Assembly (NCBI RefSeq): GCF_008275125.1
Contig: NZ_CP043473.1
Span: forward strand, 248,001-312,000
DNA from: Chromobacterium paludis
GTDB lineage: Bacteria > Pseudomonadota > Gammaproteobacteria > Burkholderiales > Chromobacteriaceae
Direction of reading: 5' to 3'
DNA: 64,000 bases
Shown: piece after piece, positions 1-64,000 of the stretch
Position numbering within the stretch: the stretch's first letter is position 1
Layout of the letters: each line of letters starts with the position of its first letter
Notes under the pieces: model-generated
Databases searched by the model: none
Told to the model about the DNA's origin: nothing
The model's input: the letters and a program-made list of their open reading frames with translations, nothing else
Made by a program: the position numbers and the translations under genes

Positions 1-347
1 TGCGACAGCAGCGCTACGATTACTTTCCGCGCAGCGTGATCGAGGTCAGGCAAGAGCTGGGCTCGCCCAACAGCCAGGGGCTGATGCTGGACCCGTATCT
101 GCTGCTGCACTATCCCACGGCTTTTTATTTCTTCGTCACGCCCAGGCGGCCGGAGCTGGCCACGCTGCTGCGGCAGGGACTGGAGAGGGCGGTGGCGGAC
201 GGCAGTTTCGAGCAGACCTTCCATGTCTTCAACGACGAGCATTTGCGCGGACTCAATCTGTCTGGCCGCACCATCATCGAGCTGCCCAATGCCTTGCTGC
301 CGCCGGACACGCCGCTGTCGCGGCGTGAACTGTGGTTTCGCCCCTGA
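1..347 (+). CDS. Periplasmic substrate-binding protein, C-terminal part (partial)
   Basis: The open frame (codons starting at base 3) enters from the left edge and stops with TGA at 345-347, so only the last 114 residues are visible. The residues resemble the C-terminal lobe of family 3 extracellular solute-binding proteins (polar amino acid ABC transporter type), with a segment around 'FYFFVTPRRPEL' followed by a helix rich in Leu and a tail 'LSRRELWFRP'. The signal peptide and ligand-binding Arg/Asp pair lie outside the window, so the ligand cannot be guessed. A second protein of the same broad family is encoded at 17623-18420. No terminator separates it from hemE, but a TATAAT box lies just after its stop. 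Family call moderate, partial status certain. Confidence 0.6.
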   Translation, partial: RQQRYDYFPRSVIEVRQELGSPNSQGLMLDPYLLLHYPTAFYFFVTPRRPELATLLRQGLERAVADGSFEQTFHVFNDEHLRGLNLSGRTIIELPNALLPPDTPLSRRELWFRP

Positions 348-359
348 TGGGGGGCTGGG

Positions 360-365
360 TATAAT
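360..365 (+). promoter_or_regulatory. Putative -10 box for hemE
   Basis: A perfect TATAAT lies 12 bases after the preceding stop and 29 bases before the hemE ATG. No convincing -35 hexamer is seen 17 bases upstream, so this is a -10 match only. Confidence 0.45.
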
Positions 366-394
366 GCCGGCTGACTTTCCACGCGTGTGCCGCC

Positions 395-1459
395 ATGACC
401 CAGCTGAAAAACGATACCTTCCTGCGCGCTCTGTTGAAGGAGCCGGTTGAATATACCCCGATCTGGATGATGCGCCAGGCCGGCCGCTACCTGCCGGAAT
501 ACCGCGCCACCCGCGCCCGCGCCGGCAGCTTCATGGGCTTGTGCACCAGCCCGGATTACGCCACCGAGGTGACGCTGCAGCCGCTGGACCGTTTCCCGCT
601 GGACGCGGCCATTCTGTTCTCCGACATCCTGACCGTGCCGGACGCCATGGGCCTGGGCTTGTATTTTGCCGAGGGCGAGGGTCCGAAGTTCCAGCGCCCG
701 CTGCGCGACGAGGCCGCCATCCGCGCGCTGGTCCCGGCCGAGCTGGACAAACTGCGCTATGTGTTCGATGCCGTGTCCAGCATCCGCAAGGCGCTGGACG
801 GCCGCGTGCCGCTGATCGGCTTCTCCGGCAGCCCGTTCACCTTGGCCTGCTATATGGTGGAGGGCGGCGGCTCCGACGACTTCCGCCACGTCAAGGCCAT
901 GCTGTACAGCCGCCCTGAGCTGCTGCACCACATCCTGGAAATGAACACCCAGTCGGTGATCGCCTACCTGAACGCCCAGATCGACGCCGGCGCGCAGGCG
1001 GTGCAAATCTTCGACACCTGGGGCGGCGCGCTGAGCCACGCGGCGTATCGAGAACTCTCGCTGGCCTATATGCGGCGCATCGTCGCTGGCCTCAAGCGCG
1101 AGGCCGATGGGCGGCGCGTGCCGGTGATCGTGTTCACCAAGGGCGGCGGCCAATGGCTGGAAGACATCGCCGCCATCGGCGCGGATTGCGTGGGGCTGGA
1201 CTGGACCACCGACATCGGCCTGGCGCGCGCGCGCGTCGGCGCCAAGGTGGCGCTGCAGGGCAATTTCGACCCCAATGCCCTGTTCGCCGAGCCGGGGGCC
1301 ATCGAGCGCGAAGTGGCGCGCATCCTGGCCAGCTACGGCCAGGGCAGCGGCCATGTGTTCAATCTGGGCCACGGCATTTCGCAACACGCCGATCCGGCCC
1401 ACGCCGGCGCGCTGGTCGAGGCCGTGCATCGTTTGTCGCGCGAATATCACAAGGCCTGA
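395..1459 (+). CDS. hemE: Uroporphyrinogen decarboxylase
   Basis: A 354-residue protein, the usual length for HemE. It decarboxylates the four acetate side chains of uroporphyrinogen III to give coproporphyrinogen III in cytoplasmic haem synthesis. The N-terminal signature '[16 protein letters not shown]' (about residues 22-37), which carries the substrate-binding Arg residues, is intact, as are the conserved '[16 protein letters not shown]' and the C-terminal 'NLGHGI' segment. The gene has its own likely promoter (TATAAT at 360) but a weak ribosome binding site. It is followed by a 525-bp gene-free spacer and then priA. Haem demand fits the cbb3 oxidase encoded at the other end of the window. 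High confidence. Confidence 0.97.
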
Positions 1460-1984
1460 GGCCCGGCTAAGCCCGGATCATGCGCCATTTTGGTGCCTGC
1501 AGCGGCCCGATCCGGGCCAGCGTTTGTTCCTGCGCATCGGTTTGAGGCGCGACAAATGAAAAATCCGTTGTTTTTTTAAGGTTTTATTAAAATTTTGCCA
1601 TGCACAACACGGCCAGGCCCTGCGCGGCGGGCGGGGTATTCCGCTCCGCCGCGCGGTCGTTCTGACGCGGATCAAACCGCGTGATGATCGGTTCCCGCAT
1701 GCGGGTTGACAGCAAGGCCTGCTGGTGTTCCAGAAGTTATGCACACCGGCTAGTTGCGGATGGCGGGCTTGTCAAGCGCAGATGGCAAAAAAAATGAACA
1801 CAATCTAAACCATTGAAAAATAAAGAGTTTTACATTTGATTAATTTTTGTGCAATCCAGCGGAAACACTGATTTGACGGCATTTTGCTGGCCGCGGGCCG
1901 GGTTGTTCACAAAGTTATCCACAAGATCTGTGCACAGCGATTGCAAAGCCTTGTCGCAACAGGGTTTGTCGGGGAAAGGGTCCA
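1460..1984. other. AT-rich spacer with DnaA-box-like sites
   Basis: This 525-bp stretch has no plausible gene. It contains two exact matches to the DnaA box TTATNCACA: TTATGCACA at 1737-1745 and TTATCCACA at 1915-1923, both on the plus strand. Near matches are TTGTTCACA at 1903-1911 (one mismatch), CCATGCACA at 1598-1606 and the palindrome CTGTGCACAG at 1928-1937. Two AT-rich blocks lie at about 1557-1597 and 1785-1855, standing out in a GC-rich neighbourhood. The arrangement resembles a DnaA-binding region, possibly an origin or a DnaA-controlled promoter for priA. What it does is inference. Confidence 0.5.
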
Positions 1985-4168
1985 ATGGGCGAGCGTGAGC
2001 GGGTTCAGGTGGCGGTCGATGTGCCCTTGAGCGGCACTTTCAGTTATCTGACTGAATCACCCGTCATAAGCGGCATGCGCGTCAGCGTGCCGTTCGGCCC
2101 GCGCCGCCTGTGTGGCGTTGTCGTCACGCCCATACCCGGGGAGGGTGTGGCGGACGTCGATGCGGCCAAGCTGCGATGCATCGAAATGGTGCTGGACGGT
2201 TTGCCGCCGTTGCCCCAGGCCTTCCTGGACCTGGTGCGGTTCGCCGCGGATTATTATCACCACCCCTTGGGCCAGACGCTGTTCACGGCCTTGCCCACCA
2301 GCTTGCGCGAACCGCGCGATGTGAAACGGCCGGACAAGCGGCCTTTCGCGTTGACCGACGCGGGCCTGGCGGAGGCGCCGCCCGCGCGGCAAAAGGCCAG
2401 GCTGGCGCTGTGGCAGGCCTTGCAGGATGGTCCGCTGTCGGCGGAGCAGGCCAAGGCGGTGACGCCGCAGGCCGGCAAGCTGCTGGCCGACTGGCTGGAG
2501 GCGGGCAAGGTCGAGCGCGTTACGCCGGAGCCGGCGTCGCTGCGGATGGGCGAGGCGCCGGAATTGAACGAGGAGCAGCAGGCGGCGCTGGACGCCTTGC
2601 GCGGCAGCCAGGGTTTCCAGCCCTGGCTGCTGCATGGCGTCACCGGCAGCGGCAAGACCGAAGTCTATCTGCGCCTGATCGCCGATCAGCTGGCCGCGCG
2701 CCGCCAGGTCCTGGTGCTGGTGCCGGAAATCAATCTGACGCCGCAGCTGATCGACCGTTTCGCCATGCGCTTCCCCGCCAGCCGCATCGTGGTGCAGCAC
2801 AGCCACCTGGCGGACGGCGAGCGGCTGCAAGGCTGGCTGGATGCCTGGCATGGCGAGGCCGACGTGGTGATAGGCACCCGGCTGTCGGTGTTCACGCCGC
2901 TGCCGCGCTTGGGCTTGATCGTGGTGGACGAGGAGCATGATGGCTCCTTCAAGCAGCAGGACGGCCTGCGCTACCACGCGCGCGACCTGGCGATCTGGCG
3001 CGCGCGCCGCGACGGCATCGCCATCTTGCTGGGCTCGGCCACGCCCAGCCTGGAGACGGTGGCCAATGTCGAGGCCGGCCGCTATCAGAAGCTGGCGCTG
3101 ACCCGGCGCGCCCACGGCGCGGCCAGGCTGCCGGACGTGCGGCTGGTGGACACTCGGCGCAAGAAGCTGGCGGAAGGGCTGTCCGAGCCGGTGCTGGAGG
3201 CCTTGAAAGCCCGGCTGGCGCGCCAGGAAATGAGCTTGGTCTTCATCAATCGCCGCGGTTTCGCGCCGGTGGTGGCCTGCACCGCCTGCGGCTGGACCAG
3301 CGGCTGCCCGCATTGTTCGGCCAAGCTGGTGGTGCATCTGATGGAGCGCAAGCTGCGCTGCCATCACTGCGGCTGGGAGGAGCCGGTGCCGCGCGCCTGC
3401 CCGGACTGCGGCGACCCGGACATCAAGCCCTTGGGCGAAGGCACGCAGCGGCTGGAGTCCGCCTTGCAACGGATGCTGCCCGAAGCGCGGGTGCTGCGGA
3501 TAGACCGCGACACCACCAGCCGCAAGGACGCCTGGGATGAGATTTACCGCAAGGTGAACGGCGGCGAGGTGGACATTCTGGTGGGCACCCAGATGCTGGC
3601 CAAGGGCCACGACTTCGGCACGCTGTCGCTGGTGGCGGTGCTGGGCGCGGATGGCGGCTTGTACTCGGCCGATTTCCGCGCCTCCGAGCGCTTGTTTTCG
3701 CAGCTGATGCAGGTGGCCGGCCGCGCCGGCCGCGCCGACGCGCCGGGCGAGGTGCTGATCCAGACTCAATGGCCGGAGCACCCGCTGTATCACGCGCTGG
3801 TGACGCATGATTTCGACGGCTACGCGGCGGCGCTGCTGGCCGAGCGGCGCCAGGCCGGTTTCCCGCCCGGTGTCTTCCAGGCCTTGCTGCGGGCGGACAG
3901 CCCGGAGCTGGCCCAGGCCACGGCCTTTTTGCGCCAGGCGCGCGACGCGCTGGAGCCGCTGGCCGAGGGCATATTGATTTCCGGCCCGGCGCCGGCCTTG
4001 ATGGCGCGGCTGGCGCAGCGCGAGCGGGCGCAGCTGGTGTTGGAGTCGCCGCAGCGCGGCGCGCTGCATCGCCTGCTCGATCAGTTGCCGCCGCTGCTGG
4101 ACAGCATGGCCAGGGCCCATGGCCGCGCCTTGCGCTGGTCGCTGGATGTGGACCCGCAGGAATGGTGA
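1985..4168 (+). CDS. priA: Primosomal protein N' (replication restart helicase PriA)
   Basis: A 727-residue superfamily 2 DNA helicase that recognises stalled forks and reloads the replisome. It has an N-terminal 3'-end/DNA-binding domain, then Walker A 'GVTGSGKTEVY' (about residues 218-228), the DEEH box 'VVDEEHDGSFKQ', and a zinc-binding insert of paired Cys motifs ('CTACGWTSGCPHC', 'CHHCGWEEPVPRACPDCG'), followed by the second helicase lobe with 'GTQMLAKGHDF' and 'QVAGRAGR'. All diagnostic elements of PriA are present and the length is normal. The ATG at 1985 follows a GGGGAAAGGG tract. The upstream spacer has DnaA-box-like sites. The end overlaps the longest reading of the next gene, suggesting co-transcription with dacB. 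Confidence 0.97.
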   Translation: MGERERVQVAVDVPLSGTFSYLTESPVISGMRVSVPFGPRRLCGVVVTPIPGEGVADVDAAKLRCIEMVLDGLPPLPQAFLDLVRFAADYYHHPLGQTLFTALPTSLREPRDVKRPDKRPFALTDAGLAEAPPARQKARLALWQALQDGPLSAEQAKAVTPQAGKLLADWLEAGKVERVTPEPASLRMGEAPELNEEQQAALDALRGSQGFQPWLLHGVTGSGKTEVYLRLIADQLAARRQVLVLVPEINLTPQLIDRFAMRFPASRIVVQHSHLADGERLQGWLDAWHGEADVVIGTRLSVFTPLPRLGLIVVDEEHDGSFKQQDGLRYHARDLAIWRARRDGIAILLGSATPSLETVANVEAGRYQKLALTRRAHGAARLPDVRLVDTRRKKLAEGLSEPVLEALKARLARQEMSLVFINRRGFAPVVACTACGWTSGCPHCSAKLVVHLMERKLRCHHCGWEEPVPRACPDCGDPDIKPLGEGTQRLESALQRMLPEARVLRIDRDTTSRKDAWDEIYRKVNGGEVDILVGTQMLAKGHDFGTLSLVAVLGADGGLYSADFRASERLFSQLMQVAGRAGRADAPGEVLIQTQWPEHPLYHALVTHDFDGYAAALLAERRQAGFPPGVFQALLRADSPELAQATAFLRQARDALEPLAEGILISGPAPALMARLAQRERAQLVLESPQRGALHRLLDQLPPLLDSMARAHGRALRWSLDVDPQEW

Positions 4169-5571
4169 GAACGATGAAGATGATGAAAACATGGGCCGCG
4201 CTGTGGCTGGCCGGACTGTGCGCTCAGGCCGGCGCGCTGGACTTGCACGGTTTGCAGCCGGACGAAGTCGCCGTGTGGGCGGCGCCGGTGGAGGGCGGCG
4301 GGCCGGTGATCCGCCACCGGGCGGAGGCGCCGGTCAATCCGGCCTCCACCATGAAGCTGCTGACCGGCTGGGCGGCGCTGAACCTTCTGGGGCCGGATTA
4401 CCGTTGGAAGACTTCGCTGCTGTCGGGCGCGCCGGTGGAAAACGGCGTGCTCAAGGGGGACCTGTATTGGCTGGGCGGCGGCGATCCGCGCTTCGACAAC
4501 GGCGACTTGCTGAGCCTGCTGTATAGCCTGCGCCTGCGCGGCATCCGCCGGATCGAGGGCAAGCTGTTGCTGGACAAGCGAGCCTTTGCCGATGTCGGCG
4601 GCGCCGATGATTTCGACGAAGACGCGGGCCGCGCGTTCACGGTGGAGCCGGACACCCATCTGGTGAACCTTAAGGTGGCCTGGCTGACTTTCTATCACGA
4701 CGAGCGCGGCGCGCGCGCGGTGCTGGACCCGCCATTGGCCGGCGTGACGCTGCAGGCGGAGTTGAAGCCGGGGCCGGACTTGCCATGCCCCGATCCGCGC
4801 CGCTTTGTCAGCATAGAGAACGACGGCCGCCATGTACGGGTGAGCGGCAGCCTGCCTCCGGCTTGCGACGGCCAGCGCGCCTACGTCAATGTGCTGAGCC
4901 ATGATGAATTCGCCGGCCAGGACTTTGCCGCCTTGTGGCATGCGCTGGGTGGGGAGGGGCCGCTGGGGATGGGCTTGGGCCGGACTCCGGACGACGCGCG
5001 CGAGCTGGCGGCCAGACAGTCGCAAACGCTGGCGGTGGCGCTGTCCGACATCAACAAGTACAGCAACAACACCATGGCGCGCACGCTGTTCCTGACCCTG
5101 GGGCGCGAGGCCGGCGGCGAAGGCAGCGCCGCGGCCGCGGCGCGCGCCGTGCGCGAGACGCTGACGCGCCACGGGATGGACGATGTCGACGCGCTGACCC
5201 TGGAGAACGGCTCCGGCCTGTCGCGGCGGGAGCGGGTAACGGCGCGGCTGCTGGGCGAAGTGCTGCTGGATGCCGCGCGCGGGCCGTATGCCGGCGAGTT
5301 CATCGCCAGCCTGCCCATCGCCGCCACCGACGGCACCTTGAAGAAGCGCTTCGCCGATCTGGGGCCGCGGCTCAGGATGAAGACCGGCACGCTGAACGAA
5401 GTCAAGGCGCTGGCCGGCTACTGGCAGGCGGCCGACGGCCAGCGGCTGGCCATCGTCGCCATCGTCAACGGTCCGCGCGCCAAGGCGTCCGGCCCGGCGC
5501 TGGACGCGCTGGTGTCGGACCTGGCGCTGCGCTTCAACACCGAAGCCATGCGATCCAGCGCAAAGCCCTGA
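4162..5571 (+). CDS. dacB: D-alanyl-D-alanine carboxypeptidase/endopeptidase (PBP4 family)
   Basis: A periplasmic peptidoglycan hydrolase of the S13/PBP4 family that removes terminal D-Ala and cuts cross-links. All three penicillin-binding motifs are readable: SxxK as 'STMK' in 'NPASTMKLLTGW', SxN as 'SNN' in 'DINKYSNNTMAR', and KTG as 'RMKTGTLNEV'. An N-terminal signal peptide ends near 'CAQAGA'. The longest reading starts at 4162 and overlaps the priA stop; starts at 4174 (MKMMKTW...) or 4183 (MKTW...) give a more usual signal peptide, with AGGA at 4158-4161 as a possible ribosome site, so the start is uncertain by a few codons. Length of about 465 residues is normal for the family. Confidence 0.9.
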   Translation: MVRTMKMMKTWAALWLAGLCAQAGALDLHGLQPDEVAVWAAPVEGGGPVIRHRAEAPVNPASTMKLLTGWAALNLLGPDYRWKTSLLSGAPVENGVLKGDLYWLGGGDPRFDNGDLLSLLYSLRLRGIRRIEGKLLLDKRAFADVGGADDFDEDAGRAFTVEPDTHLVNLKVAWLTFYHDERGARAVLDPPLAGVTLQAELKPGPDLPCPDPRRFVSIENDGRHVRVSGSLPPACDGQRAYVNVLSHDEFAGQDFAALWHALGGEGPLGMGLGRTPDDARELAARQSQTLAVALSDINKYSNNTMARTLFLTLGREAGGEGSAAAAARAVRETLTRHGMDDVDALTLENGSGLSRRERVTARLLGEVLLDAARGPYAGEFIASLPIAATDGTLKKRFADLGPRLRMKTGTLNEVKALAGYWQAADGQRLAIVAIVNGPRAKASGPALDALVSDLALRFNTEAMRSSAKP

Positions 5572-5586
5572 GCGGCGAACTCACGT

Positions 5587-5592
5587 TATAAT
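5587..5592 (+). promoter_or_regulatory. Putative -10 box for grxC
   Basis: TATAAT occurs 15 bases after the dacB stop and 27 bases before the grxC ATG. No strong -35 element is visible. Confidence 0.4.
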
Positions 5593-5619
5593 CGCCGGCA
5601 ACGCTATCTTACCCAGGCA

Positions 5620-5883
5620 ATGAATATGAAACCGGTTACGATGTACACCACCGCGGTCTGTCCCTATTGCGTGCGCGCCAAGCAGCTGCTGTCCAGCAAG
5701 GGCGTCAGCGGCATCACGGAAATCCGCATCGATCTGGATCCGGAACAGCGCGACAAGATGATGGCGATCACCGGCCGCCGCACCGTGCCGCAGATTTTTA
5801 TCGGCGAGACCCATGTCGGCGGCTGCGACGACCTGGTGGCGCTGAACCAGGCCGGCAAGCTGGATCCGCTGCTGGCGGATTGA
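5620..5883 (+). CDS. grxC: Glutaredoxin 3 type (dithiol glutaredoxin)
   Basis: An 87-residue cytoplasmic thiol-disulfide oxidoreductase. The dithiol active site CPYC is at residues 14-17 ('TAVCPYCVRAKQLL'), and the glutathione-binding 'TVPQIFIGETHVGGCDDL' segment with the cis-Pro is intact. Length and order match GrxC. It is followed by secB on the same strand, the conserved grxC-secB-gpsA order found in many proteobacteria, which supports the assignment. An ATG two codons later (5626) is an alternative start. Confidence 0.95.
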   Translation: MNMKPVTMYTTAVCPYCVRAKQLLSSKGVSGITEIRIDLDPEQRDKMMAITGRRTVPQIFIGETHVGGCDDLVALNQAGKLDPLLAD

Positions 5884-5985
5884 CCCCGGCGGCGGGTTGG
5901 CCGTCGCCGGCTTTCGTGCGATGATGCCCGCCGTCGTACCCCACAATTCAACCGTCATTCAGGCGGTTACTAGCGAGAAAGAATC

Positions 5986-6438
5986 ATGAGCGAACAACAA
6001 GAGCTGCAACCGGCGTTTTCCATCGAAAAAATCTATGTGAAGGACCTGTCGCTGGAGGTGCCGAACGCGCCGCAAGTGTTCCTGGAACAAGCCCAGCCGG
6101 AAATCGACATGCAACTGGCCAGCGGCGGCCAGCAGCTGGACGACGGTTTCTTTGAAGTCACCCTGACCGTGACCGTGACCGCCAAGCTGCCGGAAAAAAC
6201 CCTGTTCCTGTGCGAAGTGGCCCAAGCCGGCATCTTCCAGATCCGCAACGTGCCGGCGGAAGACCTGGACCCGATCCTGGGCGTGGCTTGCCCGAACATC
6301 CTGTTCCCGTATGCCCGCGAAGCGGTATCCAGCATCGTGAACCGCGCCGGCTTCCCGCCGGTGCTGCTGGCCCCGATCAACTTCGAAGCCCTGTACATGC
6401 AGCAGCGTGCGCAGCAGGCCGAAGCCGGCAACGCCTGA
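5986..6438 (+). CDS. secB: Protein-export chaperone SecB
   Basis: A 150-residue acidic cytoplasmic chaperone that holds precursor proteins unfolded and delivers them to SecA. The conserved '[16 protein letters not shown]' near the N terminus and '[25 protein letters not shown]' (split here as the family signature near residues 105-128) are intact. The ATG at 5986 follows GAGAAAGAATC. It sits between grxC and an SH3-domain gene, then gpsA. A housekeeping gene of normal length. Confidence 0.97.
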
Positions 6439-6448
6439 GGCGAACCGC

Positions 6449-6889
6449 ATGAAGCGCCTCGCACTCGCGCTGCTCCTGGCCCTGGGCGCCGCACAGGCCG
6501 CCCAGGCGCTGGAGTTCCGCTCGGTCAAGGAAACCGGCGTCGCGCTGTACGAGGCGCCCTCCCTGACCGCCAAGAAACTGTTCGTGGTCAGCCGCTACTA
6601 CCCGGTGGAAGTGCTGAGCAGCCAGAAGGAATGGGCGCGCGTGCGCGACGCCACCGGCGGCATCGCCTGGATTCCGGCTGCGGCGCTGTCCAAGCAACGC
6701 TGGCTGCTGGTGACGTCTCCCCAGGCCGGCGTGCGTGGCCAGGCAGGGGAGAGCGGCAAGCTGCTGTTCACCGTCCCCAAGGACGGCGTGCTGGAAATGC
6801 TGCAGCCGCCGCAGGATGGCTGGGTGCAGGTCCGCCACCGCGACGGCAGCATCGGCTATGCCCGCATCACCGACCTCTGGGGCTTGTAA
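6449..6889 (+). CDS. Exported SH3-domain protein
   Basis: A 146-residue protein with a clear signal peptide (MKRLALALLLALGAAQAAQA) followed by two bacterial SH3-like repeats: about residues 20-75 ('VKETGVALYEAPSLTAKKL') and 80-146 ('SPQAGVRGQAGESGKLLF'). Each ends in a Trp/Ala-Arg-Val strand typical of SH3b domains ('EWARVRDATGGIAWIP', 'GWVQVRHRDGSIGYARI'). SH3b proteins usually act at the cell envelope, binding peptidoglycan or partner proteins; its exact role is unknown. The ATG at 6449 starts the signal peptide; a longer reading from 6407 overlaps secB and is rejected. It lies 10 bases after secB and 9 bases before gpsA, so it is probably co-transcribed with both. Confidence 0.8.
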   Translation: MKRLALALLLALGAAQAAQALEFRSVKETGVALYEAPSLTAKKLFVVSRYYPVEVLSSQKEWARVRDATGGIAWIPAAALSKQRWLLVTSPQAGVRGQAGESGKLLFTVPKDGVLEMLQPPQDGWVQVRHRDGSIGYARITDLWGL

Positions 6890-6898
6890 GGGCGAGAC

Positions 6899-7903
6899 AT
6901 GAAACTGGCCATTCTTGGCGCCGGCGCTTGGGGAACCGCGCTGGCGATTGCTTTTGCCCGTCACCACCATGTGACGCTATGGGCGCGCGACGCCGCCCAG
7001 ATTCAGCAGATGGCGGATGAGCGCCTCAACCGCCGCTATCTGCCCGATTGCCCCTTTCCCGATTTGCTGAAGTTGTCTTCCGACCTGCCCGCCGCGGTGC
7101 AGGGCGCGGAGCTGTTGCTGATTGTGACGCCCATGTCCGGCCTGCGCCCCACGCTGAAGGCGTTGACGGTGCTGAAAACGGCGCTGCCGCCGGTGCTGTG
7201 GGCGTGCAAGGGCTTCGAGGCCGGTTCCAGCCTGCTGCCGCACCAGGTGGTGGCGGAAGAGCTGCCGGCTGACCATGCCTGCGGCGTGCTGTCCGGCCCC
7301 AGCTTCGCCCGCGAAGTGGCGCAGGGCCTGCCGGCGGCGGTCACCATCGCTTCCGACGACGCCGAATTCGCCTCCCGCGTGGCGCGTGAGCTGCACAGTC
7401 CGCGGCTGCGCCTGTACGCCAACGATGACCTGGTGGGCGTGGAGGTGGGCGGCGCGGTCAAGAACGTGATGGCCATTGCCACCGGCGTGGCGGACGGCCT
7501 GCACTTCGGCCTCAACGCGCGGGCGGCGCTGATCACGCGTGGATTGGCGGAAATCACCCGCTTGGCGATGGCGCTGGGCGCCAGCCAGCACACCATGATG
7601 GGCTTGTCCGGCATGGGGGACTTGATCCTGACCTGCACCGGCGAGCTATCGCGCAATCGTCAGGTGGGCCTGAAGCTGGCCGAGGGCAAGCCGTTGCCGC
7701 AAGTGCTGCAGGAGCTGGGACATGTGGCGGAAGGCGTGGCGACCGCGCGCGAGGTATTGACCATGGCGGAGCGGCTGGAGGTGGACATGCCCATCACCGC
7801 CGCCGTGTGCGGCCTGCTCTACCAGGGCAACGACCCGGCGCAGGTGGTGGATGGCCTGCTGAACCGCTCGCCCAAGTCCGAGTCCGGCAGCGCGCTGGAC
7901 TGA
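6899..7903 (+). CDS. gpsA: Glycerol-3-phosphate dehydrogenase [NAD(P)+]
   Basis: A 334-residue cytoplasmic enzyme that reduces dihydroxyacetone phosphate to sn-glycerol 3-phosphate for phospholipid synthesis. The Rossmann motif '[11 protein letters not shown]' is at residues 5-15, and the catalytic Lys lies in '[13 protein letters not shown]', with '[20 protein letters not shown]' downstream. Length is normal. It ends a plus-strand run (grxC, secB, SH3 protein, gpsA) closed by a strong hairpin terminator at 7917-7953. Confidence 0.97.
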
Positions 7904-7916
7904 GCGCGACAGATTG

Positions 7917-7953
7917 AAAAAAAGCCGCCTGGCTGTGCAAGGCGGCTTTTTTC
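7917..7953. terminator. Bidirectional Rho-independent terminator
   Basis: An 11-bp stem, AAAAGCCGCCT (7920-7930) pairing with AGGCGGCTTTT (7940-7950), flanked by A-rich and T-rich tracts. It lies between the convergent genes gpsA and the hydrolase gene, so it can serve both strands. Confidence 0.9.
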
Positions 7954-7966
7954 ATGCCGGGGCGGA

Positions 7967-9109
7967 TCAGGGATGCCACACCACGTCGCGGTCCACCGCG
8001 TACAGCGCGCAGGGTTGTTCGTTGCCGCGGCGGCAGATGTCCAACGCGTGGTTGGTCGCATCCGGGCCATAGGCGTAGCCCCAGCGGCCATTGCGGGACA
8101 CGGCGAAAGCGCGCGGCAAGGGGCCGCGCAGGAAGGCGTTATACCCGCTTTGCTTGGCCGCCTGGTTGACGAAGGGGACGCGCGCCTTGTCCTGCAGATC
8201 GGCATACCCGCTGGGCGACGGACGGGCGACCGTGCCCGGCGTCTTGAAGCCGAACTTGGCCAGGTAGGCATCGACTTGCGGCATCCAGATGTCGGTGCCC
8301 TGGCTGTACAGCTTGTGGCCATCGTCGCTGTAGGGCGGCAGCAGGCGGAAGTCCAGCTTGCCGCCGGCGTCGCGGTAGGCCTTGGCCCAGGCTTGGGAAT
8401 AGGCCGGGCCGAAGAAGCTGTCGTTGCGCGCGTACAGCCACAACATGGGCATGCGCGCGTGCTGGCCGAACTCGGCATAGGCCCGGCGCAATTGCTCCGG
8501 ATCGCAGGGCGCGCCGCCGTGGGCTTGCGGATTGCCGCCGTGGCCGCCGGCGAAGTTGATGGTGGTGACCACGCCGGGCGGATTGTGCGCGGCGGCGGCC
8601 ACCACGCCCATGCCGCCGACCGACACGCCCATCAGCACGATGCGGCTTGGGTCGACGTCGGGCAGCTTGCGGCCGTAATCCAGCGCCGCCTGGATTTCGT
8701 TGATTTGCGGCGTCAGCGCCGAGCGGTAGTTGGGATGCTGGCAGGCGCCCATGTTTTCCGGATCGAGGCGGGCGGCGCTGTCGCCATAGCCTATGCGCGT
8801 CGGCACCAGCACCACGAAGCCCTTGCGCACGAAATAGCGCGCGGCGGTTTCCTGGCGCTGGCGCGGGAGCTTGGCCCGCTCATCCTTGCTGGGAGAGCGG
8901 CCATGGCTGATCAGCGCCAGCGGGTGGGGGCCGGGCTGGCTGGGGCGGAAGACGGTCAGCGTCATGCTCTGGCGGCTGCCGTCTGGCAGCGTGACGGGCA
9001 GCTTGACGATTTTTTCGCCAAGGTCGGGGGCCAGCTGGTCGGCGGCGCGGCTGGCCGCGCAAGTTAAAGCCAGCAGCGCCGCCAGGGCCGCATGGAGGTA
9101 AGTTTTCAT
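7967..9109 (-). CDS. Secreted alpha/beta hydrolase (dienelactone-hydrolase-like)
   Basis: A 380-residue protein with a signal peptide (MKTYLHAALAALLALTCAASRAA). The nucleophile elbow 'GVSVGGMG' places Ser163, and a likely acid lies in 'YARNDSFFG' and the His in 'SDDGHKLYS', giving a complete catalytic triad. The oxyanion segment 'LISHGRSPSKDE' is also seen. The C-terminal 90 residues ('RARVPFVNQAAKQSGYNAFL' region) carry a Cys-containing tail not typical of simple dienelactone hydrolases ('DICRRGNEQPCALYAVD'), possibly a disulfide. The substrate is unknown; esters or lactones outside the cytoplasm are likely. It lies 41 bases downstream of a UbiH-type gene on the same strand and may share its transcript. 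Confidence 0.8.
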   Translation of the reverse strand: MKTYLHAALAALLALTCAASRAADQLAPDLGEKIVKLPVTLPDGSRQSMTLTVFRPSQPGPHPLALISHGRSPSKDERAKLPRQRQETAARYFVRKGFVVLVPTRIGYGDSAARLDPENMGACQHPNYRSALTPQINEIQAALDYGRKLPDVDPSRIVLMGVSVGGMGVVAAAAHNPPGVVTTINFAGGHGGNPQAHGGAPCDPEQLRRAYAEFGQHARMPMLWLYARNDSFFGPAYSQAWAKAYRDAGGKLDFRLLPPYSDDGHKLYSQGTDIWMPQVDAYLAKFGFKTPGTVARPSPSGYADLQDKARVPFVNQAAKQSGYNAFLRGPLPRAFAVSRNGRWGYAYGPDATNHALDICRRGNEQPCALYAVDRDVVWHP

Positions 9110-9150
9110 CAGGGCGAGCTCCGTTGATCTTGAGCGCGGCCTGCTCCTGT

Positions 9151-10356
9151 TTATGATGATCGGCCGCGCGTGAAGGGCGATGATATTCCAAGGGCGTATC
9201 GTATCACGCCGCGTTTGATCGGTCCCGCCTTGTCCGCCAGGCGCAGGCCCAGGCCGCGCAGCGCCTTCAGCGGCGCGGCGTCGTTGGCGAAGCCGTAGCA
9301 GAAGGCGTCCATGCCGCTTTGCATCGCCAGATTGGCGGGCTTGCGCGCGCGCTGGTAGCGCGCCAGCACGCGCTCGCCGGCCCAGTCCTCGCCCTTGGCC
9401 TGCGCGTCCAGGATGGTGCGCGCCAAGGCGGCGGCGTCCTGGAAACCCAGGTTGACGCCTTGCCCGGCCAGAGGGTGGATGGTGTGGGCGGCGTCGCCGG
9501 CCAAGGCCACGCCGTCGCGCGCATAGCGCTGGGCATGGCGGCGGGTCAGGCCGAAGCTGCCGCGCGCCGCGATCTGGCGGATGCCAGGCAACTTGCGCGG
9601 GAAAGCCTGGCTGACGGCGGCGATCAAGTCCTCATCGCTCAGCGCCAGCAGGCGCTTCACCTCTTCCGGCCGGTGATACCACACCAGGGAGGCGGCGTCG
9701 CCGCACAGCGGCAGGTAGGCCAGCGGGCCGGTGGGCGTGAATTGCTGCCAGGTGATGTCCTGCTGTCCGCCTTCCATGCGGCAGGCCAGCACCAGCGCGT
9801 GCATGGGGTAGTCCCAGCTGGTGACGCCTATGCCGGCGGCCTCGCGCACTTGGGAGCGCGCGCCGTCGGCGGCGATGACCAGCCGCGCCTGCAGCCGGCT
9901 GCCGTCGTCCAGGGTCAATTGCGTCGCTTGCGGGCGATAGATGATGTCGCGCACCGCGGCTGGGCAGCGATAGTCGATATCGCCCTTGTCGCGCAACGCC
10001 GCGGTGGCGGCCAGTTGCACCACGCGGTTTTCCACGATATGGCCCAGTTCGCTCACGCCGGCTTCGGCGGCATCAAACAGAGTGCCCGCGGCTTCGTCCT
10101 TTTCCCATACCTGCATGCGGCGGTAAGGCGCGGCGCGCATCGCCGTTATCTTTTCCCAGGCGCCCAGGCTGTCCAGAAACGCCGCGGAGGCTGGGCTGAT
10201 GGCGGATACGCGCAGATCGGGCGCCTGTTCCGGCGCGAAAGGCTGCGGCGCTTCGCGCTCCAACACGCAGACAGTCAGGCCGCGGCCGGAGAGCGCCGCG
10301 GCCAAGGCGCTGCCCACCATGCCGCCGCCCACGATGACGATGTCACGATGTTCCAT
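9151..10356 (-). CDS. UbiH/UbiF/VisC/COQ6-family FAD-dependent hydroxylase
   Basis: A 401-residue flavoprotein monooxygenase. It has the N-terminal dinucleotide fold 'IVIVGGGMVGSALAAALSG', the mid-protein 'LVIAADGARSQVRE' (DG motif) and the C-terminal FAD motif 'VALAGDAAHTIHPLAGQG', in the expected order. Members hydroxylate the ring of ubiquinone precursors; which position cannot be decided here. The ATG at 10356 has a GGAG site 5 bases upstream on the minus strand; a longer upstream reading lacks such support. It lies between a LysR regulator gene and a secreted hydrolase on the same strand. Confidence 0.9.
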   Translation of the reverse strand: MEHRDIVIVGGGMVGSALAAALSGRGLTVCVLEREAPQPFAPEQAPDLRVSAISPASAAFLDSLGAWEKITAMRAAPYRRMQVWEKDEAAGTLFDAAEAGVSELGHIVENRVVQLAATAALRDKGDIDYRCPAAVRDIIYRPQATQLTLDDGSRLQARLVIAADGARSQVREAAGIGVTSWDYPMHALVLACRMEGGQQDITWQQFTPTGPLAYLPLCGDAASLVWYHRPEEVKRLLALSDEDLIAAVSQAFPRKLPGIRQIAARGSFGLTRRHAQRYARDGVALAGDAAHTIHPLAGQGVNLGFQDAAALARTILDAQAKGEDWAGERVLARYQRARKPANLAMQSGMDAFCYGFANDAAPLKALRGLGLRLADKAGPIKRGVIRYALGISSPFTRGRSS

Positions 10357-10402
10357 GAATTCTCCAGAAGGCGCCGAAACCTCGCGGCACGGCTTAAACG
10401 GG

Positions 10403-11368
10403 TCATTCTGACGAGGATGGCATGACCGCGCCTTGGCCTGGATCAATCTCGCTTTTCAGCAGTTCGCGCAGCCGCGGCACCACGTGCTGGATGAAGGCCT
10501 GGTATTTGCGCGGCAAGGGGTGGCGGTAGGGGTAGACCAGGAAGACCGGCCAGTAATCATGGCTCCAGCCAGGGAGCACCGGCGCCAGCTGGCCGTTGGC
10601 GAGATGGTGCCGCACGCAGTAATAGGGCAGCAGGGCGATGCCGCTGCCGGCGATGGCGGCCGACAGCAAGGGGCCGTACTGGTGGCTGCTGAGCACGGGC
10701 CGCACCGGGATGCGTTTTTGCAGGCCCTGGCTTTCCAATCGCCATTCGGGCGCGTCGCCCTGCTGGGGATGGCTGGTGTCGAGCAGGATGCGGTGGTGGC
10801 TCAAATCCTCCGGCTCTTTGAGCGGCGGAAATTTGGCCAGATAGTCAGGCGAGGCGAAGGCCCATTCGCGGACATAGCCCAGCGGTTTGGCCACCAGGGC
10901 GTCGTCGCTGACGTAGCGCGTGCGCACGCAGAAATCCAGGCCCTCCGCCACCGGGTCCTGCAGGCGGTTCTCCACCTGCAGCTTCAGCTGCAGTCCGGGG
11001 TGCTTGAGGGCGAGTTCGGCCAGCAAGGGGGCGATCAGATGTTGGGCGAAGGACGTGCCGCAACTGATCACCAGCGGGCCGCTGACCTCGTTTTCCGCTT
11101 CGTTGATGTCGACGCGGACGCGCTCCAGCAGGCTGCGCAGCTTGCCGGCATGTCCGGCCAGCAATTGGCCGGTCTCGGTCAGGGCCACGCGGCGGGTATT
11201 GCGCAAGACCAGCACGGTGCCCAGGTCTTTTTCCAGCGCCTTGACTAGCTGGCTGACCCGGCTCTTGGTGCAGTCCAGTTCTTCGGCGGCGGCGGTGAAG
11301 CTGCCGCAGCGCACCAGGGCGTCGAAGGCGAGCAGGGCCTGGGCATCGGGTAGGTGGTTTGTTCTCAT
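10403..11368 (-). CDS. LysR-family transcriptional regulator
   Basis: A 321-residue regulator with an N-terminal winged helix-turn-helix ('FDALVRCGSFTAAAEELDCTKSRVSQLV') and a C-terminal effector-binding domain starting near residue 95 ('GPLVISCGTSFAQHLI'). It resembles the large subgroup that acts on a divergently transcribed gene. The divergent partners here are the small ORF at 11462 and the SnoaL-like gene at 11599, separated by 93 bases of AT-rich sequence where the operator would be expected. The inducer is unknown. Confidence 0.9.
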   Translation of the reverse strand: MRTNHLPDAQALLAFDALVRCGSFTAAAEELDCTKSRVSQLVKALEKDLGTVLVLRNTRRVALTETGQLLAGHAGKLRSLLERVRVDINEAENEVSGPLVISCGTSFAQHLIAPLLAELALKHPGLQLKLQVENRLQDPVAEGLDFCVRTRYVSDDALVAKPLGYVREWAFASPDYLAKFPPLKEPEDLSHHRILLDTSHPQQGDAPEWRLESQGLQKRIPVRPVLSSHQYGPLLSAAIAGSGIALLPYYCVRHHLANGQLAPVLPGWSHDYWPVFLVYPYRHPLPRKYQAFIQHVVPRLRELLKSEIDPGQGAVMPSSSE

Positions 11369-11461
11369 TTCTTGAACAGTGTGTCAGCCGATGGGAGGTT
11401 TTTCAATGTTTTTGCATTGTTTAGGATGTTGGCATTGAAATGAAGCCGAAAGGGGCGCGAA

Positions 11462-11602
11462 GTGTTGAACAAACTGCAACAGCTATTGCAAGGCTTGGGC
11501 CGGCTGTGGTGGCAAGGCATGCGCCAGCATGCCAGACAGGCCTGTCGCGACGAGGCGGAGGCATTGGCGCAAATACGCCGCCAGGCGGGAGGCGCGCGAT
11601 GA
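11462..11602 (+). CDS. Small ORF, 46 residues, translationally coupled
   Basis: A GTG (or next-codon TTG) start at 11462 follows AAAGGGG with good spacing and opens a 46-residue frame beginning VLNKLQQLLQGLGRLWWQG. Its TGA (11600-11602) overlaps the ATG of the next gene as ATGA, the classic coupling arrangement. The peptide is an amphipathic, Arg/Gln-rich helix with two Trp. It vaguely resembles small DUF3563-like proteins, but I cannot name it. It faces the LysR gene across a 93-base spacer. Existence is supported by the ribosome site and coupling only. Confidence 0.5.
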   Translation: MLNKLQQLLQGLGRLWWQGMRQHARQACRDEAEALAQIRRQAGGAR

Positions 11603-12015
11603 GCCGCGAGGAAACCCGCAGGGTGGTGCAAGGCTTTCTGCGCGAGGTGCGCTCCGGCCGCCATCCGGATGCGGCGGGGGAATATATGGCCAGCAGCGTG
11701 ACGGCTCATCAGCTGGAGTCTGAGAACCCGCGCGCGCTGGCGCGCAGTCCGGCCAATTACGCCGAGCATGTGCGCGAATTCCTGCGCTTGTTCGGCGATT
11801 TCGAGCTGCGCATAGACGAGCTGCTGATAGACGGCGACCGCGCCTATGCGCGTTGGACGCAGCTGGGCCGCCATCAGGGCGAGATAGACGGCCGGCCGGC
11901 CTCGGGCAAGCCGCTGGCTTTGATAGACAGCGCCTGTTACCGGGTGGAGGACGGCAAAATCGTCGAATACTGGATACAGGCGGACCGCCTGGGGCTGGAG
12001 CGGCAGTTGGCTTGA
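11599..12015 (+). CDS. SnoaL-like (NTF2 fold) ester cyclase family protein
   Basis: A 138-residue protein with an NTF2-like pattern: 'RRVVQGFLREVRSGRHPDAA' at the N terminus, 'FGDFELRIDELLIDGDRAYARWTQLGRHQGE' in the middle and 'DSACYRVEDGKIVEYWIQAD' near the C terminus, typical of SnoaL-like polyketide cyclase/ester cyclase proteins. The actual reaction is unknown. The ATG at 11599 has GGGAGG upstream; a longer reading from 11440 has no ribosome site. It overlaps the stop of the 46-residue ORF and faces a LysR gene, which probably regulates it. Confidence 0.8.
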   Translation: MSREETRRVVQGFLREVRSGRHPDAAGEYMASSVTAHQLESENPRALARSPANYAEHVREFLRLFGDFELRIDELLIDGDRAYARWTQLGRHQGEIDGRPASGKPLALIDSACYRVEDGKIVEYWIQADRLGLERQLA

Positions 12016-12106
12016 GGCGGCGTTCGACAGCCGTCATCGGAATCTGAAACAATGTCTCCTTCATGAGGGCCGCGCAGACGGCCCGACCACCGCCCTGGGA
12101 GACGCC

Positions 12107-12970
12107 TTGCCTTACCTCGCCCTGACGCTGGCCATGTTTCTATGGTCCAGCGCCTTCATCGCGCTCAAATACGTGTTCGAATACTATTCGCCGCTGGCCG
12201 TGCTGTTCGCGCGCATGGCGGTGGCCGCGCTGTGCCTGCTGCCGCTGGCCATGGGCGGCCGCATCAGCTGGCAATACCGCAAGGGCGACTGGCCGTGGCT
12301 CTTGGCCATGGGCCTGGCCGAGCCCTGCTTGTATTTCCTGTTCGAAGCCAATGCGCTGACGCTGACCAGCGCCTCGCAGGCCGGCGTCATCACCGCCACC
12401 CTGCCCATGCTGATGGCCGCGGGCGCCAGCCTGTTCTTGCATGAGCGCCAGCCGCGCCAGGTGTGGTTGGGCATCGCTTTGTCGTTTGCCGGGGTGATCT
12501 GGCTCAGCATGGACAGCCGCGCCGGCCCCGGCGCGCCCAATCCGCCGCTGGGCAACGCGTTGGAGTTCTGCGCCATGGTCTGCGCCTGCGGCTATGTGCT
12601 GATCGCCAAGCGCCTGTCCACGCGCTACTCGCCCCTGGCCATCACCGGCATCCAGGCGGTGACCGGCAGCGTCTGGTTCGGCTTGGCCATGCTGACGCCG
12701 TGGGGCGTGTGGCCGGCCAAGCTCTATCTGCTTCCCAGCCTGTGGGTGCTCTACCTGGGCGCCGTCATCACCTTGGGCGCTTACGGCCTCTACACCTGGG
12801 CCGTGTCGCGCATCCCGGTGGCCAAGGCCGGCGCCTTCAACAACCTGATACCCGTCTTCACCGTCTTCCTGGCCTGGCTGCTGCTGGGAGAGCGATTCGA
12901 AGCCTGGCAGGCCGCCGCCGGCGCCCTGGTGGCCGGCGGCGTGTGGCTGAGCCAGCTGCGGGCGGCTTAG
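12107..12970 (+). CDS. EamA/DMT-family inner-membrane transporter
   Basis: A 287-residue protein with about ten hydrophobic segments and two EamA repeats (for example 'MFLWSSAFIALKYVFEYYSPL' near the N terminus and 'AVSRIPVAKAGAFNNLIPVF' in the second half). Members export metabolites such as amino acids; the substrate cannot be inferred. The start appears to be TTG at 12107, with GGGAG a few bases upstream; the first ATG in frame (12134) would cut into the first membrane segment. It is followed by a hairpin terminator. Confidence 0.88.
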   Translation: MPYLALTLAMFLWSSAFIALKYVFEYYSPLAVLFARMAVAALCLLPLAMGGRISWQYRKGDWPWLLAMGLAEPCLYFLFEANALTLTSASQAGVITATLPMLMAAGASLFLHERQPRQVWLGIALSFAGVIWLSMDSRAGPGAPNPPLGNALEFCAMVCACGYVLIAKRLSTRYSPLAITGIQAVTGSVWFGLAMLTPWGVWPAKLYLLPSLWVLYLGAVITLGAYGLYTWAVSRIPVAKAGAFNNLIPVFTVFLAWLLLGERFEAWQAAAGALVAGGVWLSQLRAA

Positions 12971-12990
12971 GCTCGGCGCGTTGAATGAAG

Positions 12991-13013
12991 CCTCCCATCC
13001 GGGAGGTTTTTTT
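12991..13013 (+). terminator. Rho-independent terminator of the EamA gene
   Basis: CCTCCC (12991-12996), loop ATCC, GGGAGG (13001-13006), followed by seven T. It is 20 bases after the stop of the transporter gene. Confidence 0.88.
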
Positions 13014-13085
13014 CATGATTTTCTCGCCGCATAAATTTTTTTTCGAATTTCGCTAAACTCTTGCCGATTTCCTCAGATAAGCCAT

Positions 13086-13119
13086 GTAGCGCGGGTTGGC
13101 CTATCAGGCCATACCCGCG
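13086..13119 (+). repeat. REP-like palindromic repeat, copy 1
   Basis: A 34-base imperfect palindrome: arms CGCGGGT (13090-13096) and ACCCGCG (13113-13119) with inner GGCC/GGCC pairing, preceded by GTAG. It matches copies at 13224-13254 (inverted) and 13340-13373 (direct) and is located in a 549-bp spacer without a gene. Confidence 0.8.
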
Positions 13120-13223
13120 ATCTTTGCGTGCTCGCCAATCGTCAGCCTTCATGTCGTTTATGGGCGCCGCCACTCTCTTTCCTGGCAAGGGGGCTTGCCG
13201 CTTTGTCCATGTGTCGCCTGGTT

Positions 13224-13254
13224 CGCGGGTATGGCCGAGGGCCAACCCGCGCTA
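13224..13254 (-). repeat. REP-like palindromic repeat, copy 2 (inverted)
   Basis: On the minus strand it reads TAGCGCGGGTTGGCC, a 5-base loop, then GGCCATACCCGCG, matching copy 1 except in the loop. It is in inverted orientation to copies 1 and 3. Confidence 0.8.
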
Positions 13255-13339
13255 GGGCTGCTGGATGAGGCCATGCCTGCGGGTATTGGCGCGTGCTTGT
13301 GTCTGGGTCTGCCCGATTCCAACTGGCGGTCACAGCCAG

Positions 13340-13373
13340 GTAGCGCGGGTTGACCTGTCAGGCCATACCCGCG
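13340..13373 (+). repeat. REP-like palindromic repeat, copy 3
   Basis: Same orientation as copy 1 and identical over most of its length; differences are confined to the inner part (TTGACCTGTCA instead of TTGGCCTATCA). The rest of the 13014-13562 spacer holds no gene I can support. Confidence 0.8.
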
Positions 13374-13562
13374 GTCATGCTGGCAGTCATGGCGGTTTTT
13401 TCCATTGTTTTTCTTCTCTGCCTTGTCAGCAGTCAGCTCCGCAGACATGTCCGCAGGCCAAGCCGCGCGCGGGTGGTTTGAGGGGCGGCGCACTGGCGGC
13501 TTCCCCGTCCATGGTCGATGATGCAGAATAGAAGCGATTGCGGATGACTTAAGGAATCTAGG

Positions 13563-14558
13563 ATGAGTCCACGGCGGATTGGAGCGTGTCTGGCGATGCC
13601 CTTGCTGTTGGCGATGACGACGGCCGGCGCGGCCGAGGCGTCTAACGCCCATGCGGCGCAGCAGGTGATCAAGTTGCCCTTGCGCATCAACAAGCCGGCG
13701 GAGCCGCCCGCGGCGGCGGCCAAGAGCGCGCCGGCTAAGGCCGCGCCGGTTCAGGCCAAGCCCATGCCGGAGACGATGGCACCGACGGTGCAAATGGCCA
13801 AACCGCCGCAAGACCTGAGCCAGCCCAGCCCGGAGGTGCACGCGCCGGGCATGCCGCCGCGATCGGCCCGCCGCGCGAAGCCGCGTTCGACCAAGCAGGC
13901 GCATGCGGCAGGCAAGTCCATGGGCGAGGCGGCCCAGGTCAAGGCCGTGGTGTCCGACATATTGAAGGCCAATCACAGCTATGTGGCCAAGCATTCGCCC
14001 GGCTATCTGCAAAAACTGGGCGATCGCGCCGCGCCCAAAGCCACGGTGGTGACCTGTTCCAGCCCCGGCGGCCGCGTGGGCATGCAGGGCGGCGACGCCG
14101 ACGCCGACCTGTTCGTGATCAGCAATATGGGGAATCAGCTGGCTAGCTCGGAAGGGTCTATCGAATACGGCGTGCGCCATCTGCGCACGCCGCTGCTGAT
14201 GTTCGTCAGCCATACCGGCTGCCGGGCGATCCAGGCGGCGGCCGGCGACTACAGCAATATGGAGCCGGCCATCCAGAAGGAGCTGGACAATATCGAGATA
14301 CCCAAGGGCATAGACGCCACCAACGGCGCGCTGATCAATATCAACAACCAGGTGGAAGGCGCCATTCTCAAATTCTCCGGCGAGGTGGAGGCCGGCAAGC
14401 TGGCGGTGCTGGGCGGCTATTACGATTACAACAATGATCTGAAACAGGGAAGGGGCCGGCTGGTGATCACCAATATCAACGGCGAAACCGATCCCGCGCG
14501 CATCCGCGCCCTGACGCGCGGCGGCAAGTATTTCCAGTATGGGTTCATGGGGCGCTAG
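13563..14558 (+). CDS. Secreted beta-carbonic-anhydrase-like protein with altered active site
   Basis: A 331-residue protein with a signal peptide (to about residue 25), then a roughly 90-residue Ala/Pro/Lys-rich linker, then a domain that reads like a beta-class carbonic anhydrase. The candidate zinc Cys lies in 'VVTCSSPGGRVG', followed by 'FVISNMGNQL' (compare the family's 'VIRNAGN'), 'GSIEYGVRHLRTPLLMFVSHTGC' region with His-x-x-Cys. The usual CxDxR dyad is replaced: the Asp position is Ser and the Arg is displaced by two residues. The three metal ligands look preserved but canonical CO2 hydration is doubtful. Fold assignment is by motif reading only. Confidence 0.65.
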   Translation: MSPRRIGACLAMPLLLAMTTAGAAEASNAHAAQQVIKLPLRINKPAEPPAAAAKSAPAKAAPVQAKPMPETMAPTVQMAKPPQDLSQPSPEVHAPGMPPRSARRAKPRSTKQAHAAGKSMGEAAQVKAVVSDILKANHSYVAKHSPGYLQKLGDRAAPKATVVTCSSPGGRVGMQGGDADADLFVISNMGNQLASSEGSIEYGVRHLRTPLLMFVSHTGCRAIQAAAGDYSNMEPAIQKELDNIEIPKGIDATNGALININNQVEGAILKFSGEVEAGKLAVLGGYYDYNNDLKQGRGRLVITNINGETDPARIRALTRGGKYFQYGFMGR

Positions 14559-14606
14559 CGCATGGTAACGGCCGCGTTACAGCAGGCTTGACGTCTTTCC
14601 CGCAGG

Positions 14607-14630
14607 GAGCGCCGATTTGGCGCTCTTTTT
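14607..14630 (+). terminator. Rho-independent terminator
   Basis: GAGCGCC (14607-14613), loop GATTT, GGCGCTC (14619-14625), then five T. It closes the carbonic-anhydrase-like gene. Confidence 0.85.
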
Positions 14631-14919
14631 GCTGGAAAACTGGAAATTGTTTGGCCGTGCGCAAAAACGAATATCCGAAAACCCGCTACGATGGCTGTGA
14701 ATCGAGTGAGCCATGGCAGAAAGCCGATAAAGCCCCTGAATTTACTAGGGGTATAGCCGGGGTGATGTAATGGCTCTACTACAAAGGCTTGGATGGCGCT
14801 GTCATCGCAAGGTGGTGGCGAATGCAGTTTCTGCTGGTTGTTTTTTCGATATCGAAAATTTTATGTCGAAAACGAACAATTAAGCGTTCGGTATTTTCAT
14901 TTGGTTTTGGAGAGACAAA
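14631..14919 (+). promoter_or_regulatory. adhE upstream region with a perfect palindrome
   Basis: No gene is supported here. The most notable element is a perfect 16-base palindrome TTTTCGATATCGAAAA at 14843-14858, followed 9 bases later by a further half-site TCGAAAACG. The region around it is AT-rich (14830-14900) and ends in GGAGAGA before the adhE ATG. The palindrome is a candidate operator for a dimeric repressor; it does not match the Rex or FNR consensus. Confidence 0.5.
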
Positions 14920-17583
14920 ATGGCCGTTAGCAATCAAATCGAACTCGACGCCCTGGTGGCCCGCGTCAAGAAGGCGCAAATCGCTTTCGCGCAGTTCACG
15001 CAGGAGCAGGTAGACCACATTTTCCGTTCGGCCGCGTTGGCAGCCGCCGACGCCCGCATCCCGCTGGCGCGCATGGCCGTCGCCGAAACCGGCATGGGCG
15101 TGATGGAAGACAAAGTGATCAAGAACCACTTCGCTTCCGAATACATCTACAACAAGTACAAGGATGAGAAGACCTGCGGCGTGCTGTCCGAGGACGACAC
15201 CTTCGGCACCATCACCATCGCCGAACCCATCGGCGTGCTGTGCGGCATCGTGCCCACCACCAACCCGACCTCCACCGCCATCTTCAAGGCGCTGATCTCG
15301 CTGAAGACCCGCAACGGCATCATCTTCTCGCCGCACCCGCGCGCCCGCCGCTCCACCTGCGAAGCCGCCCGCCTGGTGCTGGAAGCCGCCGTCGCCGCCG
15401 GCGCGCCGCAAGACATCATCGGCTGGATCGACGAGCCGTCCGTCGCGCTGTCCAACCAGCTGATGCACCACCCCGACATCAACCTGATCCTGGCCACCGG
15501 CGGCCCGGGCATGGTGAAGGCCGCTTACTCCTCCGGCAAGCCCGCCATCGGCGTGGGCGCCGGCAACACCCCGGCCGTGATCGACGAAACCGCCGACATC
15601 AAGCGCGCCGTGGCCTCCATCCTGATGTCCAAGACTTTCGACAACGGCGTGGTGTGCGCGTCCGAGCAGTCCGTCATCATCGTCGACGAAATCTACGACG
15701 CGGTGCGCGAGCGCTTCTCCAAGCACGGCGGCTACATCCTGTCCAAGAGCGAAGCCGAGGCCGTGCGCAAGGTGATCCTGAACGACGGGAGCCTGAACGC
15801 CGCCATCGTCGGCCAGAGCGCGGCCAAGATCGCCGCCATGGCTGGTTTCGACGTGCCGCCCACCACCAAGGTGCTGATCGGCGAAGTGACCGAAGTCTCC
15901 GAGCAAGAAGCCTTCGCCCACGAAAAACTGTCGCCCACCCTGGCCATGTACCGCGCCAAGAACTTCCTGGATGCCTGCGACAAGGCCGCCGCGCTGGTGA
16001 CCATGGGCGGCATCGGCCACACCTCCTCGCTGTACACCGACCAGGATCTGCAGGAAGAACGCGTGCGCTACTTCGGCGACAAGATGAAGACCGCCCGCAT
16101 CCTGATCAACACCCCGTCCTCGCAAGGCGGCATCGGCGACTTGTACAACTTCAGCCTAGCGCCGTCGCTGACCCTGGGCTGCGGCTCCTGGGGCGGCAAC
16201 TCCATCTCCGAGAACGTCGGTCCCAAGCATCTGATCAACAAGAAAACCGTCGCCAAGAGGGCTGAAAACATGCTGTGGCACAAGCTGCCCAAGTCCATCT
16301 ACTTCCGCCGCGGTTCCCTGCCGGTGGCCTTGGAAGATTTGGCCGGCAAGAAGCGCTGCCTGATCGTCACCGGTCAATACCTGTTCGAACACGGCTTCAT
16401 CGACGAGCCTATCCGCCTGCTGAAGAAGATGGGCCTGGAAGTGGAAACCTTCTTCGAAGTGCCGGCCGATCCGACCCTGGCCGTGGTGCGCAAGGGCGCC
16501 GATCTGGCCCACGCCTTCAAGCCGGACGTGATCATGGCCATCGGCGGCGGTTCGCCGATGGACGCGGCCAAGATCATGTGGGTGATGTACGAGCATCCGG
16601 AAGTGCACTTCGCCGACCTGGCCCTGCGCTTCATGGACATCCGCAAGCGCATCTACCAGTTCCCGAAACTGGGCCAGAAGGCCATGATGGTGGCCGTGCC
16701 GACGACCTCCGGCACCGGCTCCGAAGTGACCCCGTTCGCAGTGGTGACCGACGAAGTGACCGGCGTGAAGTACCCGATCGCCGACTACGAGCTGACCCCG
16801 AACATGGCCATCGTCGACGCCAATCTGGTGATGGACATGCCGAAGTCGCTGACTGCCTTCGGCGGCATCGACGCGGTGACCCACGCGCTGGAAGCGTATG
16901 TGTCGGTGATGGCCAATGAGTACTCCGATCCGCAAGCCCTGCAATCGCTGAAGCTGCTGAAGGAGTACCTGCCGTCGTCCTACCTGAACGGCGCCAATGA
17001 TCCCAAGGCGCGCGAACAAGTGCACAACGCCGCCACCATCGCCGGCATCGCCTTCGCCAACGCCTTCCTGGGCGTGTGCCACTCCATGGCGCACAAGATC
17101 GGCGCCGAGTTCGGCCTGGCCCACGGCCTGGCCAACGCGCTGCTGATCAGCAACGTGATCCGCTACAACGCCGCCGACGTGCCGACCAAGCAAACCGCCT
17201 TCAGCCAGTACGACCGGCCGAAGAGCGTGGCGCGCTACGCCGAGATCGCCCGCCACCTGGGCCTGGAAGCCAACCGCGACCACGAGCGCGTCGAGAAGCT
17301 GATCGAATGGGTGGACGAGCTGAAGAAGACGCTGGGCATCCCGTCGTCCATCCAGGGCGCCGGCGTGGCCGAGTCCGACTTCCTGGCCAAGGTGGACGAG
17401 CTGGCCGAAGCCGCCTTCGACGACCAGTGCACCGGCGCCAACCCGCGCTACCCGCTGATCAGCGAGCTGAAGCAGCTGCTGCTGGACAGCTTCTACGGCC
17501 GTCCGTACAAGGAGGCCTGGGAGCGTGAAGAAGCGGCCGCCAAGCCGGAAGCCAAACCGGCCAAGGGCAAGGCCAAGGCCTGA
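14920..17583 (+). CDS. adhE: Bifunctional acetaldehyde-CoA / alcohol dehydrogenase
   Basis: An 887-residue fermentative enzyme that reduces acetyl-CoA to acetaldehyde and then ethanol, reoxidising two NADH. The N-terminal aldehyde dehydrogenase half (about 1-440) has the catalytic Cys in 'DNGVVCASEQSVII'. The C-terminal iron-type alcohol dehydrogenase half (about 450-870) has 'MAIGGGSPMDAAKI', 'GIDAVTHALEAYVS' and 'GVCHSMAHKIGAEFGLAHG' with the iron-binding His residues. The C terminus ends in a Lys/Ala/Pro tail. Both active sites are complete and the length is standard. It stands alone between terminators. An oxygen-limited role fits the FNR-type control seen elsewhere in the window. Confidence 0.97.
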   Translation: MAVSNQIELDALVARVKKAQIAFAQFTQEQVDHIFRSAALAAADARIPLARMAVAETGMGVMEDKVIKNHFASEYIYNKYKDEKTCGVLSEDDTFGTITIAEPIGVLCGIVPTTNPTSTAIFKALISLKTRNGIIFSPHPRARRSTCEAARLVLEAAVAAGAPQDIIGWIDEPSVALSNQLMHHPDINLILATGGPGMVKAAYSSGKPAIGVGAGNTPAVIDETADIKRAVASILMSKTFDNGVVCASEQSVIIVDEIYDAVRERFSKHGGYILSKSEAEAVRKVILNDGSLNAAIVGQSAAKIAAMAGFDVPPTTKVLIGEVTEVSEQEAFAHEKLSPTLAMYRAKNFLDACDKAAALVTMGGIGHTSSLYTDQDLQEERVRYFGDKMKTARILINTPSSQGGIGDLYNFSLAPSLTLGCGSWGGNSISENVGPKHLINKKTVAKRAENMLWHKLPKSIYFRRGSLPVALEDLAGKKRCLIVTGQYLFEHGFIDEPIRLLKKMGLEVETFFEVPADPTLAVVRKGADLAHAFKPDVIMAIGGGSPMDAAKIMWVMYEHPEVHFADLALRFMDIRKRIYQFPKLGQKAMMVAVPTTSGTGSEVTPFAVVTDEVTGVKYPIADYELTPNMAIVDANLVMDMPKSLTAFGGIDAVTHALEAYVSVMANEYSDPQALQSLKLLKEYLPSSYLNGANDPKAREQVHNAATIAGIAFANAFLGVCHSMAHKIGAEFGLAHGLANALLISNVIRYNAADVPTKQTAFSQYDRPKSVARYAEIARHLGLEANRDHERVEKLIEWVDELKKTLGIPSSIQGAGVAESDFLAKVDELAEAAFDDQCTGANPRYPLISELKQLLLDSFYGRPYKEAWEREEAAAKPEAKPAKGKAKA

Positions 17584-17604
17584 GTCCGCGCGGCGTGAAC
17601 CCGC

Positions 17605-17642
17605 AAAAAAAACCGGTCGGTGTCAGCCGACCGGTTTTTTTA
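17605..17642. terminator. Strong bidirectional terminator
   Basis: AACCGGTCGG (17611-17620) pairs perfectly with CCGACCGGTT (17627-17636), flanked by A8 and T7 tracts. It serves adhE and, on the other strand, overlaps the last codons of the binding-protein gene at 17623. Confidence 0.92.
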
Positions 17643-18420
17643 TATTCGCCGCGCTTTGCACTGGCGGCTCCGGATGGTCCAGCCCTTGCAGATAACGCAG
17701 GATGACCAGCTTGAGATTGATCTTCTTCAGGCCCTGGTTTAGCACATCCGCCAGCTGTTTGCCTTCGGCCGACGGCTTGAAGCAGACAAACAGCTTTTTT
17801 TCGTCCAGCAGATGCGGGTTCATCATCAGACGGCCGCGGGTGGATTTCAGCCTGGGTTCGTTTTGCATCAGGTAATTGAACACATTGCTGTCTATGACCG
17901 CCAGGTCGATATGGCGGCGGTCCAGCTTCAGCAGGTTCTGGGTGTCGTCTGGCGCTTCGTCGACGTTCTGCCGCTTGTCGGCGATGCGCTGGTCCAGCTC
18001 CGCGGTGTTGACGTAGCCCTGCACCACGCCGATGCGGCGGCGGGAAAGTTCGCTCAGCGCTTGCCAGCGGATGCGCTCGTCCATTCGCTCGGCAAAGCCC
18101 AGCGGGCTGCTGCCTATGGGGTCGGAAAAAATAAAGGCTTTGCGACCCTCGGCCGAGTCATATTCGGGAAAGTAGCCGGCAACCTTGGGATTGAAGCGCG
18201 CCTCGGACACCGCGCGCTGCCAGGGCACGATGCGGAAAGTCACGCGGTAGCCCATGGCCTGAAAGGCTGTCCGGATCACCTCGCTGTTGAGGCCTTGCCC
18301 CGGCAGCTGGCTGCCGGTATAGGGGGGCCACTCCAGCGTGGTCAGCGTGATCTCGCGCGGCGGCGCCGCGGCCGCGGCTTGTTGCAGAGTGAACAGCAGA
18401 CACAACAGGCTTCGCTTCAC
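17623..18420 (-). CDS. Periplasmic family 3 solute-binding-like protein
   Basis: A 265-residue protein with a short signal peptide (ending 'QQAAAAAP') and a bilobed binding-protein pattern: 'LEWPPYTGSQLPGQGLNSEVIRTAF' is the usual N-terminal strand-helix of family 3 binding proteins, followed by 'VTFRIVPWQRAV' and 'FSDPIGSSPLGFAER'. The typical amino-acid-binding Arg is not obvious, as in many stand-alone members without an ABC partner; no transporter genes are adjacent. The stop codon and final codons lie inside the shared terminator hairpin. Ligand unknown. Confidence 0.8.
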   Translation of the reverse strand: MKRSLLCLLFTLQQAAAAAPPREITLTTLEWPPYTGSQLPGQGLNSEVIRTAFQAMGYRVTFRIVPWQRAVSEARFNPKVAGYFPEYDSAEGRKAFIFSDPIGSSPLGFAERMDERIRWQALSELSRRRIGVVQGYVNTAELDQRIADKRQNVDEAPDDTQNLLKLDRRHIDLAVIDSNVFNYLMQNEPRLKSTRGRLMMNPHLLDEKKLFVCFKPSAEGKQLADVLNQGLKKINLKLVILRYLQGLDHPEPPVQSAANIKKPVG

Positions 18421-18630
18421 TCATCTCTCCCGTATCAACTGTCACATTCCATCATAGGTTGGCTGCAGACGGTAGTCGCCAAGGCCGTTGCGCGTGGATT
18501 CGCCTTTTTATGCTAAAGACATTCGCATGTCGAGAAGTTTGATTCTCATTTTCCACTCACTCTGTTTCAAGCACGATGCCGGCGGCAATGAAGCGACAAT
18601 GAATCTGACTGGATAAAGTGTCGATCCGGC

Positions 18631-19539
18631 TCAGGCGGCGGGCAATCCCGCCTGTTCGCGCAAAAAGTCTATCAGCGCGCGCAGCTTGGCCGGCTGACGC
18701 CGTTGCTGCGGATAGAACAAGTACAGCGCCTCGGCCGGCGGCAAGTACGGCTCCAGTACCGAAACCAGCCTGCCGGCTTCGAGGTCCTGGCGCACCAGAT
18801 CCTCGGCCAGATAGGCCAGCCCGACGCCGCCGCGCGCGCCGTGCAGCCTGGCCTGATTATCGTTGGCGAGCAGCGGCCCGCGCAGGGCCAGTTGGCGCGG
18901 TTGCTGCTGTTCGATGAACTGCCAGCGGTACTGCGGCCCGCTGGCGCCGAAGCGGTAGCCGATGCAGGCATGCTGCAGCAAGTCATCGGGCTGTTTCGGC
19001 ACGCCGCGGCGCGCGAGGTAGGCCGGCGTCGCCACCACGACAAAGCGTATGGGGCGGCTGACCTGCGCCGCCTGCATGCCCGGCTGCAGGCGGTCGCTGA
19101 AGCGGATGCCGGCATCGAAGCGCTGGCCGACGATGTCGACCAGGCTGTCATTGACATCCAGCTCCAGCGCCAGGGCGGGGTGTCGGCGCAAGAATTCATC
19201 CAGATGGGGGTAGAGCGCGATCTGGGCGGCGGTATGGGGCAAGGTCAGCCGCAGGGTGCCGGCGGGCTGGCCCTGGCGTTCGCGCATGTCGTCCAGCGCC
19301 TGGCGGATTTCGTCCAGCGCCGGCGCCAGCCTTTCCAATAGCGCTTCGCCGGCTTCGGTCGGCGTCACCTGGCGGGTGGTGCGCGCCAGCAGCGGCAGGC
19401 CAAGCTCTGCCTCAAGCTGGCGCATGCTCTGGCTCAGCGCGGAGGCGCTGACATTCAGCTCGTCGGCGGCGCGGGTGAAGCTGCGGTGGCGGGCGATCAG
19501 GCGGAAGGCCTGCAGCGCATCATGCGATATCCGTGACAT
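18631..19539 (-). CDS. LysR-family transcriptional regulator
   Basis: A 302-residue regulator with the N-terminal helix-turn-helix 'FRLIARHRSFTRAADELNVSASALSQSM' and a C-terminal LysR substrate domain. It resembles the subgroup that controls oxidoreductases and efflux genes. It is divergent from an aldo/keto reductase gene with about 100 bases between the starts, an arrangement that suggests direct control of that gene; the spacer contains AT-rich sequence (19548-19590) suitable for an operator. Confidence 0.92.
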   Translation of the reverse strand: MSRISHDALQAFRLIARHRSFTRAADELNVSASALSQSMRQLEAELGLPLLARTTRQVTPTEAGEALLERLAPALDEIRQALDDMRERQGQPAGTLRLTLPHTAAQIALYPHLDEFLRRHPALALELDVNDSLVDIVGQRFDAGIRFSDRLQPGMQAAQVSRPIRFVVVATPAYLARRGVPKQPDDLLQHACIGYRFGASGPQYRWQFIEQQQPRQLALRGPLLANDNQARLHGARGGVGLAYLAEDLVRQDLEAGRLVSVLEPYLPPAEALYLFYPQQRRQPAKLRALIDFLREQAGLPAA

Positions 19540-19638
19540 TGTGAAGCCTAGCTAAATAATGAATGTCATTTTCGGCCATTTATCGACGGCTGGCCATCTC
19601 TTATGCTGGCGTCACTTTCCACGCAAGGAGTCAGAACG

Positions 19639-20628
<990 letters not shown>

Positions 20629-20635
20629 GCCGAGT

Positions 20636-21004
20636 TCATTGGCGCTGCAGCGGCAGCGGCGGCAGCTCATGCATGGGCACGACATCGGGTTTGTGAAACG
20701 CCTGTTGCAGGCTCCGCAACAACTGGCGGCCATCCACGGGGCCGGGGGGCGGCAGGCCCGGCTGGCTGGCGGCAGCGTCATTGTCGAAAGCATGTTGCAG
20801 CTCCCGCTGCTCTTCGGGGGTGAGCGGGGAATCTTGCAAGCGGTCCAGCTTGACCGCTGGCGCAAGCTTCAGCGCGGGCTGCGGCGCGGACATATCGATG
20901 CGCGGCCGGCTAGCCGGCAGGCTGAGGTCGAGCGAGGTCAGCGGCTGTGCCGCCAAGGGCGCGGCGCAGAGCGCTAGCAGGAGAGCCAGGCTGCGGAGGG
21001 ACAT
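20636..21004 (-). CDS. Small secreted protein of unknown function
   Basis: A 122-residue protein with a signal peptide (MSLRSLALLLALCAAPLAAQ) and a mature part rich in Pro, Leu and Gln, ending 'HELPPLPLQRQ'. I recognise no domain. The start at 21004 places the signal peptide at the N terminus; 16 extra residues in a longer reading are unlikely. It converges with the aldo/keto reductase gene (7 bases apart). The next minus-strand gene upstream, at 21387, encodes another Pro-rich secreted protein. Confidence 0.6.
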   Translation of the reverse strand: MSLRSLALLLALCAAPLAAQPLTSLDLSLPASRPRIDMSAPQPALKLAPAVKLDRLQDSPLTPEEQRELQHAFDNDAAASQPGLPPPGPVDGRQLLRSLQQAFHKPDVVPMHELPPLPLQRQ

Positions 21005-21386
21005 GGATTTCCAATCATAGTTGGCCAAGCCAAGCGTCGCCAAACCAAGCACTTTAGCGAAGCGGAGCCAAGGCGCTGCGCCGCAGCCGGTAACATCTCA
21101 ATGGAAGGGGGCGCAACGCAGCATCCGGGGCCTGGCGGTTTAAGGAGGGCGAGCCAAGCGGCCTCGTCCCGTGCAATGGGATGATTCTTGCTAAAAATCC
21201 TGGCGGAAACAATCCATGGATATATATTGGCCAATTTTTTGTTGCTAAATGGATAAATTGGCGCATGCGTTTGCGCCGCGCGCGAGCGGCGCAAGGCCTG
21301 CCGTCTGCTTGGCGCGGTCAAGCCCATCCCGCTAGAAAACCTGGGCCGCTGTGCCGCTGTGCTGGGCCGCCTGAGCGGTCATGACC
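21005..21386. other. Gene-free spacer
   Basis: No gene is supported. It contains an AT-rich island at about 21215-21262. A short plus-strand frame from 21257 reads through 'RLLGAVKPIPLENLGRC', but it has no start or ribosome site and may be chance in GC-rich DNA or a remnant. Confidence 0.35.
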
Positions 21387-21806
21387 CTATGGATGCGGCC
21401 CGCGATGAGGCGGCGTGCCGGGGCGGGGCGAGGGCAGCATGTGCATGGGTATGGCTCTTTTTTCGCCATGCCTGCCCGGTGCAAAGGCGGGAGGCCGCCA
21501 TGGCTGTGCGCCCGGATGCGCCTGGTTGAGGCGATCGCGCAGCATCCATTGCGGCGGTTGCGGGGTGGCGTGGCGGTATGCTGGCGGCGGGGCCTGCCAT
21601 GCCTTCCGGGGGGCTTTGGCCCAGCTTGGCGGCTGCGGGGCGGAAAAATCCGGCGCGTGGGGAGGCTGGTCCGGATTCAGGCGCAGCGGCGGCTTGACGC
21701 GCGACATGTCGTTGTCCGGCTGCGTTCCGAGCGCGGGCCAGGGGGTGGCGAATACGGCGGGCGAGGCGAAGAAAAGCGCCAGCGGCAGCAAAAAGGCTGG
21801 GTGCAT
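21387..21806 (-). CDS. Small secreted Pro-rich protein of unknown function
   Basis: A 139-residue protein with a signal peptide (MHPAFLLPLALFFASPAVFA) followed by a low-complexity mature part with about 25% Pro and many His, Arg and Trp ('RLNPDQPPHAPDFSAPQPPS'). No domain is recognised. The ribosome site is weak, so the existence rests on the signal peptide and open frame. It shares a general design with the protein at 20636-21004, and both may be paralogues. Confidence 0.5.
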   Translation of the reverse strand: MHPAFLLPLALFFASPAVFATPWPALGTQPDNDMSRVKPPLRLNPDQPPHAPDFSAPQPPSWAKAPRKAWQAPPPAYRHATPQPPQWMLRDRLNQAHPGAQPWRPPAFAPGRHGEKRAIPMHMLPSPRPGTPPHRGPHP

Positions 21807-22213
21807 ATCGGGTTTCTGTGAGAGTCGCGGGCGCGGAGGCCCGGTGTTGCGGACAAACTGGCTGGCGGCCTGGCAGACCCGCTAACCCAACCCTGAGTAG
21901 CGCTTGCTGGCAGGGTGGGGTTGGCGACGCTTAGGGGCGCGTGGCTGGCGCGAATGGTCGGTTGGACAATGATGCCGACATCGTGATCGGACGGTATTTT
22001 ATGTATTGCGCCAGGGTTGGGCAAGCCAGCCTGGCCTGGAGCCAGGCGCATAGCCGTTGCGGGCGCGCTACGAGCGCTGGGCAGGCAATGTCAAAAGCAT
22101 CCTTTGTGCTGAGCGTTGAACGGAGCGATCTGTTATGTTGTGAGCGTTCTGATTCCGGGGCGCGTGGTAGACGCGAACGGCGCGCTGGCGCTGGCGTCGC
22201 TCGGCCTGTATCC
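21807..22213. other. Gene-free spacer with inverted repeats
   Basis: I support no gene here. The segment has an imperfect inverted repeat (AACCCAACCCT near 21884-21894 and AGGGTGGGGTT near 21914-21924) and a small GCCTGG/CCAGGC hairpin near 22031-22049. The frame of the downstream diguanylate cyclase is open back to 21941 but without a better start. Confidence 0.4.
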
Positions 22214-23416
22214 ATGACCATACAATCCGTCCAAAGCATTCTCGACTTCAAGACCACTCTGCTCAGCACCACCGGCTATACGCTGATGCTGACCCTGGTG
22301 GTGCTGCTGTATTGGCGCGATAACCGCCGCGAACCCGCCCTGTTGACGCTGGGCTTGAGCGGCATCATCAGCGCGGCAGGCTCCATCCTCGCTTTCCTGA
22401 GCTTGCCGCTGTCCCCATGGCACAGCCTGATTCTGGTGACGCTGTTGTTGCTGATGTTTCATCCGATGGCGCTGCTGGCCACGCGCCAGCTGTTTGGCTT
22501 GCGAGACAAGGGATGGTTTTGCCTGGGCAGCGCGGCGGTGGTGATGGTGGCTTTCGTTTGGCTGGGCGGGGAGGCGAGCTATGGTCACCGCGTCATGGTG
22601 ACCTCGTTTTCGCATATGGTGTTCTGGTCCCTGATTGTTGCCCAGTTCTGGCGCTCTCGGACGCAGGCCACGCCCATTGGGCACTGGCTGGCCACGGTTT
22701 TGGCGTGCTTGATCATTCTGATTTCCGCCAGCCGTTTCCATGTGGCCTGGTGGATGGGCGACGCGGCCTTTGCCAGCCGGGGCGCGCTGTTCAATCTGTT
22801 CACTTCGCTCAGCCTGTTCTGGCTCACATTCTGCTTCAGCCTGAGCATGCTGTTCATTTGCTACGAGCGCTTGCACATGCAATTGCGGCAGCAGGCCGAT
22901 CAGGACGGCCTGACCCGTCTCCTGAACCACCGCACGTTTCAAGAAAAGGCGGATGGCATATTTCGCCGCGCGGTGAACAAGGGGGAGTCATTGTCGTTGC
23001 TGCTGATAGATCTGGATCACTTCAAAAGCATTAACGACCGCTATGGCCATCTGGTGGGCGATGGCGTGCTGAAGCAATTGGCCGATTGTTTGCGCCGGGA
23101 GGCGCGCCACGGCGATCTGCTGGGCCGCCACGGCGGCGAGGAGTTTGTGGTGCTGTTGCCGCAGGCAGGCCGCATCGAGGCCTATAACGTCGCGGACCGC
23201 CTGCGGCTGGCCATCGGCAATCTGTGTCCGCAAATCGGGGAGCTGTCGCTGACCATCAGTGCCAGCATAGGGGTAGCCAGCCTGCGTCCGTCTGAGCACG
23301 AAAGCCTGGCCAGCCTGTTCCTGGAGGCGGACCTGCTGCTGTACCAGGCCAAGCGCAACGGCCGCAATCGGGTGGAGATGGAGCGGGTTGCGGAACCGCT
23401 GGCCGAGACGCTGTGA
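22214..23416 (+). CDS. Membrane diguanylate cyclase (GGDEF)
   Basis: A 400-residue inner-membrane enzyme that makes cyclic di-GMP from GTP. About six to seven hydrophobic segments fill residues 15-215, followed by a short coiled linker ('CYERLHMQLRQQADQDGLTRLLN') and a GGDEF domain. The signature is GGEEF at about 307-311, the active variant, and an inhibitory I-site RxxD ('RHGD') lies exactly five residues before it, so product feedback inhibition is expected. The membrane part may sense an unidentified signal. The ATG at 22214 has a poor ribosome site; the frame is open further upstream, so the start is tentative. Confidence 0.88.
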   Translation: MTIQSVQSILDFKTTLLSTTGYTLMLTLVVLLYWRDNRREPALLTLGLSGIISAAGSILAFLSLPLSPWHSLILVTLLLLMFHPMALLATRQLFGLRDKGWFCLGSAAVVMVAFVWLGGEASYGHRVMVTSFSHMVFWSLIVAQFWRSRTQATPIGHWLATVLACLIILISASRFHVAWWMGDAAFASRGALFNLFTSLSLFWLTFCFSLSMLFICYERLHMQLRQQADQDGLTRLLNHRTFQEKADGIFRRAVNKGESLSLLLIDLDHFKSINDRYGHLVGDGVLKQLADCLRREARHGDLLGRHGGEEFVVLLPQAGRIEAYNVADRLRLAIGNLCPQIGELSLTISASIGVASLRPSEHESLASLFLEADLLLYQAKRNGRNRVEMERVAEPLAETL

Positions 23417-23486
23417 GCGTCGCGTGCGCGGCAAGCATAGCGTACCCACGGACGGAAGTTGGCAGGACTGCGGCGGGGCAACGGGG

Positions 23487-24005
23487 CTAATCGGGCCGCG
23501 CGTCCTCGCCGTGGGCGTCCCGCAGATAGACCGGCAGGTCGGTGACCGGCGGCGTGGCCGGGATCTGGTACAGCATGTCGGCCACAAAGCCGCGATGATA
23601 GTTTTTGTGGTTGACGATGTGCAGCAGCATGTCGTCGCGGCGCATGCGTCCCTGGCCGCCGTCCACAAAGCGGAAGTCCAAGCTCTCCTCCGCAGCCGCC
23701 GCGCTCAGGCTATCGGCGTAAGCCATAAACCACCGATCCAGCTCGCTCTGCGCCGCATCCAGCTCTTCCAGGCTGGGCGTGGCCGCGGTATTGCGGCTGG
23801 TGTAGCCATGCGGCTGTTGCATCAGATGAGCTTGCCAGATGCGGTCCACCACCAGATTGTGGTTCAGTGTGGACAGAATAGTGCCGAAGACAGTGGCCCG
23901 GGCGGCGTTGAGCTCCGTCTCCGGCAGGGCGGCTAGGGTGTCGAACAGGCGGCGATTGGCCCAGGCGCTGTATCGGGCCAGCATGCGGATGCTGCGCAAT
24001 GGCAT
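23487..24005 (-). CDS. DinB-family protein
   Basis: A 172-residue four-helix-bundle protein of the DinB/YfiT-like superfamily. The putative metal-binding His residues are in 'STLNHNLVVDRIW' and 'LLHIVNHKNYHRGFV', the expected triad positions. DinB-like proteins are often thiol-dependent metal enzymes, but most, including this one, have no assigned reaction. The ATG at 24005 is chosen because the protein begins 'MPLRSIRMLARYSAWANRRL', the usual family N terminus; 88 further residues of open frame upstream look non-coding. It is downstream of the ClpP-like gene on the same strand. Confidence 0.85.
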   Translation of the reverse strand: MPLRSIRMLARYSAWANRRLFDTLAALPETELNAARATVFGTILSTLNHNLVVDRIWQAHLMQQPHGYTSRNTAATPSLEELDAAQSELDRWFMAYADSLSAAAAEESLDFRFVDGGQGRMRRDDMLLHIVNHKNYHRGFVADMLYQIPATPPVTDLPVYLRDAHGEDARPD

Positions 24006-24100
24006 GATATTTGTCTTTTTTGGAAGATGAAAAATGATAATGGCAAATTTCATTTGAGGAAAGCGCTTTGTCTTTTCCATGCGGCAAGGCGCGTCTGCGG

Positions 24101-24727
24101 TCAGGCGCCGGGGGCTTTGGGCTTGGCGCGAGCGGCCTGGCGCGGGGCGGTGGCCGGCGCGCCTTTCTGGATATTGGCCAGGCGGCGGCGGATATTGTCG
24201 CTGTCCAGCCAGATGTCTTCGCCTTTCAGGATGCGGTCCAACTCCTCGTCGGTGAGGAAGGGACGGCAAACATGGCGCATCACCTTTTCAAACCATTTCA
24301 CGCTGGCGGCTACCTGCGCCTGTTGCTCATTGCCCTTGCCTATCAGCGCCGACGAGTAGTTGTGGAACATCAGCTGGCAGGTGTCGTGCACCACCAGCTC
24401 GTCGCCGGCCAGGAAGATCAGCGCGCCCATGGAATAGGCGCGCGCTTCCAGGATGGTGACGACGTGGGCTTCGCTGGCGGTGATGTTGTTGATGATTTGC
24501 AGGCCGGCGTCGAAATTGCCGCCGGGGGTGTTCAGGTGCAGGTAGACGATGTCGGTGCTGCTGGCGGTGCGCAGGGTGTACAGCAGATCGGTGTAGTGGA
24601 TGGCGGCGCCGATTTCTTCGGATAGATAAAAAGAAATCTGCCGCACCGTGCCTTGGGTTTCGTATTGGCGGTACAGCGGGACGGGCTTGTCGATGTCGTC
24701 TTCCAGTTCGTCGCGGGGGCGGGGCAT
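24101..24727 (-). CDS. ClpP-like serine protease
   Basis: A 208-residue protein with the ClpP/crotonase fold pattern. The oxyanion-type 'LHLNTPGGNFDAGLQI', nucleophile 'ARAYSMGALIFLAG' (Ser99), His122 in 'QLMFHNYSS' and a candidate Asp near 171 match the ClpP order. It lacks an obvious axial-loop propeptide and has an Ala/Lys/Pro tail. It is not the housekeeping clpP (which sits next to clpX and is shorter and more conserved); it resembles the stand-alone or phage-like ClpP relatives. The ATG at 24727 has a perfect AAGGAGG ribosome site 7 bases upstream. Partner ATPase and substrates unknown. Confidence 0.75.
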   Translation of the reverse strand: MPRPRDELEDDIDKPVPLYRQYETQGTVRQISFYLSEEIGAAIHYTDLLYTLRTASSTDIVYLHLNTPGGNFDAGLQIINNITASEAHVVTILEARAYSMGALIFLAGDELVVHDTCQLMFHNYSSALIGKGNEQQAQVAASVKWFEKVMRHVCRPFLTDEELDRILKGEDIWLDSDNIRRRLANIQKGAPATAPRQAARAKPKAPGA

Positions 24728-24861
24728 GAGGTTTCCTCCTTGTGCTTGTCTTTCCAATCTAGTCCCGGAGCGGGGGGCTTGCCTTGCATTGGGGCAAGTT
24801 GAGCAGTTTAGGAATCCGCTGCGTGGATGATGTTTGGATGCCGGTTCCACCCGGCGGACGG

Positions 24862-24891
24862 GTGAGGGGGCTGTGCGGCCAGCCCCCTCAC
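24862..24891. repeat. Perfect hairpin, 12-bp stem
   Basis: GTGAGGGGGCTG (24862-24873), a 6-base loop and CAGCCCCCTCAC (24880-24891). It lies in the gene-free region 24728-25484 upstream of the ClpP-like gene and has no T tract, so it is not an ordinary terminator. Its geometry matches the hairpin at 25322-25351. Confidence 0.75.
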
Positions 24892-25186
24892 GCCCCCTGG
24901 CCGCCCCTCCGCCCGCGAAACCCCGACAAAAAACGCCGGACGAGGCACCGCTGGAACTACATGCGTGCGACTCTTTGATTCACCCAGCGGTACGCGCTAG
25001 CGTCGCGCGGCGTCGAACAGCCGGCGTCTTAAAACCTCGTCCGGTGCTTTTTGCCGGCGCGCACAGAAGGGGATAGGGGCTGATCGGATTTGATCAGCAT
25101 CTTGCTGACACGTGGTGCAGATAATTTCAATGAACGAGGGAGTGGAACGTATTCGATGCGCCATCGTCCCCATCAGCGCAAGCCGG

Positions 25187-25284
25187 CTTCGAAGGCATTC
25201 CCAAGGTTTTAAGCCGCCAATTGTTTGAGCGGGGCGACGGTAGCGCCCCGCGAGTTGGGCGGCGCCTTGGGAATGCCTTCGAAG
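25187..25284. repeat. Nested inverted repeat, 20-bp perfect outer arms
   Basis: CTTCGAAGGCATTCCCAAGG (25187-25206) is exactly mirrored at 25265-25284. Inside, GCGGGGCG (25229-25236) pairs with CGCCCCGC (25244-25251) around a 7-base loop, and GCCGCC/GGGCGGC segments add partial pairing. The whole could fold as a 98-base structure on either strand or form a cruciform. Confidence 0.75.
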
Positions 25285-25321
25285 ACGGGGTTTCGCCGCG
25301 CTGTTGGGGTCGCCTAGGGGT

Positions 25322-25351
25322 GTCGGGGAGCTGGCGAGACAGCTCCCCGAC
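25322..25351. repeat. Perfect hairpin, 12-bp stem
   Basis: GTCGGGGAGCTG (25322-25333), a 6-base loop and CAGCTCCCCGAC (25340-25351). Same stem and loop lengths as 24862-24891. Besides these elements, the stretch 24728-25484 contains an inverted GCCGGACGAGG / CCTCGTCCGG pair (near 24931 and 25033) and no gene that I can support. Confidence 0.75.
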
Positions 25352-25484
25352 CTGCCTGGCGGGCAGCCCCGCCATCTAAATCACTATCCGCGAAGCGGAC
25401 TCATCAAAAAAGAACATAGATGTGAAAACGGCCAACTGGATGAGTTGACCGTTCATTCTAGGAACCGATGGAAATCAAGCCAGC

Positions 25485-28877
<3,393 letters not shown>

Positions 28878-29162
28878 CTTGATCGGGCTTCTGTGCAGGG
28901 GTTGTGCTTGTCGCGATTATACCAGCGGCTGGGCATTTGCCTGTCATTGGACGCTAGCCGGCCGCGGCATTCCCGGCTATTGTATGCGTTTGGCTCAAAT
29001 GCGACTTATTTCAGCATGAAGTAATACAACGTTGAGAGCCTTGTCAGATATTAAGAAAAATAATGCGTATCCCCTGGGTTAATGTCGAATGAAATGAAAT
29101 CGACATAGTGTCGGGTGTAGCCAAGATCCGGTCTACCGGACGTTTGCAAGAAGGATGGAAGC

Positions 29163-32100
29163 GTGAGAACCACACCATGGGTGGAGGAGGGGCTGGTTTT
29201 CCTGGGCGTTGTCATCGGCGTGGGGTTATGGCCGCATTCTCCCCAGGCGGCGTTGACGTTGGCGAGCTTTTTGCCGCATGGCCTGTTTGCCTGGCAACTG
29301 GTGGCGCGCGGCGCGCGCCGCAGCTGGTGGTGGCCGCTGGCGGCGATGTTGCCGGCCGCCTGGCTGATGCCGCCGGCTTGGGCGGCCTGGTTGGCCGGCT
29401 CTATGTATCTGATTCCGCCCGGGCTGCGGCTGGGCCGGCAGGTCATTTGGCGGGCGCGTCCGGCATCGCCGCATGAGCTGCGCGATTTGCTGCTGACGCT
29501 GATCGCCTATCCGGCGCCCTTGGTGACCGGTTTGCTGGGCTGTTATGTATGGCTGTCCGGCAGCGGCCGCATCGGCCCCGGCGCCTGGGCCTGGCAATGC
29601 TGGGCAGCGCTGGCTTCGGCGCTTTTTCTGTGCGTGCCGCTGGCGCGCCCGGCGCCGCAAGCCATCACGCGCATCGTGCGCCTGGAGTTGATGCTGATCT
29701 TGGCCCTGGTGGCGGGCGGCGCGGCCTTGCTGCACTCCAGCGCCATTCATTTGAACATTCCCAGCCAGCTGTTGTTTTTCCCCTTCATCCTGTGGGCCGC
29801 CTGCCGCACCAGTCTGGGCGGCGCCGCGTTGACCGCGGGCATGGTGGCGGTGGCCCTGTCTCTGGCGGCGCCGGAGCAGGACGCGGTCAATCTGGCTGTG
29901 ATCGGCAATGTTTCCACGGATTTACTGCTGGCCTTGGCCCTGAACCTGTCCGGCCTGTTGGTGGCCATTCTGATGGATGGTCACCGCGCGGACGAGGCCG
30001 CGCTGAAGACCTTCCGCGCCCGCATCGAGTCCCTGGTCAACAACAGTCCCACCATGATGTCGCTGAAAGACATGGATGGCCGCTATCTGCTGGTCAATGC
30101 GGCTTACGCCAAGCGGGTTGGCGTTTCGGTGCGCGAGTTGATCGGGCGGCGGCCCGAGGATGTGTTCGACGAAGACGACGCCAGGCAGATCCGCGAGCAG
30201 GACCAGCAGGTGTTGAGCTTGTTGACGCCGCGCCAGTTCGAGGAACATTTCTCGCTCAACGGCGTGGAAACCTATCTCTTGGCCTCCAAGTTCCCGTTGT
30301 TCGACGCCGAGGGCCGGCCGGCCGGCGTGGGCAGCGTGGATGCGGACGTCACCCTGAACAAGCGCGAGCAGAAGGCGAAGCGCGAGGCCGAGGAGCGTTA
30401 TCTGGCCTTGGTGGAACAATCGCTGGTCGGCATCTACATCATGCAAGACGAGAAGCTGGCCTATGTGAACCCCAAGCTGGCCGAGATCATGGACTACCAG
30501 CCGGGAGAGATGGTGGGCATGACCATGCCGCAGCTCCTGGTGCCCGGCGAGGCGGTGCGGTTGCGCCAGCAATTGCTGCGGCGCTTCCGCGAGAATATTT
30601 CTGTCATGCATTACGCCACGCGCGGCCTGCGCAAAGACGGCGTGGTGGTGGACCTGGAGGTGCATAGCCGGCTGTTCGAGCTGGAAGGCCGCAAAGCGGT
30701 GATAGGCGTGGTGATGGACATTTCCGAGCGCCTGCTGGCCGACAATAATCTGCGGCTGGCGGCCAAGGTGTTCGAAAACTCGGCCGAAGGGATTTTGATC
30801 CTGGACGCGGCGGCGCGCATCATCGCCGTCAACGACGCCTTCACCCGCATCACCGGCTACGTGGAGGAAGAGGCGCTGGGCAAGGCTTCGCGCATTTTCA
30901 AACAAGGCGAGCGCGAGCGCGAAAGCATGCTGGAGGCGCTGGCCGGCAGCGGCTACTGGCACGGCGAGATGCGCGATCGGCGCAAGAGCGGCGAATGGTA
31001 TCCGGCCGAGCTGTCCATTTCCGCGCTGCGCGACGAGAACGACGAGCTATGCAACTACGTGGCGGTGTTTTCCGACATCACCCAGCGCAAAGAGGCGGAG
31101 GCGCGGCTGCAGTTCCTGGCCAACCATGACCCGCTGACGCGGCTGCCCAACCGCAGCAGCCTGACGGCCCAGCTGGACGAGGCCCTGCTGCGCATGGGCA
31201 GCCAGGGCGGGCAGCTGGCGGTGATGTTCATCGACCTGGACCGCTTCAAGCTGATCAACGACTCCTTCGGCCACCAGGCCGGCGACCAGCTGCTGTGCGA
31301 GATCGCCTTGCGCTTGGCGCGCGTGGTGGGCGAGCGCGGCATGCTGGCGCGTTTGGGCGGCGACGAGTTCACCCTGCTGATGAGCGGCTTCGACAACCAC
31401 ACCCAGCTGGCCGAAGTGGCGTCGGACATCCTGGCGGAGCTGGGGCTGCCCCTGAGCCTGGAGTCGCACGAGGTGTTCATCACCGGCAGCATAGGCATCA
31501 GCGTGTTCCCGCATGACGGCCGCGACGCGCAGACGCTGCTGAAAAACGCCGACGTGGCGATGTACCGCGCCAAGGAGGCCGGCAAGAATACCTACCAGTT
31601 CTTCGATCCCGGCATGAATACCCAGACCTTCGAACGGCTGCTGCTGGAAAACGGCCTGCGCATGGCGCTGGAACGCGGCGAGTTCGAGCTGCACTTCCAG
31701 CCGCAGCTGTCGGCCGATACGCGCAGGCTGCATGGCGCGGAAGTGCTGCTGCGCTGGCGCCATCCGCAGCTGGGCCTGGTGCCGCCGGTGCGCTTCATCG
31801 CCCTGGCCGAGGAAACCGGCCTGATCAAGCCGATAGGCGACTGGGTGCTGGCCGAGGCTTGCCGCCAGCTGGCCGCCTGGGACCGCGAGGGGCTGGCGGT
31901 GCCGCGGCTGGCGGTCAACTTGTCGCCGCGCCAGTTTGGCCAGCCCACCCTGCTGGACAAGGTGGCGGACGCGCTGCGCGAGGCGGGCCTGGCGGCGGAG
32001 CGGCTGGAGCTGGAAATCACCGAGAGCATGATCATGCAGAACCCGAACGAGGTGGTGGGCCTGCTGAGCAAGCTGAAGAGCCTGGGCGTGTGGCTGTCCA

Positions 32101-32420
32101 TCGACGATTTCGGCACCGGTTATTCCTCGCTGTCCCACCTGAAGCGCTTCCCGCTGGACACGCTGAAGATTGATCAGTCCTTTGTCGAGGGGCTGCCGGA
32201 CGACGGCGACAACGCCGCCATCGCCGAGGCCATCCTGGCCATGGCCAAGAAACTGAAATTCCACGTGGTGGCGGAAGGCGTGGAAAACGAGGCGCAGGCG
32301 GCCTTCCTGCAGAGCAAGGGCTGCCATACCCTGCAGGGCTACCATTTCAGCCGGCCGCTGCCGGCGGCGGACTTTGCCGCCCTGGTGTCGGGCTGGCAGC
32401 GCGAGGCCGCGCCGGTCTAG
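29163..32420 (+). CDS. MASE1-PAS-PAS-PAS-GGDEF-EAL cyclic di-GMP protein
   Basis: A 1085-residue membrane signalling protein. Residues 1-265 hold about eight hydrophobic segments ending in a MASE1-like sequence ('FPFILWAACRTSLGGAAL'). Three PAS domains follow (starting near 278, 405 and 530). The GGDEF domain has intact GGDEF at about 732-736 but no RxxD I-site five residues before it. The EAL domain begins near 840, with 'GAEVLLRWRHP' (EVL variant), 'EITESMIM', 'IDDFGTGYSSLSHLKRFP' and 'KIDQSFV', all the metal-binding and catalytic elements, so phosphodiesterase activity is likely. GTG start at 29163 with GAAGGA upstream. The net direction of activity is unknown. Stand-alone gene. Confidence 0.92.
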   Translation: MRTTPWVEEGLVFLGVVIGVGLWPHSPQAALTLASFLPHGLFAWQLVARGARRSWWWPLAAMLPAAWLMPPAWAAWLAGSMYLIPPGLRLGRQVIWRARPASPHELRDLLLTLIAYPAPLVTGLLGCYVWLSGSGRIGPGAWAWQCWAALASALFLCVPLARPAPQAITRIVRLELMLILALVAGGAALLHSSAIHLNIPSQLLFFPFILWAACRTSLGGAALTAGMVAVALSLAAPEQDAVNLAVIGNVSTDLLLALALNLSGLLVAILMDGHRADEAALKTFRARIESLVNNSPTMMSLKDMDGRYLLVNAAYAKRVGVSVRELIGRRPEDVFDEDDARQIREQDQQVLSLLTPRQFEEHFSLNGVETYLLASKFPLFDAEGRPAGVGSVDADVTLNKREQKAKREAEERYLALVEQSLVGIYIMQDEKLAYVNPKLAEIMDYQPGEMVGMTMPQLLVPGEAVRLRQQLLRRFRENISVMHYATRGLRKDGVVVDLEVHSRLFELEGRKAVIGVVMDISERLLADNNLRLAAKVFENSAEGILILDAAARIIAVNDAFTRITGYVEEEALGKASRIFKQGERERESMLEALAGSGYWHGEMRDRRKSGEWYPAELSISALRDENDELCNYVAVFSDITQRKEAEARLQFLANHDPLTRLPNRSSLTAQLDEALLRMGSQGGQLAVMFIDLDRFKLINDSFGHQAGDQLLCEIALRLARVVGERGMLARLGGDEFTLLMSGFDNHTQLAEVASDILAELGLPLSLESHEVFITGSIGISVFPHDGRDAQTLLKNADVAMYRAKEAGKNTYQFFDPGMNTQTFERLLLENGLRMALERGEFELHFQPQLSADTRRLHGAEVLLRWRHPQLGLVPPVRFIALAEETGLIKPIGDWVLAEACRQLAAWDREGLAVPRLAVNLSPRQFGQPTLLDKVADALREAGLAAERLELEITESMIMQNPNEVVGLLSKLKSLGVWLSIDDFGTGYSSLSHLKRFPLDTLKIDQSFVEGLPDDGDNAAIAEAILAMAKKLKFHVVAEGVENEAQAAFLQSKGCHTLQGYHFSRPLPAADFAALVSGWQREAAPV

Positions 32421-32444
32421 CTGGGCCGGCGGGCGGCTTGCGGC

Positions 32445-32481
32445 TACAATGGCGGGAATTGTGAATTAGAGAATCCCCGCC
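32445..32481 (+). promoter_or_regulatory. rlmB promoter -10 and start-proximal inverted repeat
   Basis: TACAAT at 32445-32450 is a good -10 match. Just after it, GGCGGGAATT (32451-32460) and AATCCCCGCC (32472-32481) form a 10-bp inverted repeat with one mismatch that ends at the base before the rlmB ATG. It could enclose the ribosome binding region in a stem-loop. Confidence 0.45.
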
Positions 32482-33231
32482 ATGAGCAATAAACGCCTGA
32501 TACACGGCTTCCACGCCATCAACGCCCGCCTGTGGCAAAACCCCAAGAGCGTGCTGGAGATCTGGCTGGCCGGCGGCCGTCACGATGCCCGCGCCAAGGC
32601 GGTGCTGGACAAGGCCAGCGAGGAGAAGATCAAGCTGCACATCGTGGACAAGGAGCGCCTGGACTCGATGAGCGGCAACGCGCGCCACCAGGGCGTGGTG
32701 GCGATGATAGACGCCAGCATGAACTACGTGACCCTGGACGACGTGCTGGAAAACCTGGCGGAGCCGCCGCTGCTGCTGATCCTGGACGGCGTCACCGACC
32801 CGCACAATCTGGGCGCCTGCCTGCGCGTGGCCGACGCCATGGGCGCGCACGCCGTGATCGCGCCCAAGGACCGCTCCGCCACGCTGAACGCCACCGTATC
32901 CAAGGTGGCCTGCGGCGCGGCCGAAGTGGTGCCCTACATCACGGTGACCAATCTGGCGCGCACCTTGCGCGACCTGAAGGACGCCGGCGTGTGGATAGCC
33001 GGCACCACCATGGAAGCCGACACCGACCTCTACCACTTCGACGCCGCCGGCCCGCTGGCCTGGGTCATGGGCGCCGAGGGCGAGGGCATGCGCCGCCTGA
33101 CGCGCGAGCATTGCGACGTGCTGGTGTCCATCCCCATGTTCGGCACCGTGGAAAGCCTGAACGTGTCGGTGTCGTCCGGCATGGTGTTGTCGGAAAGCCG
33201 CCGCCAGCGCGTGTTGAAGGCGCAGGGCTGA
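32482..33231 (+). CDS. rlmB: 23S rRNA (guanosine-2251-2'-O)-methyltransferase
   Basis: A 249-residue SPOUT-class (TrmH family) methyltransferase that methylates G2251 in the peptidyl-transferase P-loop. It has an N-terminal substrate-binding domain ('[23 protein letters not shown]') and the knotted catalytic domain with '[20 protein letters not shown]', '[13 protein letters not shown]' and '[18 protein letters not shown]', the three SpoU motifs. Length matches RlmB. Single gene with terminator at 33245-33272. Confidence 0.95.
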
Positions 33232-33244
33232 GTTCTCTGCTGAT

Positions 33245-33272
33245 GAAAAAGGCCGCTGCGAGCGGCCTTTTT
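33245..33272. terminator. Bidirectional Rho-independent terminator
   Basis: AAAAAGGCCGCT and AGCGGCCTTTTT form a 12-bp stem with a 3-base loop. It separates convergent rlmB and the LysR gene, whose stop codon is at its right edge. Confidence 0.9.
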
Positions 33273-34162
33273 CATCCCTGCCCGCCCAGCCTTTCCCGCG
33301 TCAGCGCCAACCAGGCGCGCGCGGCGTGGGACAGGTAGCCGCCGCGTTGCCAGATCAGGCCCAGGTGCCAATACAGCCGGCTGTCGTGCAGCGGGATCAC
33401 GTCGTATTGCGCGCGGTCCAGCCGCGCGACGATGCTGCGCGGCAGCAGGGTGACCCCCAGATTGGCCCCCACCAGCTCCACGATGAAGTCCCAGTGCGCG
33501 CTGCGGCCGACGATATTGGGCGTCTTGCCCAGGTCGCGGAAGGCGTCGCTGACGCGGCGGCTTAGCGTGAAGTCGTCCGGGTACAGCACCAGCGGCTGGT
33601 CGGCGATGTCCGCCAGGCGCACCATGGCCTGGCTCTGCCAGCGCGAGCCGGCCGCGGCCACCAGGCATAGCGGGTCGCGCACCACGGAGTAATGCTCGAA
33701 CAGCTGGCTGTCCACCGGCAGCACCGCCACGCCGATTTCCAGATCGCCGCTCTTGATGCGGTTTTCTATCGCCAGCGCGCCGTCTTCCACCATTTTCAAT
33801 TCGATCTGCGGGTAGAGCCGGCGGTAGTGGCTGACCACCGGCGCGAAGAAGGCCACGCCCACCATGGGCGGCAGGCCCACCACCAGCTCGCCGCGGCTGA
33901 GGCCGGACAGATCGGTCAGCTCGCTCTTCAGCTGCTGCATGGCGGACAGCACGTCCAGCCCGCGCTCATAGGTGACGCGGCCGGCGTCGGTTAGCCGGAA
34001 GCTGCGGCCTTCGCGCAGGATCAGCGGCATGCCCAGTTCCTCTTCCAGCTGCTTCACCATTTTGCTGATGGTGGGCTGGGTGACGAATAAGGCGTCGGCG
34101 GCGCGGGTGAAGCTTTGGCATTTCACCAGTTCGACAAAGTAGCGCAGGGCGCGGATGTCCAT
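33272..34162 (-). CDS. LysR-family regulator, CidR-like
   Basis: A 296-residue LysR protein with helix-turn-helix 'FVELVKCQSFTRAADALFVTQPTISKMV' and a C-terminal effector domain ('GLPPMVGVAFFAPVVSHYRRLYP'). It is divergent from cidA/lrgB-type genes, with 104 bases between starts, which is the arrangement of CidR in other bacteria, where acetate or pyruvate-linked signals induce the membrane proteins. The AT-rich spacer around 34170-34205 is a plausible operator. The CidR role is inferred from context. Confidence 0.85.
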   Translation of the reverse strand: MDIRALRYFVELVKCQSFTRAADALFVTQPTISKMVKQLEEELGMPLILREGRSFRLTDAGRVTYERGLDVLSAMQQLKSELTDLSGLSRGELVVGLPPMVGVAFFAPVVSHYRRLYPQIELKMVEDGALAIENRIKSGDLEIGVAVLPVDSQLFEHYSVVRDPLCLVAAAGSRWQSQAMVRLADIADQPLVLYPDDFTLSRRVSDAFRDLGKTPNIVGRSAHWDFIVELVGANLGVTLLPRSIVARLDRAQYDVIPLHDSRLYWHLGLIWQRGGYLSHAARAWLALTRERLGGQG

Positions 34163-34266
34163 TTTCCATTCCTGTTTGGAATTGTAATGATAATTTTAAT
34201 TCATTTTTAGAATGGATGGCGGCTCGCTATACTGGCTGCAAGTTCTGAATTGATGGAAGCCGAATC

Positions 34267-34710
34267 ATGGCCCGCCGCCTGTTTTCCCGCCTGATGCCGC
34301 TGTTGCAAACCTCTAGCCAGGTTGCGCTGCTGAGCCTGGTGTGGCTGGCGGCCAGCCAGCTGAGCCACCGCTTCTTGCCGGCGATGCCTGCCGGCGTGCT
34401 GGGCATGCTGCTGGTGTTGGCCGGCTTCGGTTCCGGCCTGTTGCCGGTGGACTGGTTCCGCCATGGCGCGCGCTGGCTGCTGGCGGAGATGCTGTTGTTC
34501 TTCATCCCGGCGGTGGTGGCGGTGGTGCAGTATCCGCAAGTGATTGTATCCGCCGGCGCCCGTTTATTGCTGGTGATCGTCGCCTCCACCGCGTTGGTGA
34601 TGGCGGTGACCGCCCTGGTGGTGGACCGTTGCTATCGGCTGGAAGTCTGGATGCGCCGCCGCGCCAGCAATCGCAAGGCGCAGATGGGGGCGGAAGTCCA
34701 TGGAACATGA
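34267..34710 (+). CDS. CidA/LrgA-family holin-like protein
   Basis: A 147-residue inner-membrane protein with four hydrophobic segments and the CidA/LrgA signature in the middle: 'RFLPAMPAGVLGMLLVLAGF' followed by 'WLLAEMLLFFIPAVVAVVQYP'. Members are small-metabolite (pyruvate/acetate related) transport or holin-like partners of LrgB/CidB proteins. The reading frame overlaps the next gene by 11 bases, so both are translated together. The LysR gene upstream is divergent. Confidence 0.9.
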   Translation: MARRLFSRLMPLLQTSSQVALLSLVWLAASQLSHRFLPAMPAGVLGMLLVLAGFGSGLLPVDWFRHGARWLLAEMLLFFIPAVVAVVQYPQVIVSAGARLLLVIVASTALVMAVTALVVDRCYRLEVWMRRRASNRKAQMGAEVHGT

Positions 34711-35383
34711 GATTGCCTTGATCTCCTTCGTACTCACCGTGGTGCTGTACTGGGTGGTCAAGAAGTATTACCTGAAAACGCGAAGCTGGTGGAGCACGCC
34801 GATTCTGGCGGTGCCGCTCTTGATCATCGGCCTGGTGGTGTTGGCCAGGGTGCCTTATGCCACTTACTTCGCCGATACGCGTTGGCTGACCTGGCTGCTG
34901 GGGCCGGCCACGGTGGCGTTTGCGGTGCCGATTTACGAACAGCGCGCCATCATGCGCCGCCACTGGCTGTCCTTGAGCTGCGGCGTATTGGCGGCGATAC
35001 CGGTGGCGGTGGTCAGTTCGGTGGCGCTGGCGCGCTGGCTGGATTTGTCGGAAACGATGCAGAAGAGCCTGGCGCCGCGTTCCATCAGCACGCCGTTCGC
35101 CTTGGCCGCGGCGCATGCGCTGGGCGGCTCGGCTGATTTGACGGCCTTGTTCGTAGTGGTGACCGGAGTGTGCGGAATGATGTTGGGACAATTGATGCTG
35201 GCGGTGCTGCCGATACGCTCCGCCCTGGCGCGCGGCGCCTTGTTCGGCGCGGCGGCCCATGCGGCCGGCACGGCCAAGGCCAATGAGATAGGCGCCGAGG
35301 AAGGCGTGGTGGCCAGTTTGACCATGATGCTGGCGGGCGTGGCGACGGTATTTGCCGCGCCGCTGATCGGATACTGGTTGTAA
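34700..35383 (+). CDS. LrgB/CidB-family membrane protein
   Basis: A 227-residue protein with about seven membrane segments and the LrgB signature 'KSLAPRSISTPFALAAAHAL' together with 'RGALFGAAAHAAGTAKANEIG'. It is the usual partner of the CidA-like protein encoded upstream, with which it overlaps by 11 bases. The pair is thought to influence murein hydrolase activity or pyruvate transport depending on species. A terminator follows at 35463-35495. Confidence 0.93.
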   Translation: MEHEIALISFVLTVVLYWVVKKYYLKTRSWWSTPILAVPLLIIGLVVLARVPYATYFADTRWLTWLLGPATVAFAVPIYEQRAIMRRHWLSLSCGVLAAIPVAVVSSVALARWLDLSETMQKSLAPRSISTPFALAAAHALGGSADLTALFVVVTGVCGMMLGQLMLAVLPIRSALARGALFGAAAHAAGTAKANEIGAEEGVVASLTMMLAGVATVFAAPLIGYWL

Positions 35384-35459
35384 AGAGTTTGTGTTGTGAC
35401 CTGATTGCCGGTGGGGTGGCGATCAGTGGGTTTCTCCTCTGCCCCAAAACGAGCGTTGA

Positions 35460-35966
35460 CTACGGCCGGCCCTTTTGGGTCCGGCCATTTTTTTTGGCCG
35501 CGTGGTCGTGATCGCGGCTGTGGCCGTGGTTGTCCTGGCCAAAGGGCGTGTGGCAGACGCAGGGTTCGCCCTCTGCCGCCTCCACCAGGGTTTGCAGGAT
35601 GCCGCAATCGGCCGCCGCGTGGCTGGTGTGGCATTTGTCGCGCAAGGCTAGCAGCTGCTGTTCCAGCAGCCGCAACGCCTCCACTTGCTGGTGCACCTTG
35701 GCGATCTGCTGGTCTATCAGCAGATTGATGTCCTCGCAGCCGTGCTGGTGGTCGGCCTTGAACGCCGCCAGGTGGCGGATGTCGGCCAGCGACATGCCCA
35801 GCGAGCGGCAATGCAGGATGAAGTTCAGCTCGCCCAGCTGTTCCGCGTTGTAATGGCGGTAGCCGGAGGCCGAGCGCTGCGGCGCGGACAACAGGCCCTC
35901 GCGCTCGTAATAGCGTATGGTTTCCACCTCGCAGCCGGTTTTCTTGGCCAGTTCCCCGATCAGCAT
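35460..35966 (-). CDS. cadR: MerR-family metal regulator (CadR/PbrR type)
   Basis: A 168-residue regulator. The winged helix-turn-helix at residues 1-70 ('IGELAKKTGCEVETIRYYER') is followed by a dimerisation helix. The metal-site Cys residues typical of the CadR/PbrR group are at 77, 112 and 121, and a His-rich tail 'NHGHSRDHDHAAKK' follows, as in Pseudomonas CadR. It is divergent from a P-type metal ATPase and an ideal MerR-type promoter lies in the spacer. It senses Cd, Pb or Zn; the exact metal is not decidable. Its last dozen codons run through a terminator hairpin serving the convergent lrgB gene. Confidence 0.9.
   Translation of the reverse strand: MLIGELAKKTGCEVETIRYYEREGLLSAPQRSASGYRHYNAEQLGELNFILHCRSLGMSLADIRHLAAFKADHQHGCEDINLLIDQQIAKVHQQVEALRLLEQQLLALRDKCHTSHAAADCGILQTLVEAAEGEPCVCHTPFGQDNHGHSRDHDHAAKKNGRTQKGRP
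35463..35495 (+). terminator. Terminator of cidA-lrgB
   Basis: GGCCGG (35464-35469) pairs with CCGGCC (35481-35486), extended inward by CCC/GGG around a T-rich loop, followed by A and eight T (35488-35495). On the other strand the same bases encode the C-terminal tail of the CadR-like protein. Confidence 0.8.
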
Positions 35967-35988
35967 GATGCCTCCCGATCAAAAACGC

Positions 35989-36019
35989 TTGACCCTGTAG
36001 TCACTTCAGGGTGTGCAAT
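35989..36019 (+). promoter_or_regulatory. MerR-type promoter/operator for the metal ATPase
   Basis: TTGACC (-35, 35989-35994) and TGCAAT (-10, 36014-36019) are separated by 19 bp, the stretched spacing expected of MerR-activated promoters. Between them lies a dyad: ACCCTGTAGT (35992-36001) against ACTTCAGGGT (36003-36012), 9 of 10 positions matching. It is 27 bases before the ATPase ATG. Confidence 0.85.
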
Positions 36020-36046
36020 GCGCTCAGACTATCAAGGGAGGCGCAT

Positions 36047-38488
36047 ATGTCAAGCTTCACGCGTTATCGCAGGGCGGCCGTGCCGCACAAAGGCCAACGC
36101 CAGGCCCTGGGCGGCGATTGTTGCTCGGCCAAGGCCGAGGTTGGTTTGGCGCTGGCTGGCGAGTCGCGCAGCGAACATGGCCATGGCCACGGCCATCCAT
36201 CCGCTCGCGGCAGCGGCTGCTCGCATGGCCACGATCATCAACACGGGCATGAGCACCCGCACGGCCGAGGCGGCTCCCAGGAGCGGGACCGCGAGAGCGG
36301 CCATCGGCATGAACACGGCGCAGGCTGTTCCCACGATCACGGCGATGCCGCGCCAGTCCGCGCGCAACTGGGGCGGGGGCCTGGGACGAAGCAAGCGCGC
36401 CTGCAGATCCAGGCCATGGATTGCCCGACCGAGGCCCGCCTGATCGAGAAAGCCCTGGTCGGCATGGACGGCGTGGTGGCGTTGGAATTCAACTTCATCG
36501 AGCGCGTGCTGCTGCTGCAGCATGATCTGCCGCATCTGGACGGCGTCAAGCTGGCCATCGCCAAGCTGGGCATGCAGGCGGTGGAGCTGGACGCCGCCGC
36601 GCCCGCGCAGGCGCCGCAAGGGCCTGGCCGCCGCGCCAATTTATTGTTGCTGGCCTCAGGCCTGAGCGCCGCGGCAGCGGAAGCGGCGGCCTGGCGCCTG
36701 GGCGACGGCCAGTACGCCGTGGCGGCGCTGGCACTGGCCTCCATCTTGCTGGGTGGCATTCCTACTTTGAAAAAGGGCTGGATCGCCTTGTCCAGCCGCA
36801 CCTTGAACATCCACTTCCTGATGTCGGTGGCGGTGATCGGCGCCATGCTGATCGGCCAATGGCCGGAGGCGGCCATGGTGCTGTTCCTGTTCGCCATCGC
36901 CGAACGGCTGGAGGCGATGTCGCTGGCGCGGGCCGGAGAGGCGGTGCGCGCGCTGATGGCGCTGGCGCCGGAAACCGCCTGGGTGGCCGATGGCGAGGGC
37001 TGGCGCGAGACGCCGGCCGCCGAGGTGGCGATGGGCAGCCGCGTGCGGGTGCGGCCGGGCGAGCGCGTGCCGCTGGATGGCCGCATCGTGTCTGGCCACA
37101 GCAGCTTCAATGAGGCGCCGATCACCGGCGAAAGCCTGCCCGTGGACAAGGGGCCTCAGGACGCGGTGTTCGCCGGCAGCATCAACGGCGGCGGCGTGAT
37201 CGAAATCGCCAGCACTGCGGCGGCCTCCGGCTCGGTGCTGGCGCGCATCATTTCTACGGTGCGCGACGCGCAGGCAGCCAAGGCGCCGACCCAGCGCTTC
37301 ATCGACCGCTTCGCCGCTGTCTACACCCCGGTGGTGCTGGCGCTGGCCGCGCTGTTCGCCGTCATCGCGCCTGCGTCCGGCCTGATGCCCTGGCACCAGG
37401 CCATCTACAGCGCGCTGGTGATGCTGGTGATCGCCTGCCCCTGCGCGCTGGTGATCGCCACGCCGGTGACCGTGGTCAGCGCCCTGGCGTCCGCCACGCG
37501 CCACGGCTTGCTGGTCAAGGGCGGCGCGCCGCTGGAGATGGCCGCCCGCATCGACACCGTTTGCTTCGACAAAACCGGCACGCTGACGCAGGGCTTGCCC
37601 CGCGTCACCCGCGTGCTGCCGCTGGCCGGCGATAGCGAAGATAGCGTGCTGGCCTGGGCAGCGGCGCTGGATAGCCATTCCACCCATCCGCTGGCCAAGG
37701 CGGTGCTGGACGAGGCGGCCAAGCGTGGCGTCGCCGTGCCGGCGTCTGAGCAGGTGACCGAGCTGGCGGGGCGCGGCGTGCGCGGCTGGGTAGACGGCCG
37801 CGAGCTGCTGCTGGGCAGCCGCCGGCTGGCGGCGGAGCGGGGCGCTTTGTCGCCGCGGCTGGAGCGGACGCTGCAAGATTTGGACGCGGCCGGCGAGGGC
37901 GTTCTGGTGCTGCTTGAGCAGGGACGGGCGCTGGCGGCGCTGGCGGTGGCCGATCAGGCGCGGCCGGAGGCGGCGGCGACCGTCGCGCGCTTGACCCATT
38001 TGGGCGTGCGGACGGTGATGCTCAGCGGCGACAGCCCGCAAGTGGCCGCGGCCGTCGCCAGGCAGACCGGCGTGGGGGCCGCGCACGGCGGCTTGCTGCC
38101 GCAGGACAAGCTAAGCCACATCGAGCAGCTGCAGCAACGCGGCAAGGTGGCGATGGTGGGCGACGGCGTCAACGACGCGCCGGCCTTGGCCCGCGCCGAC
38201 TTGGGCATCGCGATGGGCGCGGCCGGCTCCGACAGCGCGCTGGAAACGGCAGGCGTGGCGCTGATGGACGACAAGCTGTCGCGTCTGGCGGACTTGATTG
38301 CCCATGCCCGCCGCACCGCGCGCGTGCTGAAGACCAATATCGCCATCGCGCTGGCCATCAAGCTGGTGTTTTTCGTCTTGGCTTTGCTGGGCGCGGCCAG
38401 CCTGTGGATGGCGGTATTCGCCGACGTGGGCAGCAGCCTGATCGTGATCGCCAACGGCCTGAGGCTGGCGCGCGCGTTGCGGGCCTGA
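36047..38488 (+). CDS. cadA: Zn/Cd/Pb-exporting P1B-type ATPase
   Basis: An 813-residue inner-membrane metal exporter. The N terminus (about residues 40-100) is a long His-rich segment ('EHGHGHGHPSARGSGCSHGH' and further repeats), then a heavy-metal-associated domain with 'MDCPTE' at 124-129, typical of Zn/Cd/Pb rather than Cu pumps. Membrane helices carry the ion site CPC (464-466). The phosphorylation motif DKTGT starts near 508, 'HPLAKAV' and 'GDGVNDAPALARAD' follow. The ATG at 36047 has GGGAGG upstream; starting at 36011 would place the start inside the promoter. Divergent from the CadR-like gene that should control it. Confidence 0.94.
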   Translation: MSSFTRYRRAAVPHKGQRQALGGDCCSAKAEVGLALAGESRSEHGHGHGHPSARGSGCSHGHDHQHGHEHPHGRGGSQERDRESGHRHEHGAGCSHDHGDAAPVRAQLGRGPGTKQARLQIQAMDCPTEARLIEKALVGMDGVVALEFNFIERVLLLQHDLPHLDGVKLAIAKLGMQAVELDAAAPAQAPQGPGRRANLLLLASGLSAAAAEAAAWRLGDGQYAVAALALASILLGGIPTLKKGWIALSSRTLNIHFLMSVAVIGAMLIGQWPEAAMVLFLFAIAERLEAMSLARAGEAVRALMALAPETAWVADGEGWRETPAAEVAMGSRVRVRPGERVPLDGRIVSGHSSFNEAPITGESLPVDKGPQDAVFAGSINGGGVIEIASTAAASGSVLARIISTVRDAQAAKAPTQRFIDRFAAVYTPVVLALAALFAVIAPASGLMPWHQAIYSALVMLVIACPCALVIATPVTVVSALASATRHGLLVKGGAPLEMAARIDTVCFDKTGTLTQGLPRVTRVLPLAGDSEDSVLAWAAALDSHSTHPLAKAVLDEAAKRGVAVPASEQVTELAGRGVRGWVDGRELLLGSRRLAAERGALSPRLERTLQDLDAAGEGVLVLLEQGRALAALAVADQARPEAAATVARLTHLGVRTVMLSGDSPQVAAAVARQTGVGAAHGGLLPQDKLSHIEQLQQRGKVAMVGDGVNDAPALARADLGIAMGAAGSDSALETAGVALMDDKLSRLADLIAHARRTARVLKTNIAIALAIKLVFFVLALLGAASLWMAVFADVGSSLIVIANGLRLARALRA

Positions 38489-38492
38489 GCGT

Positions 38493-39218
38493 TCAGGCGT
38501 AGGTGTCGACGTATTGGCCCGTCTTGGCCTGGCTGCCTTCCGGGGCGCTGGCCTGCTGGGCTTTTGCCAGCGGGGACTGCGGCGCCTTGCCGCTTTGCTT
38601 CTGCAGCAGCTCCACGCGGGCTTGCTGCTCGATCTGCGAGGCCTCGGCCGCTACCGCGCGGTCCTGGCCGGACGGATCCGACGGCGCCAGCGCGGCGGCG
38701 CGCACCGTTTGCGCGTTGCGTATGGTTTCCTCGGGGGTGCCGCCGCGGCTGACCTGGATGGGCACTTCGCCGCCTATCGCGTACTGCTTGCCGTCCGGGC
38801 CTTGCTCGAAGGTGAAGCTGGCGGCGCCGGCCAGGCTGCCGCCGGCGGCCTGATGGGCGGCTTCGTGGCGGCGCACGTCGGTGTCGCGCGATTTCAGTTC
38901 CGAGACTTCTTTTTGCTGAGCTTCGTTCAGCGGCTTGCCGTCGGGGGCTTTGGGCGTGGCGGGATTGACGTTTTGGCTATTGCCGGAGGCGGCGTTGCCG
39001 CCGCGGCTGTCCGCGCCATTGCCGCCGGAGCGGCTGGAAGAGGCGTCGCCAGCGGCGGTCGCCGCGCCTGCCGTTGCCTGCTGGACGGCCGCGCCCGCCG
39101 CCGCCGGCGCGCCGGAAGCGTCCGCCCGCAATTGCTGGCAGGCGGGGCATTGGCAGTTGGCTCCGTGAGTGGGCAGGGCGTAGCCGCCGTAGCCGCCGGA
39201 GATGCTGGAAATGGACAT
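38493..39218 (-). CDS. SprA-related putative metalloprotease (CJM1_0395 family)
   Basis: A 241-residue protein. An N-terminal Cys-containing segment ('ANCQCPACQQL') and a Gly/Ala/Ser/Asn-rich linker (residues 35-90) precede a conserved domain with the zinc-protease motif HEAAH ('RRHEAAHQAAGGSLAGAASF') and 'QYAIGGEVPIQVS' plus 'IRNAQTVRAAALAPSDPSGQD', which match the SprA-related family. No signal peptide is seen. Function is unknown for the family. It converges with cadA, the stops only 4 bases apart. Confidence 0.82.
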   Translation of the reverse strand: MSISSISGGYGGYALPTHGANCQCPACQQLRADASGAPAAAGAAVQQATAGAATAAGDASSSRSGGNGADSRGGNAASGNSQNVNPATPKAPDGKPLNEAQQKEVSELKSRDTDVRRHEAAHQAAGGSLAGAASFTFEQGPDGKQYAIGGEVPIQVSRGGTPEETIRNAQTVRAAALAPSDPSGQDRAVAAEASQIEQQARVELLQKQSGKAPQSPLAKAQQASAPEGSQAKTGQYVDTYA

Positions 39219-39311
39219 GGCGTTCGACCTCTAGCATTCCATTATAGGGGGGCTGTTGTCCATTCCAATCGCCATGGCAGAATGCGAGGTGTCGAAACCA
39301 TGGAGAACATG

Positions 39312-39788
39312 ATGAGCGAGCAGAGCCAGGGCCAGCGCGAACTGACGATGTCAGTGTTGATGACGCCCGACATGGCCAATTTTTCCGGCAATGTGCACGG
39401 CGGCGTGCTGCTGAAGCTGCTGGACCAGGTGGCCTATGCCTGCGCCAGCCGCTATGCCGGCTGTTATGTGGTGACTTTGTCGGTGGACCAGGTGCTGTTC
39501 AAGCAACCGATACATGTGGGCGAGCTGGTGACCTTCCTGGCCAGCGTCAACCATGTGGGCCGCACCTCGATGGAGGTGGGCATCAAGGTGGTGGCGGAAA
39601 ACATCCAGACCCGCAGCCAGCGCCACACCAATAGCTGTTACTTCACCATGGTGGCCTACCAGGACGGCAAGCCGATGACCGTGCCGGTTCTGGTGCTGGA
39701 AACCGAGGAGCAGCGCCAGCGCTTCCGCGCGGCGGAGATGCGCAAGCAGCTGCGCATCGAGATGCAGCAACGCAAGGACGGCGCCTAA
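39312..39788 (+). CDS. Acyl-CoA thioesterase, YciA-like hotdog fold
   Basis: A 158-residue single hotdog-domain protein. The signature 'ANFSGNVHGGVLLKLLDQVAYACASRYAG' contains the conserved Asn/His-Gly-Gly start and catalytic Asp of YciA/acyl-CoA hydrolases, followed by 'SVDQVLFKQPIHVGELVTF' and 'GRTSMEVGIKVVAENIQT'. It hydrolyses acyl-CoA to free acid and CoA; chain preference is unknown. Three ATGs are close (39300, 39309, 39312); the last has GGAG at the right distance. Confidence 0.88.
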   Translation: MSEQSQGQRELTMSVLMTPDMANFSGNVHGGVLLKLLDQVAYACASRYAGCYVVTLSVDQVLFKQPIHVGELVTFLASVNHVGRTSMEVGIKVVAENIQTRSQRHTNSCYFTMVAYQDGKPMTVPVLVLETEEQRQRFRAAEMRKQLRIEMQQRKDGA

Positions 39789-39826
39789 TCGTCCGTCTGG
39801 CGCTGTCGCCCAGGCAGCGCCTGCAC

Positions 39827-39832
39827 TACAAT
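39827..39832 (+). promoter_or_regulatory. Putative -10 box of the pseudouridine synthase gene
   Basis: TACAAT lies 27 bases before the ATG at 39860, in the spacer after the thioesterase gene. The -35 region is not distinctive. Confidence 0.4.
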
Positions 39833-39859
39833 GCGCCGTTTGTTTCCGGCGCGCCTCCC

Positions 39860-40534
39860 ATGTACACCCTGATCCACACCGATCCCCGTTTCTACCTGCT
39901 GGACAAGCATCCCGGCGTCAGCTTCCACCGCGACGGCGACGAGCCGGGGCTGATGGAGGCCTTGCGCGCCGGCCTGGGCGATGAGGCGCTGTGGCCGGTG
40001 CACAGGCTGGACCGCATCACCTCGGGCCTGATTCTGGTGGCGCGTTCCGCCGCGGCGGCGCGCGCGCTGGGCGAGGCGCTGGCGGAGCGCGAGGTGGAAA
40101 AGTATTACCTGGCGCTGTCAGACCGCAAACCGGCCAAGAAGCAGGGCAGGATCAGCGGCGACATGGCCAAGGGGCGCGGCGGCGCGTGGCGGCTGGCGCC
40201 GAGCCAGGGCAATCCGGCGGTGACGCAGTTTTTCAGCTTCTCGACGCAGCCGGGCGAGCGGCTGTTTCTGTTGCGGCCGCGCACCGGCAAGACCCACCAG
40301 CTCAGAGTGGCGATGAAGTCCCTGGGCGCGCCGATACTGGGCGACGAGCTGTACGGCGGCACGGCGGCGGATCGGGGCTATTTGCATGCCTACGCCTTGC
40401 GCTTTGCCCTGGACGGCGAAGGTTTCGCCTTCATCCAGCCGCCGTGTTTCGGCGAGCGCTTCGAACACCCGGCTTGCCGCGCCGCATTGAACGAGCTGGG
40501 CGAGCCGTGGGCGCGGCCCTGGCCGGGCGGCTAG
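39860..40534 (+). CDS. RluA-family pseudouridine synthase (TIGR01621-like)
   Basis: A 224-residue RNA-modifying enzyme. The catalytic motif 'PVHRLDRITSGLILVARS' (active-site Asp in HRLD) and 'LRPRTGKTHQLRVAMKSLGAP' with 'GDELYGG' are intact. It has no S4 domain and is shorter than RluC/RluD, like the TIGR01621 group. The target uridine is unknown. Confidence 0.88.
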   Translation: MYTLIHTDPRFYLLDKHPGVSFHRDGDEPGLMEALRAGLGDEALWPVHRLDRITSGLILVARSAAAARALGEALAEREVEKYYLALSDRKPAKKQGRISGDMAKGRGGAWRLAPSQGNPAVTQFFSFSTQPGERLFLLRPRTGKTHQLRVAMKSLGAPILGDELYGGTAADRGYLHAYALRFALDGEGFAFIQPPCFGERFEHPACRAALNELGEPWARPWPGG

Positions 40535-40541
40535 ATCCGCC

Positions 40542-41351
40542 TCAGGCGGCGACGGCTTCCGTCTGAAAGCGAGTCAGGCAAACCCGCTGGCGCTGGCACA
40601 GTTCGCCAAACGCCGCGCTGGCCAGGTATTCGAATTCGCGGCCGCGGCAGGCAGCGATGGGATCGTCCGGGTCCTGGCTGGCCAGTCCCGGGTGGCACAT
40701 GATCAGCGCCTGATCCGGCATGCGGGCGAGCCAGGCTTGCATCAGGCCGGGGAAGTCGGCCTGAGGCGTCAGCGAGTACATGCCGGCGAACCACGGCGTG
40801 GTGGCGAAGCCGCGCTCCTGCGCCTGCTCGTCGAAGTGGGTGCACACGCTGCGCAGGATCAAGGACTTGAGCCGGTTGTCGCCGGGATGGCCCAGCTTGT
40901 CCGGCGCGCGCAGATAGGGCAGCTCCTCTTCATCCCAGCGGCGCAGGATGGCGTCGAACAGCGCGTCGCGGATGACGGGCAGCGCATGCACATGCTGATG
41001 GCCGTCGATGAAGTCCGGCAGCCGGCCGAAGTGCTCGGCGAAGCGGTCGATCTGCGCCAAGGCTTCGTCTCGCAGCGCGGGCAGCGACAACTGCCGCAGC
41101 TGGCTTTTCATCAGCCAGTGCGACAGCGGCTTGGCCGGCTGGCCGAAGGCGTGGGTGAGGTTGAAATGCAGGCCGACATCGACCCGCTCCGCCCGCGCCC
41201 GAATCTCGCCGGCCAGCTCCGGCCAGTGCGGAGACTGGCTGAGCACGCTGGTGGCGGACAGGCGGCCGGCATCGATCAATTGCAGGATGCCGGCGCTGAT
41301 GCTGCCGGACTGGGCAAAGTCGTCGGCGCAGAGAGTCAATTGTTTCGTCAT
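40542..41351 (-). CDS. YdjC/ChbG/HpnK-family carbohydrate deacetylase (NaxD-like)
   Basis: A 269-residue protein of the YdjC-like superfamily. Metal-site residues are visible in 'TLCADDFAQSGSISAGIL' (paired Asp), 'VDVGLHFNLTHAFG' (His) and 'DFIDGHQHVHALPVIRDAL' (HxxH-type His). Known members deacetylate N-acetylated sugars: chitobiose (ChbG), a hopanoid sugar (HpnK), or undecaprenyl-phosphate-N-acetylgalactosamine (NaxD in Francisella). It is the last gene of a minus-strand operon with a GT2 transferase, GtrA and an ArnT-like transferase, so a lipid-linked amino sugar is the most likely substrate. Confidence 0.85.
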   Translation of the reverse strand: MTKQLTLCADDFAQSGSISAGILQLIDAGRLSATSVLSQSPHWPELAGEIRARAERVDVGLHFNLTHAFGQPAKPLSHWLMKSQLRQLSLPALRDEALAQIDRFAEHFGRLPDFIDGHQHVHALPVIRDALFDAILRRWDEEELPYLRAPDKLGHPGDNRLKSLILRSVCTHFDEQAQERGFATTPWFAGMYSLTPQADFPGLMQAWLARMPDQALIMCHPGLASQDPDDPIAACRGREFEYLASAAFGELCQRQRVCLTRFQTEAVAA

Positions 41352-41406
41352 GGACGGTATGACTGGATGCGGTGAGGAAAGTTTGTAAAGGGTGCGCCGG
41401 CAGACG

Positions 41407-41796
41407 TTAATTTGTTTGCGGCGCGGAGGCGAAAGCCCACAGCTTGCCCAGCAGGAAAGTCAGCGCGGCCACGGCGAACAGCACGATGGCCAGCGAGACG
41501 CGGTAGTCCAGCGCGGTGAAGCGCAGCAGCAGGAAGTACATGGCCTCGTTGACGCAAAAGCTCAGGCAGGACACGCCGAAGAAGCGCGGCAGCGCCTGGC
41601 GGTGCGGCACGTGGCGCGCCTCGAAGGTGAAATGGCGGTGCCCCCAGTAGCTGAGCTGGAAGGCGCCGAGAAAGCCCAGCACATTGGCGGCGAGCGGCGG
41701 CGCGCCCAGCGGCACCAGCACCAGGGTGACCAGCGAAAAATGCAGAAGCATGGCCGATACGCCCACCACGCCGAACCATAACAGTTGCCGCTTCAT
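41407..41796 (-). CDS. GtrA-family membrane protein (probable lipid-linked sugar flippase)
   Basis: A 129-residue protein with four membrane helices and the GtrA pattern: 'LLWFGVVGVSAMLLHFSLVTL' at the N terminus and 'ANVLGFLGAFQLSYWGHRHFTFEA' in the centre. GtrA proteins are thought to move undecaprenyl-phosphate sugars across the inner membrane. The start overlaps the stop of the GT2 gene by 4 bases (ATGA type), showing close coupling. Confidence 0.9.
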   Translation of the reverse strand: MKRQLLWFGVVGVSAMLLHFSLVTLVLVPLGAPPLAANVLGFLGAFQLSYWGHRHFTFEARHVPHRQALPRFFGVSCLSFCVNEAMYFLLLRFTALDYRVSLAIVLFAVAALTFLLGKLWAFASAPQTN

Positions 41797-42800
41797 GCCG
41801 CGTCGTCTTCCCGCCGGCCGTGGATGCGGCTGATCAGATAAGTGGGGCGGCCCTTCACTTCATTGAAGATGCGGCCGACGTACTCGCCCAGTATGCCGAT
41901 GGACAACAGCTGCACGCCGCCGAGGAAGGTGACGGCCACGGCCAGGGTCGGCCAGCCGCTGACCGGGTTGCCGAACAGCAGCGTGTGCAGCACTTCCCAA
42001 GCCGCATAGCCTATGGACAGCAGCGAGATGACGCAGCCTATCAGGGTCCAGATGCGCAGCGGCATATTGGAAAACGCGGTCAGGCCGGTCAGGCCCAGGC
42101 CCAGCAGATTGCGGAAGTTGAAACTGCTCTTGCCGGCGCGGCGCTCCTGCGTCTCGGTCTCCATCGGCAGCTGGGTGTAGCCCACCCAGTTGTACAGGCC
42201 CTTCATGAAACGGTTGCGCTCCGGCATGCTGCGCAGCGCGTCCAGGATGCAACGGTCCAGCACGCGGAAGTCCTGGGTGTTTTCCGGTATCTTCAGCGGC
42301 GCGCCGCTGTTGATCAGCGCGTAGAAGACGCGGGTGAACAACTTTTTGGCCAGCGTTTCGCCGTCGCGGTTGGCGCGCACGCTGTAAACCATGTCATAGC
42401 CTTCGCGCCATTTTTCCAGGAACACCGGCACCATTTCCGGCGGATGCTGGAAGTCGCCGTCTATCAGCACCGCCACATCGCCGCGGATGTGGTCGATGCC
42501 GGCCGTCAGCGCGATTTCCTTGCCGAAGTTGCGCGACAACTGGATCAGCGTCACCGGCAGACGGCGGCTGGCTTCTATCACCTTGGGCACGGTGTCGTCG
42601 CGGCTGCCGTCATCCACCACCACCAGCTCATGGCGCAGGCCCTGTTCGCTCAGCAGGCGGTGCAGCGTTTCCAGCATGGGCACGATGTTGTCCGACTCGT
42701 TGTAGGCCGGCACGACGCAGCTGACCAAGGGGTCGTCCGGCCGCTCTGCCGCGCGCAGCGCCAGCAGATAGGGTGGGATGAAGTTGCGGGTATCGCTCAT
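41793..42800 (-). CDS. GT2 glycosyltransferase making a polyprenyl-phosphate sugar (GtrB/ArnC/FlmF-like)
   Basis: A 335-residue enzyme with a cytoplasmic GT-A domain ('VSCVVPAYNESDNIVPMLE', 'LVVVDDGSRDDT', 'DVAVLIDGDFQHPPEMV' with the DxD-like metal site) and two C-terminal membrane helices ('WTLIGCVISLLSIGYAAWEV', 'LAVAVTFLGGVQLLSIGIL'). It should transfer a sugar from a nucleotide donor to undecaprenyl phosphate. The ATG at 42800 has AGGA upstream; the longer reading begins with TTG in the previous gene's stop. Second gene of the operon, 14 bases after the ArnT-like gene. Confidence 0.92.
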   Translation of the reverse strand: MSDTRNFIPPYLLALRAAERPDDPLVSCVVPAYNESDNIVPMLETLHRLLSEQGLRHELVVVDDGSRDDTVPKVIEASRRLPVTLIQLSRNFGKEIALTAGIDHIRGDVAVLIDGDFQHPPEMVPVFLEKWREGYDMVYSVRANRDGETLAKKLFTRVFYALINSGAPLKIPENTQDFRVLDRCILDALRSMPERNRFMKGLYNWVGYTQLPMETETQERRAGKSSFNFRNLLGLGLTGLTAFSNMPLRIWTLIGCVISLLSIGYAAWEVLHTLLFGNPVSGWPTLAVAVTFLGGVQLLSIGILGEYVGRIFNEVKGRPTYLISRIHGRREDDAA

Positions 42801-42814
42801 GGCAAGGTCCTGGA

Positions 42815-44284
42815 TCAACGCGCGGCGAGGGGCCGCAGCAGCAGCATGCGGTCTTTCATCACGGGAAATTCCGCTGTCTTGGCATAGCCGGCGGCGATGG
42901 CCGGCGGCAGGCTGGCGTAGTCTCGCTGTTCGGTGACGATCCAGCTGCCCGGATGCGCGGCCAGCAGGCTGGCCAGCACCTGGGGCTTGGCGGTGGTGCG
43001 CACCTTGCCCTGGCTATAGAACTCTGCCGAGAACTCGCGGCGGCTGTCCCAATAGAACAGCATGGCATCCTGGGCCGGCTGCGCCTGGCGCCAGGCCTCG
43101 ATCACCGGTTTCTGGGTGCGGAAATATTTGGCGCCGTCGTAACGCTGCAGGCCGATGGCGGCCAGCACCAGGATGCCGGAGGCCAGCGCCAGCCAGGGCA
43201 GGGCGCGGCCGGAGCGGGCGGTTTGATCGCGCCGCCATAGTTCGGCCATCAGCAGGGCGGCGCCGGGCAGCATGGGCAGCGAGTACGGAAAGATGATGTT
43301 GCCGGACAGCGTGAAGAACAGCAGCGTCATGAAGGTCCATAGCGCGATATACAGCAGCCAGCCGTCGGTCTCGCCCTGGCGGACGATGGCGGGCAGCCTG
43401 CGGGCGCGGCAGGCGAGCCAGGCCAGCATGGCGAAGGACCACGGGAACAGCGCGCCGAAGGCGTAAGGCCAGATCATGCCGCGCGGCGTGGCGTGGGCAA
43501 AGCCGTACTTGTCGCCCTTCCAGCCGGAATCCAGGAAGCGGCTGACGTGCTCGCCCATGATGAAGTAGTTGAGGAAGCCCGGGGTGCGGATTTCGGCCCA
43601 AACATACCAGGGCAGGGCGATGGCGGCGGCCAGCATGGTGCCGGTGAGCCACGGCAGCTCGGTCCATAGCCGTTTCCACTCATTGCGGACCAGCACCCAG
43701 AAGAAGATGGGCATGCCCACCAGCACCACGTCCAGCGGCCCCTTCGCCAGCAGGCCCAGGCCCAGGCCGACGAAGAAGGCGTAGCGCCAGACGCGCTTGC
43801 CGCCGTTCATCGCATGCCAGAACGCCACCTGGCTCAGCGTGACACAGAACATCAAGGAAGGGTCCGTCATCACGGTGCCGGCCGCGCCGAAGAACAGCAG
43901 GCCGCCGGCCAGGAACAGGGCGGCGGCCATGGCGGCGTCCTGTCCCGCGCGGCGGCGCATCAGGTCGGCGGTCAGCCACAGCGCGCCCAGGGCCAGCAGC
44001 AGCGCCGGCAGGCGGGCGGCCAGCTCATGGATGCCGAACAGGCCCATGCTGGCGGCGGACAACCAGGTGGACAGCGGCGGCTTGGCCCAGAACGGCACGC
44101 CGTAATCGTGCAGCGGCGTCACCCAGTTGCCGGTTTCCAGCATCTTGCGGGCGATTTCGGCGTAGCGCGCCTCGGTAGTGTCGGTAAGCGGAATGGTCCA
44201 GAGCGCCAGGACACGGATCAATAGCAGGGCCAGCAGCGCGTAGCCGGCAGCCTTGCGCCAGGTGGGGTTCGCAGCGGTTTTCAT
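42815..44284 (-). CDS. ArnT-like GT-C glycosyltransferase (lipid A sugar transferase candidate)
   Basis: A 489-residue integral membrane enzyme with about eleven helices. The first periplasmic loop carries 'PLTDTTEARYAEIARKMLET' and 'PFWAKPPLSTWLSAAS', the signature of ArnT/PMT-type transferases with the catalytic Asp/Glu. A soluble C-terminal part ('FYWDSRREFSAEFYSQGK') is present. Such enzymes move a sugar from undecaprenyl phosphate to an acceptor in the periplasm, for ArnT the lipid A phosphate. First gene of the four-gene operon 44284-40542. The sugar is unknown; see the finding on lipid A. Confidence 0.9.
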   Translation of the reverse strand: MKTAANPTWRKAAGYALLALLLIRVLALWTIPLTDTTEARYAEIARKMLETGNWVTPLHDYGVPFWAKPPLSTWLSAASMGLFGIHELAARLPALLLALGALWLTADLMRRRAGQDAAMAAALFLAGGLLFFGAAGTVMTDPSLMFCVTLSQVAFWHAMNGGKRVWRYAFFVGLGLGLLAKGPLDVVLVGMPIFFWVLVRNEWKRLWTELPWLTGTMLAAAIALPWYVWAEIRTPGFLNYFIMGEHVSRFLDSGWKGDKYGFAHATPRGMIWPYAFGALFPWSFAMLAWLACRARRLPAIVRQGETDGWLLYIALWTFMTLLFFTLSGNIIFPYSLPMLPGAALLMAELWRRDQTARSGRALPWLALASGILVLAAIGLQRYDGAKYFRTQKPVIEAWRQAQPAQDAMLFYWDSRREFSAEFYSQGKVRTTAKPQVLASLLAAHPGSWIVTEQRDYASLPPAIAAGYAKTAEFPVMKDRMLLLRPLAAR

Positions 44285-44360
44285 TCGGATTTCAGATGGG
44301 AAACGGATCGGCGAAGGCTAACACAGACCGCGCTTCGCGTGTTGTTGCAGGCGCAAACGA

Positions 44361-44387
44361 AAACGCCACCCCGGCGGGGTGGCGTTT
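44361..44387. terminator. Strong hairpin between convergently spaced units
   Basis: AAACGCCACCCC (44361-44372) and GGGGTGGCGTTT (44376-44387) form a perfect 12-bp stem with a 3-base loop. It lies 14 bases after the stop of the POT transporter gene (minus strand) and acts as its terminator. Confidence 0.85.
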
Positions 44388-44401
44388 GAGCATGCTACGG
44401 C

Positions 44402-45778
<1,377 letters not shown>

Positions 45779-46164
45779 AAGGGTTTCCTTCGAGTGACTT
45801 GATACATCACCAGCAACAAGCGGTGTTTTTTGATTTTTTATGGCTGCCTGGATTTTGTAGGCAGTGCAAGATCATATCGGTTAAATGTTGAGATGTGAAA
45901 ATTTTTTAACGGTAAATGTCATTTATACGTAATATTTAGAGCAATAGCTTTCATTTTTAGATGATTTTTATTGAGCATTTAATGGTTTTCTTATGAGTTT
46001 TTATCATTGTGTTCATTGAAGATTGTATTCAATGTGAGTGGCGACATTGTCACAGGGTAAATAGTCTGTGATTGTCATTTACCGTAAAGAGGGATAAGGT
46101 CGTATCGGCTTCTGCAAGCCCGCGCCGGGCATCCGCTCCGCGCTCCACTGCTCAAGGTATGGCG
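45779..46164. promoter_or_regulatory. AT-rich divergent control region with inverted repeats
   Basis: No gene. ACGGTAAATG (45909-45918) and CATTTACCGT (46076-46085) form a perfect 10-bp inverted repeat at the two ends of the region; the first copy is part of a local dyad TAAATGTCATTTA (45913-45925). CAATGT/ACATTG (46030-46049) is a further short dyad. Half-sites resembling CRP (TGTGA at 46032 and 46067) lack a proper second half. The promoters of both tnaCA and the transporter gene must lie here. Confidence 0.5.
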
Positions 46165-46266
46165 ATGAAAACGATCACTTGCCTGGCGCAGCCCTTCCAT
46201 GAGGGCCCGCGCCCCAACTGGTATACCCTGGATGTCATCCTGACATTCGACTTCCCCCACGCCTGA
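46165..46266 (+). CDS. tnaC: TnaC-type tryptophan-sensing leader peptide
   Basis: A 33-residue ORF 108 bases upstream of tnaA. The C-terminal part WYTLDVILTFDFPHA keeps the residues needed for Trp-dependent ribosome stalling in enterobacterial TnaC: Trp19, Asp23 four residues later and Pro31 twelve residues after the Trp, the same spacing as W12, D16 and P24 of E. coli. Two residues follow the Pro, as in Proteus TnaC. The ATG at 46165 has AAGG upstream with 7-base spacing. The spacer after its stop is C-rich and G-poor (46267-46300), as expected for a Rho-loading site. It would induce tnaA when Trp is abundant. Confidence 0.85.
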   Translation: MKTITCLAQPFHEGPRPNWYTLDVILTFDFPHA

Positions 46267-46374
46267 GTTTCTCCCCGCTTTCCGCTCTGTTTCATTGGCA
46301 ATCGCAAGACGGCACGCCATGCCGGGCTCGCGCGCGTCCGCGCGCCGGCTGGCCGCGCCGCGAGGAGACGCATC

Positions 46375-47760
46375 ATGGCACGACGCATTCCCGAACCATT
46401 CCGCATCAAGATGGTGGAGCCCATCCGCCAGACCACGGCCGAAGACCGCCGCCAGGCGTTGGAGGAGGCCGGCTGGAACCCCTTCCTGCTCAAGGCGGAA
46501 GACGTTTATATAGATTTGCTGACCGATAGCGGCACCGGCGCGATGTCCGACCGCCAGTGGGCTGGCCTGATGATGGGCGACGAGGCCTATGCCGGCAGCC
46601 GCAATTTCCTGCACCTGGCCGACACCGTGCGCGAGCTGTTCGGCTACGCCCACACCATTCCCACCCACCAGGGCCGCGGCGCGGAGCAGATTCTGTTCCC
46701 GGAACTGGTCAAGCGCTGCCGTGGCGAGCGGCCGGTGTTCCTGTCCAACTATCACTTTGACACCACCAAGGCCCACGTGGAGCTGGCCGGCGCGCGCGCG
46801 GTGAATGTGCTGACGCCGCAGGCGCTGGACACCGGCACGGCATATGACTGGAAGGGCGATTTCGACCTGCCGCGGCTGCGCGACATCGTGGCGGCGGAGG
46901 GAGACAACGTCGCCGCCGTCATCATCACCATCACCTGCAACAGCGCCGGCGGCCAGCCGGTGTCCATGGGCAATATCCGCGCCGTCAGCGAATTGGCGCG
47001 CGCGCGCGGCATCCCGGTGGTGATAGACGCCGCGCGCTTCGCCGAAAACGCCTGGTTCATCCGCCAGCGCGATCCGGTTTATGCCGCCGCGTCCATCGCA
47101 TCCATTGTGCGCGAGATGTTCGATTGCGGCGACATGTTCACCATGTCGGCCAAGAAGGACGGCCTGGTCAATATCGGCGGCCTGTGCTGCTTCAAGGATG
47201 ACGAGGCATTGTTCCGTGCGGTGCAGGTGCGCTGCGTGCCGATGGAAGGCTTCGTCACTTACGGGGGCTTGGCCGGGCGCGATATGGAGGCGCTGGCGAT
47301 AGGCCTGAAGGAAGGGCTGGACGACGCCTTCCTCAGCTACCGCATCGGCCAGGTGGCTTACCTGGGCGAGCGGCTGCGCGAAGGCGGGGTGCCGATCCAG
47401 ACGCCGACCGGCGGCCACGCGGTGTTCGTCGACGCCAAGCGCTTGCTGCCGCATTTGCCGCCCGAACAGTTCCCGGCGCATGCGCTGGCCTGCGAGCTGT
47501 ACCTGGAGGGCGGGGTGCGGGCGGTGGAGATAGGTTCGCTGCTGCTGGGCCGCAATCCGCAAACGGGCCAGCAGGAGCCGTCGCCGTTCGAGCTGATGCG
47601 GCTGACCATCCCGCGCCGGGTCTATACCAACGACCACATGGACTACATCGCCGATTGCCTGATCGCGGTGAAGCGGCGCGCCAGCGAGGTGCGCGGGCTG
47701 ACCTTCGACTACGAGCCGCCCATCCTGCGCCACTTCATGGCGCGGCTGCGTCCGTTGTAA
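46375..47760 (+). CDS. tnaA: Tryptophanase
   Basis: A 461-residue PLP enzyme that splits L-tryptophan to indole, pyruvate and ammonia. The PLP Lys is Lys261 in '[13 protein letters not shown]'. Against its relative tyrosine phenol-lyase, the active-site context is of the tryptophanase type: '[10 protein letters not shown]' rather than the lyase 'DATRCVEN', and '[17 protein letters not shown]' rather than 'MERGIISAGR'. GAGGAG lies 8 bases before the ATG. The upstream tnaC leader supports the assignment independently. A hairpin terminator follows at 47768. Confidence 0.95.
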
Positions 47761-47767
47761 ATGGGAT

Positions 47768-47794
47768 GCCCCGGTCTACTGGCCGGGGCTGTTT
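47768..47794. terminator. Terminator between tnaA and the methyltransferase gene
   Basis: GCCCCGG (47768-47774) and CCGGGGC (47783-47789) pair perfectly, followed by a short T-rich tail. It lies 8 bases after the tnaA stop and ends at the stop of the convergent gene. Confidence 0.7.
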
Positions 47795-48369
47795 CAACCG
47801 GCGAAAGCCGGTTTGCGCATGCGCATGACGAAGGTGCAGTCTCCTATCACGTTGTAAAAGTTCTGCACCGCCATCGTGATGTCGGCCTCGGCCAGCTGGC
47901 CGCTGTTGAAGCGGCTGGCCCAGGGCTCCAGGATTTTCACGTCCGACGATTCCATCACCCAGTCCACGCCCAGATAAACGCCCAAGGGCGTGCTGGAACC
48001 GCCTTCCGCCATGCTCTGGCGATTCAGCTCCTGATTGAACATCTGCAAGCCCATGGCGGTGATCGGCCGCACATGGGTGGGGTCGGCCAGGTAGTTGTCG
48101 CTGCGCGGATGCGGCACGGTAATGAACACGCGCGCGTCCGGCGCGCACACCCGGTACAGCTCCTGGATGATGCCTAGGTAGATGTCGGCGCTGGCGCCCA
48201 AGTGCTCCAGAACATGGCTCATCACCACTTCGTCCACTGAATTGTCCGCCCAGGGCCAGGGGAAGTGCTCCAAATCGACGACCTGATCCGGCTGGCAGGC
48301 GGCCTGGGAGTCCACGTTGATAAAGCCGGGGCGTTTGTCATGGCCGCAGCCGAGGTTGAGTTTGAACAT
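47794..48369 (-). CDS. Class I SAM-dependent methyltransferase
   Basis: A 191-residue protein beginning with the SAM-binding motif I 'FKLNLGCGHDKRPGFINVD' and motif post-I/II 'VVMSHVLEHLG', 'ELYRVCAPDARVFITVPHP'. It resembles the small methyltransferases found with sugar or peptide-modifying genes, but no such genes are adjacent; the acceptor is unknown. It converges with tnaA. The ATG is at 48369 on the minus strand. Confidence 0.85.
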   Translation of the reverse strand: MFKLNLGCGHDKRPGFINVDSQAACQPDQVVDLEHFPWPWADNSVDEVVMSHVLEHLGASADIYLGIIQELYRVCAPDARVFITVPHPRSDNYLADPTHVRPITAMGLQMFNQELNRQSMAEGGSSTPLGVYLGVDWVMESSDVKILEPWASRFNSGQLAEADITMAVQNFYNVIGDCTFVMRMRKPAFAG

Positions 48370-48523
48370 GGGGCAGTCTCTAGGTTAAGGCGGAGCAATT
48401 GGCTTGGTGCTTATGCTCTAAACATAATTATTTTTCAATCATGTAATCACGCGATAAACTACTTGTTTTGTAAATAAATGTGAATGCCTGTTAGGGCAAA
48501 ACCATCAATAAAAAGGTTGCGTG

Positions 48524-51139
48524 ATGAAAGGGTGGAAACGTTGGTCGATGCTGTTATTGGCATCTATGTTATCGGCTTGCGGCGGCGGTGGTGGCGGTGG
48601 TGGCGGGGAGGGGCCTAGCCAGTCTCAGGCGGCGATGCCGCCATCCTCGATCCAGCTGTCTACGCCTTCCTTGGGCGGCAACCAGACCGTAGGCAGCTCG
48701 CAGACCTGGACCATACAGGCAAGCGTGGCGGATCCCAGCAAGTTCAACGGCACCATCTATCTATACGTAGTGGACAACCAGCATGTGCTGGGCGGCTCGC
48801 CGCAGCTGAACTGGCTGGGCGGCAACCAAATGGCGCTGACCTTGCATTCGTCCGGCACGCTGGCGGCTGGCCATTACAAGGGCGCGCTGCAGTTCCAGCT
48901 GTGCCGGGACGCGCAGTGCGGCTCTGCCTACCTGAGCGCGCCGCTGAGCCTGCCTTACGACTTCACCGTGGCGGAACTGCCTTTGCAGACCGTATTGTCC
49001 GGGCTGTCTTCCACGACAGTTTATGTTGGCGGTGACAACTCCTTCAGCAGCTCGGTAGCTGTCAGTGGCCCGAGCGGCAAGTGGACGGCCAGCTCCAAGA
49101 GCCCTTGGCTGGTGGTGAATAAGGGCGCAGGCCAAGGGGCAGGCAGTTTCACCGTGACCATGGCCACCAAGCCGCTGGCGGCAGGCACGTATACCGACAA
49201 CGTGACCGTCAGCAGCGAGGATGGCCAGACCGCCGTGCTGCCGTTCAGCGTCAACGTGCGCCCGGTGCAGTTCGTCGCCTCGCAAGACAGTTTCAGCTTC
49301 AGCGGCATCAATGGCGGCGACATCCCGGCGCAAACGTTGCGCTTGAGCCTGAACAATGACGGCCAGCGGGCGTGGAGCGCCAGCAGCAACGCCGGCTGGC
49401 TGCAAGCCGGCGCGGTGAGCGGCACCACGCCGTCCAATATTCCGCTGTTCGTCGACCCCAGCCGCGGCGCCTTGGCCAGCGGCAATTACAGCGGCACGCT
49501 GCACTTGAACGCGGATGCTATCGACAGCAAGGACATCGCAGCTTCGCTGGCTTTGAGCAAAGCCAGCTTTACCTTGCCGACCCAGGGCATTGTGCTGGGC
49601 GGCGACAAGGGCCGCGATCCGATCACGCCGCAGAACCTGCAGTTCGCGCTGAATACCGGCAACAAGTCCTGGCCTTGGAGAGTCGCTTCGCAGCCGGCAT
49701 GGTTGAAGACGAACGCTGCTGGCGGCAATGTCAGCCAAGTCGCGATGCAGGCTTTGCAATTGAGCAGTGATTTCTCGCAGGCCAAAGTGGGCACGACGAC
49801 TGACGCCTTGAAATTGTCCTCGCAGATCAACGGCGACACGGTGGAGGGCACCGTGCCGGTGACGATCAACCGCGACCAGCGCCGCTTGTTGCCATCGAAA
49901 TGGGGCGTGGCTTTCTCCAGCACGCCGGCTGGCAAGGTGTTGAGCAAGACGCTGACCATCAAGGACAACTTTGGCGGCGTTTTGAATTGGACTGCTAGTT
50001 CCGATGCATCCTGGCTAAAAGTGACTGCCAGCGGACAGACGAGTAGTGGTTCTACTTTACAGCTGCAGGCGGATGATTCCCAATTGCCGATGGGGCAGAT
50101 CAGCTACGCTAATGTAACCATTAGCGCGGATGCTGTGGATATTAGTCCAGCGGTTGTGCGTGTCGCTGTATGGCGAGATAGCCAATCACTAAGCAATAGT
50201 GTCACACTCAATGGAAATTACAAGCATATGGTCGCAGATCCTATTCGACCATTGGTTTATGTCGGTGGGGTTGATGGCAGCGTATTGGTATTCAATGCCT
50301 ATAGCGCAACTCAAGTTGCAGTTATTCCAGGTGTGGTTGCGGCAACCGGAGAAATGACAGTCTCTCCTAATGGTGACTATTTATATGTTTTGGATACAGT
50401 TAATCGAGCTATGGCTGTGGTTGACCTCACCGCGCTGAAAAAAACCAATAGTTGGAATTTGATCAATGCAGTAAGTGATAGCACTCCTTTGTTAGCAATT
50501 CGACCTAACGGCGTTGAGCTAGTTTTGCTTGGAGATGGCACGGCTTACAAGGCTGGGAAAAGTTTTGCGGCAACAGGAATTCAGGGGTATACGCTTACCG
50601 CGACAGATGATGGTAGAAGTGTTTATTCCATTGATACTGGGATGAGTCCAGCCTCAATGGCGGGTTATAACGTAGATTACTCAGAAATTGCCTCTGGTTC
50701 TCTGCTTGTTTCAATCAAGCCAGGTCACTGGGATTGGGGGAATTCTTCGAATGGCAAGAGTATTTCTGTAAGCGGAGATGGAGCCAGTTTGTATACAGCT
50801 TCAGGTTCGCCATACAGGTGTTTGAAGGTTGATCCTGTTAGTCTGGACTATGTTGGTCAGCTGCCGGGAGGAGATTCATACCCAATTGATGTATTGGTTT
50901 TGACTGATGGTAGAGTGCTTTGTGGAGCTAATTCTGGCTCTTTGGGAGAGACTCTATGGTTGCACAATAAAAATGGTGGGCTGATAAAGTCATATGGAGT
51001 ATGGTCTCAAAATTATGCAAACTTGTCAGAGCATGGTTTGGTTGCTTTGGGAGACAGTATCATTATGGCAGCAATGACTGCTAGATGGACAGGGACAAGT
51101 GCTGGTTATGCAAATGCCTTGGTTTTCTTGCCTATTTAA
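48524..51139 (+). CDS. Large lipoprotein with BACON-like repeats and a low-GC C-terminal half
   Basis: An 871-residue protein. The signal peptide ends in a lipobox ('LLLASMLSAC') with lipidated Cys, followed by a run of nine Gly. Residues about 40-530 contain repeated 90-100-residue modules, each with an 'W(T/S)ASS...WL' strand and 'VTV...' end, resembling BACON or Ig-like domains ('GKWTASSKSPWLVVNKGAG', 'ALNWTASSDASWLKVTASG'-type repeats). Residues about 560-871 resemble a beta-propeller (repeats like 'VYVGGVDGSVLVFNAYS'). Base composition drops abruptly near base 49980: two sampled 60-base lines in the 3' part have 45-48% GC against 62% in a 5' line. Surface location likely; ligand unknown. 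Confidence 0.8.
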   Translation: MKGWKRWSMLLLASMLSACGGGGGGGGGEGPSQSQAAMPPSSIQLSTPSLGGNQTVGSSQTWTIQASVADPSKFNGTIYLYVVDNQHVLGGSPQLNWLGGNQMALTLHSSGTLAAGHYKGALQFQLCRDAQCGSAYLSAPLSLPYDFTVAELPLQTVLSGLSSTTVYVGGDNSFSSSVAVSGPSGKWTASSKSPWLVVNKGAGQGAGSFTVTMATKPLAAGTYTDNVTVSSEDGQTAVLPFSVNVRPVQFVASQDSFSFSGINGGDIPAQTLRLSLNNDGQRAWSASSNAGWLQAGAVSGTTPSNIPLFVDPSRGALASGNYSGTLHLNADAIDSKDIAASLALSKASFTLPTQGIVLGGDKGRDPITPQNLQFALNTGNKSWPWRVASQPAWLKTNAAGGNVSQVAMQALQLSSDFSQAKVGTTTDALKLSSQINGDTVEGTVPVTINRDQRRLLPSKWGVAFSSTPAGKVLSKTLTIKDNFGGVLNWTASSDASWLKVTASGQTSSGSTLQLQADDSQLPMGQISYANVTISADAVDISPAVVRVAVWRDSQSLSNSVTLNGNYKHMVADPIRPLVYVGGVDGSVLVFNAYSATQVAVIPGVVAATGEMTVSPNGDYLYVLDTVNRAMAVVDLTALKKTNSWNLINAVSDSTPLLAIRPNGVELVLLGDGTAYKAGKSFAATGIQGYTLTATDDGRSVYSIDTGMSPASMAGYNVDYSEIASGSLLVSIKPGHWDWGNSSNGKSISVSGDGASLYTASGSPYRCLKVDPVSLDYVGQLPGGDSYPIDVLVLTDGRVLCGANSGSLGETLWLHNKNGGLIKSYGVWSQNYANLSEHGLVALGDSIIMAAMTARWTGTSAGYANALVFLPI

Positions 51140-51390
51140 TTTTTAATCGTGCAGCGCGGGTGGGTGGAAGCATTTGATGAGAGGCATCTGACTAAACGAC
51201 CTGTTTTGCTACGTTCAGCTGCAAGATCGTATTCAAGTGAATCACCCGCTGCGTAATATCCGGCAGAAGGTCGATTTGCTATTCGATTCGATGAATGACA
51301 TCTTCGATGGCTAGCATTCCTGATTTTGTTTCCTGACAGGCTACCCCAATCTGGCAAAAATGTTTAGCATGGCCAGGATTGGAAGTCCCG

Positions 51391-51866
51391 ATGTGCGAGC
51401 ATTTGAGGCAATGGCTGGAGGCGGGCCATGCCCGCTTTCGGGTGATAGAGCATCCATCCGAGGGCAATTCGCACAAGGTGGCCGAGATTCGCGGCACCGA
51501 GGTGGGCAGGGCGCCAAGGCCATGCTGTGCCGGGTGGCGGATGAGGCGGGCTTGTTCGTGCTGGCGGTGCTGCCCGGCGACGAGCGGGTGGATTTCGCCA
51601 AGGTGGCTGCCGCTGTCGGCGCGCGCAAGGTCGGGCTGGCGGACGCGGCCGATGCTGAGGCCGCCACCGGCTGCGTGATCGGCTCCATTCCGCCATTCAG
51701 CTTCCATCCGTCCATCCGGCTGGTGGTGGACCCGCAGCTGCTGGCCCGTTATGGCGAAATCGCGTTCAACGCGGGCAGGCTGGACGCGCCCATGGTTCTG
51801 TATAGTGAAGACTATCGTCGGCTGGCGCGTCCGCTGTTGGCGGACATACGCAAGGAACAGGCATGA
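51391..51866 (+). pseudogene. YbaK/ProX-type aminoacyl-tRNA deacylase, frameshifted
   Basis: Two adjoining frames together spell one 158-residue YbaK-domain protein: frame one gives MCEHLRQWLEAGHARF through 'KVAEIRGTEVG', and the next frame continues 'QGAKAMLCRVADEAGLFVLAV' to the stop at 51866. The break lies at 51503-51510 (ggtgggcagg); one added C (ggccag) would restore the frame, and the total length is 476 bases, one short of a multiple of three. YbaK proteins clear mischarged tRNA such as Cys-tRNA(Pro). It could be a real mutation or a sequencing error. The C-terminal domain motifs look otherwise intact. Confidence 0.8.
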
Positions 51867-52210
51867 GGGAGGATGGCATGGAGTCGCTGGCCGCCTATGC
51901 CCGCGCCATCATGGGCGGGGCCGGCGCGGAGCGCATCGTCGGCCGCGAGGAGCGGAACGAGAGCTGGCGCGAGGCCGATTGCGAGGTGACCTTGCGGCAG
52001 CGCGATTACCGTTTCGACAACGGCGTGGTTGTCCGCCGCGGCATCGAGGTGGACGATTACCCTAGCGAGCTGGCCTGCTCCGAATGCTGGATCACCTACG
52101 AGGTGCTGGAGCTGGGAGCGTCGCCGGGCATCGAGCCCGCGCGCAAGAGCTTCGACAACGCTTGCCGTGAAGCCTATTGGTTGCGTTACCACGCGGAATC
52201 CGCGATCTGA
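51863..52210 (+). CDS. Conserved hypothetical protein
   Basis: A 115-residue acidic protein ('RREERNES...DCEVTLRQRDYRFDNG' area) with two Cys in 'ELACSECWITYEV'. No domain recognised. The ATG at 51863 overlaps the stop of the YbaK-type gene as ATGA, with AAGGA upstream; a second start at 51878 has GGGAGG. It is probably co-transcribed with the YbaK-type gene. Confidence 0.65.
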   Translation: MREDGMESLAAYARAIMGGAGAERIVGREERNESWREADCEVTLRQRDYRFDNGVVVRRGIEVDDYPSELACSECWITYEVLELGASPGIEPARKSFDNACREAYWLRYHAESAI

Positions 52211-52279
52211 AAAAGCCCCAATGGGAGGCGCGCGCCGCCTGCTTGGGGGCTGGGGTGTCGCCGCGCAGGTGCGCGCGGC

Positions 52280-53540
52280 TTACTCCGGCGCCAGCCAGAT
52301 CTGGTCGAAATCCATCCAGCCGCATTGCGCCAAGCTGACGCCGCGCACCTGGGGCGAGTATTCCAGCATTTGCCAGTAATGGCGCAGCGGGATCAGGCTA
52401 GCCTCTTCCACCAGCCGGCGGGCCAGCGCTTCGTAGCGCTGCCAGCGCCGTCCGGCATCGGGCTCCCGCGCCAGCGCCTCTGCCGCCTGGCGCATTTTGC
52501 GCCGCGGCTCCGCTTCCAGCCAACGGTGAAATCCCGCGTCCTGGCTCAGCCATTGGCAGACGTTGAAGTCCACGTCGTCGCCCATCACTTCTCCGGTCAG
52601 CAGCAAATCGGCCTTCTCCAGCCAGTCGTAACGGGCGAAGTCTGGATAGGGCAGCACCGTCAGTTCGATGCGGCAGCCTGCCGCGCGCAGACGCCGCGCC
52701 GTCGCTTCCGCCAGATCGACATGGGACGCGAGCTGGTAGGTGATAAGCCGCAGCGTCCGGCCAGCGGTCGCGCGGCAGAATGGAGGCGGCGCTGTCGGCC
52801 AGCCGCCGCGGCAGCAGCGTGTCGGGCCGGGAGAGCGCGATGTCCACGGTCAACGGCGCGGGCAGATTGACGGATTGCAGATGCGGCAGCAGGCCCTGGT
52901 GCGGACCGGCTTCGTCGCGCAGCCGCAGCAGGGTTTGGCGGACGTCTTCGCCATTCAGCGCGCGGCCATGATGGAACAGCACGCCGGGCCGCAGGTGGAA
53001 GCGCCAGTTGCGCCACTCCGCGTCATGCGACCAATGGTGGGCCAGGGCTGAGACGATCTCCCCCTTGGCGCGGTCGTAGCGGGTGAGGCCGTCGAATATC
53101 TGGCGGATCAGGTGGCATTCGGTGCGACGGTTGATCTGGACCGGGTCCAGGCTATGCAGCGGCCGGTAGAAGGGCAGGCGCAGCGTTTGCGGCTGGGCTG
53201 GCGGCGCGCCAAGATAGGCTGGCAGCAAGGCGGCCAGCTGCCGCCGCGCGTCCGGCGGCAAAATGCGCGTCGCCTGTTCGATGTCGCCCGTGTCCAGCAG
53301 CCGGCGCAGCGCGTCGGCCTGCAGCTCCGAGGGCGGAGCCAGCAGCCGCAGATGCGATGGATGGCCGCGGCCCAGGCCGGGCTGCCAGCGCAGCCAGCCT
53401 CGCGCCTCCATTTTCTTCAGGATTTCGCGGGCGTGGCGCGGCGCGCAGCACAGCGCGCCGGCGATATCGGCCAGGCGGATGGGGCCGTCGTGATCGGGAA
53501 GGGCGCGGTGCAGGCGCTGATAATGCTGGAGCGTGCGCAT
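52280..53540 (-). pseudogene. SgrR-family regulator, degraded (frameshift and internal deletion)
   Basis: The first 250 or so codons (from ATG 53540) encode an SgrR-like N-terminal winged helix ('HREILKKMEARGWLRWQPGLGRG' region) and the start of a family 5 solute-binding domain ('PLHSLDPVQINRRTECHLIR', 'ILPRDRW'). The coding then shifts frame near 52775-52780 and continues 'TLRLITYQLASHVDLAEATA' to a C terminus 'CGWMDFDQIWLAPE', all typical of SgrR. The two parts add up to about 420 residues, while E. coli SgrR has 551, so some 130 residues of the middle binding domain are missing besides the frameshift. Divergent from an MFS transporter gene, as sgrR often is. Confidence 0.8.
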
Positions 53541-53630
53541 AAAAGGGGAGCTGTCGGCTGAATTTGATCCGTTTTTGTCTCCGCTTTTGTGCCGGATACT
53601 GCCGGCTCTGTCAATTGTCATGGAGCGCGC

Positions 53631-54839
53631 ATGTCCGCCGTCACCCCTCCCATTTCGCTTTGGCGCCAGCCGGTGTTTTCCAGCCTGTTCGCCTCCACCG
53701 CGCTGCTGGCGCTGGGCGGCCAGATTTACCAGCTGGCCTTGCCCTTGATCCTGTACGAGCTGACGCATTCGCTGGCGGCGATGAGCAATCTGCGCGCGGT
53801 GGAGTTCCTGCCCAATCTATTGCTGGCGGCCTTCATCGGCGTGTGGGTGGACCGGGTGTGCCGCCGCAGCTGGGCGCAGCGCTCGCTATTGGTGATGGCG
53901 GCGTTGCTGGGCGGGGGCGCGCTGGCCTTGGCGCAAGGGCGGATGGGGTGGTGGCTGTTCTATCCGCTGACCTTTTGCGTGATGTTGTGCAACTACGTGA
54001 TGGCCATCTGCCGCATGGCCTTGATCAAGGTGAGCGTGCCGCCGGCGCAGCTGGTGCAGGCTAACGGCTACCTGGGCACATTGTCCGATGTGTTCGCCGT
54101 CAGCGGACCGATGCTGTCCGGCTTGCTGATCGCCTGGGCTAGCCCGCAATGGAGTTTGGGCGTGCCGGCGCTGATGTTTTTATTGTCGTCCGTCCTGATG
54201 GCGCGTGTGCCCCGGACAGCGCCGCGCGAGTCGGGCGAGCGCCGCTTCCTGAGCGAACTGGCCGAAGGATGGCGCGCGCTGCGCGGCAACGCCGCCTTGT
54301 GGCAGCTGAGCTGGGTGGTGGTCTTGGCCAATGGCGCGGCCGGCGTGGCCGAGGTGTTATTCCTGTTCCGCGCGCGAGATCAGCTGGGCCTGTCGCCGGG
54401 CGAGCTGGGCTTGCTGTTCGGCTGCGCCGGGGGCGGCGGCATCCTGGCCGGCCTGGCCGTGGCGCGGGTGAGGAGGGCGCTGGGCTTGGGGCGAATGATC
54501 TGCCTGGCCTTGCTGCTGGAGGCGGCGGGCATGGCGGCGCAGGCCACGTTGACGGCGCTGCCTTGGCTGGCATTGGCGATGGCGCTGCAAAGCTTCGTGG
54601 TGGTGTGCGGCAATGTCGGCATCTGGAGCTATCGGCAAGAGGCGACGCCGGTGGAGCTGATTGGCCGCGTGTCCGGCCTGACGGGATCGCTGTTCAAACT
54701 GCTGATGCCGCTGGCGCTGATCCTGGGCGGCCTGTTGTCGGCGGGCATGCCGCTGCGCGGGTTGATGTTGGCGACGGCGGCTTGGCAATTGGGCGCCGGA
54801 GCGTTGTGTTGCTGCAGCCGAGTGAGAGAGGTGAGCTGA
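53631..54839 (+). CDS. MFS exporter (EntS-like, MFS_3 type)
   Basis: A 402-residue, 12-helix major facilitator protein. The N-terminal 'LFASTALLALGGQIYQLALP' and loop 'GVWVDRVCRRSWAQRSLLVM' fit the MFS_3 group of exporters (enterobactin exporter, macrolide efflux). The ATG at 53631 has GGAG 6 bases upstream. It is divergent from the degraded SgrR-type regulator gene; such pairs occur in other proteobacteria and the regulator probably controlled this gene. Substrate unknown. Terminator at 54905. Confidence 0.9.
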   Translation: MSAVTPPISLWRQPVFSSLFASTALLALGGQIYQLALPLILYELTHSLAAMSNLRAVEFLPNLLLAAFIGVWVDRVCRRSWAQRSLLVMAALLGGGALALAQGRMGWWLFYPLTFCVMLCNYVMAICRMALIKVSVPPAQLVQANGYLGTLSDVFAVSGPMLSGLLIAWASPQWSLGVPALMFLLSSVLMARVPRTAPRESGERRFLSELAEGWRALRGNAALWQLSWVVVLANGAAGVAEVLFLFRARDQLGLSPGELGLLFGCAGGGGILAGLAVARVRRALGLGRMICLALLLEAAGMAAQATLTALPWLALAMALQSFVVVCGNVGIWSYRQEATPVELIGRVSGLTGSLFKLLMPLALILGGLLSAGMPLRGLMLATAAWQLGAGALCCCSRVREVS

Positions 54840-54904
54840 GGGCGGTAGAGCTGGCGCAGACAAGGTTGATGACGGCGAGGAGGCTCTTCCTCCAGGCAAG
54901 CGAA

Positions 54905-54934
54905 ACAGCCCGCATCGCGGGCCGTTTTGGTTTT
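54905..54934. terminator. Hairpin between convergent MFS and ccoH genes
   Basis: GCCCGC (54908-54913) and GCGGGC (54917-54922) with a 3-base loop, then C and GTTTTGGTTTT. It probably terminates the MFS gene. Confidence 0.75.
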
Positions 54935-54948
54935 GGGTGAAGCGCGGT

Positions 54949-55482
54949 TTAGTGGTCCGCCGGCTCCAGATGGGGCTGGCCCAGCTTCACCATCGGCCCC
55001 TCGGCGGTTTTCCATTCGCCGACGATGCGCCATATCTTGTCGTGGTCCTCCAGCTGCACATACCAGTGATTGGCGGTGACCAGCGGTTTGGCCAGGACGC
55101 CCTGGTATAGATTGGGGCCAGCCAGGGTCATTTCCACGCTTTGGTCGAAGTCGTCCTGGGCCGGGTGCACCATGCGCACGGACAGGGTGTCGGGCAGTTT
55201 GACCTTGCTGGTGGTGATCAGGCGCAGGCTGCGGCCGTCGGCGCCAAACATCAGTTGGCCGGACAGGCCCATCTGCGCCGCCACCTTGTCGCGGCGCAGT
55301 TCCATATTGATGGCCTTGCCCTTCTTGTAATAGTCGTCGGTGACCAGGCCGTCGTCGGTCTTGATGGCGACGTTCAGGTAGCAGATGCCGACGATGACCG
55401 AAACCAGCGGGATGCCGAACAGTATCCAGGGCCAGGGTTCCTTGTGCCAGGGACGGGGCGGGTGGTGGGTGGTGTGTTGCAT
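54949..55482 (-). CDS. ccoH: CcoH/FixH family protein
   Basis: A 177-residue protein with one N-terminal membrane helix ('WILFGIPLVSVIVGICYLNVAI') and a periplasmic FixH domain ('DGLVTDDYYKKGKAINMELR' is the family signature). It helps assemble the cbb3 oxidase, probably with the copper ATPase and CcoG. The ATG at 55482 has GGAG nine bases upstream; a TTG reading from 55497 is rejected. It follows ccoG by 4 bases on the same strand. Confidence 0.9.
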   Translation of the reverse strand: MQHTTHHPPRPWHKEPWPWILFGIPLVSVIVGICYLNVAIKTDDGLVTDDYYKKGKAINMELRRDKVAAQMGLSGQLMFGADGRSLRLITTSKVKLPDTLSVRMVHPAQDDFDQSVEMTLAGPNLYQGVLAKPLVTANHWYVQLEDHDKIWRIVGEWKTAEGPMVKLGQPHLEPADH

Positions 55483-55486
55483 GCGT

Positions 55487-56920
55487 TTACTCTCCAATGA
55501 AACTGGATTTTTCTTCCACCCTCAGGCCGGGGTGGTTCAGCGACTGGATCACGAAGTGGATTTCATGGCTGCCCTTGGTCGCGTACTGCGGGTCCGCCTG
55601 CACATGCACGGTGACCGATTCAGTCTCCGTGGCGCGCACGTCGATTTCCGGTTGTTCCGCTTTGGCCTTGATGTCGGGCAGCCCCGTGGCGGTGATGGCG
55701 AAGCGCTGGTTTTGTTCCGTGGTGTTGATGATCTTGATGATGTAGGTGTTTTCCAGCCAGCCCTCTTCGGTCTCGCGCACCAGCGAGGCGCGGTCGCGGA
55801 TCACGTCCACCTTGAAGGGTTTGCGCAGAATGATGGAGGTGACGGCGGCGCTGAACACGATGGCCAGCACCAGGCTGTACAGCACTACGCGCGGCCGTTT
55901 CAGGCGCGACGGGATGGCTTTTTCCGGGTATTTGCCTTCCAGCGCGTTTTCCGTGGTGTAGCGTATCAGGCCGCGTGGATAGTTCATCTTGTCCATGACT
56001 TCGTCGCAGGCGTCGATGCAGGCGGCGCAGCCTATGCATTCGTATTGCAAGCCGTTGCGAATGTCTATGCCCACCGGGCACACCTGCACGCAGATGCTGC
56101 AGTTGATGCAGTCCCCCAGGCCCTGCTCTTTCGGGTCCGCACCCTTCTTGCGCGAGCCGCGCGGCTCGCCGCGGACTTCGTCGTAGGAGATGATCAGTGT
56201 GTCGGCGTCGAACATCACGCTCTGGAAGCGGGCATACGGGCACATGTATTTGCACACCTGCTCGCGCATGAAGCCGGCGAACAAATAGGTGAAGCCGCCG
56301 TAGAAGAACATCCAGAAGGTTTCCCACGGCCCGTAGCTGAAGGAGGGGATGGCGGCCACCAGGCTGCGTATCGGCGTGAAGTAGCCCACCAGCGTGAAAC
56401 CGGTCCACAGCGAGAAGGCGAGCATGATGGCGTGCTTGCTGAACTTGAGCCGGAACTTCCTGGCGCTCATCGGCGCGGCGTCCAGTTTCATGCGCTTGTT
56501 GCGGTCGCCCTCCACCCATTGCTCTATCCACAGCATGATTTCGGTGTACACCGTTTGCGGACAGGAGTAGCCGCACCATAGCCGGCCGGCGATGGTGGTC
56601 CAGGTGAACAGGCCGAAAGCGCAGCACATCAGCAAGGCGGCCAGGTAGACGAAGTCTTGGGGCCACACGGTGAAGCCGAACAGGTAGAACTTGCGGCCCA
56701 CCAGATCGAAAAACACGGCCTGGCGTCCGTTCCACTGCAGCCAGGGCAGACCCAGGTAAAGCAGCTGGGTGCCGAGCACGAACAGCACGCGGAAGTTGTT
56801 GAAAGTGCCCTTGACCGCGCGTGGGTAGACTTTCTTCTGGGCTTCGTACAGCTCGACGGTGGCGCCGTCCTTGGCGGCGGCCTCAACCTTGACCGGGATT
56901 TTCTTCAGAGACTCTGACAT
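55487..56920 (-). CDS. ccoG: cbb3 oxidase accessory protein CcoG (FixG)
   Basis: A 477-residue membrane iron-sulfur protein. About five helices alternate with two clusters of Cys: 'CPYARFQSVM' type and a ferredoxin pair 'CINCSICVQVCPVGIDIR' and 'CIGCAACIDACDEVMDK', binding two 4Fe-4S clusters. The C-terminal periplasmic domain is Ig-like ('LENTYIIKIINTTEQNQRFA'). CcoG is needed for copper delivery and reduction in cbb3 maturation. It follows the ccoNOQP unit after a terminator and precedes ccoH. Confidence 0.95.
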   Translation of the reverse strand: MSESLKKIPVKVEAAAKDGATVELYEAQKKVYPRAVKGTFNNFRVLFVLGTQLLYLGLPWLQWNGRQAVFFDLVGRKFYLFGFTVWPQDFVYLAALLMCCAFGLFTWTTIAGRLWCGYSCPQTVYTEIMLWIEQWVEGDRNKRMKLDAAPMSARKFRLKFSKHAIMLAFSLWTGFTLVGYFTPIRSLVAAIPSFSYGPWETFWMFFYGGFTYLFAGFMREQVCKYMCPYARFQSVMFDADTLIISYDEVRGEPRGSRKKGADPKEQGLGDCINCSICVQVCPVGIDIRNGLQYECIGCAACIDACDEVMDKMNYPRGLIRYTTENALEGKYPEKAIPSRLKRPRVVLYSLVLAIVFSAAVTSIILRKPFKVDVIRDRASLVRETEEGWLENTYIIKIINTTEQNQRFAITATGLPDIKAKAEQPEIDVRATETESVTVHVQADPQYATKGSHEIHFVIQSLNHPGLRVEEKSSFIGE

Positions 56921-56993
56921 GTTGTTTTCCTGGAGAGGGCTTGGCCGAACTCACCTGGCGATGAGCTGGGCCAAGGCCTCTGGGGTGGGGAGG

Positions 56994-57022
56994 AAAAACG
57001 CCGCCTGCGGGAGCAGGCGGCG
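56994..57022 (-). terminator. Terminator after ccoP
   Basis: On the minus strand, CGCCGCCTGC and GCAGGCGGCG form a 10-bp stem with a 4-base loop, followed by five T. It lies 10 bases after the ccoP stop and separates ccoNOQP from ccoGH. Confidence 0.88.
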
Positions 57023-57031
57023 CAGCCAGGC

Positions 57032-57961
57032 TTATTGCGGGGCTTTGGGGTTGTTGGACAGACTCCAGACGTAGGCGGCCAGCAGGTGGACCTTGCCTTC
57101 GCCCAGGAAGTCTTTCCAGGCCGGCATCTGGTTGTTGCGGCCGTTGGTTACGGTTTCGATGATGGTCTTCTCGGTGCCGCCATACAGCCAGTTGCCAGAC
57201 GGGTGGGTCAGGTTGGGCGCGCCCAGTTGCTGGTTGCCCTTGCCATCCGGGCCGTGACAGGCGGCGCACAACGTGGAGAAGGTCTCCTTGCCGCGAGAGG
57301 CGCGATCGGCATCGAACTTCTTCTTGTGGACCGAGATCGACAACACGTAGTTGGCCACGTCCTTGACTTTCTCCTCGCCCAGCACCGCGCCCCAGGCCGG
57401 CATCTGGCCGTGGCGGCCGTTCAGGATGGTGGTCTTGATGGTGTCGGCCTCGCCGCCGTACAGCCAGTCATGGTTCACCAGATTGGGGAAGCCCTTGGCG
57501 CCGCGCGCGTCCGCGCCGTGGCACTGCACGCAGTAGGTCTGGAACAGGCGTTTGCCCATTTCCTGAGCCTGCGGGTCGGCCGCTACCGTCTTCAGATCCT
57601 GCTTCAGGTACTTGTCGTACAGCGGCTGGTACTTGGCTTCGGCCTGCGCGCGTTCGTCCTTGTACTGGCCGACCGAGGTCCAGCCGCGGATGCCCTTGAA
57701 GTCGCCCAGGCCCGGATACAGCACCAGGTAGACGATGCCGAATACCAGGGTGATGTAGAACATCAGCATCCACCAGCGCGGCAGCGGGTTGTTGTACTCC
57801 TCCAGGTCGCCGTCCCAGACGTGACCCATGGTCTGGACTTCTTCCCCCTTCTTGATCGTGGTCTTCGATTGGGTGAAGACCAGCAGGGTCAGGCCGATGA
57901 TGCCGCCCAGCACGATCACGATAATCCAGATGCTCCAGAAATCGCTTGTGAATTGACTCAT
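57032..57961 (-). CDS. ccoP: cbb3 oxidase subunit III (dihaem cytochrome c)
   Basis: A 309-residue membrane cytochrome. Two N-terminal helices (about 8-30 and 62-82) anchor a periplasmic part with two c-type haem motifs, CVQCH ('TYCVQCHGADARG') and CAACH ('TLCAACHGPDGKG'), each followed by the Met ligand region ('GQMPAWG', 'NQMPAWK'). It passes electrons from soluble cytochrome c to CcoO/CcoN. Overlaps ccoQ by 4 bases. Confidence 0.97.
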   Translation of the reverse strand: MSQFTSDFWSIWIIVIVLGGIIGLTLLVFTQSKTTIKKGEEVQTMGHVWDGDLEEYNNPLPRWWMLMFYITLVFGIVYLVLYPGLGDFKGIRGWTSVGQYKDERAQAEAKYQPLYDKYLKQDLKTVAADPQAQEMGKRLFQTYCVQCHGADARGAKGFPNLVNHDWLYGGEADTIKTTILNGRHGQMPAWGAVLGEEKVKDVANYVLSISVHKKKFDADRASRGKETFSTLCAACHGPDGKGNQQLGAPNLTHPSGNWLYGGTEKTIIETVTNGRNNQMPAWKDFLGEGKVHLLAAYVWSLSNNPKAPQ

Positions 57962-58149
57962 TTTCTTGCTCCGTTGGAAGCGTGCTCGTGCGAGGCTTCC
58001 TCTACCTTGTCGTCATCCAGGAAGGGCAGGTTGGCCGCTTCCTCGTACCGGTTCTTGGAGCGTTTGCTGTAGGCGATGATCAGCACCACGATGAAGAACG
58101 CGAAGCAGACCACGGTGAACAGCGAACGCCCTATCGTTACCCAGTCCAT
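57958..58149 (-). CDS. ccoQ: cbb3 oxidase subunit CcoQ
   Basis: A 63-residue protein with a single helix ('LFTVVCFAFFIVVLIIAYS') and a charged cytoplasmic tail, the usual form of CcoQ (FixQ), which stabilises the complex. Located between ccoO and ccoP, overlapping ccoP. Confidence 0.95.
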   Translation of the reverse strand: MDWVTIGRSLFTVVCFAFFIVVLIIAYSKRSKNRYEEAANLPFLDDDKVEEASHEHASNGARK

Positions 58150-58152
58150 GGC

Positions 58153-58767
58153 TCAACGTACATTCTTCAGCGCAAGACCCAGGCCCTGCAGGTAGGCGAT
58201 CAGCGCGTCCATTTCGGACTTGCCCTCCACTTGCGCCTTGGCTTCGGCGATGTCCTTGTCGGAGTAAGGCACGCCTACCATGCGCAAGGCTTCCATCTTC
58301 TTCGGCATCACGTCGGCGTCCACCAGATTCTTGGCCAGCCACGGGAAGGCCGGCATATTGGACTCCGGCACCACGTCGCGCGGATTGGTCAGGTGCACGC
58401 GGTGCCACTCGTCGGAGTAGCGGCCGCCCACGCGGGCCAGGTCCGGACCGGTGCGCTTGGAGCCCCACTGGAAGGGGTGGTCGTATACCGATTCGCCGGC
58501 CACGGAGTAGTGGCCGTAGCGTTCGGTTTCGGCGCGGAACGGGCGGATCATTTGCGAGTGGCAGTTGTAGCAGCCTTCGCGGATGTAGATGTCGCGGCCA
58601 GCCAATTGCAGCGCGGTGTAAGGCTTGACGCCGGCCACCGGCTCGGTCACGGATTTCTGGAAGGCCAGGGGCAGGATTTCCACTAGGCCGGCCACGCTGA
58701 TCACCAGCAGTGTCAGCACGATCAGCCAGCCCACATGTTCTTCGATCAGTTTTTGGATTTTGTCCAT
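58153..58767 (-). CDS. ccoO: cbb3 oxidase subunit II (monohaem cytochrome c)
   Basis: A 204-residue protein with an N-terminal anchor ('[20 protein letters not shown]') and one haem c site CYNCH ('[15 protein letters not shown]'). The axial Met is expected in '[10 protein letters not shown]'. It receives electrons from CcoP and passes them to CcoN. Spacing to ccoQ is 3 bases. Confidence 0.97.
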
Positions 58768-58785
58768 GATGATTACCTCGTCTCC

Positions 58786-60210
58786 TTAGTGAGCTTGCGC
58801 GGTGATGGCCGGGATCTTGGCGTCCACGGCGCGGCCGGAGGAGACGGTACGGAAGACGTTGTAGGCCATCAGCAGCATGCCGGACAGATACAGGGCGCCG
58901 CCGAGGAAACGCACGAAGTAATACGGATAGCTGGCCTTGACCGCCTCAACGAAGGCATAGGTCAGGGTGCCGTCCTGGTTCAGCGCGCGCCACATCAGGC
59001 CCTGGGTCACGCCGGAAATCCACATCGAGGCGATGTACAGCACCACGCCCACGGTGGCCAGCCAGAAGTGCGCCTCGATCAGCTTGACGCTGAACATGGA
59101 GTCGCGGCCGAACAGGCGCGGGATCAGGTAGTACATGGAGCCGATGGTGATGAAGCCCACCCAGCCCAGCGCGCCGGAGTGCACGTGGCCGATGGTCCAG
59201 TCGGTGTAGTGGGACAGCGCGTTGACGGTCTTGATCGACATCATCGGGCCTTCGAAGGTGGACATGCCGTAGAAGGACAGCGAGACCACCAGGAACTTCA
59301 GCACCGGGTCGGTGCGCAGCTTATGCCAGGCGCCGGACAAGGTCATGATGCCGTTGATCATGCCGCCCCAGGACGGCGCCAGCAGGATCAGGGAAAACAC
59401 CATGCCTACGGACTGGGTCCAGTCGGGCAGGGCGGTGTAGTGCAGGTGGTGCGGACCGGCCCACATATAGGTGAAGATCAGCGCCCAGAAGTGCACCACG
59501 GACAGACGGTAGGAGTACACCGGGCGGCCGGCCTGCTTGGGCACGAAGTAGTACATCATGCCGAGGAAGGCGGCGGTGAGGAAGAAGCCCACGGCGTTGT
59601 GGCCATACCACCATTGCACCATGGCGTCCACCGCGCCGGAGTAAACCGAGTAAGACTTCCACAGCGTCACCGGCACGAAGGCGGAGTTGACGATGTGCAG
59701 CAGGGCCACGGCCAGGATGAAGGCGCCATAGAACCAGTTGGCCACGTAGATGTGCTTGACCTTGCGGATGGCGATGGTGCCGAAGAACACGATGGCGTAC
59801 ACCACCCAGGTGACGGCGATCATCAGCTTGATCGGCCATTCCAGCTCGGCGTATTCCTTGCCGAAGGTGAAACCTAGCGGCAGGGTGATGGCGGCCAGCA
59901 CGATGATCAGCTGCCACATCCAGAAGGTGAAGGCGGCCAGTTTGTCGGAAATCAGCCTGACGTTACAGGTACGTTGCACCACATAGTAGGACGTGGCGAA
60001 CAGGCCGCAGCCGCCGAAGGCGAAAATGACCGCATTGGTGTGCAAGGGGCGCAGGCGGCCAAAGTGGAACCAGGGCCCGAAATTGAGCTCTGGCCACACC
60101 AGCTGGGCCGCGATGACGACGCCCACCAACATGCCGACGATGCCCCAAACTACGGTCATGATGGCAAATTGGCGCACCACCTTATAGTTATAAGTGGATT
60201 GCGTTTCCAT
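58786..60210 (-). CDS. ccoN: cbb3 oxidase subunit I
   Basis: A 474-residue, 12-helix haem-copper oxidase core subunit that reduces oxygen at high affinity and pumps protons. Haem and copper ligands are seen in '[21 protein letters not shown]', '[20 protein letters not shown]', '[16 protein letters not shown]' and '[16 protein letters not shown]'. The ATG at 60210 has GGAG nine bases upstream; a TTG reading from 60225 is rejected. It opens the ccoNOQP operon; a perfect FNR/Anr box lies 367 bases upstream. Confidence 0.97.
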
Positions 60211-60576
60211 TAAGGTTATCTCCAAGGTTGCTAACTCAGAACATGAACAAACCGTAGCGGCTTGAACTTCTTCACCTCAGCCCCATTTGCTACTGGGTAG
60301 GCTCAAGCCACGGGAACCGAACAGCATAGTTGAGTCAAGTGCCGATCCGTATCGAAGGCTTACGATGTCTGTATTAGCAGTTCGTCAGCGGTTTCGACAG
60401 CACCAATTCCTAGCCAGATCAATGCCTTTATTCTAAATCAAGCACCATACCCAAACCAGACGCATGAACGGTTTGGCCGTTTTAGCATGTTCTTGCCGTC
60501 GTCCTGCGGGGACGGCAATCGTTAAACGGTCCAGATTGTCACGCATGCAATTGTATTGGCCTGTGGGCAACAGCTC
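60211..60576 (-). promoter_or_regulatory. ccoN leader region with -10 and hairpin
   Basis: No gene is supported in the 366 bases before ccoN. On the minus strand TACAAT (plus 60550-60555) forms a good -10 whose start site would be near 60543, about 333 bases from the ccoN ATG. The leader contains a hairpin with arms TTGCCGTC and GACGGCAA (near 60496-60523), and TTGACTCAA near 60333-60341, which is not a proper FNR site. Confidence 0.5.
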
Positions 60577-60590
60577 TTGATATGGATCAA
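60577..60590. promoter_or_regulatory. FNR/Anr-type box
   Basis: TTGATATGGATCAA is an exact match to the consensus TTGATNNNNATCAA. Its centre (60583.5) is about 40.5 bases from the start site predicted for the minus-strand -10 TACAAT, the position where FNR activates ccoNOQP. On the plus strand it is about 74 bases before the M61 peptidase ATG, which has a TAGAAT -10 at 60628-60633. Confidence 0.85.
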
Positions 60591-60663
60591 TACGGCACAA
60601 TCGACGCCGCTTTCCAGGCGAAAATGCTAGAATCATCAGGTTTTGCAACGCACGCAGGCGATC

Positions 60664-62457
60664 ATGAACCAGTCCATCCCAGTCCACTACACTCTGCGGC
60701 CGGTTTCCCCGGAGGCCCACCTGTTCGAAGCCACGGTTACAGTTTTGCAACCTGCGAAGAATGGCCAGATTTTTTCGCTGCCGACCTGGATTCCCGGCAG
60801 CTATATGATACGTGAATTTTCCAAGCACCTTGGCCAAATCCAGGCGGAAGCCGGCGGCAAGCCGGTGGTGGTGCGCCAGCTGGAGAAAAACCGTTGGCAG
60901 GCCGATCCGGCCAAGGGCGCGCTGACCCTGCGCTACCCGGTCTATGCATTTGATCTGTCCGTGCGCGGCGCTTATCTGGACGGCGAGCGCGGCTTTTACA
61001 ATGGCAGCAGCGTGTTCCTGGCGGCGGAAGGCTACGAGGACGCGCCGTGCAGCGTGGACATCCTGGCGCCGGAAGGCAAGTCTTATGCGGATTGGAAAAT
61101 CGCCACCAGCCTGCCGGCCGTGGAGGTCAAGAAAAAGAGCGGCTTCGGCCGTTACCAGGCGTCCAGCTACGATGAGCTGATCGACCACCCGGTGGAAATG
61201 GGCGCGTTTCAGAAAGTCAGCTTCAAGGCCTGCGGCGTGCCGCATGAGTTCGTCGTGTCCGGCCGCTTCCAGGGCGATCTGAAGCGCCTGGCGGACGACA
61301 CCAAGAAAATCTGCGAATACCAGATCCAGCTGTTCGGCGAACCCGCGCCGTTCGAGCGCTATGTGTTCATGCTGTTCGTCGGCAAGGATATCTACGGCGG
61401 CCTGGAGCATCGCGCCTCCACCGCCCTGGTGGCCAATCGCGACGACCTGCCGGCGCCCGGCGCGACCGAGATCAGCGATGGCTACCTCAAGCTCTTGGGC
61501 CTGATCAGCCACGAATACTTCCACAGCTGGAACGTCAAGCGCATGAAGCCGGCGGCGTTCACGCCGTACGACCTGAACCGCGAGGGCCATACCCGTTTGC
61601 TGTGGGCCTTCGAGGGCATCACCTCCTATTACGACGATTTGACCCTGGCGCGCTGCGGCCTGATAGACGAGAAGCGCTACCTGGGCCTGTTGGCCGAAAC
61701 CATCACCGGCGTGCAACGCGGCGCGGGCAGGATGAAGCAAACGCTGGAGCAATCCAGTTTCGAGGCCTGGACCAAGTACTACCGCCAGGACGAAAATAGC
61801 CCCAACAGCATCGTCAGCTACTACACCAAGGGCGCGCTGGCCGCGCTGGCGCTGGACTTGACCATCCGCCGCGACAGCCAGGGCAAGCAATCGCTGGACG
61901 ACGTGATGCTGGCGCTGTGGAAGAAATGGCTGGCGGACGGCAAGGGCCTGCAGGAAGACGAGTGGGAAAAGATCGCCATCGAAACCACCGGCCTCAAGCT
62001 GCAGCCTTTCTTTGATCTGGCGCTGCGTTCCACCGCAGAGCTGCCGCTGACCGAACTGTTGGCCAGCCAGGGCGTCGAAATGCAATTCGAGGCGGCGCAG
62101 GGCGCGGCCGACCGCGGCGGCGTGGTCGACGCCTTCGCCGGCAAGCCGGCGCCGCTGACGCTGGGCGTCAAGACCGCGGCCGACGCCGCCGGCGTCAAGC
62201 TGGCCCAGGTGCTGGACGGCGGCGCGGCCCAGGCGGCAGGCTTGTCCGGCGGCGACGTGGTGGTGGCGGTGGACAAGCTGCGCGCCTTCGATCTGGACAA
62301 GCAGATATCGCGTTATGCCGCAGGCGACCAGATCAAGCTGCATGCCTTCCGCCGCGATGAGCTGATGACCTTCGAGGCGACGCTGCGGGCGGCGCCGGCG
62401 GATACCTGCCGCCTGAAGCTGCTGCCGGATGGCGGCAAGTGGATTGCCGGCCGCTGA
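60664..62457 (+). CDS. M61-family (glycyl) aminopeptidase with PDZ domain
   Basis: A 597-residue zinc peptidase. The N-terminal beta domain ('HYTLRPVSPEAHLFEATVTV') precedes the catalytic domain with HEYFH ('LISHEYFHSWNVKRMKP') and the third ligand Glu in 'LLWAFEGITSYYDDL'. A C-terminal PDZ domain covers about residues 500-590 ('KLAQVLDGGAAQAAGLSGGD'). No signal peptide is seen. M61 enzymes cleave N-terminal Gly or Ala. The ATG at 60664 is chosen because the reading from 60643 begins with TTG; both lack a strong ribosome site. Followed by pepN on the same strand. Confidence 0.9.
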   Translation: MNQSIPVHYTLRPVSPEAHLFEATVTVLQPAKNGQIFSLPTWIPGSYMIREFSKHLGQIQAEAGGKPVVVRQLEKNRWQADPAKGALTLRYPVYAFDLSVRGAYLDGERGFYNGSSVFLAAEGYEDAPCSVDILAPEGKSYADWKIATSLPAVEVKKKSGFGRYQASSYDELIDHPVEMGAFQKVSFKACGVPHEFVVSGRFQGDLKRLADDTKKICEYQIQLFGEPAPFERYVFMLFVGKDIYGGLEHRASTALVANRDDLPAPGATEISDGYLKLLGLISHEYFHSWNVKRMKPAAFTPYDLNREGHTRLLWAFEGITSYYDDLTLARCGLIDEKRYLGLLAETITGVQRGAGRMKQTLEQSSFEAWTKYYRQDENSPNSIVSYYTKGALAALALDLTIRRDSQGKQSLDDVMLALWKKWLADGKGLQEDEWEKIAIETTGLKLQPFFDLALRSTAELPLTELLASQGVEMQFEAAQGAADRGGVVDAFAGKPAPLTLGVKTAADAAGVKLAQVLDGGAAQAAGLSGGDVVVAVDKLRAFDLDKQISRYAAGDQIKLHAFRRDELMTFEATLRAAPADTCRLKLLPDGGKWIAGR

Positions 62458-62550
62458 GCGGACCAGAACACACCGATGAGCGGCGCCGCGCGGCGCCGTT
62501 CCGTCTATGAATGAGGCCGGCCACAAGCCGGACGATAAGGAGAGACACGC

Positions 62551-64000
62551 ATGGCTCAACAGCCGGAAGTGAAGTACCGCAAGGATTACCAGGCCCCGGC
62601 CTTTTTGATCGACCGCGTCGATCTGGTGTTCGATATTGAAGACGAAGCCACCCGCGTCCATTCCCGCCTGGTGGTGAACCGCAATGGCCACTCCACCGCC
62701 GGCGAGCTCAAGCTGGACGGCAGCGCCAAGCTGGTGTCCGTGGTGCTGGACGGCGAAAAACTGGACGACACGCGCTACAGCCTGGCCGATGACGTGCTGA
62801 CCGTGAGCGGCGTGCCGGACAGCTTCATTCTGGAAGTGGAAACCGAACTGGACCCGGCCGGCAACACCAGCCTGATGGGTCTGTACGCGTCCAGCGGCAA
62901 CCTGTTCACCCAGTGCGAGCCGGAAGGCTTCCGCAAGATCACCTATTACCTGGACCGTCCGGACGTGATGGCCAAGTTCACCACCACCATCAAGGCCGAC
63001 AAGCAGAAATACCCGGTGCTGCTGTCCAACGGCAACAAGGTGGGCGAGGGCATGGTGGACAAGAAGCGCCACTGGGTTAAGTGGGTAGACCCGTACCGCA
63101 AGCCCGCCTATCTGTTCGCGCTGGTCGCCGGCAAGCTGGTCGCGCTGCGCGACAAGTTCGTCACCCTGAGCGGCCGCGAAGTGGCGCTGGAAATCTGGAC
63201 CGAGCCGGCCGACCAGGACAAGACCGCGCACGCGATGGAGTCGGTCAAGCACTCGATGAAGTGGGACGAGGAGCGTTTCGGCCTGGAGTACGACCTGGAC
63301 ATCTATATGATCGTCGCCGTGGGCGACTTCAATATGGGCGCCATGGAGAACAAGGGCCTCAACATCTTCAACACCAAGTACGTGCTGGCGCGCCAGGACA
63401 CCGCCACCGACACCGACTTCGAAGACATCGAAGCCGTGATCGGCCACGAATACTTCCACAACTGGACCGGCAACCGCGTCACCTGCCGCGACTGGTTCCA
63501 GCTGAGCCTGAAAGAAGGCCTGACAGTTTATCGCGACCAGGAATTCAGCGCCGACATGTATAGCCGCGCGGTCAAGCGCATCGAGGACGTCAAGGGCCTG
63601 CGCATGGCGCAGTTCCCGGAAGACGCCGGCCCGACCGCGCACCCGATCCGTCCGGACAGCTATATCGAGATGAACAACTTCTACACCATGACCGTGTACG
63701 AGAAGGGCGCGGAAGTGGTGCGGATGTATGAAACCCTGTTGGGCCGCGACGGCTTCCGCAAGGGCATGGACCTGTACTTCAAGCGCCATGACGGCCAGGC
63801 TGTCACCTGCGACGACTTCCGCGCGGCGATGGCCGACGCCAACGACGCCGATCTGGAACAGTTCGCCCTGTGGTACAGCCAGGCCGGCACGCCGCGCCTG
63901 GCCGTGTCGTCCAGCTACAATCCGGCAGAGCAAAGCTACACCCTGACCGTCAAGCAAAGCTGCCCCGCCACGCCGGGCCAGGACGTCAAGCAGCCTTTCC
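62551..64000 (+). CDS. pepN: Aminopeptidase N, N-terminal part (cut by window end)
   Basis: The first 483 residues of an M1 zinc aminopeptidase are visible and the frame is open at the right edge; full PepN is about 870 residues. The exopeptidase motif GAMEN ('[20 protein letters not shown]') and the zinc motif HEYFH ('[20 protein letters not shown]') with the second Glu 18 residues later ('[18 protein letters not shown]') are intact. The ATG at 62551 has AAGGAGAG six bases upstream. It broadly cleaves N-terminal residues from peptides in the cytoplasm and sits beside another metallopeptidase gene. Confidence 0.96.

What the first reader, a model, noticed from the sequence alone, without database searches (positions are those of the whole stretch)
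40542..44284. Four-gene operon that matches lipid A amino-sugar modification
Seen: an ArnT-like GT-C transferase, a GT2 that should make an undecaprenyl-phosphate sugar, a GtrA flippase-like protein and a YdjC-family deacetylase, all on the minus strand with overlaps or short spacers. Known: in Francisella, FlmF2 (GT2), NaxD (YdjC-type deacetylase) and FlmK (ArnT-like) add galactosamine to the lipid A phosphate. As I recall, lipid A of Chromobacterium violaceum carries amino sugars (glucosamine and 4-aminoarabinose) on its phosphates. Inference: this cassette adds a hexosamine to lipid A, with the GtrA protein as the flippase, and would raise resistance to cationic peptides. A GtrA in such a cassette is unusual and could fill the flippase gap.
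Basis: partly seen in the sequence, partly recalled or inferred. Interest (0 to 1): 0.72.

Follow-up and report, generated by a model that had tools for sequence, protein, structure and literature searches.

The report
Cassette adding amino sugar to endotoxin
Four neighbouring genes in a Chromobacterium-type bacterium most likely build an amino sugar on a lipid carrier and hang it on lipid A, the membrane anchor of endotoxin; it is the same kind of kit that Bordetella uses for this, but fitted with a different final transferase.

Summary

The genome has a separate arn operon, so aminoarabinose is accounted for. In one relative from another family the cassette lies divergently beside an arn operon. 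Chromobacterium lipid A is reported (recalled content) to carry glucosamine and 4-aminoarabinose on its phosphates. Best reading: hexosamine, probably glucosamine, added to lipid A phosphate.

Its claim that GtrA is unusual does not: GtrA sits in 22 of 27 sampled YdjC+GT2 loci and in 14 of 14 full-length named Bordetella loci, and the fourth lgm gene (by elimination GtrA) was reported non-essential. Acceptor, sugar identity and flippase role are untested.

The parts
42815..44284 (-). GT39 / ArnT-fold GT-C glycosyltransferase (final transferase), 489 aa
44162..44182 (-). DTTEARY motif of the GT39 (residues 35-41), where the Lgm-type relatives have PDEGRY and the own ArnT has ADEGRY
   Evidence: D-x-T/S-E-A/S-R-Y in 40 of 42 rows assigned to the window's GT39 branch (one ETTEARY, one without a hit at this spot); PDEGRY in 88 of 88 other rows; own ArnT
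41793..42818 (-). GT2 polyprenyl-phosphate glycosyltransferase (makes the lipid-linked sugar), 341 aa
   Evidence: Pfam Glycos_transf_2 100 bits; PDB best match GtrB-type sll0501, 312 bits; tree
42435..42461 (-). DGDFQHPPE motif of the GT2 (residues 120-128)
   Evidence: Q-H in 103 of 104 YdjC-linked GT2 rows (the other is truncated), Q-D in 11 and Q-E in 1 of 12 rows without YdjC, Q-N in two ArnC
41407..41796 (-). GtrA-family small membrane protein (putative flippase or GT2 helper), 129 aa; the only PF04138 match in this genome
   Evidence: Pfam PF04138 73 bits; one match in the own genome
40542..41351 (-). YdjC-family carbohydrate deacetylase, 269 aa; the only PF04794 match in this genome
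   Evidence: Pfam PF04794 172 bits; one match in the own genome; the ADDF, GLHFNLT and DGHQHVH stretches align with solved YdjC-family proteins; tree
44364..44376 (-). terminator-like hairpin plus T-rich tail between the upstream peptide permease and the cassette
   Evidence: a consensus match only (6 terminator-like sites in the region, 4.4 expected), though the stem read is longer than the 5 pairs listed

Best explanation
The cassette adds a hexosamine, probably glucosamine, to lipid A phosphate. Proposed steps: (1) the GT2 moves N-acetylhexosamine from its UDP form to undecaprenyl phosphate on the inner face; (2) the YdjC protein removes the acetyl group, leaving a free, positively charged amine; (3) the lipid-linked sugar crosses the membrane, with GtrA as the likely helper; (4) the ArnT-fold GT39 transfers the sugar to a lipid A phosphate on the outer face. 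It works beside, and separately from, an arn (aminoarabinose) operon. In origin it is a hybrid: an Lgm-type donor half (GT2 + YdjC) joined to a GT39 of another branch. Shown here: gene content, families, predicted fold, branch membership, conservation, the separate arn operon. Inferred: every enzymatic step, the sugar, the acceptor and GtrA's role.
Against: The window GT39 is only 31-35% identical to the Bordetella GT39s listed and one clade of all YdjC-linked GT39s is rejected; its nearest relatives outside the cassette group lack YdjC, and I know of no tested acceptor for them. PDEGRY is replaced by DTTEARY. The arn adjacency was seen in one genome only. No acceptor, sugar or phenotype was measured. 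lgmD, by elimination the GtrA gene, was reported not essential in B. pertussis (PMC4993483, passage), which weakens the flippase step.
Confidence: 0.72

Rival explanations
1. The cassette decorates another envelope glycan (O-antigen, core or an exopolysaccharide) with an amino sugar, as Gtr systems do with glucose; the Lgm-like GT2 and YdjC only set the sugar, and the GT39 sets a different acceptor.
For: The GT39 falls with GtrA-GT2-GT39 modules lacking YdjC, including plasmid ones. The gene set GT-C, GT2, GtrA resembles Gtr clusters (E. coli yfdG-yfdH-yfdI).
Against: Fold closest to ArnT; GT2 apart from E. coli GtrB; beside an arn operon in G208; Chromobacterium lipid A is said to carry glucosamine (recalled) and no other YdjC was found in the own genome.
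Confidence: 0.18
2. Same pathway, but the sugar is galactosamine (Francisella FlmF2/NaxD/FlmK style) or another hexosamine rather than glucosamine. (A variant of the best explanation, not exclusive of it.)
For: Sequence alone does not fix the hexosamine; NaxD is the deacetylase for Francisella galactosamine (title in a reference list and review passage; its YdjC kinship is recalled).
Against: GT2 and YdjC group with Bordetella-type cassettes, where the sugar is glucosamine; no Francisella sequence was compared.
Confidence: 0.15
3. GtrA is not the flippase: it anchors or assists the GT2, as the related membrane part of dolichol-phosphate-mannose synthases does, and the lipid-linked sugar crosses by another route. 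(Concerns one step; not exclusive of the best explanation.)
For: The Pfam family is the GtrA/DPMS transmembrane domain; lgmD was reported not essential in B. pertussis; 5 of 27 order-sample YdjC+GT2 loci and 5 of 57 named ones show no GtrA within the distance used.
Against: Co-occurs in 22 of 27 and 52 of 57 such loci and is the only GtrA found in this genome, so a second GtrA is not available here.
Confidence: 0.3
4. It is a second aminoarabinose (Arn) system.
For: ArnT-like fold and weak ArnT and ArnC model scores.
Against: Scores of 126 and 172 bits against 224 and 338 for the own arn operon's proteins; no ArnA, ArnB or ArnD among the cassette genes; an arn operon lies elsewhere.
Confidence: 0.02

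Closest known systems
Bordetella lgm locus (lgmA-D, glucosamine on lipid A phosphates)
   Same: Same four families; GT2 and YdjC in the same clades as Bordetella's.
   Different: Window GT39 is from another branch; GtrA is co-directional here and on the opposite strand between GT39 and YdjC in 14 of 14 full-length named Bordetella loci; gene order GT39-GT2-GtrA-YdjC against GT2-GT39-GtrA-YdjC.
Francisella FlmF2 / NaxD / FlmK (galactosamine on lipid A)
   Same: Recalled: GT2, YdjC-type deacetylase and ArnT-like transferase.
   Different: Recalled to have no GtrA; no sequences compared here.
Arn system (ArnC, ArnD, ArnT, ArnE/F)
   Same: Logic: charge the lipid, unmask an amine, flip, transfer; ArnT fold.
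   Different: Other sugar, deacetylase family and small membrane protein; a separate arn operon exists in this genome.
GtrA-GtrB-Gtr O-antigen glucosylation, and plasmid GT39-GT2-GtrA modules
   Same: GtrA and GT2 families; the plasmid modules share the window's GT39 branch.
   Different: No YdjC; GT2 motif Q-D or Q-E instead of Q-H.

Membership tests
Bordetella-type lgm cassette | GT2, GT39, GtrA and YdjC families together | tested here: met
Bordetella-type lgm cassette | GT2 in the same clade as Bordetella GT2 | tested here: met
   98/98 support for the clade that holds both, (it also holds one plasmid GT2 without YdjC)
Bordetella-type lgm cassette | YdjC in the same clade as Bordetella YdjC | tested here: met
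   SH-aLRT 100, quick tree without bootstrap
Bordetella-type lgm cassette | GT39 orthologous to LgmB | tested here: not met
   separate 100/100 branch; one clade of YdjC-linked GT39s rejected, p-AU 3.7e-89
Bordetella-type lgm cassette | glucosamine found on lipid A phosphates and lost on deletion | not testable with these tools
   needs mass spectrometry
Arn (aminoarabinose) system | ArnT and ArnC models over curated cut-off | tested here: not met
   126 of 567 and 172 of 529 bits. The cut-offs are strict: the own arn operon also falls below them (224 and 338 bits)
Arn (aminoarabinose) system | ArnA, ArnB and ArnD beside it | tested here: not met
   direct neighbours are a POT permease and an RluA-like synthase
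ArnT-fold GT-C transferase | GT-C fold closest to ArnT, with its functional residues | tested here: met
Gtr O-antigen glucosylation | GT2 clusters with GtrB | tested here: not met
   E. coli GtrB outside the YdjC-linked clade (long branch)
Gtr-like modules without YdjC | GT39 clusters with them | tested here: met
   100/100 branch
Francisella FlmF2/NaxD/FlmK | orthology of each protein | not tested
   no Francisella sequence fetched; two papers not held

The most novel reading that the evidence does not exclude
Amino-sugar decoration is a swap-in half: a GT2 (Q-H motif) and a YdjC deacetylase, mostly with GtrA, are combined with several separate GT39 branches. In Chromobacterium this turned a Gtr-type transferase into a lipid A amino-sugar transferase independently of ArnT and LgmB. 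The residue after DxDxQ in the GT2 (H with YdjC, D or E without, N in ArnC) would be a readable marker of the sugar carried.
Probability: 0.35. Interest if true: 0.62.

Novelty: new variant of a known kind. Interest (0 to 1): 0.45.

Why it matters
If right, it gives candidate genes for the glucosamine long reported on Chromobacterium lipid A (recalled), and explains with two separate operons how one cell can carry two different amino sugars there. It also offers a clean test of whether GtrA is a flippase: this genome shows one GtrA only, whereas the Bordetella counterpart was reported dispensable. That the donor half and the transferase have separate histories warns against naming the acceptor from the GT2 or the deacetylase alone. 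No paper naming this cassette in Chromobacterium showed in the listings of my searches; those listings were capped and I opened only a few of the papers. One paper credits colistin resistance of a C. violaceum isolate to arnC and arnT (PMC10385785, passages).

Tried and rejected
Rejected: a second Arn system (scores, separate arn operon); an O-antigen glucosylation cluster as a whole (GT2 and YdjC disagree); GtrA as a rare oddity. Tried without gain: a significance test for the GT2 motif. YdjC linkage and motif agree in both independent pairs, but two pairs cannot reach significance. First-round profile searches let in wrong-frame extensions and antisense ORFs; I redid them with domain envelopes, and the counts used come from that. 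Three GT2 rows at contig edges (L155, L167, L203, all Q-H) were set aside in the motif count, and one truncated row (L163) could not be read. The 14 Bordetella loci are the full-length ones of 17 with that name; of the three short metagenome contigs left out, L163 shows all four genes, L167 ends before YdjC, and L198 (labelled B. parapertussis, 39% GT39 identity to the query) shows no GtrA between GT39 and a cut YdjC. Loci are uneven: many are Achromobacter or genus-mates, so counts are not independent, and 'beside' means centres within 4.5 kb. Trees used chosen rows: 48 of 116 GT39 domains plus window and own ArnT, 39 GT39 rows plus window and two ArnT, 52 of 119 GT2 domains plus window and three references, 79 YdjC rows. 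The groups of the two AU tests follow gene context and the GT39 branch, but earlier trees had been seen. A fold missing from the VIA-align list proves nothing.

Full report
What is there. Four ORFs on the minus strand at 44284-40542 encode a GT39/PMT-type GT-C transferase, a GT2, a GtrA protein and a YdjC protein. GT39 and GT2, and GT2 and GtrA, overlap by 4 nt each (the GT2 start is uncertain: TTG, or ATG six codons on) and YdjC follows after 55 nt. The GT2's best NCBIfam model is streptococcal PgfS, below its cut-off (272 of 500 bits). Upstream lies a peptide permease gene (POT family), present at the same place in 17 of 18 genus-mates and separated by a terminator-like hairpin. Downstream, convergent, lies an RluA-like pseudouridine synthase gene. 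The genome is one contig of 4,279,774 bases. A genus-mate, G016, has a contig of 4,751,080 bases, which I recall as the size of C. violaceum ATCC 12472; hence Chromobacterium.

Conservation. YdjC is in 19 of 19 genomes of the genus and in 2 of 6 other genomes of the family in that sample. All four genes are adjacent in the same order in 18 of 18 genus-mates and in G019. Four genomes of another genus of the family (G024, G213, G274, G304) have all four too. At the search thresholds the own genome has one YdjC, one GtrA and two PMT proteins, the second being ArnT.

A separate arn operon. At G000:C1:3210000-3226000 (L223) lie ArnT, an SMR-like 133-aa ORF (judged by eye), ArnB, ArnC, a formyltransferase, a UDP-4-ketopentose synthase and ArnD. 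The formyltransferase and synthase exceed curated cut-offs (453 against 316 and 679 against 294 bits); ArnT, ArnB, ArnC and ArnD are the top models for their ORFs but below strict cut-offs (224 of 567, 327 of 631, 338 of 529, 264 of 382). So aminoarabinose is accounted for without the window cassette, and each system has its own small membrane protein.

Relatives with names. A scan with an Alcaligenaceae GT39 pair gave 80 loci. In 57 of them YdjC and GT2 lie together, 52 of these also with GtrA, in all 52 on the opposite strand. Of 17 loci named Bordetella, the 14 full-length ones all show GT2, GT39, GtrA (opposite strand) and YdjC; the three short contigs are told under Tried and rejected. 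In G525 the GT39 match at 1967982-1969535 lies inside 'ArnT 1967952..1969541' of the published B. holmesii ATCC 51541 lgm locus 1966909..1970398 (PMC5454989, passages). That span covers GT2, GT39, GtrA and the first part of YdjC of L250. The same paper reports glucosamine on both lipid A phosphates of two clinical isolates and a very small amount in the reference strain. In B. pertussis, lgmA, lgmB and lgmC are required and lgmD is not essential (PMC4993483, passages), and deleting lgmA-D removes the glucosamine peak (PMC11895810, passages). By elimination lgmD is GtrA; I did not see this stated. G404, whose contig length of 4,043,846 I recall as that of B. pertussis 18323, has the GT2, a GT39 in two pieces, and no GtrA or YdjC hit in 14 kb. 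PMC11401268 (passages) says strain 18-323 lacks the modification.

Two halves with different histories. GT2: the window protein lies in a 39-row clade with 98/98 support that holds 37 of the 40 YdjC-linked GT2s in the tree, including Bordetella, apart from E. coli GtrB and both ArnC. Exceptions: L023 (a plasmid locus without YdjC) falls inside; L234, L061 and L062 (with YdjC) fall outside; several branches are long. YdjC: the window protein lies in a 47-row clade (SH-aLRT 100) with 44 of 46 GT2-linked YdjC; two rows there are not linked to a GT2, one at a contig edge (L071) and one alone in its stretch (L102). ChbG, the other 29 unlinked YdjC and the linked L061 and L062 fall outside (quick tree). 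GT39: the window protein falls in a 100/100 branch with plasmid and other GT39s without YdjC, apart from the Bordetella and Achromobacter ones and from ArnT. Holding all YdjC-linked GT39s together is rejected (p-AU 3.7e-89), and holding the GT2s of the loci with the window's GT39 branch together is rejected more weakly (p-AU 0.013). Hence the hybrid reading.

Motifs. Among 119 GT2 rows, DxDxQH stands in 103 of 104 linked to YdjC (the other is truncated); Q-D in 11 and Q-E in 1 of 12 without YdjC; Q-H in 3 contig-edge rows set aside. The two ArnC have Q-N and E. coli GtrB Q-D. This follows descent closely and only two independent pairs exist, so it is a marker, not proof of specificity. The GT39 reads D-x-T/S-E-A/S-R-Y in 40 of 42 rows of its branch (one ETTEARY, one without a hit), against PDEGRY in 88 of 88 others; the own ArnT has ADEGRY.

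Wider distribution. In the order sample 47 of 300 genomes have YdjC. Of 56 loci fetched, 27 have a GT2 beside YdjC, 22 of these also GtrA, and 13 of the 27 a GT39 that my profile recognises. Of ten ORFs tested as possible partners elsewhere, five (L065, L066, L067, L069, L080) match PMT_2, one of them below the Pfam cut-off, and five do not. In the class sample 12 of 321 genomes, the own included, match the window GT39 at 1e-50. Of 12 loci fetched from the other 11, 10 have GT2, 8 GtrA and 1 YdjC (some contigs are short). In G208 the window-like cassette (GT39 60%, GT2 72% identical) lies divergently beside ArnT, ArnB, ArnC and a formyltransferase; no other cassette locus in that search had an arn gene in its few kb of flank.

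Verdict. Lipid A phosphate hexosamine addition, probably glucosamine, is the best reading (0.72). It rests on kinship of the donor half with lgm, the ArnT fold, the separate arn operon, the G208 neighbourhood and the recalled Chromobacterium lipid A structure. PMC7716238 (passages) says C. vaccinii lipid A is the same as that described for C. violaceum NCTC 9694 and cites Hase and Rietschel 1977, which I did not read. The weakest link is the acceptor, because the GT39 does not group with the Bordetella-type transferases. GtrA is usual in such cassettes, and its flippase role is open.

Noticed in passing
L022, L023, L024 (Pseudomonas and Paracoccus plasmids): GtrA-GT2-GT39 modules of the window's GT39 branch without YdjC, near heavy-metal resistance and two-component genes (L023, L024) or transposases (L022).
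   Followed up: partly
L065, L066, L067, L069, L080: YdjC with GT2 (and GtrA in four of the five) beside a more distant PMT_2 protein instead of the window-type GT39: the final transferase seems exchangeable.
   Followed up: partly
L234 and L236 (both G848): One genome with two GT39s of the window's branch, one in a cassette with YdjC and one without YdjC, GT2 or GtrA in reach.
   Followed up: no
L223:7289-7690: SMR-like 133-aa ORF inside the own arn operon between ArnT and ArnB, a likely counterpart of ArnE/F (judged by eye).
   Followed up: no
L248 (G404): Probable B. pertussis 18323: GT39 in two pieces and no GtrA or YdjC hit nearby, in line with the reported lack of glucosamine in 18-323.
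   Followed up: partly
window 36011-38488: Heavy-metal P-type ATPase-like ORF with a histidine-rich start (read by eye).
   Followed up: no
window 46375-47760: ORF that looks like a tryptophanase or tyrosine phenol-lyase (read by eye, not searched).
   Followed up: no
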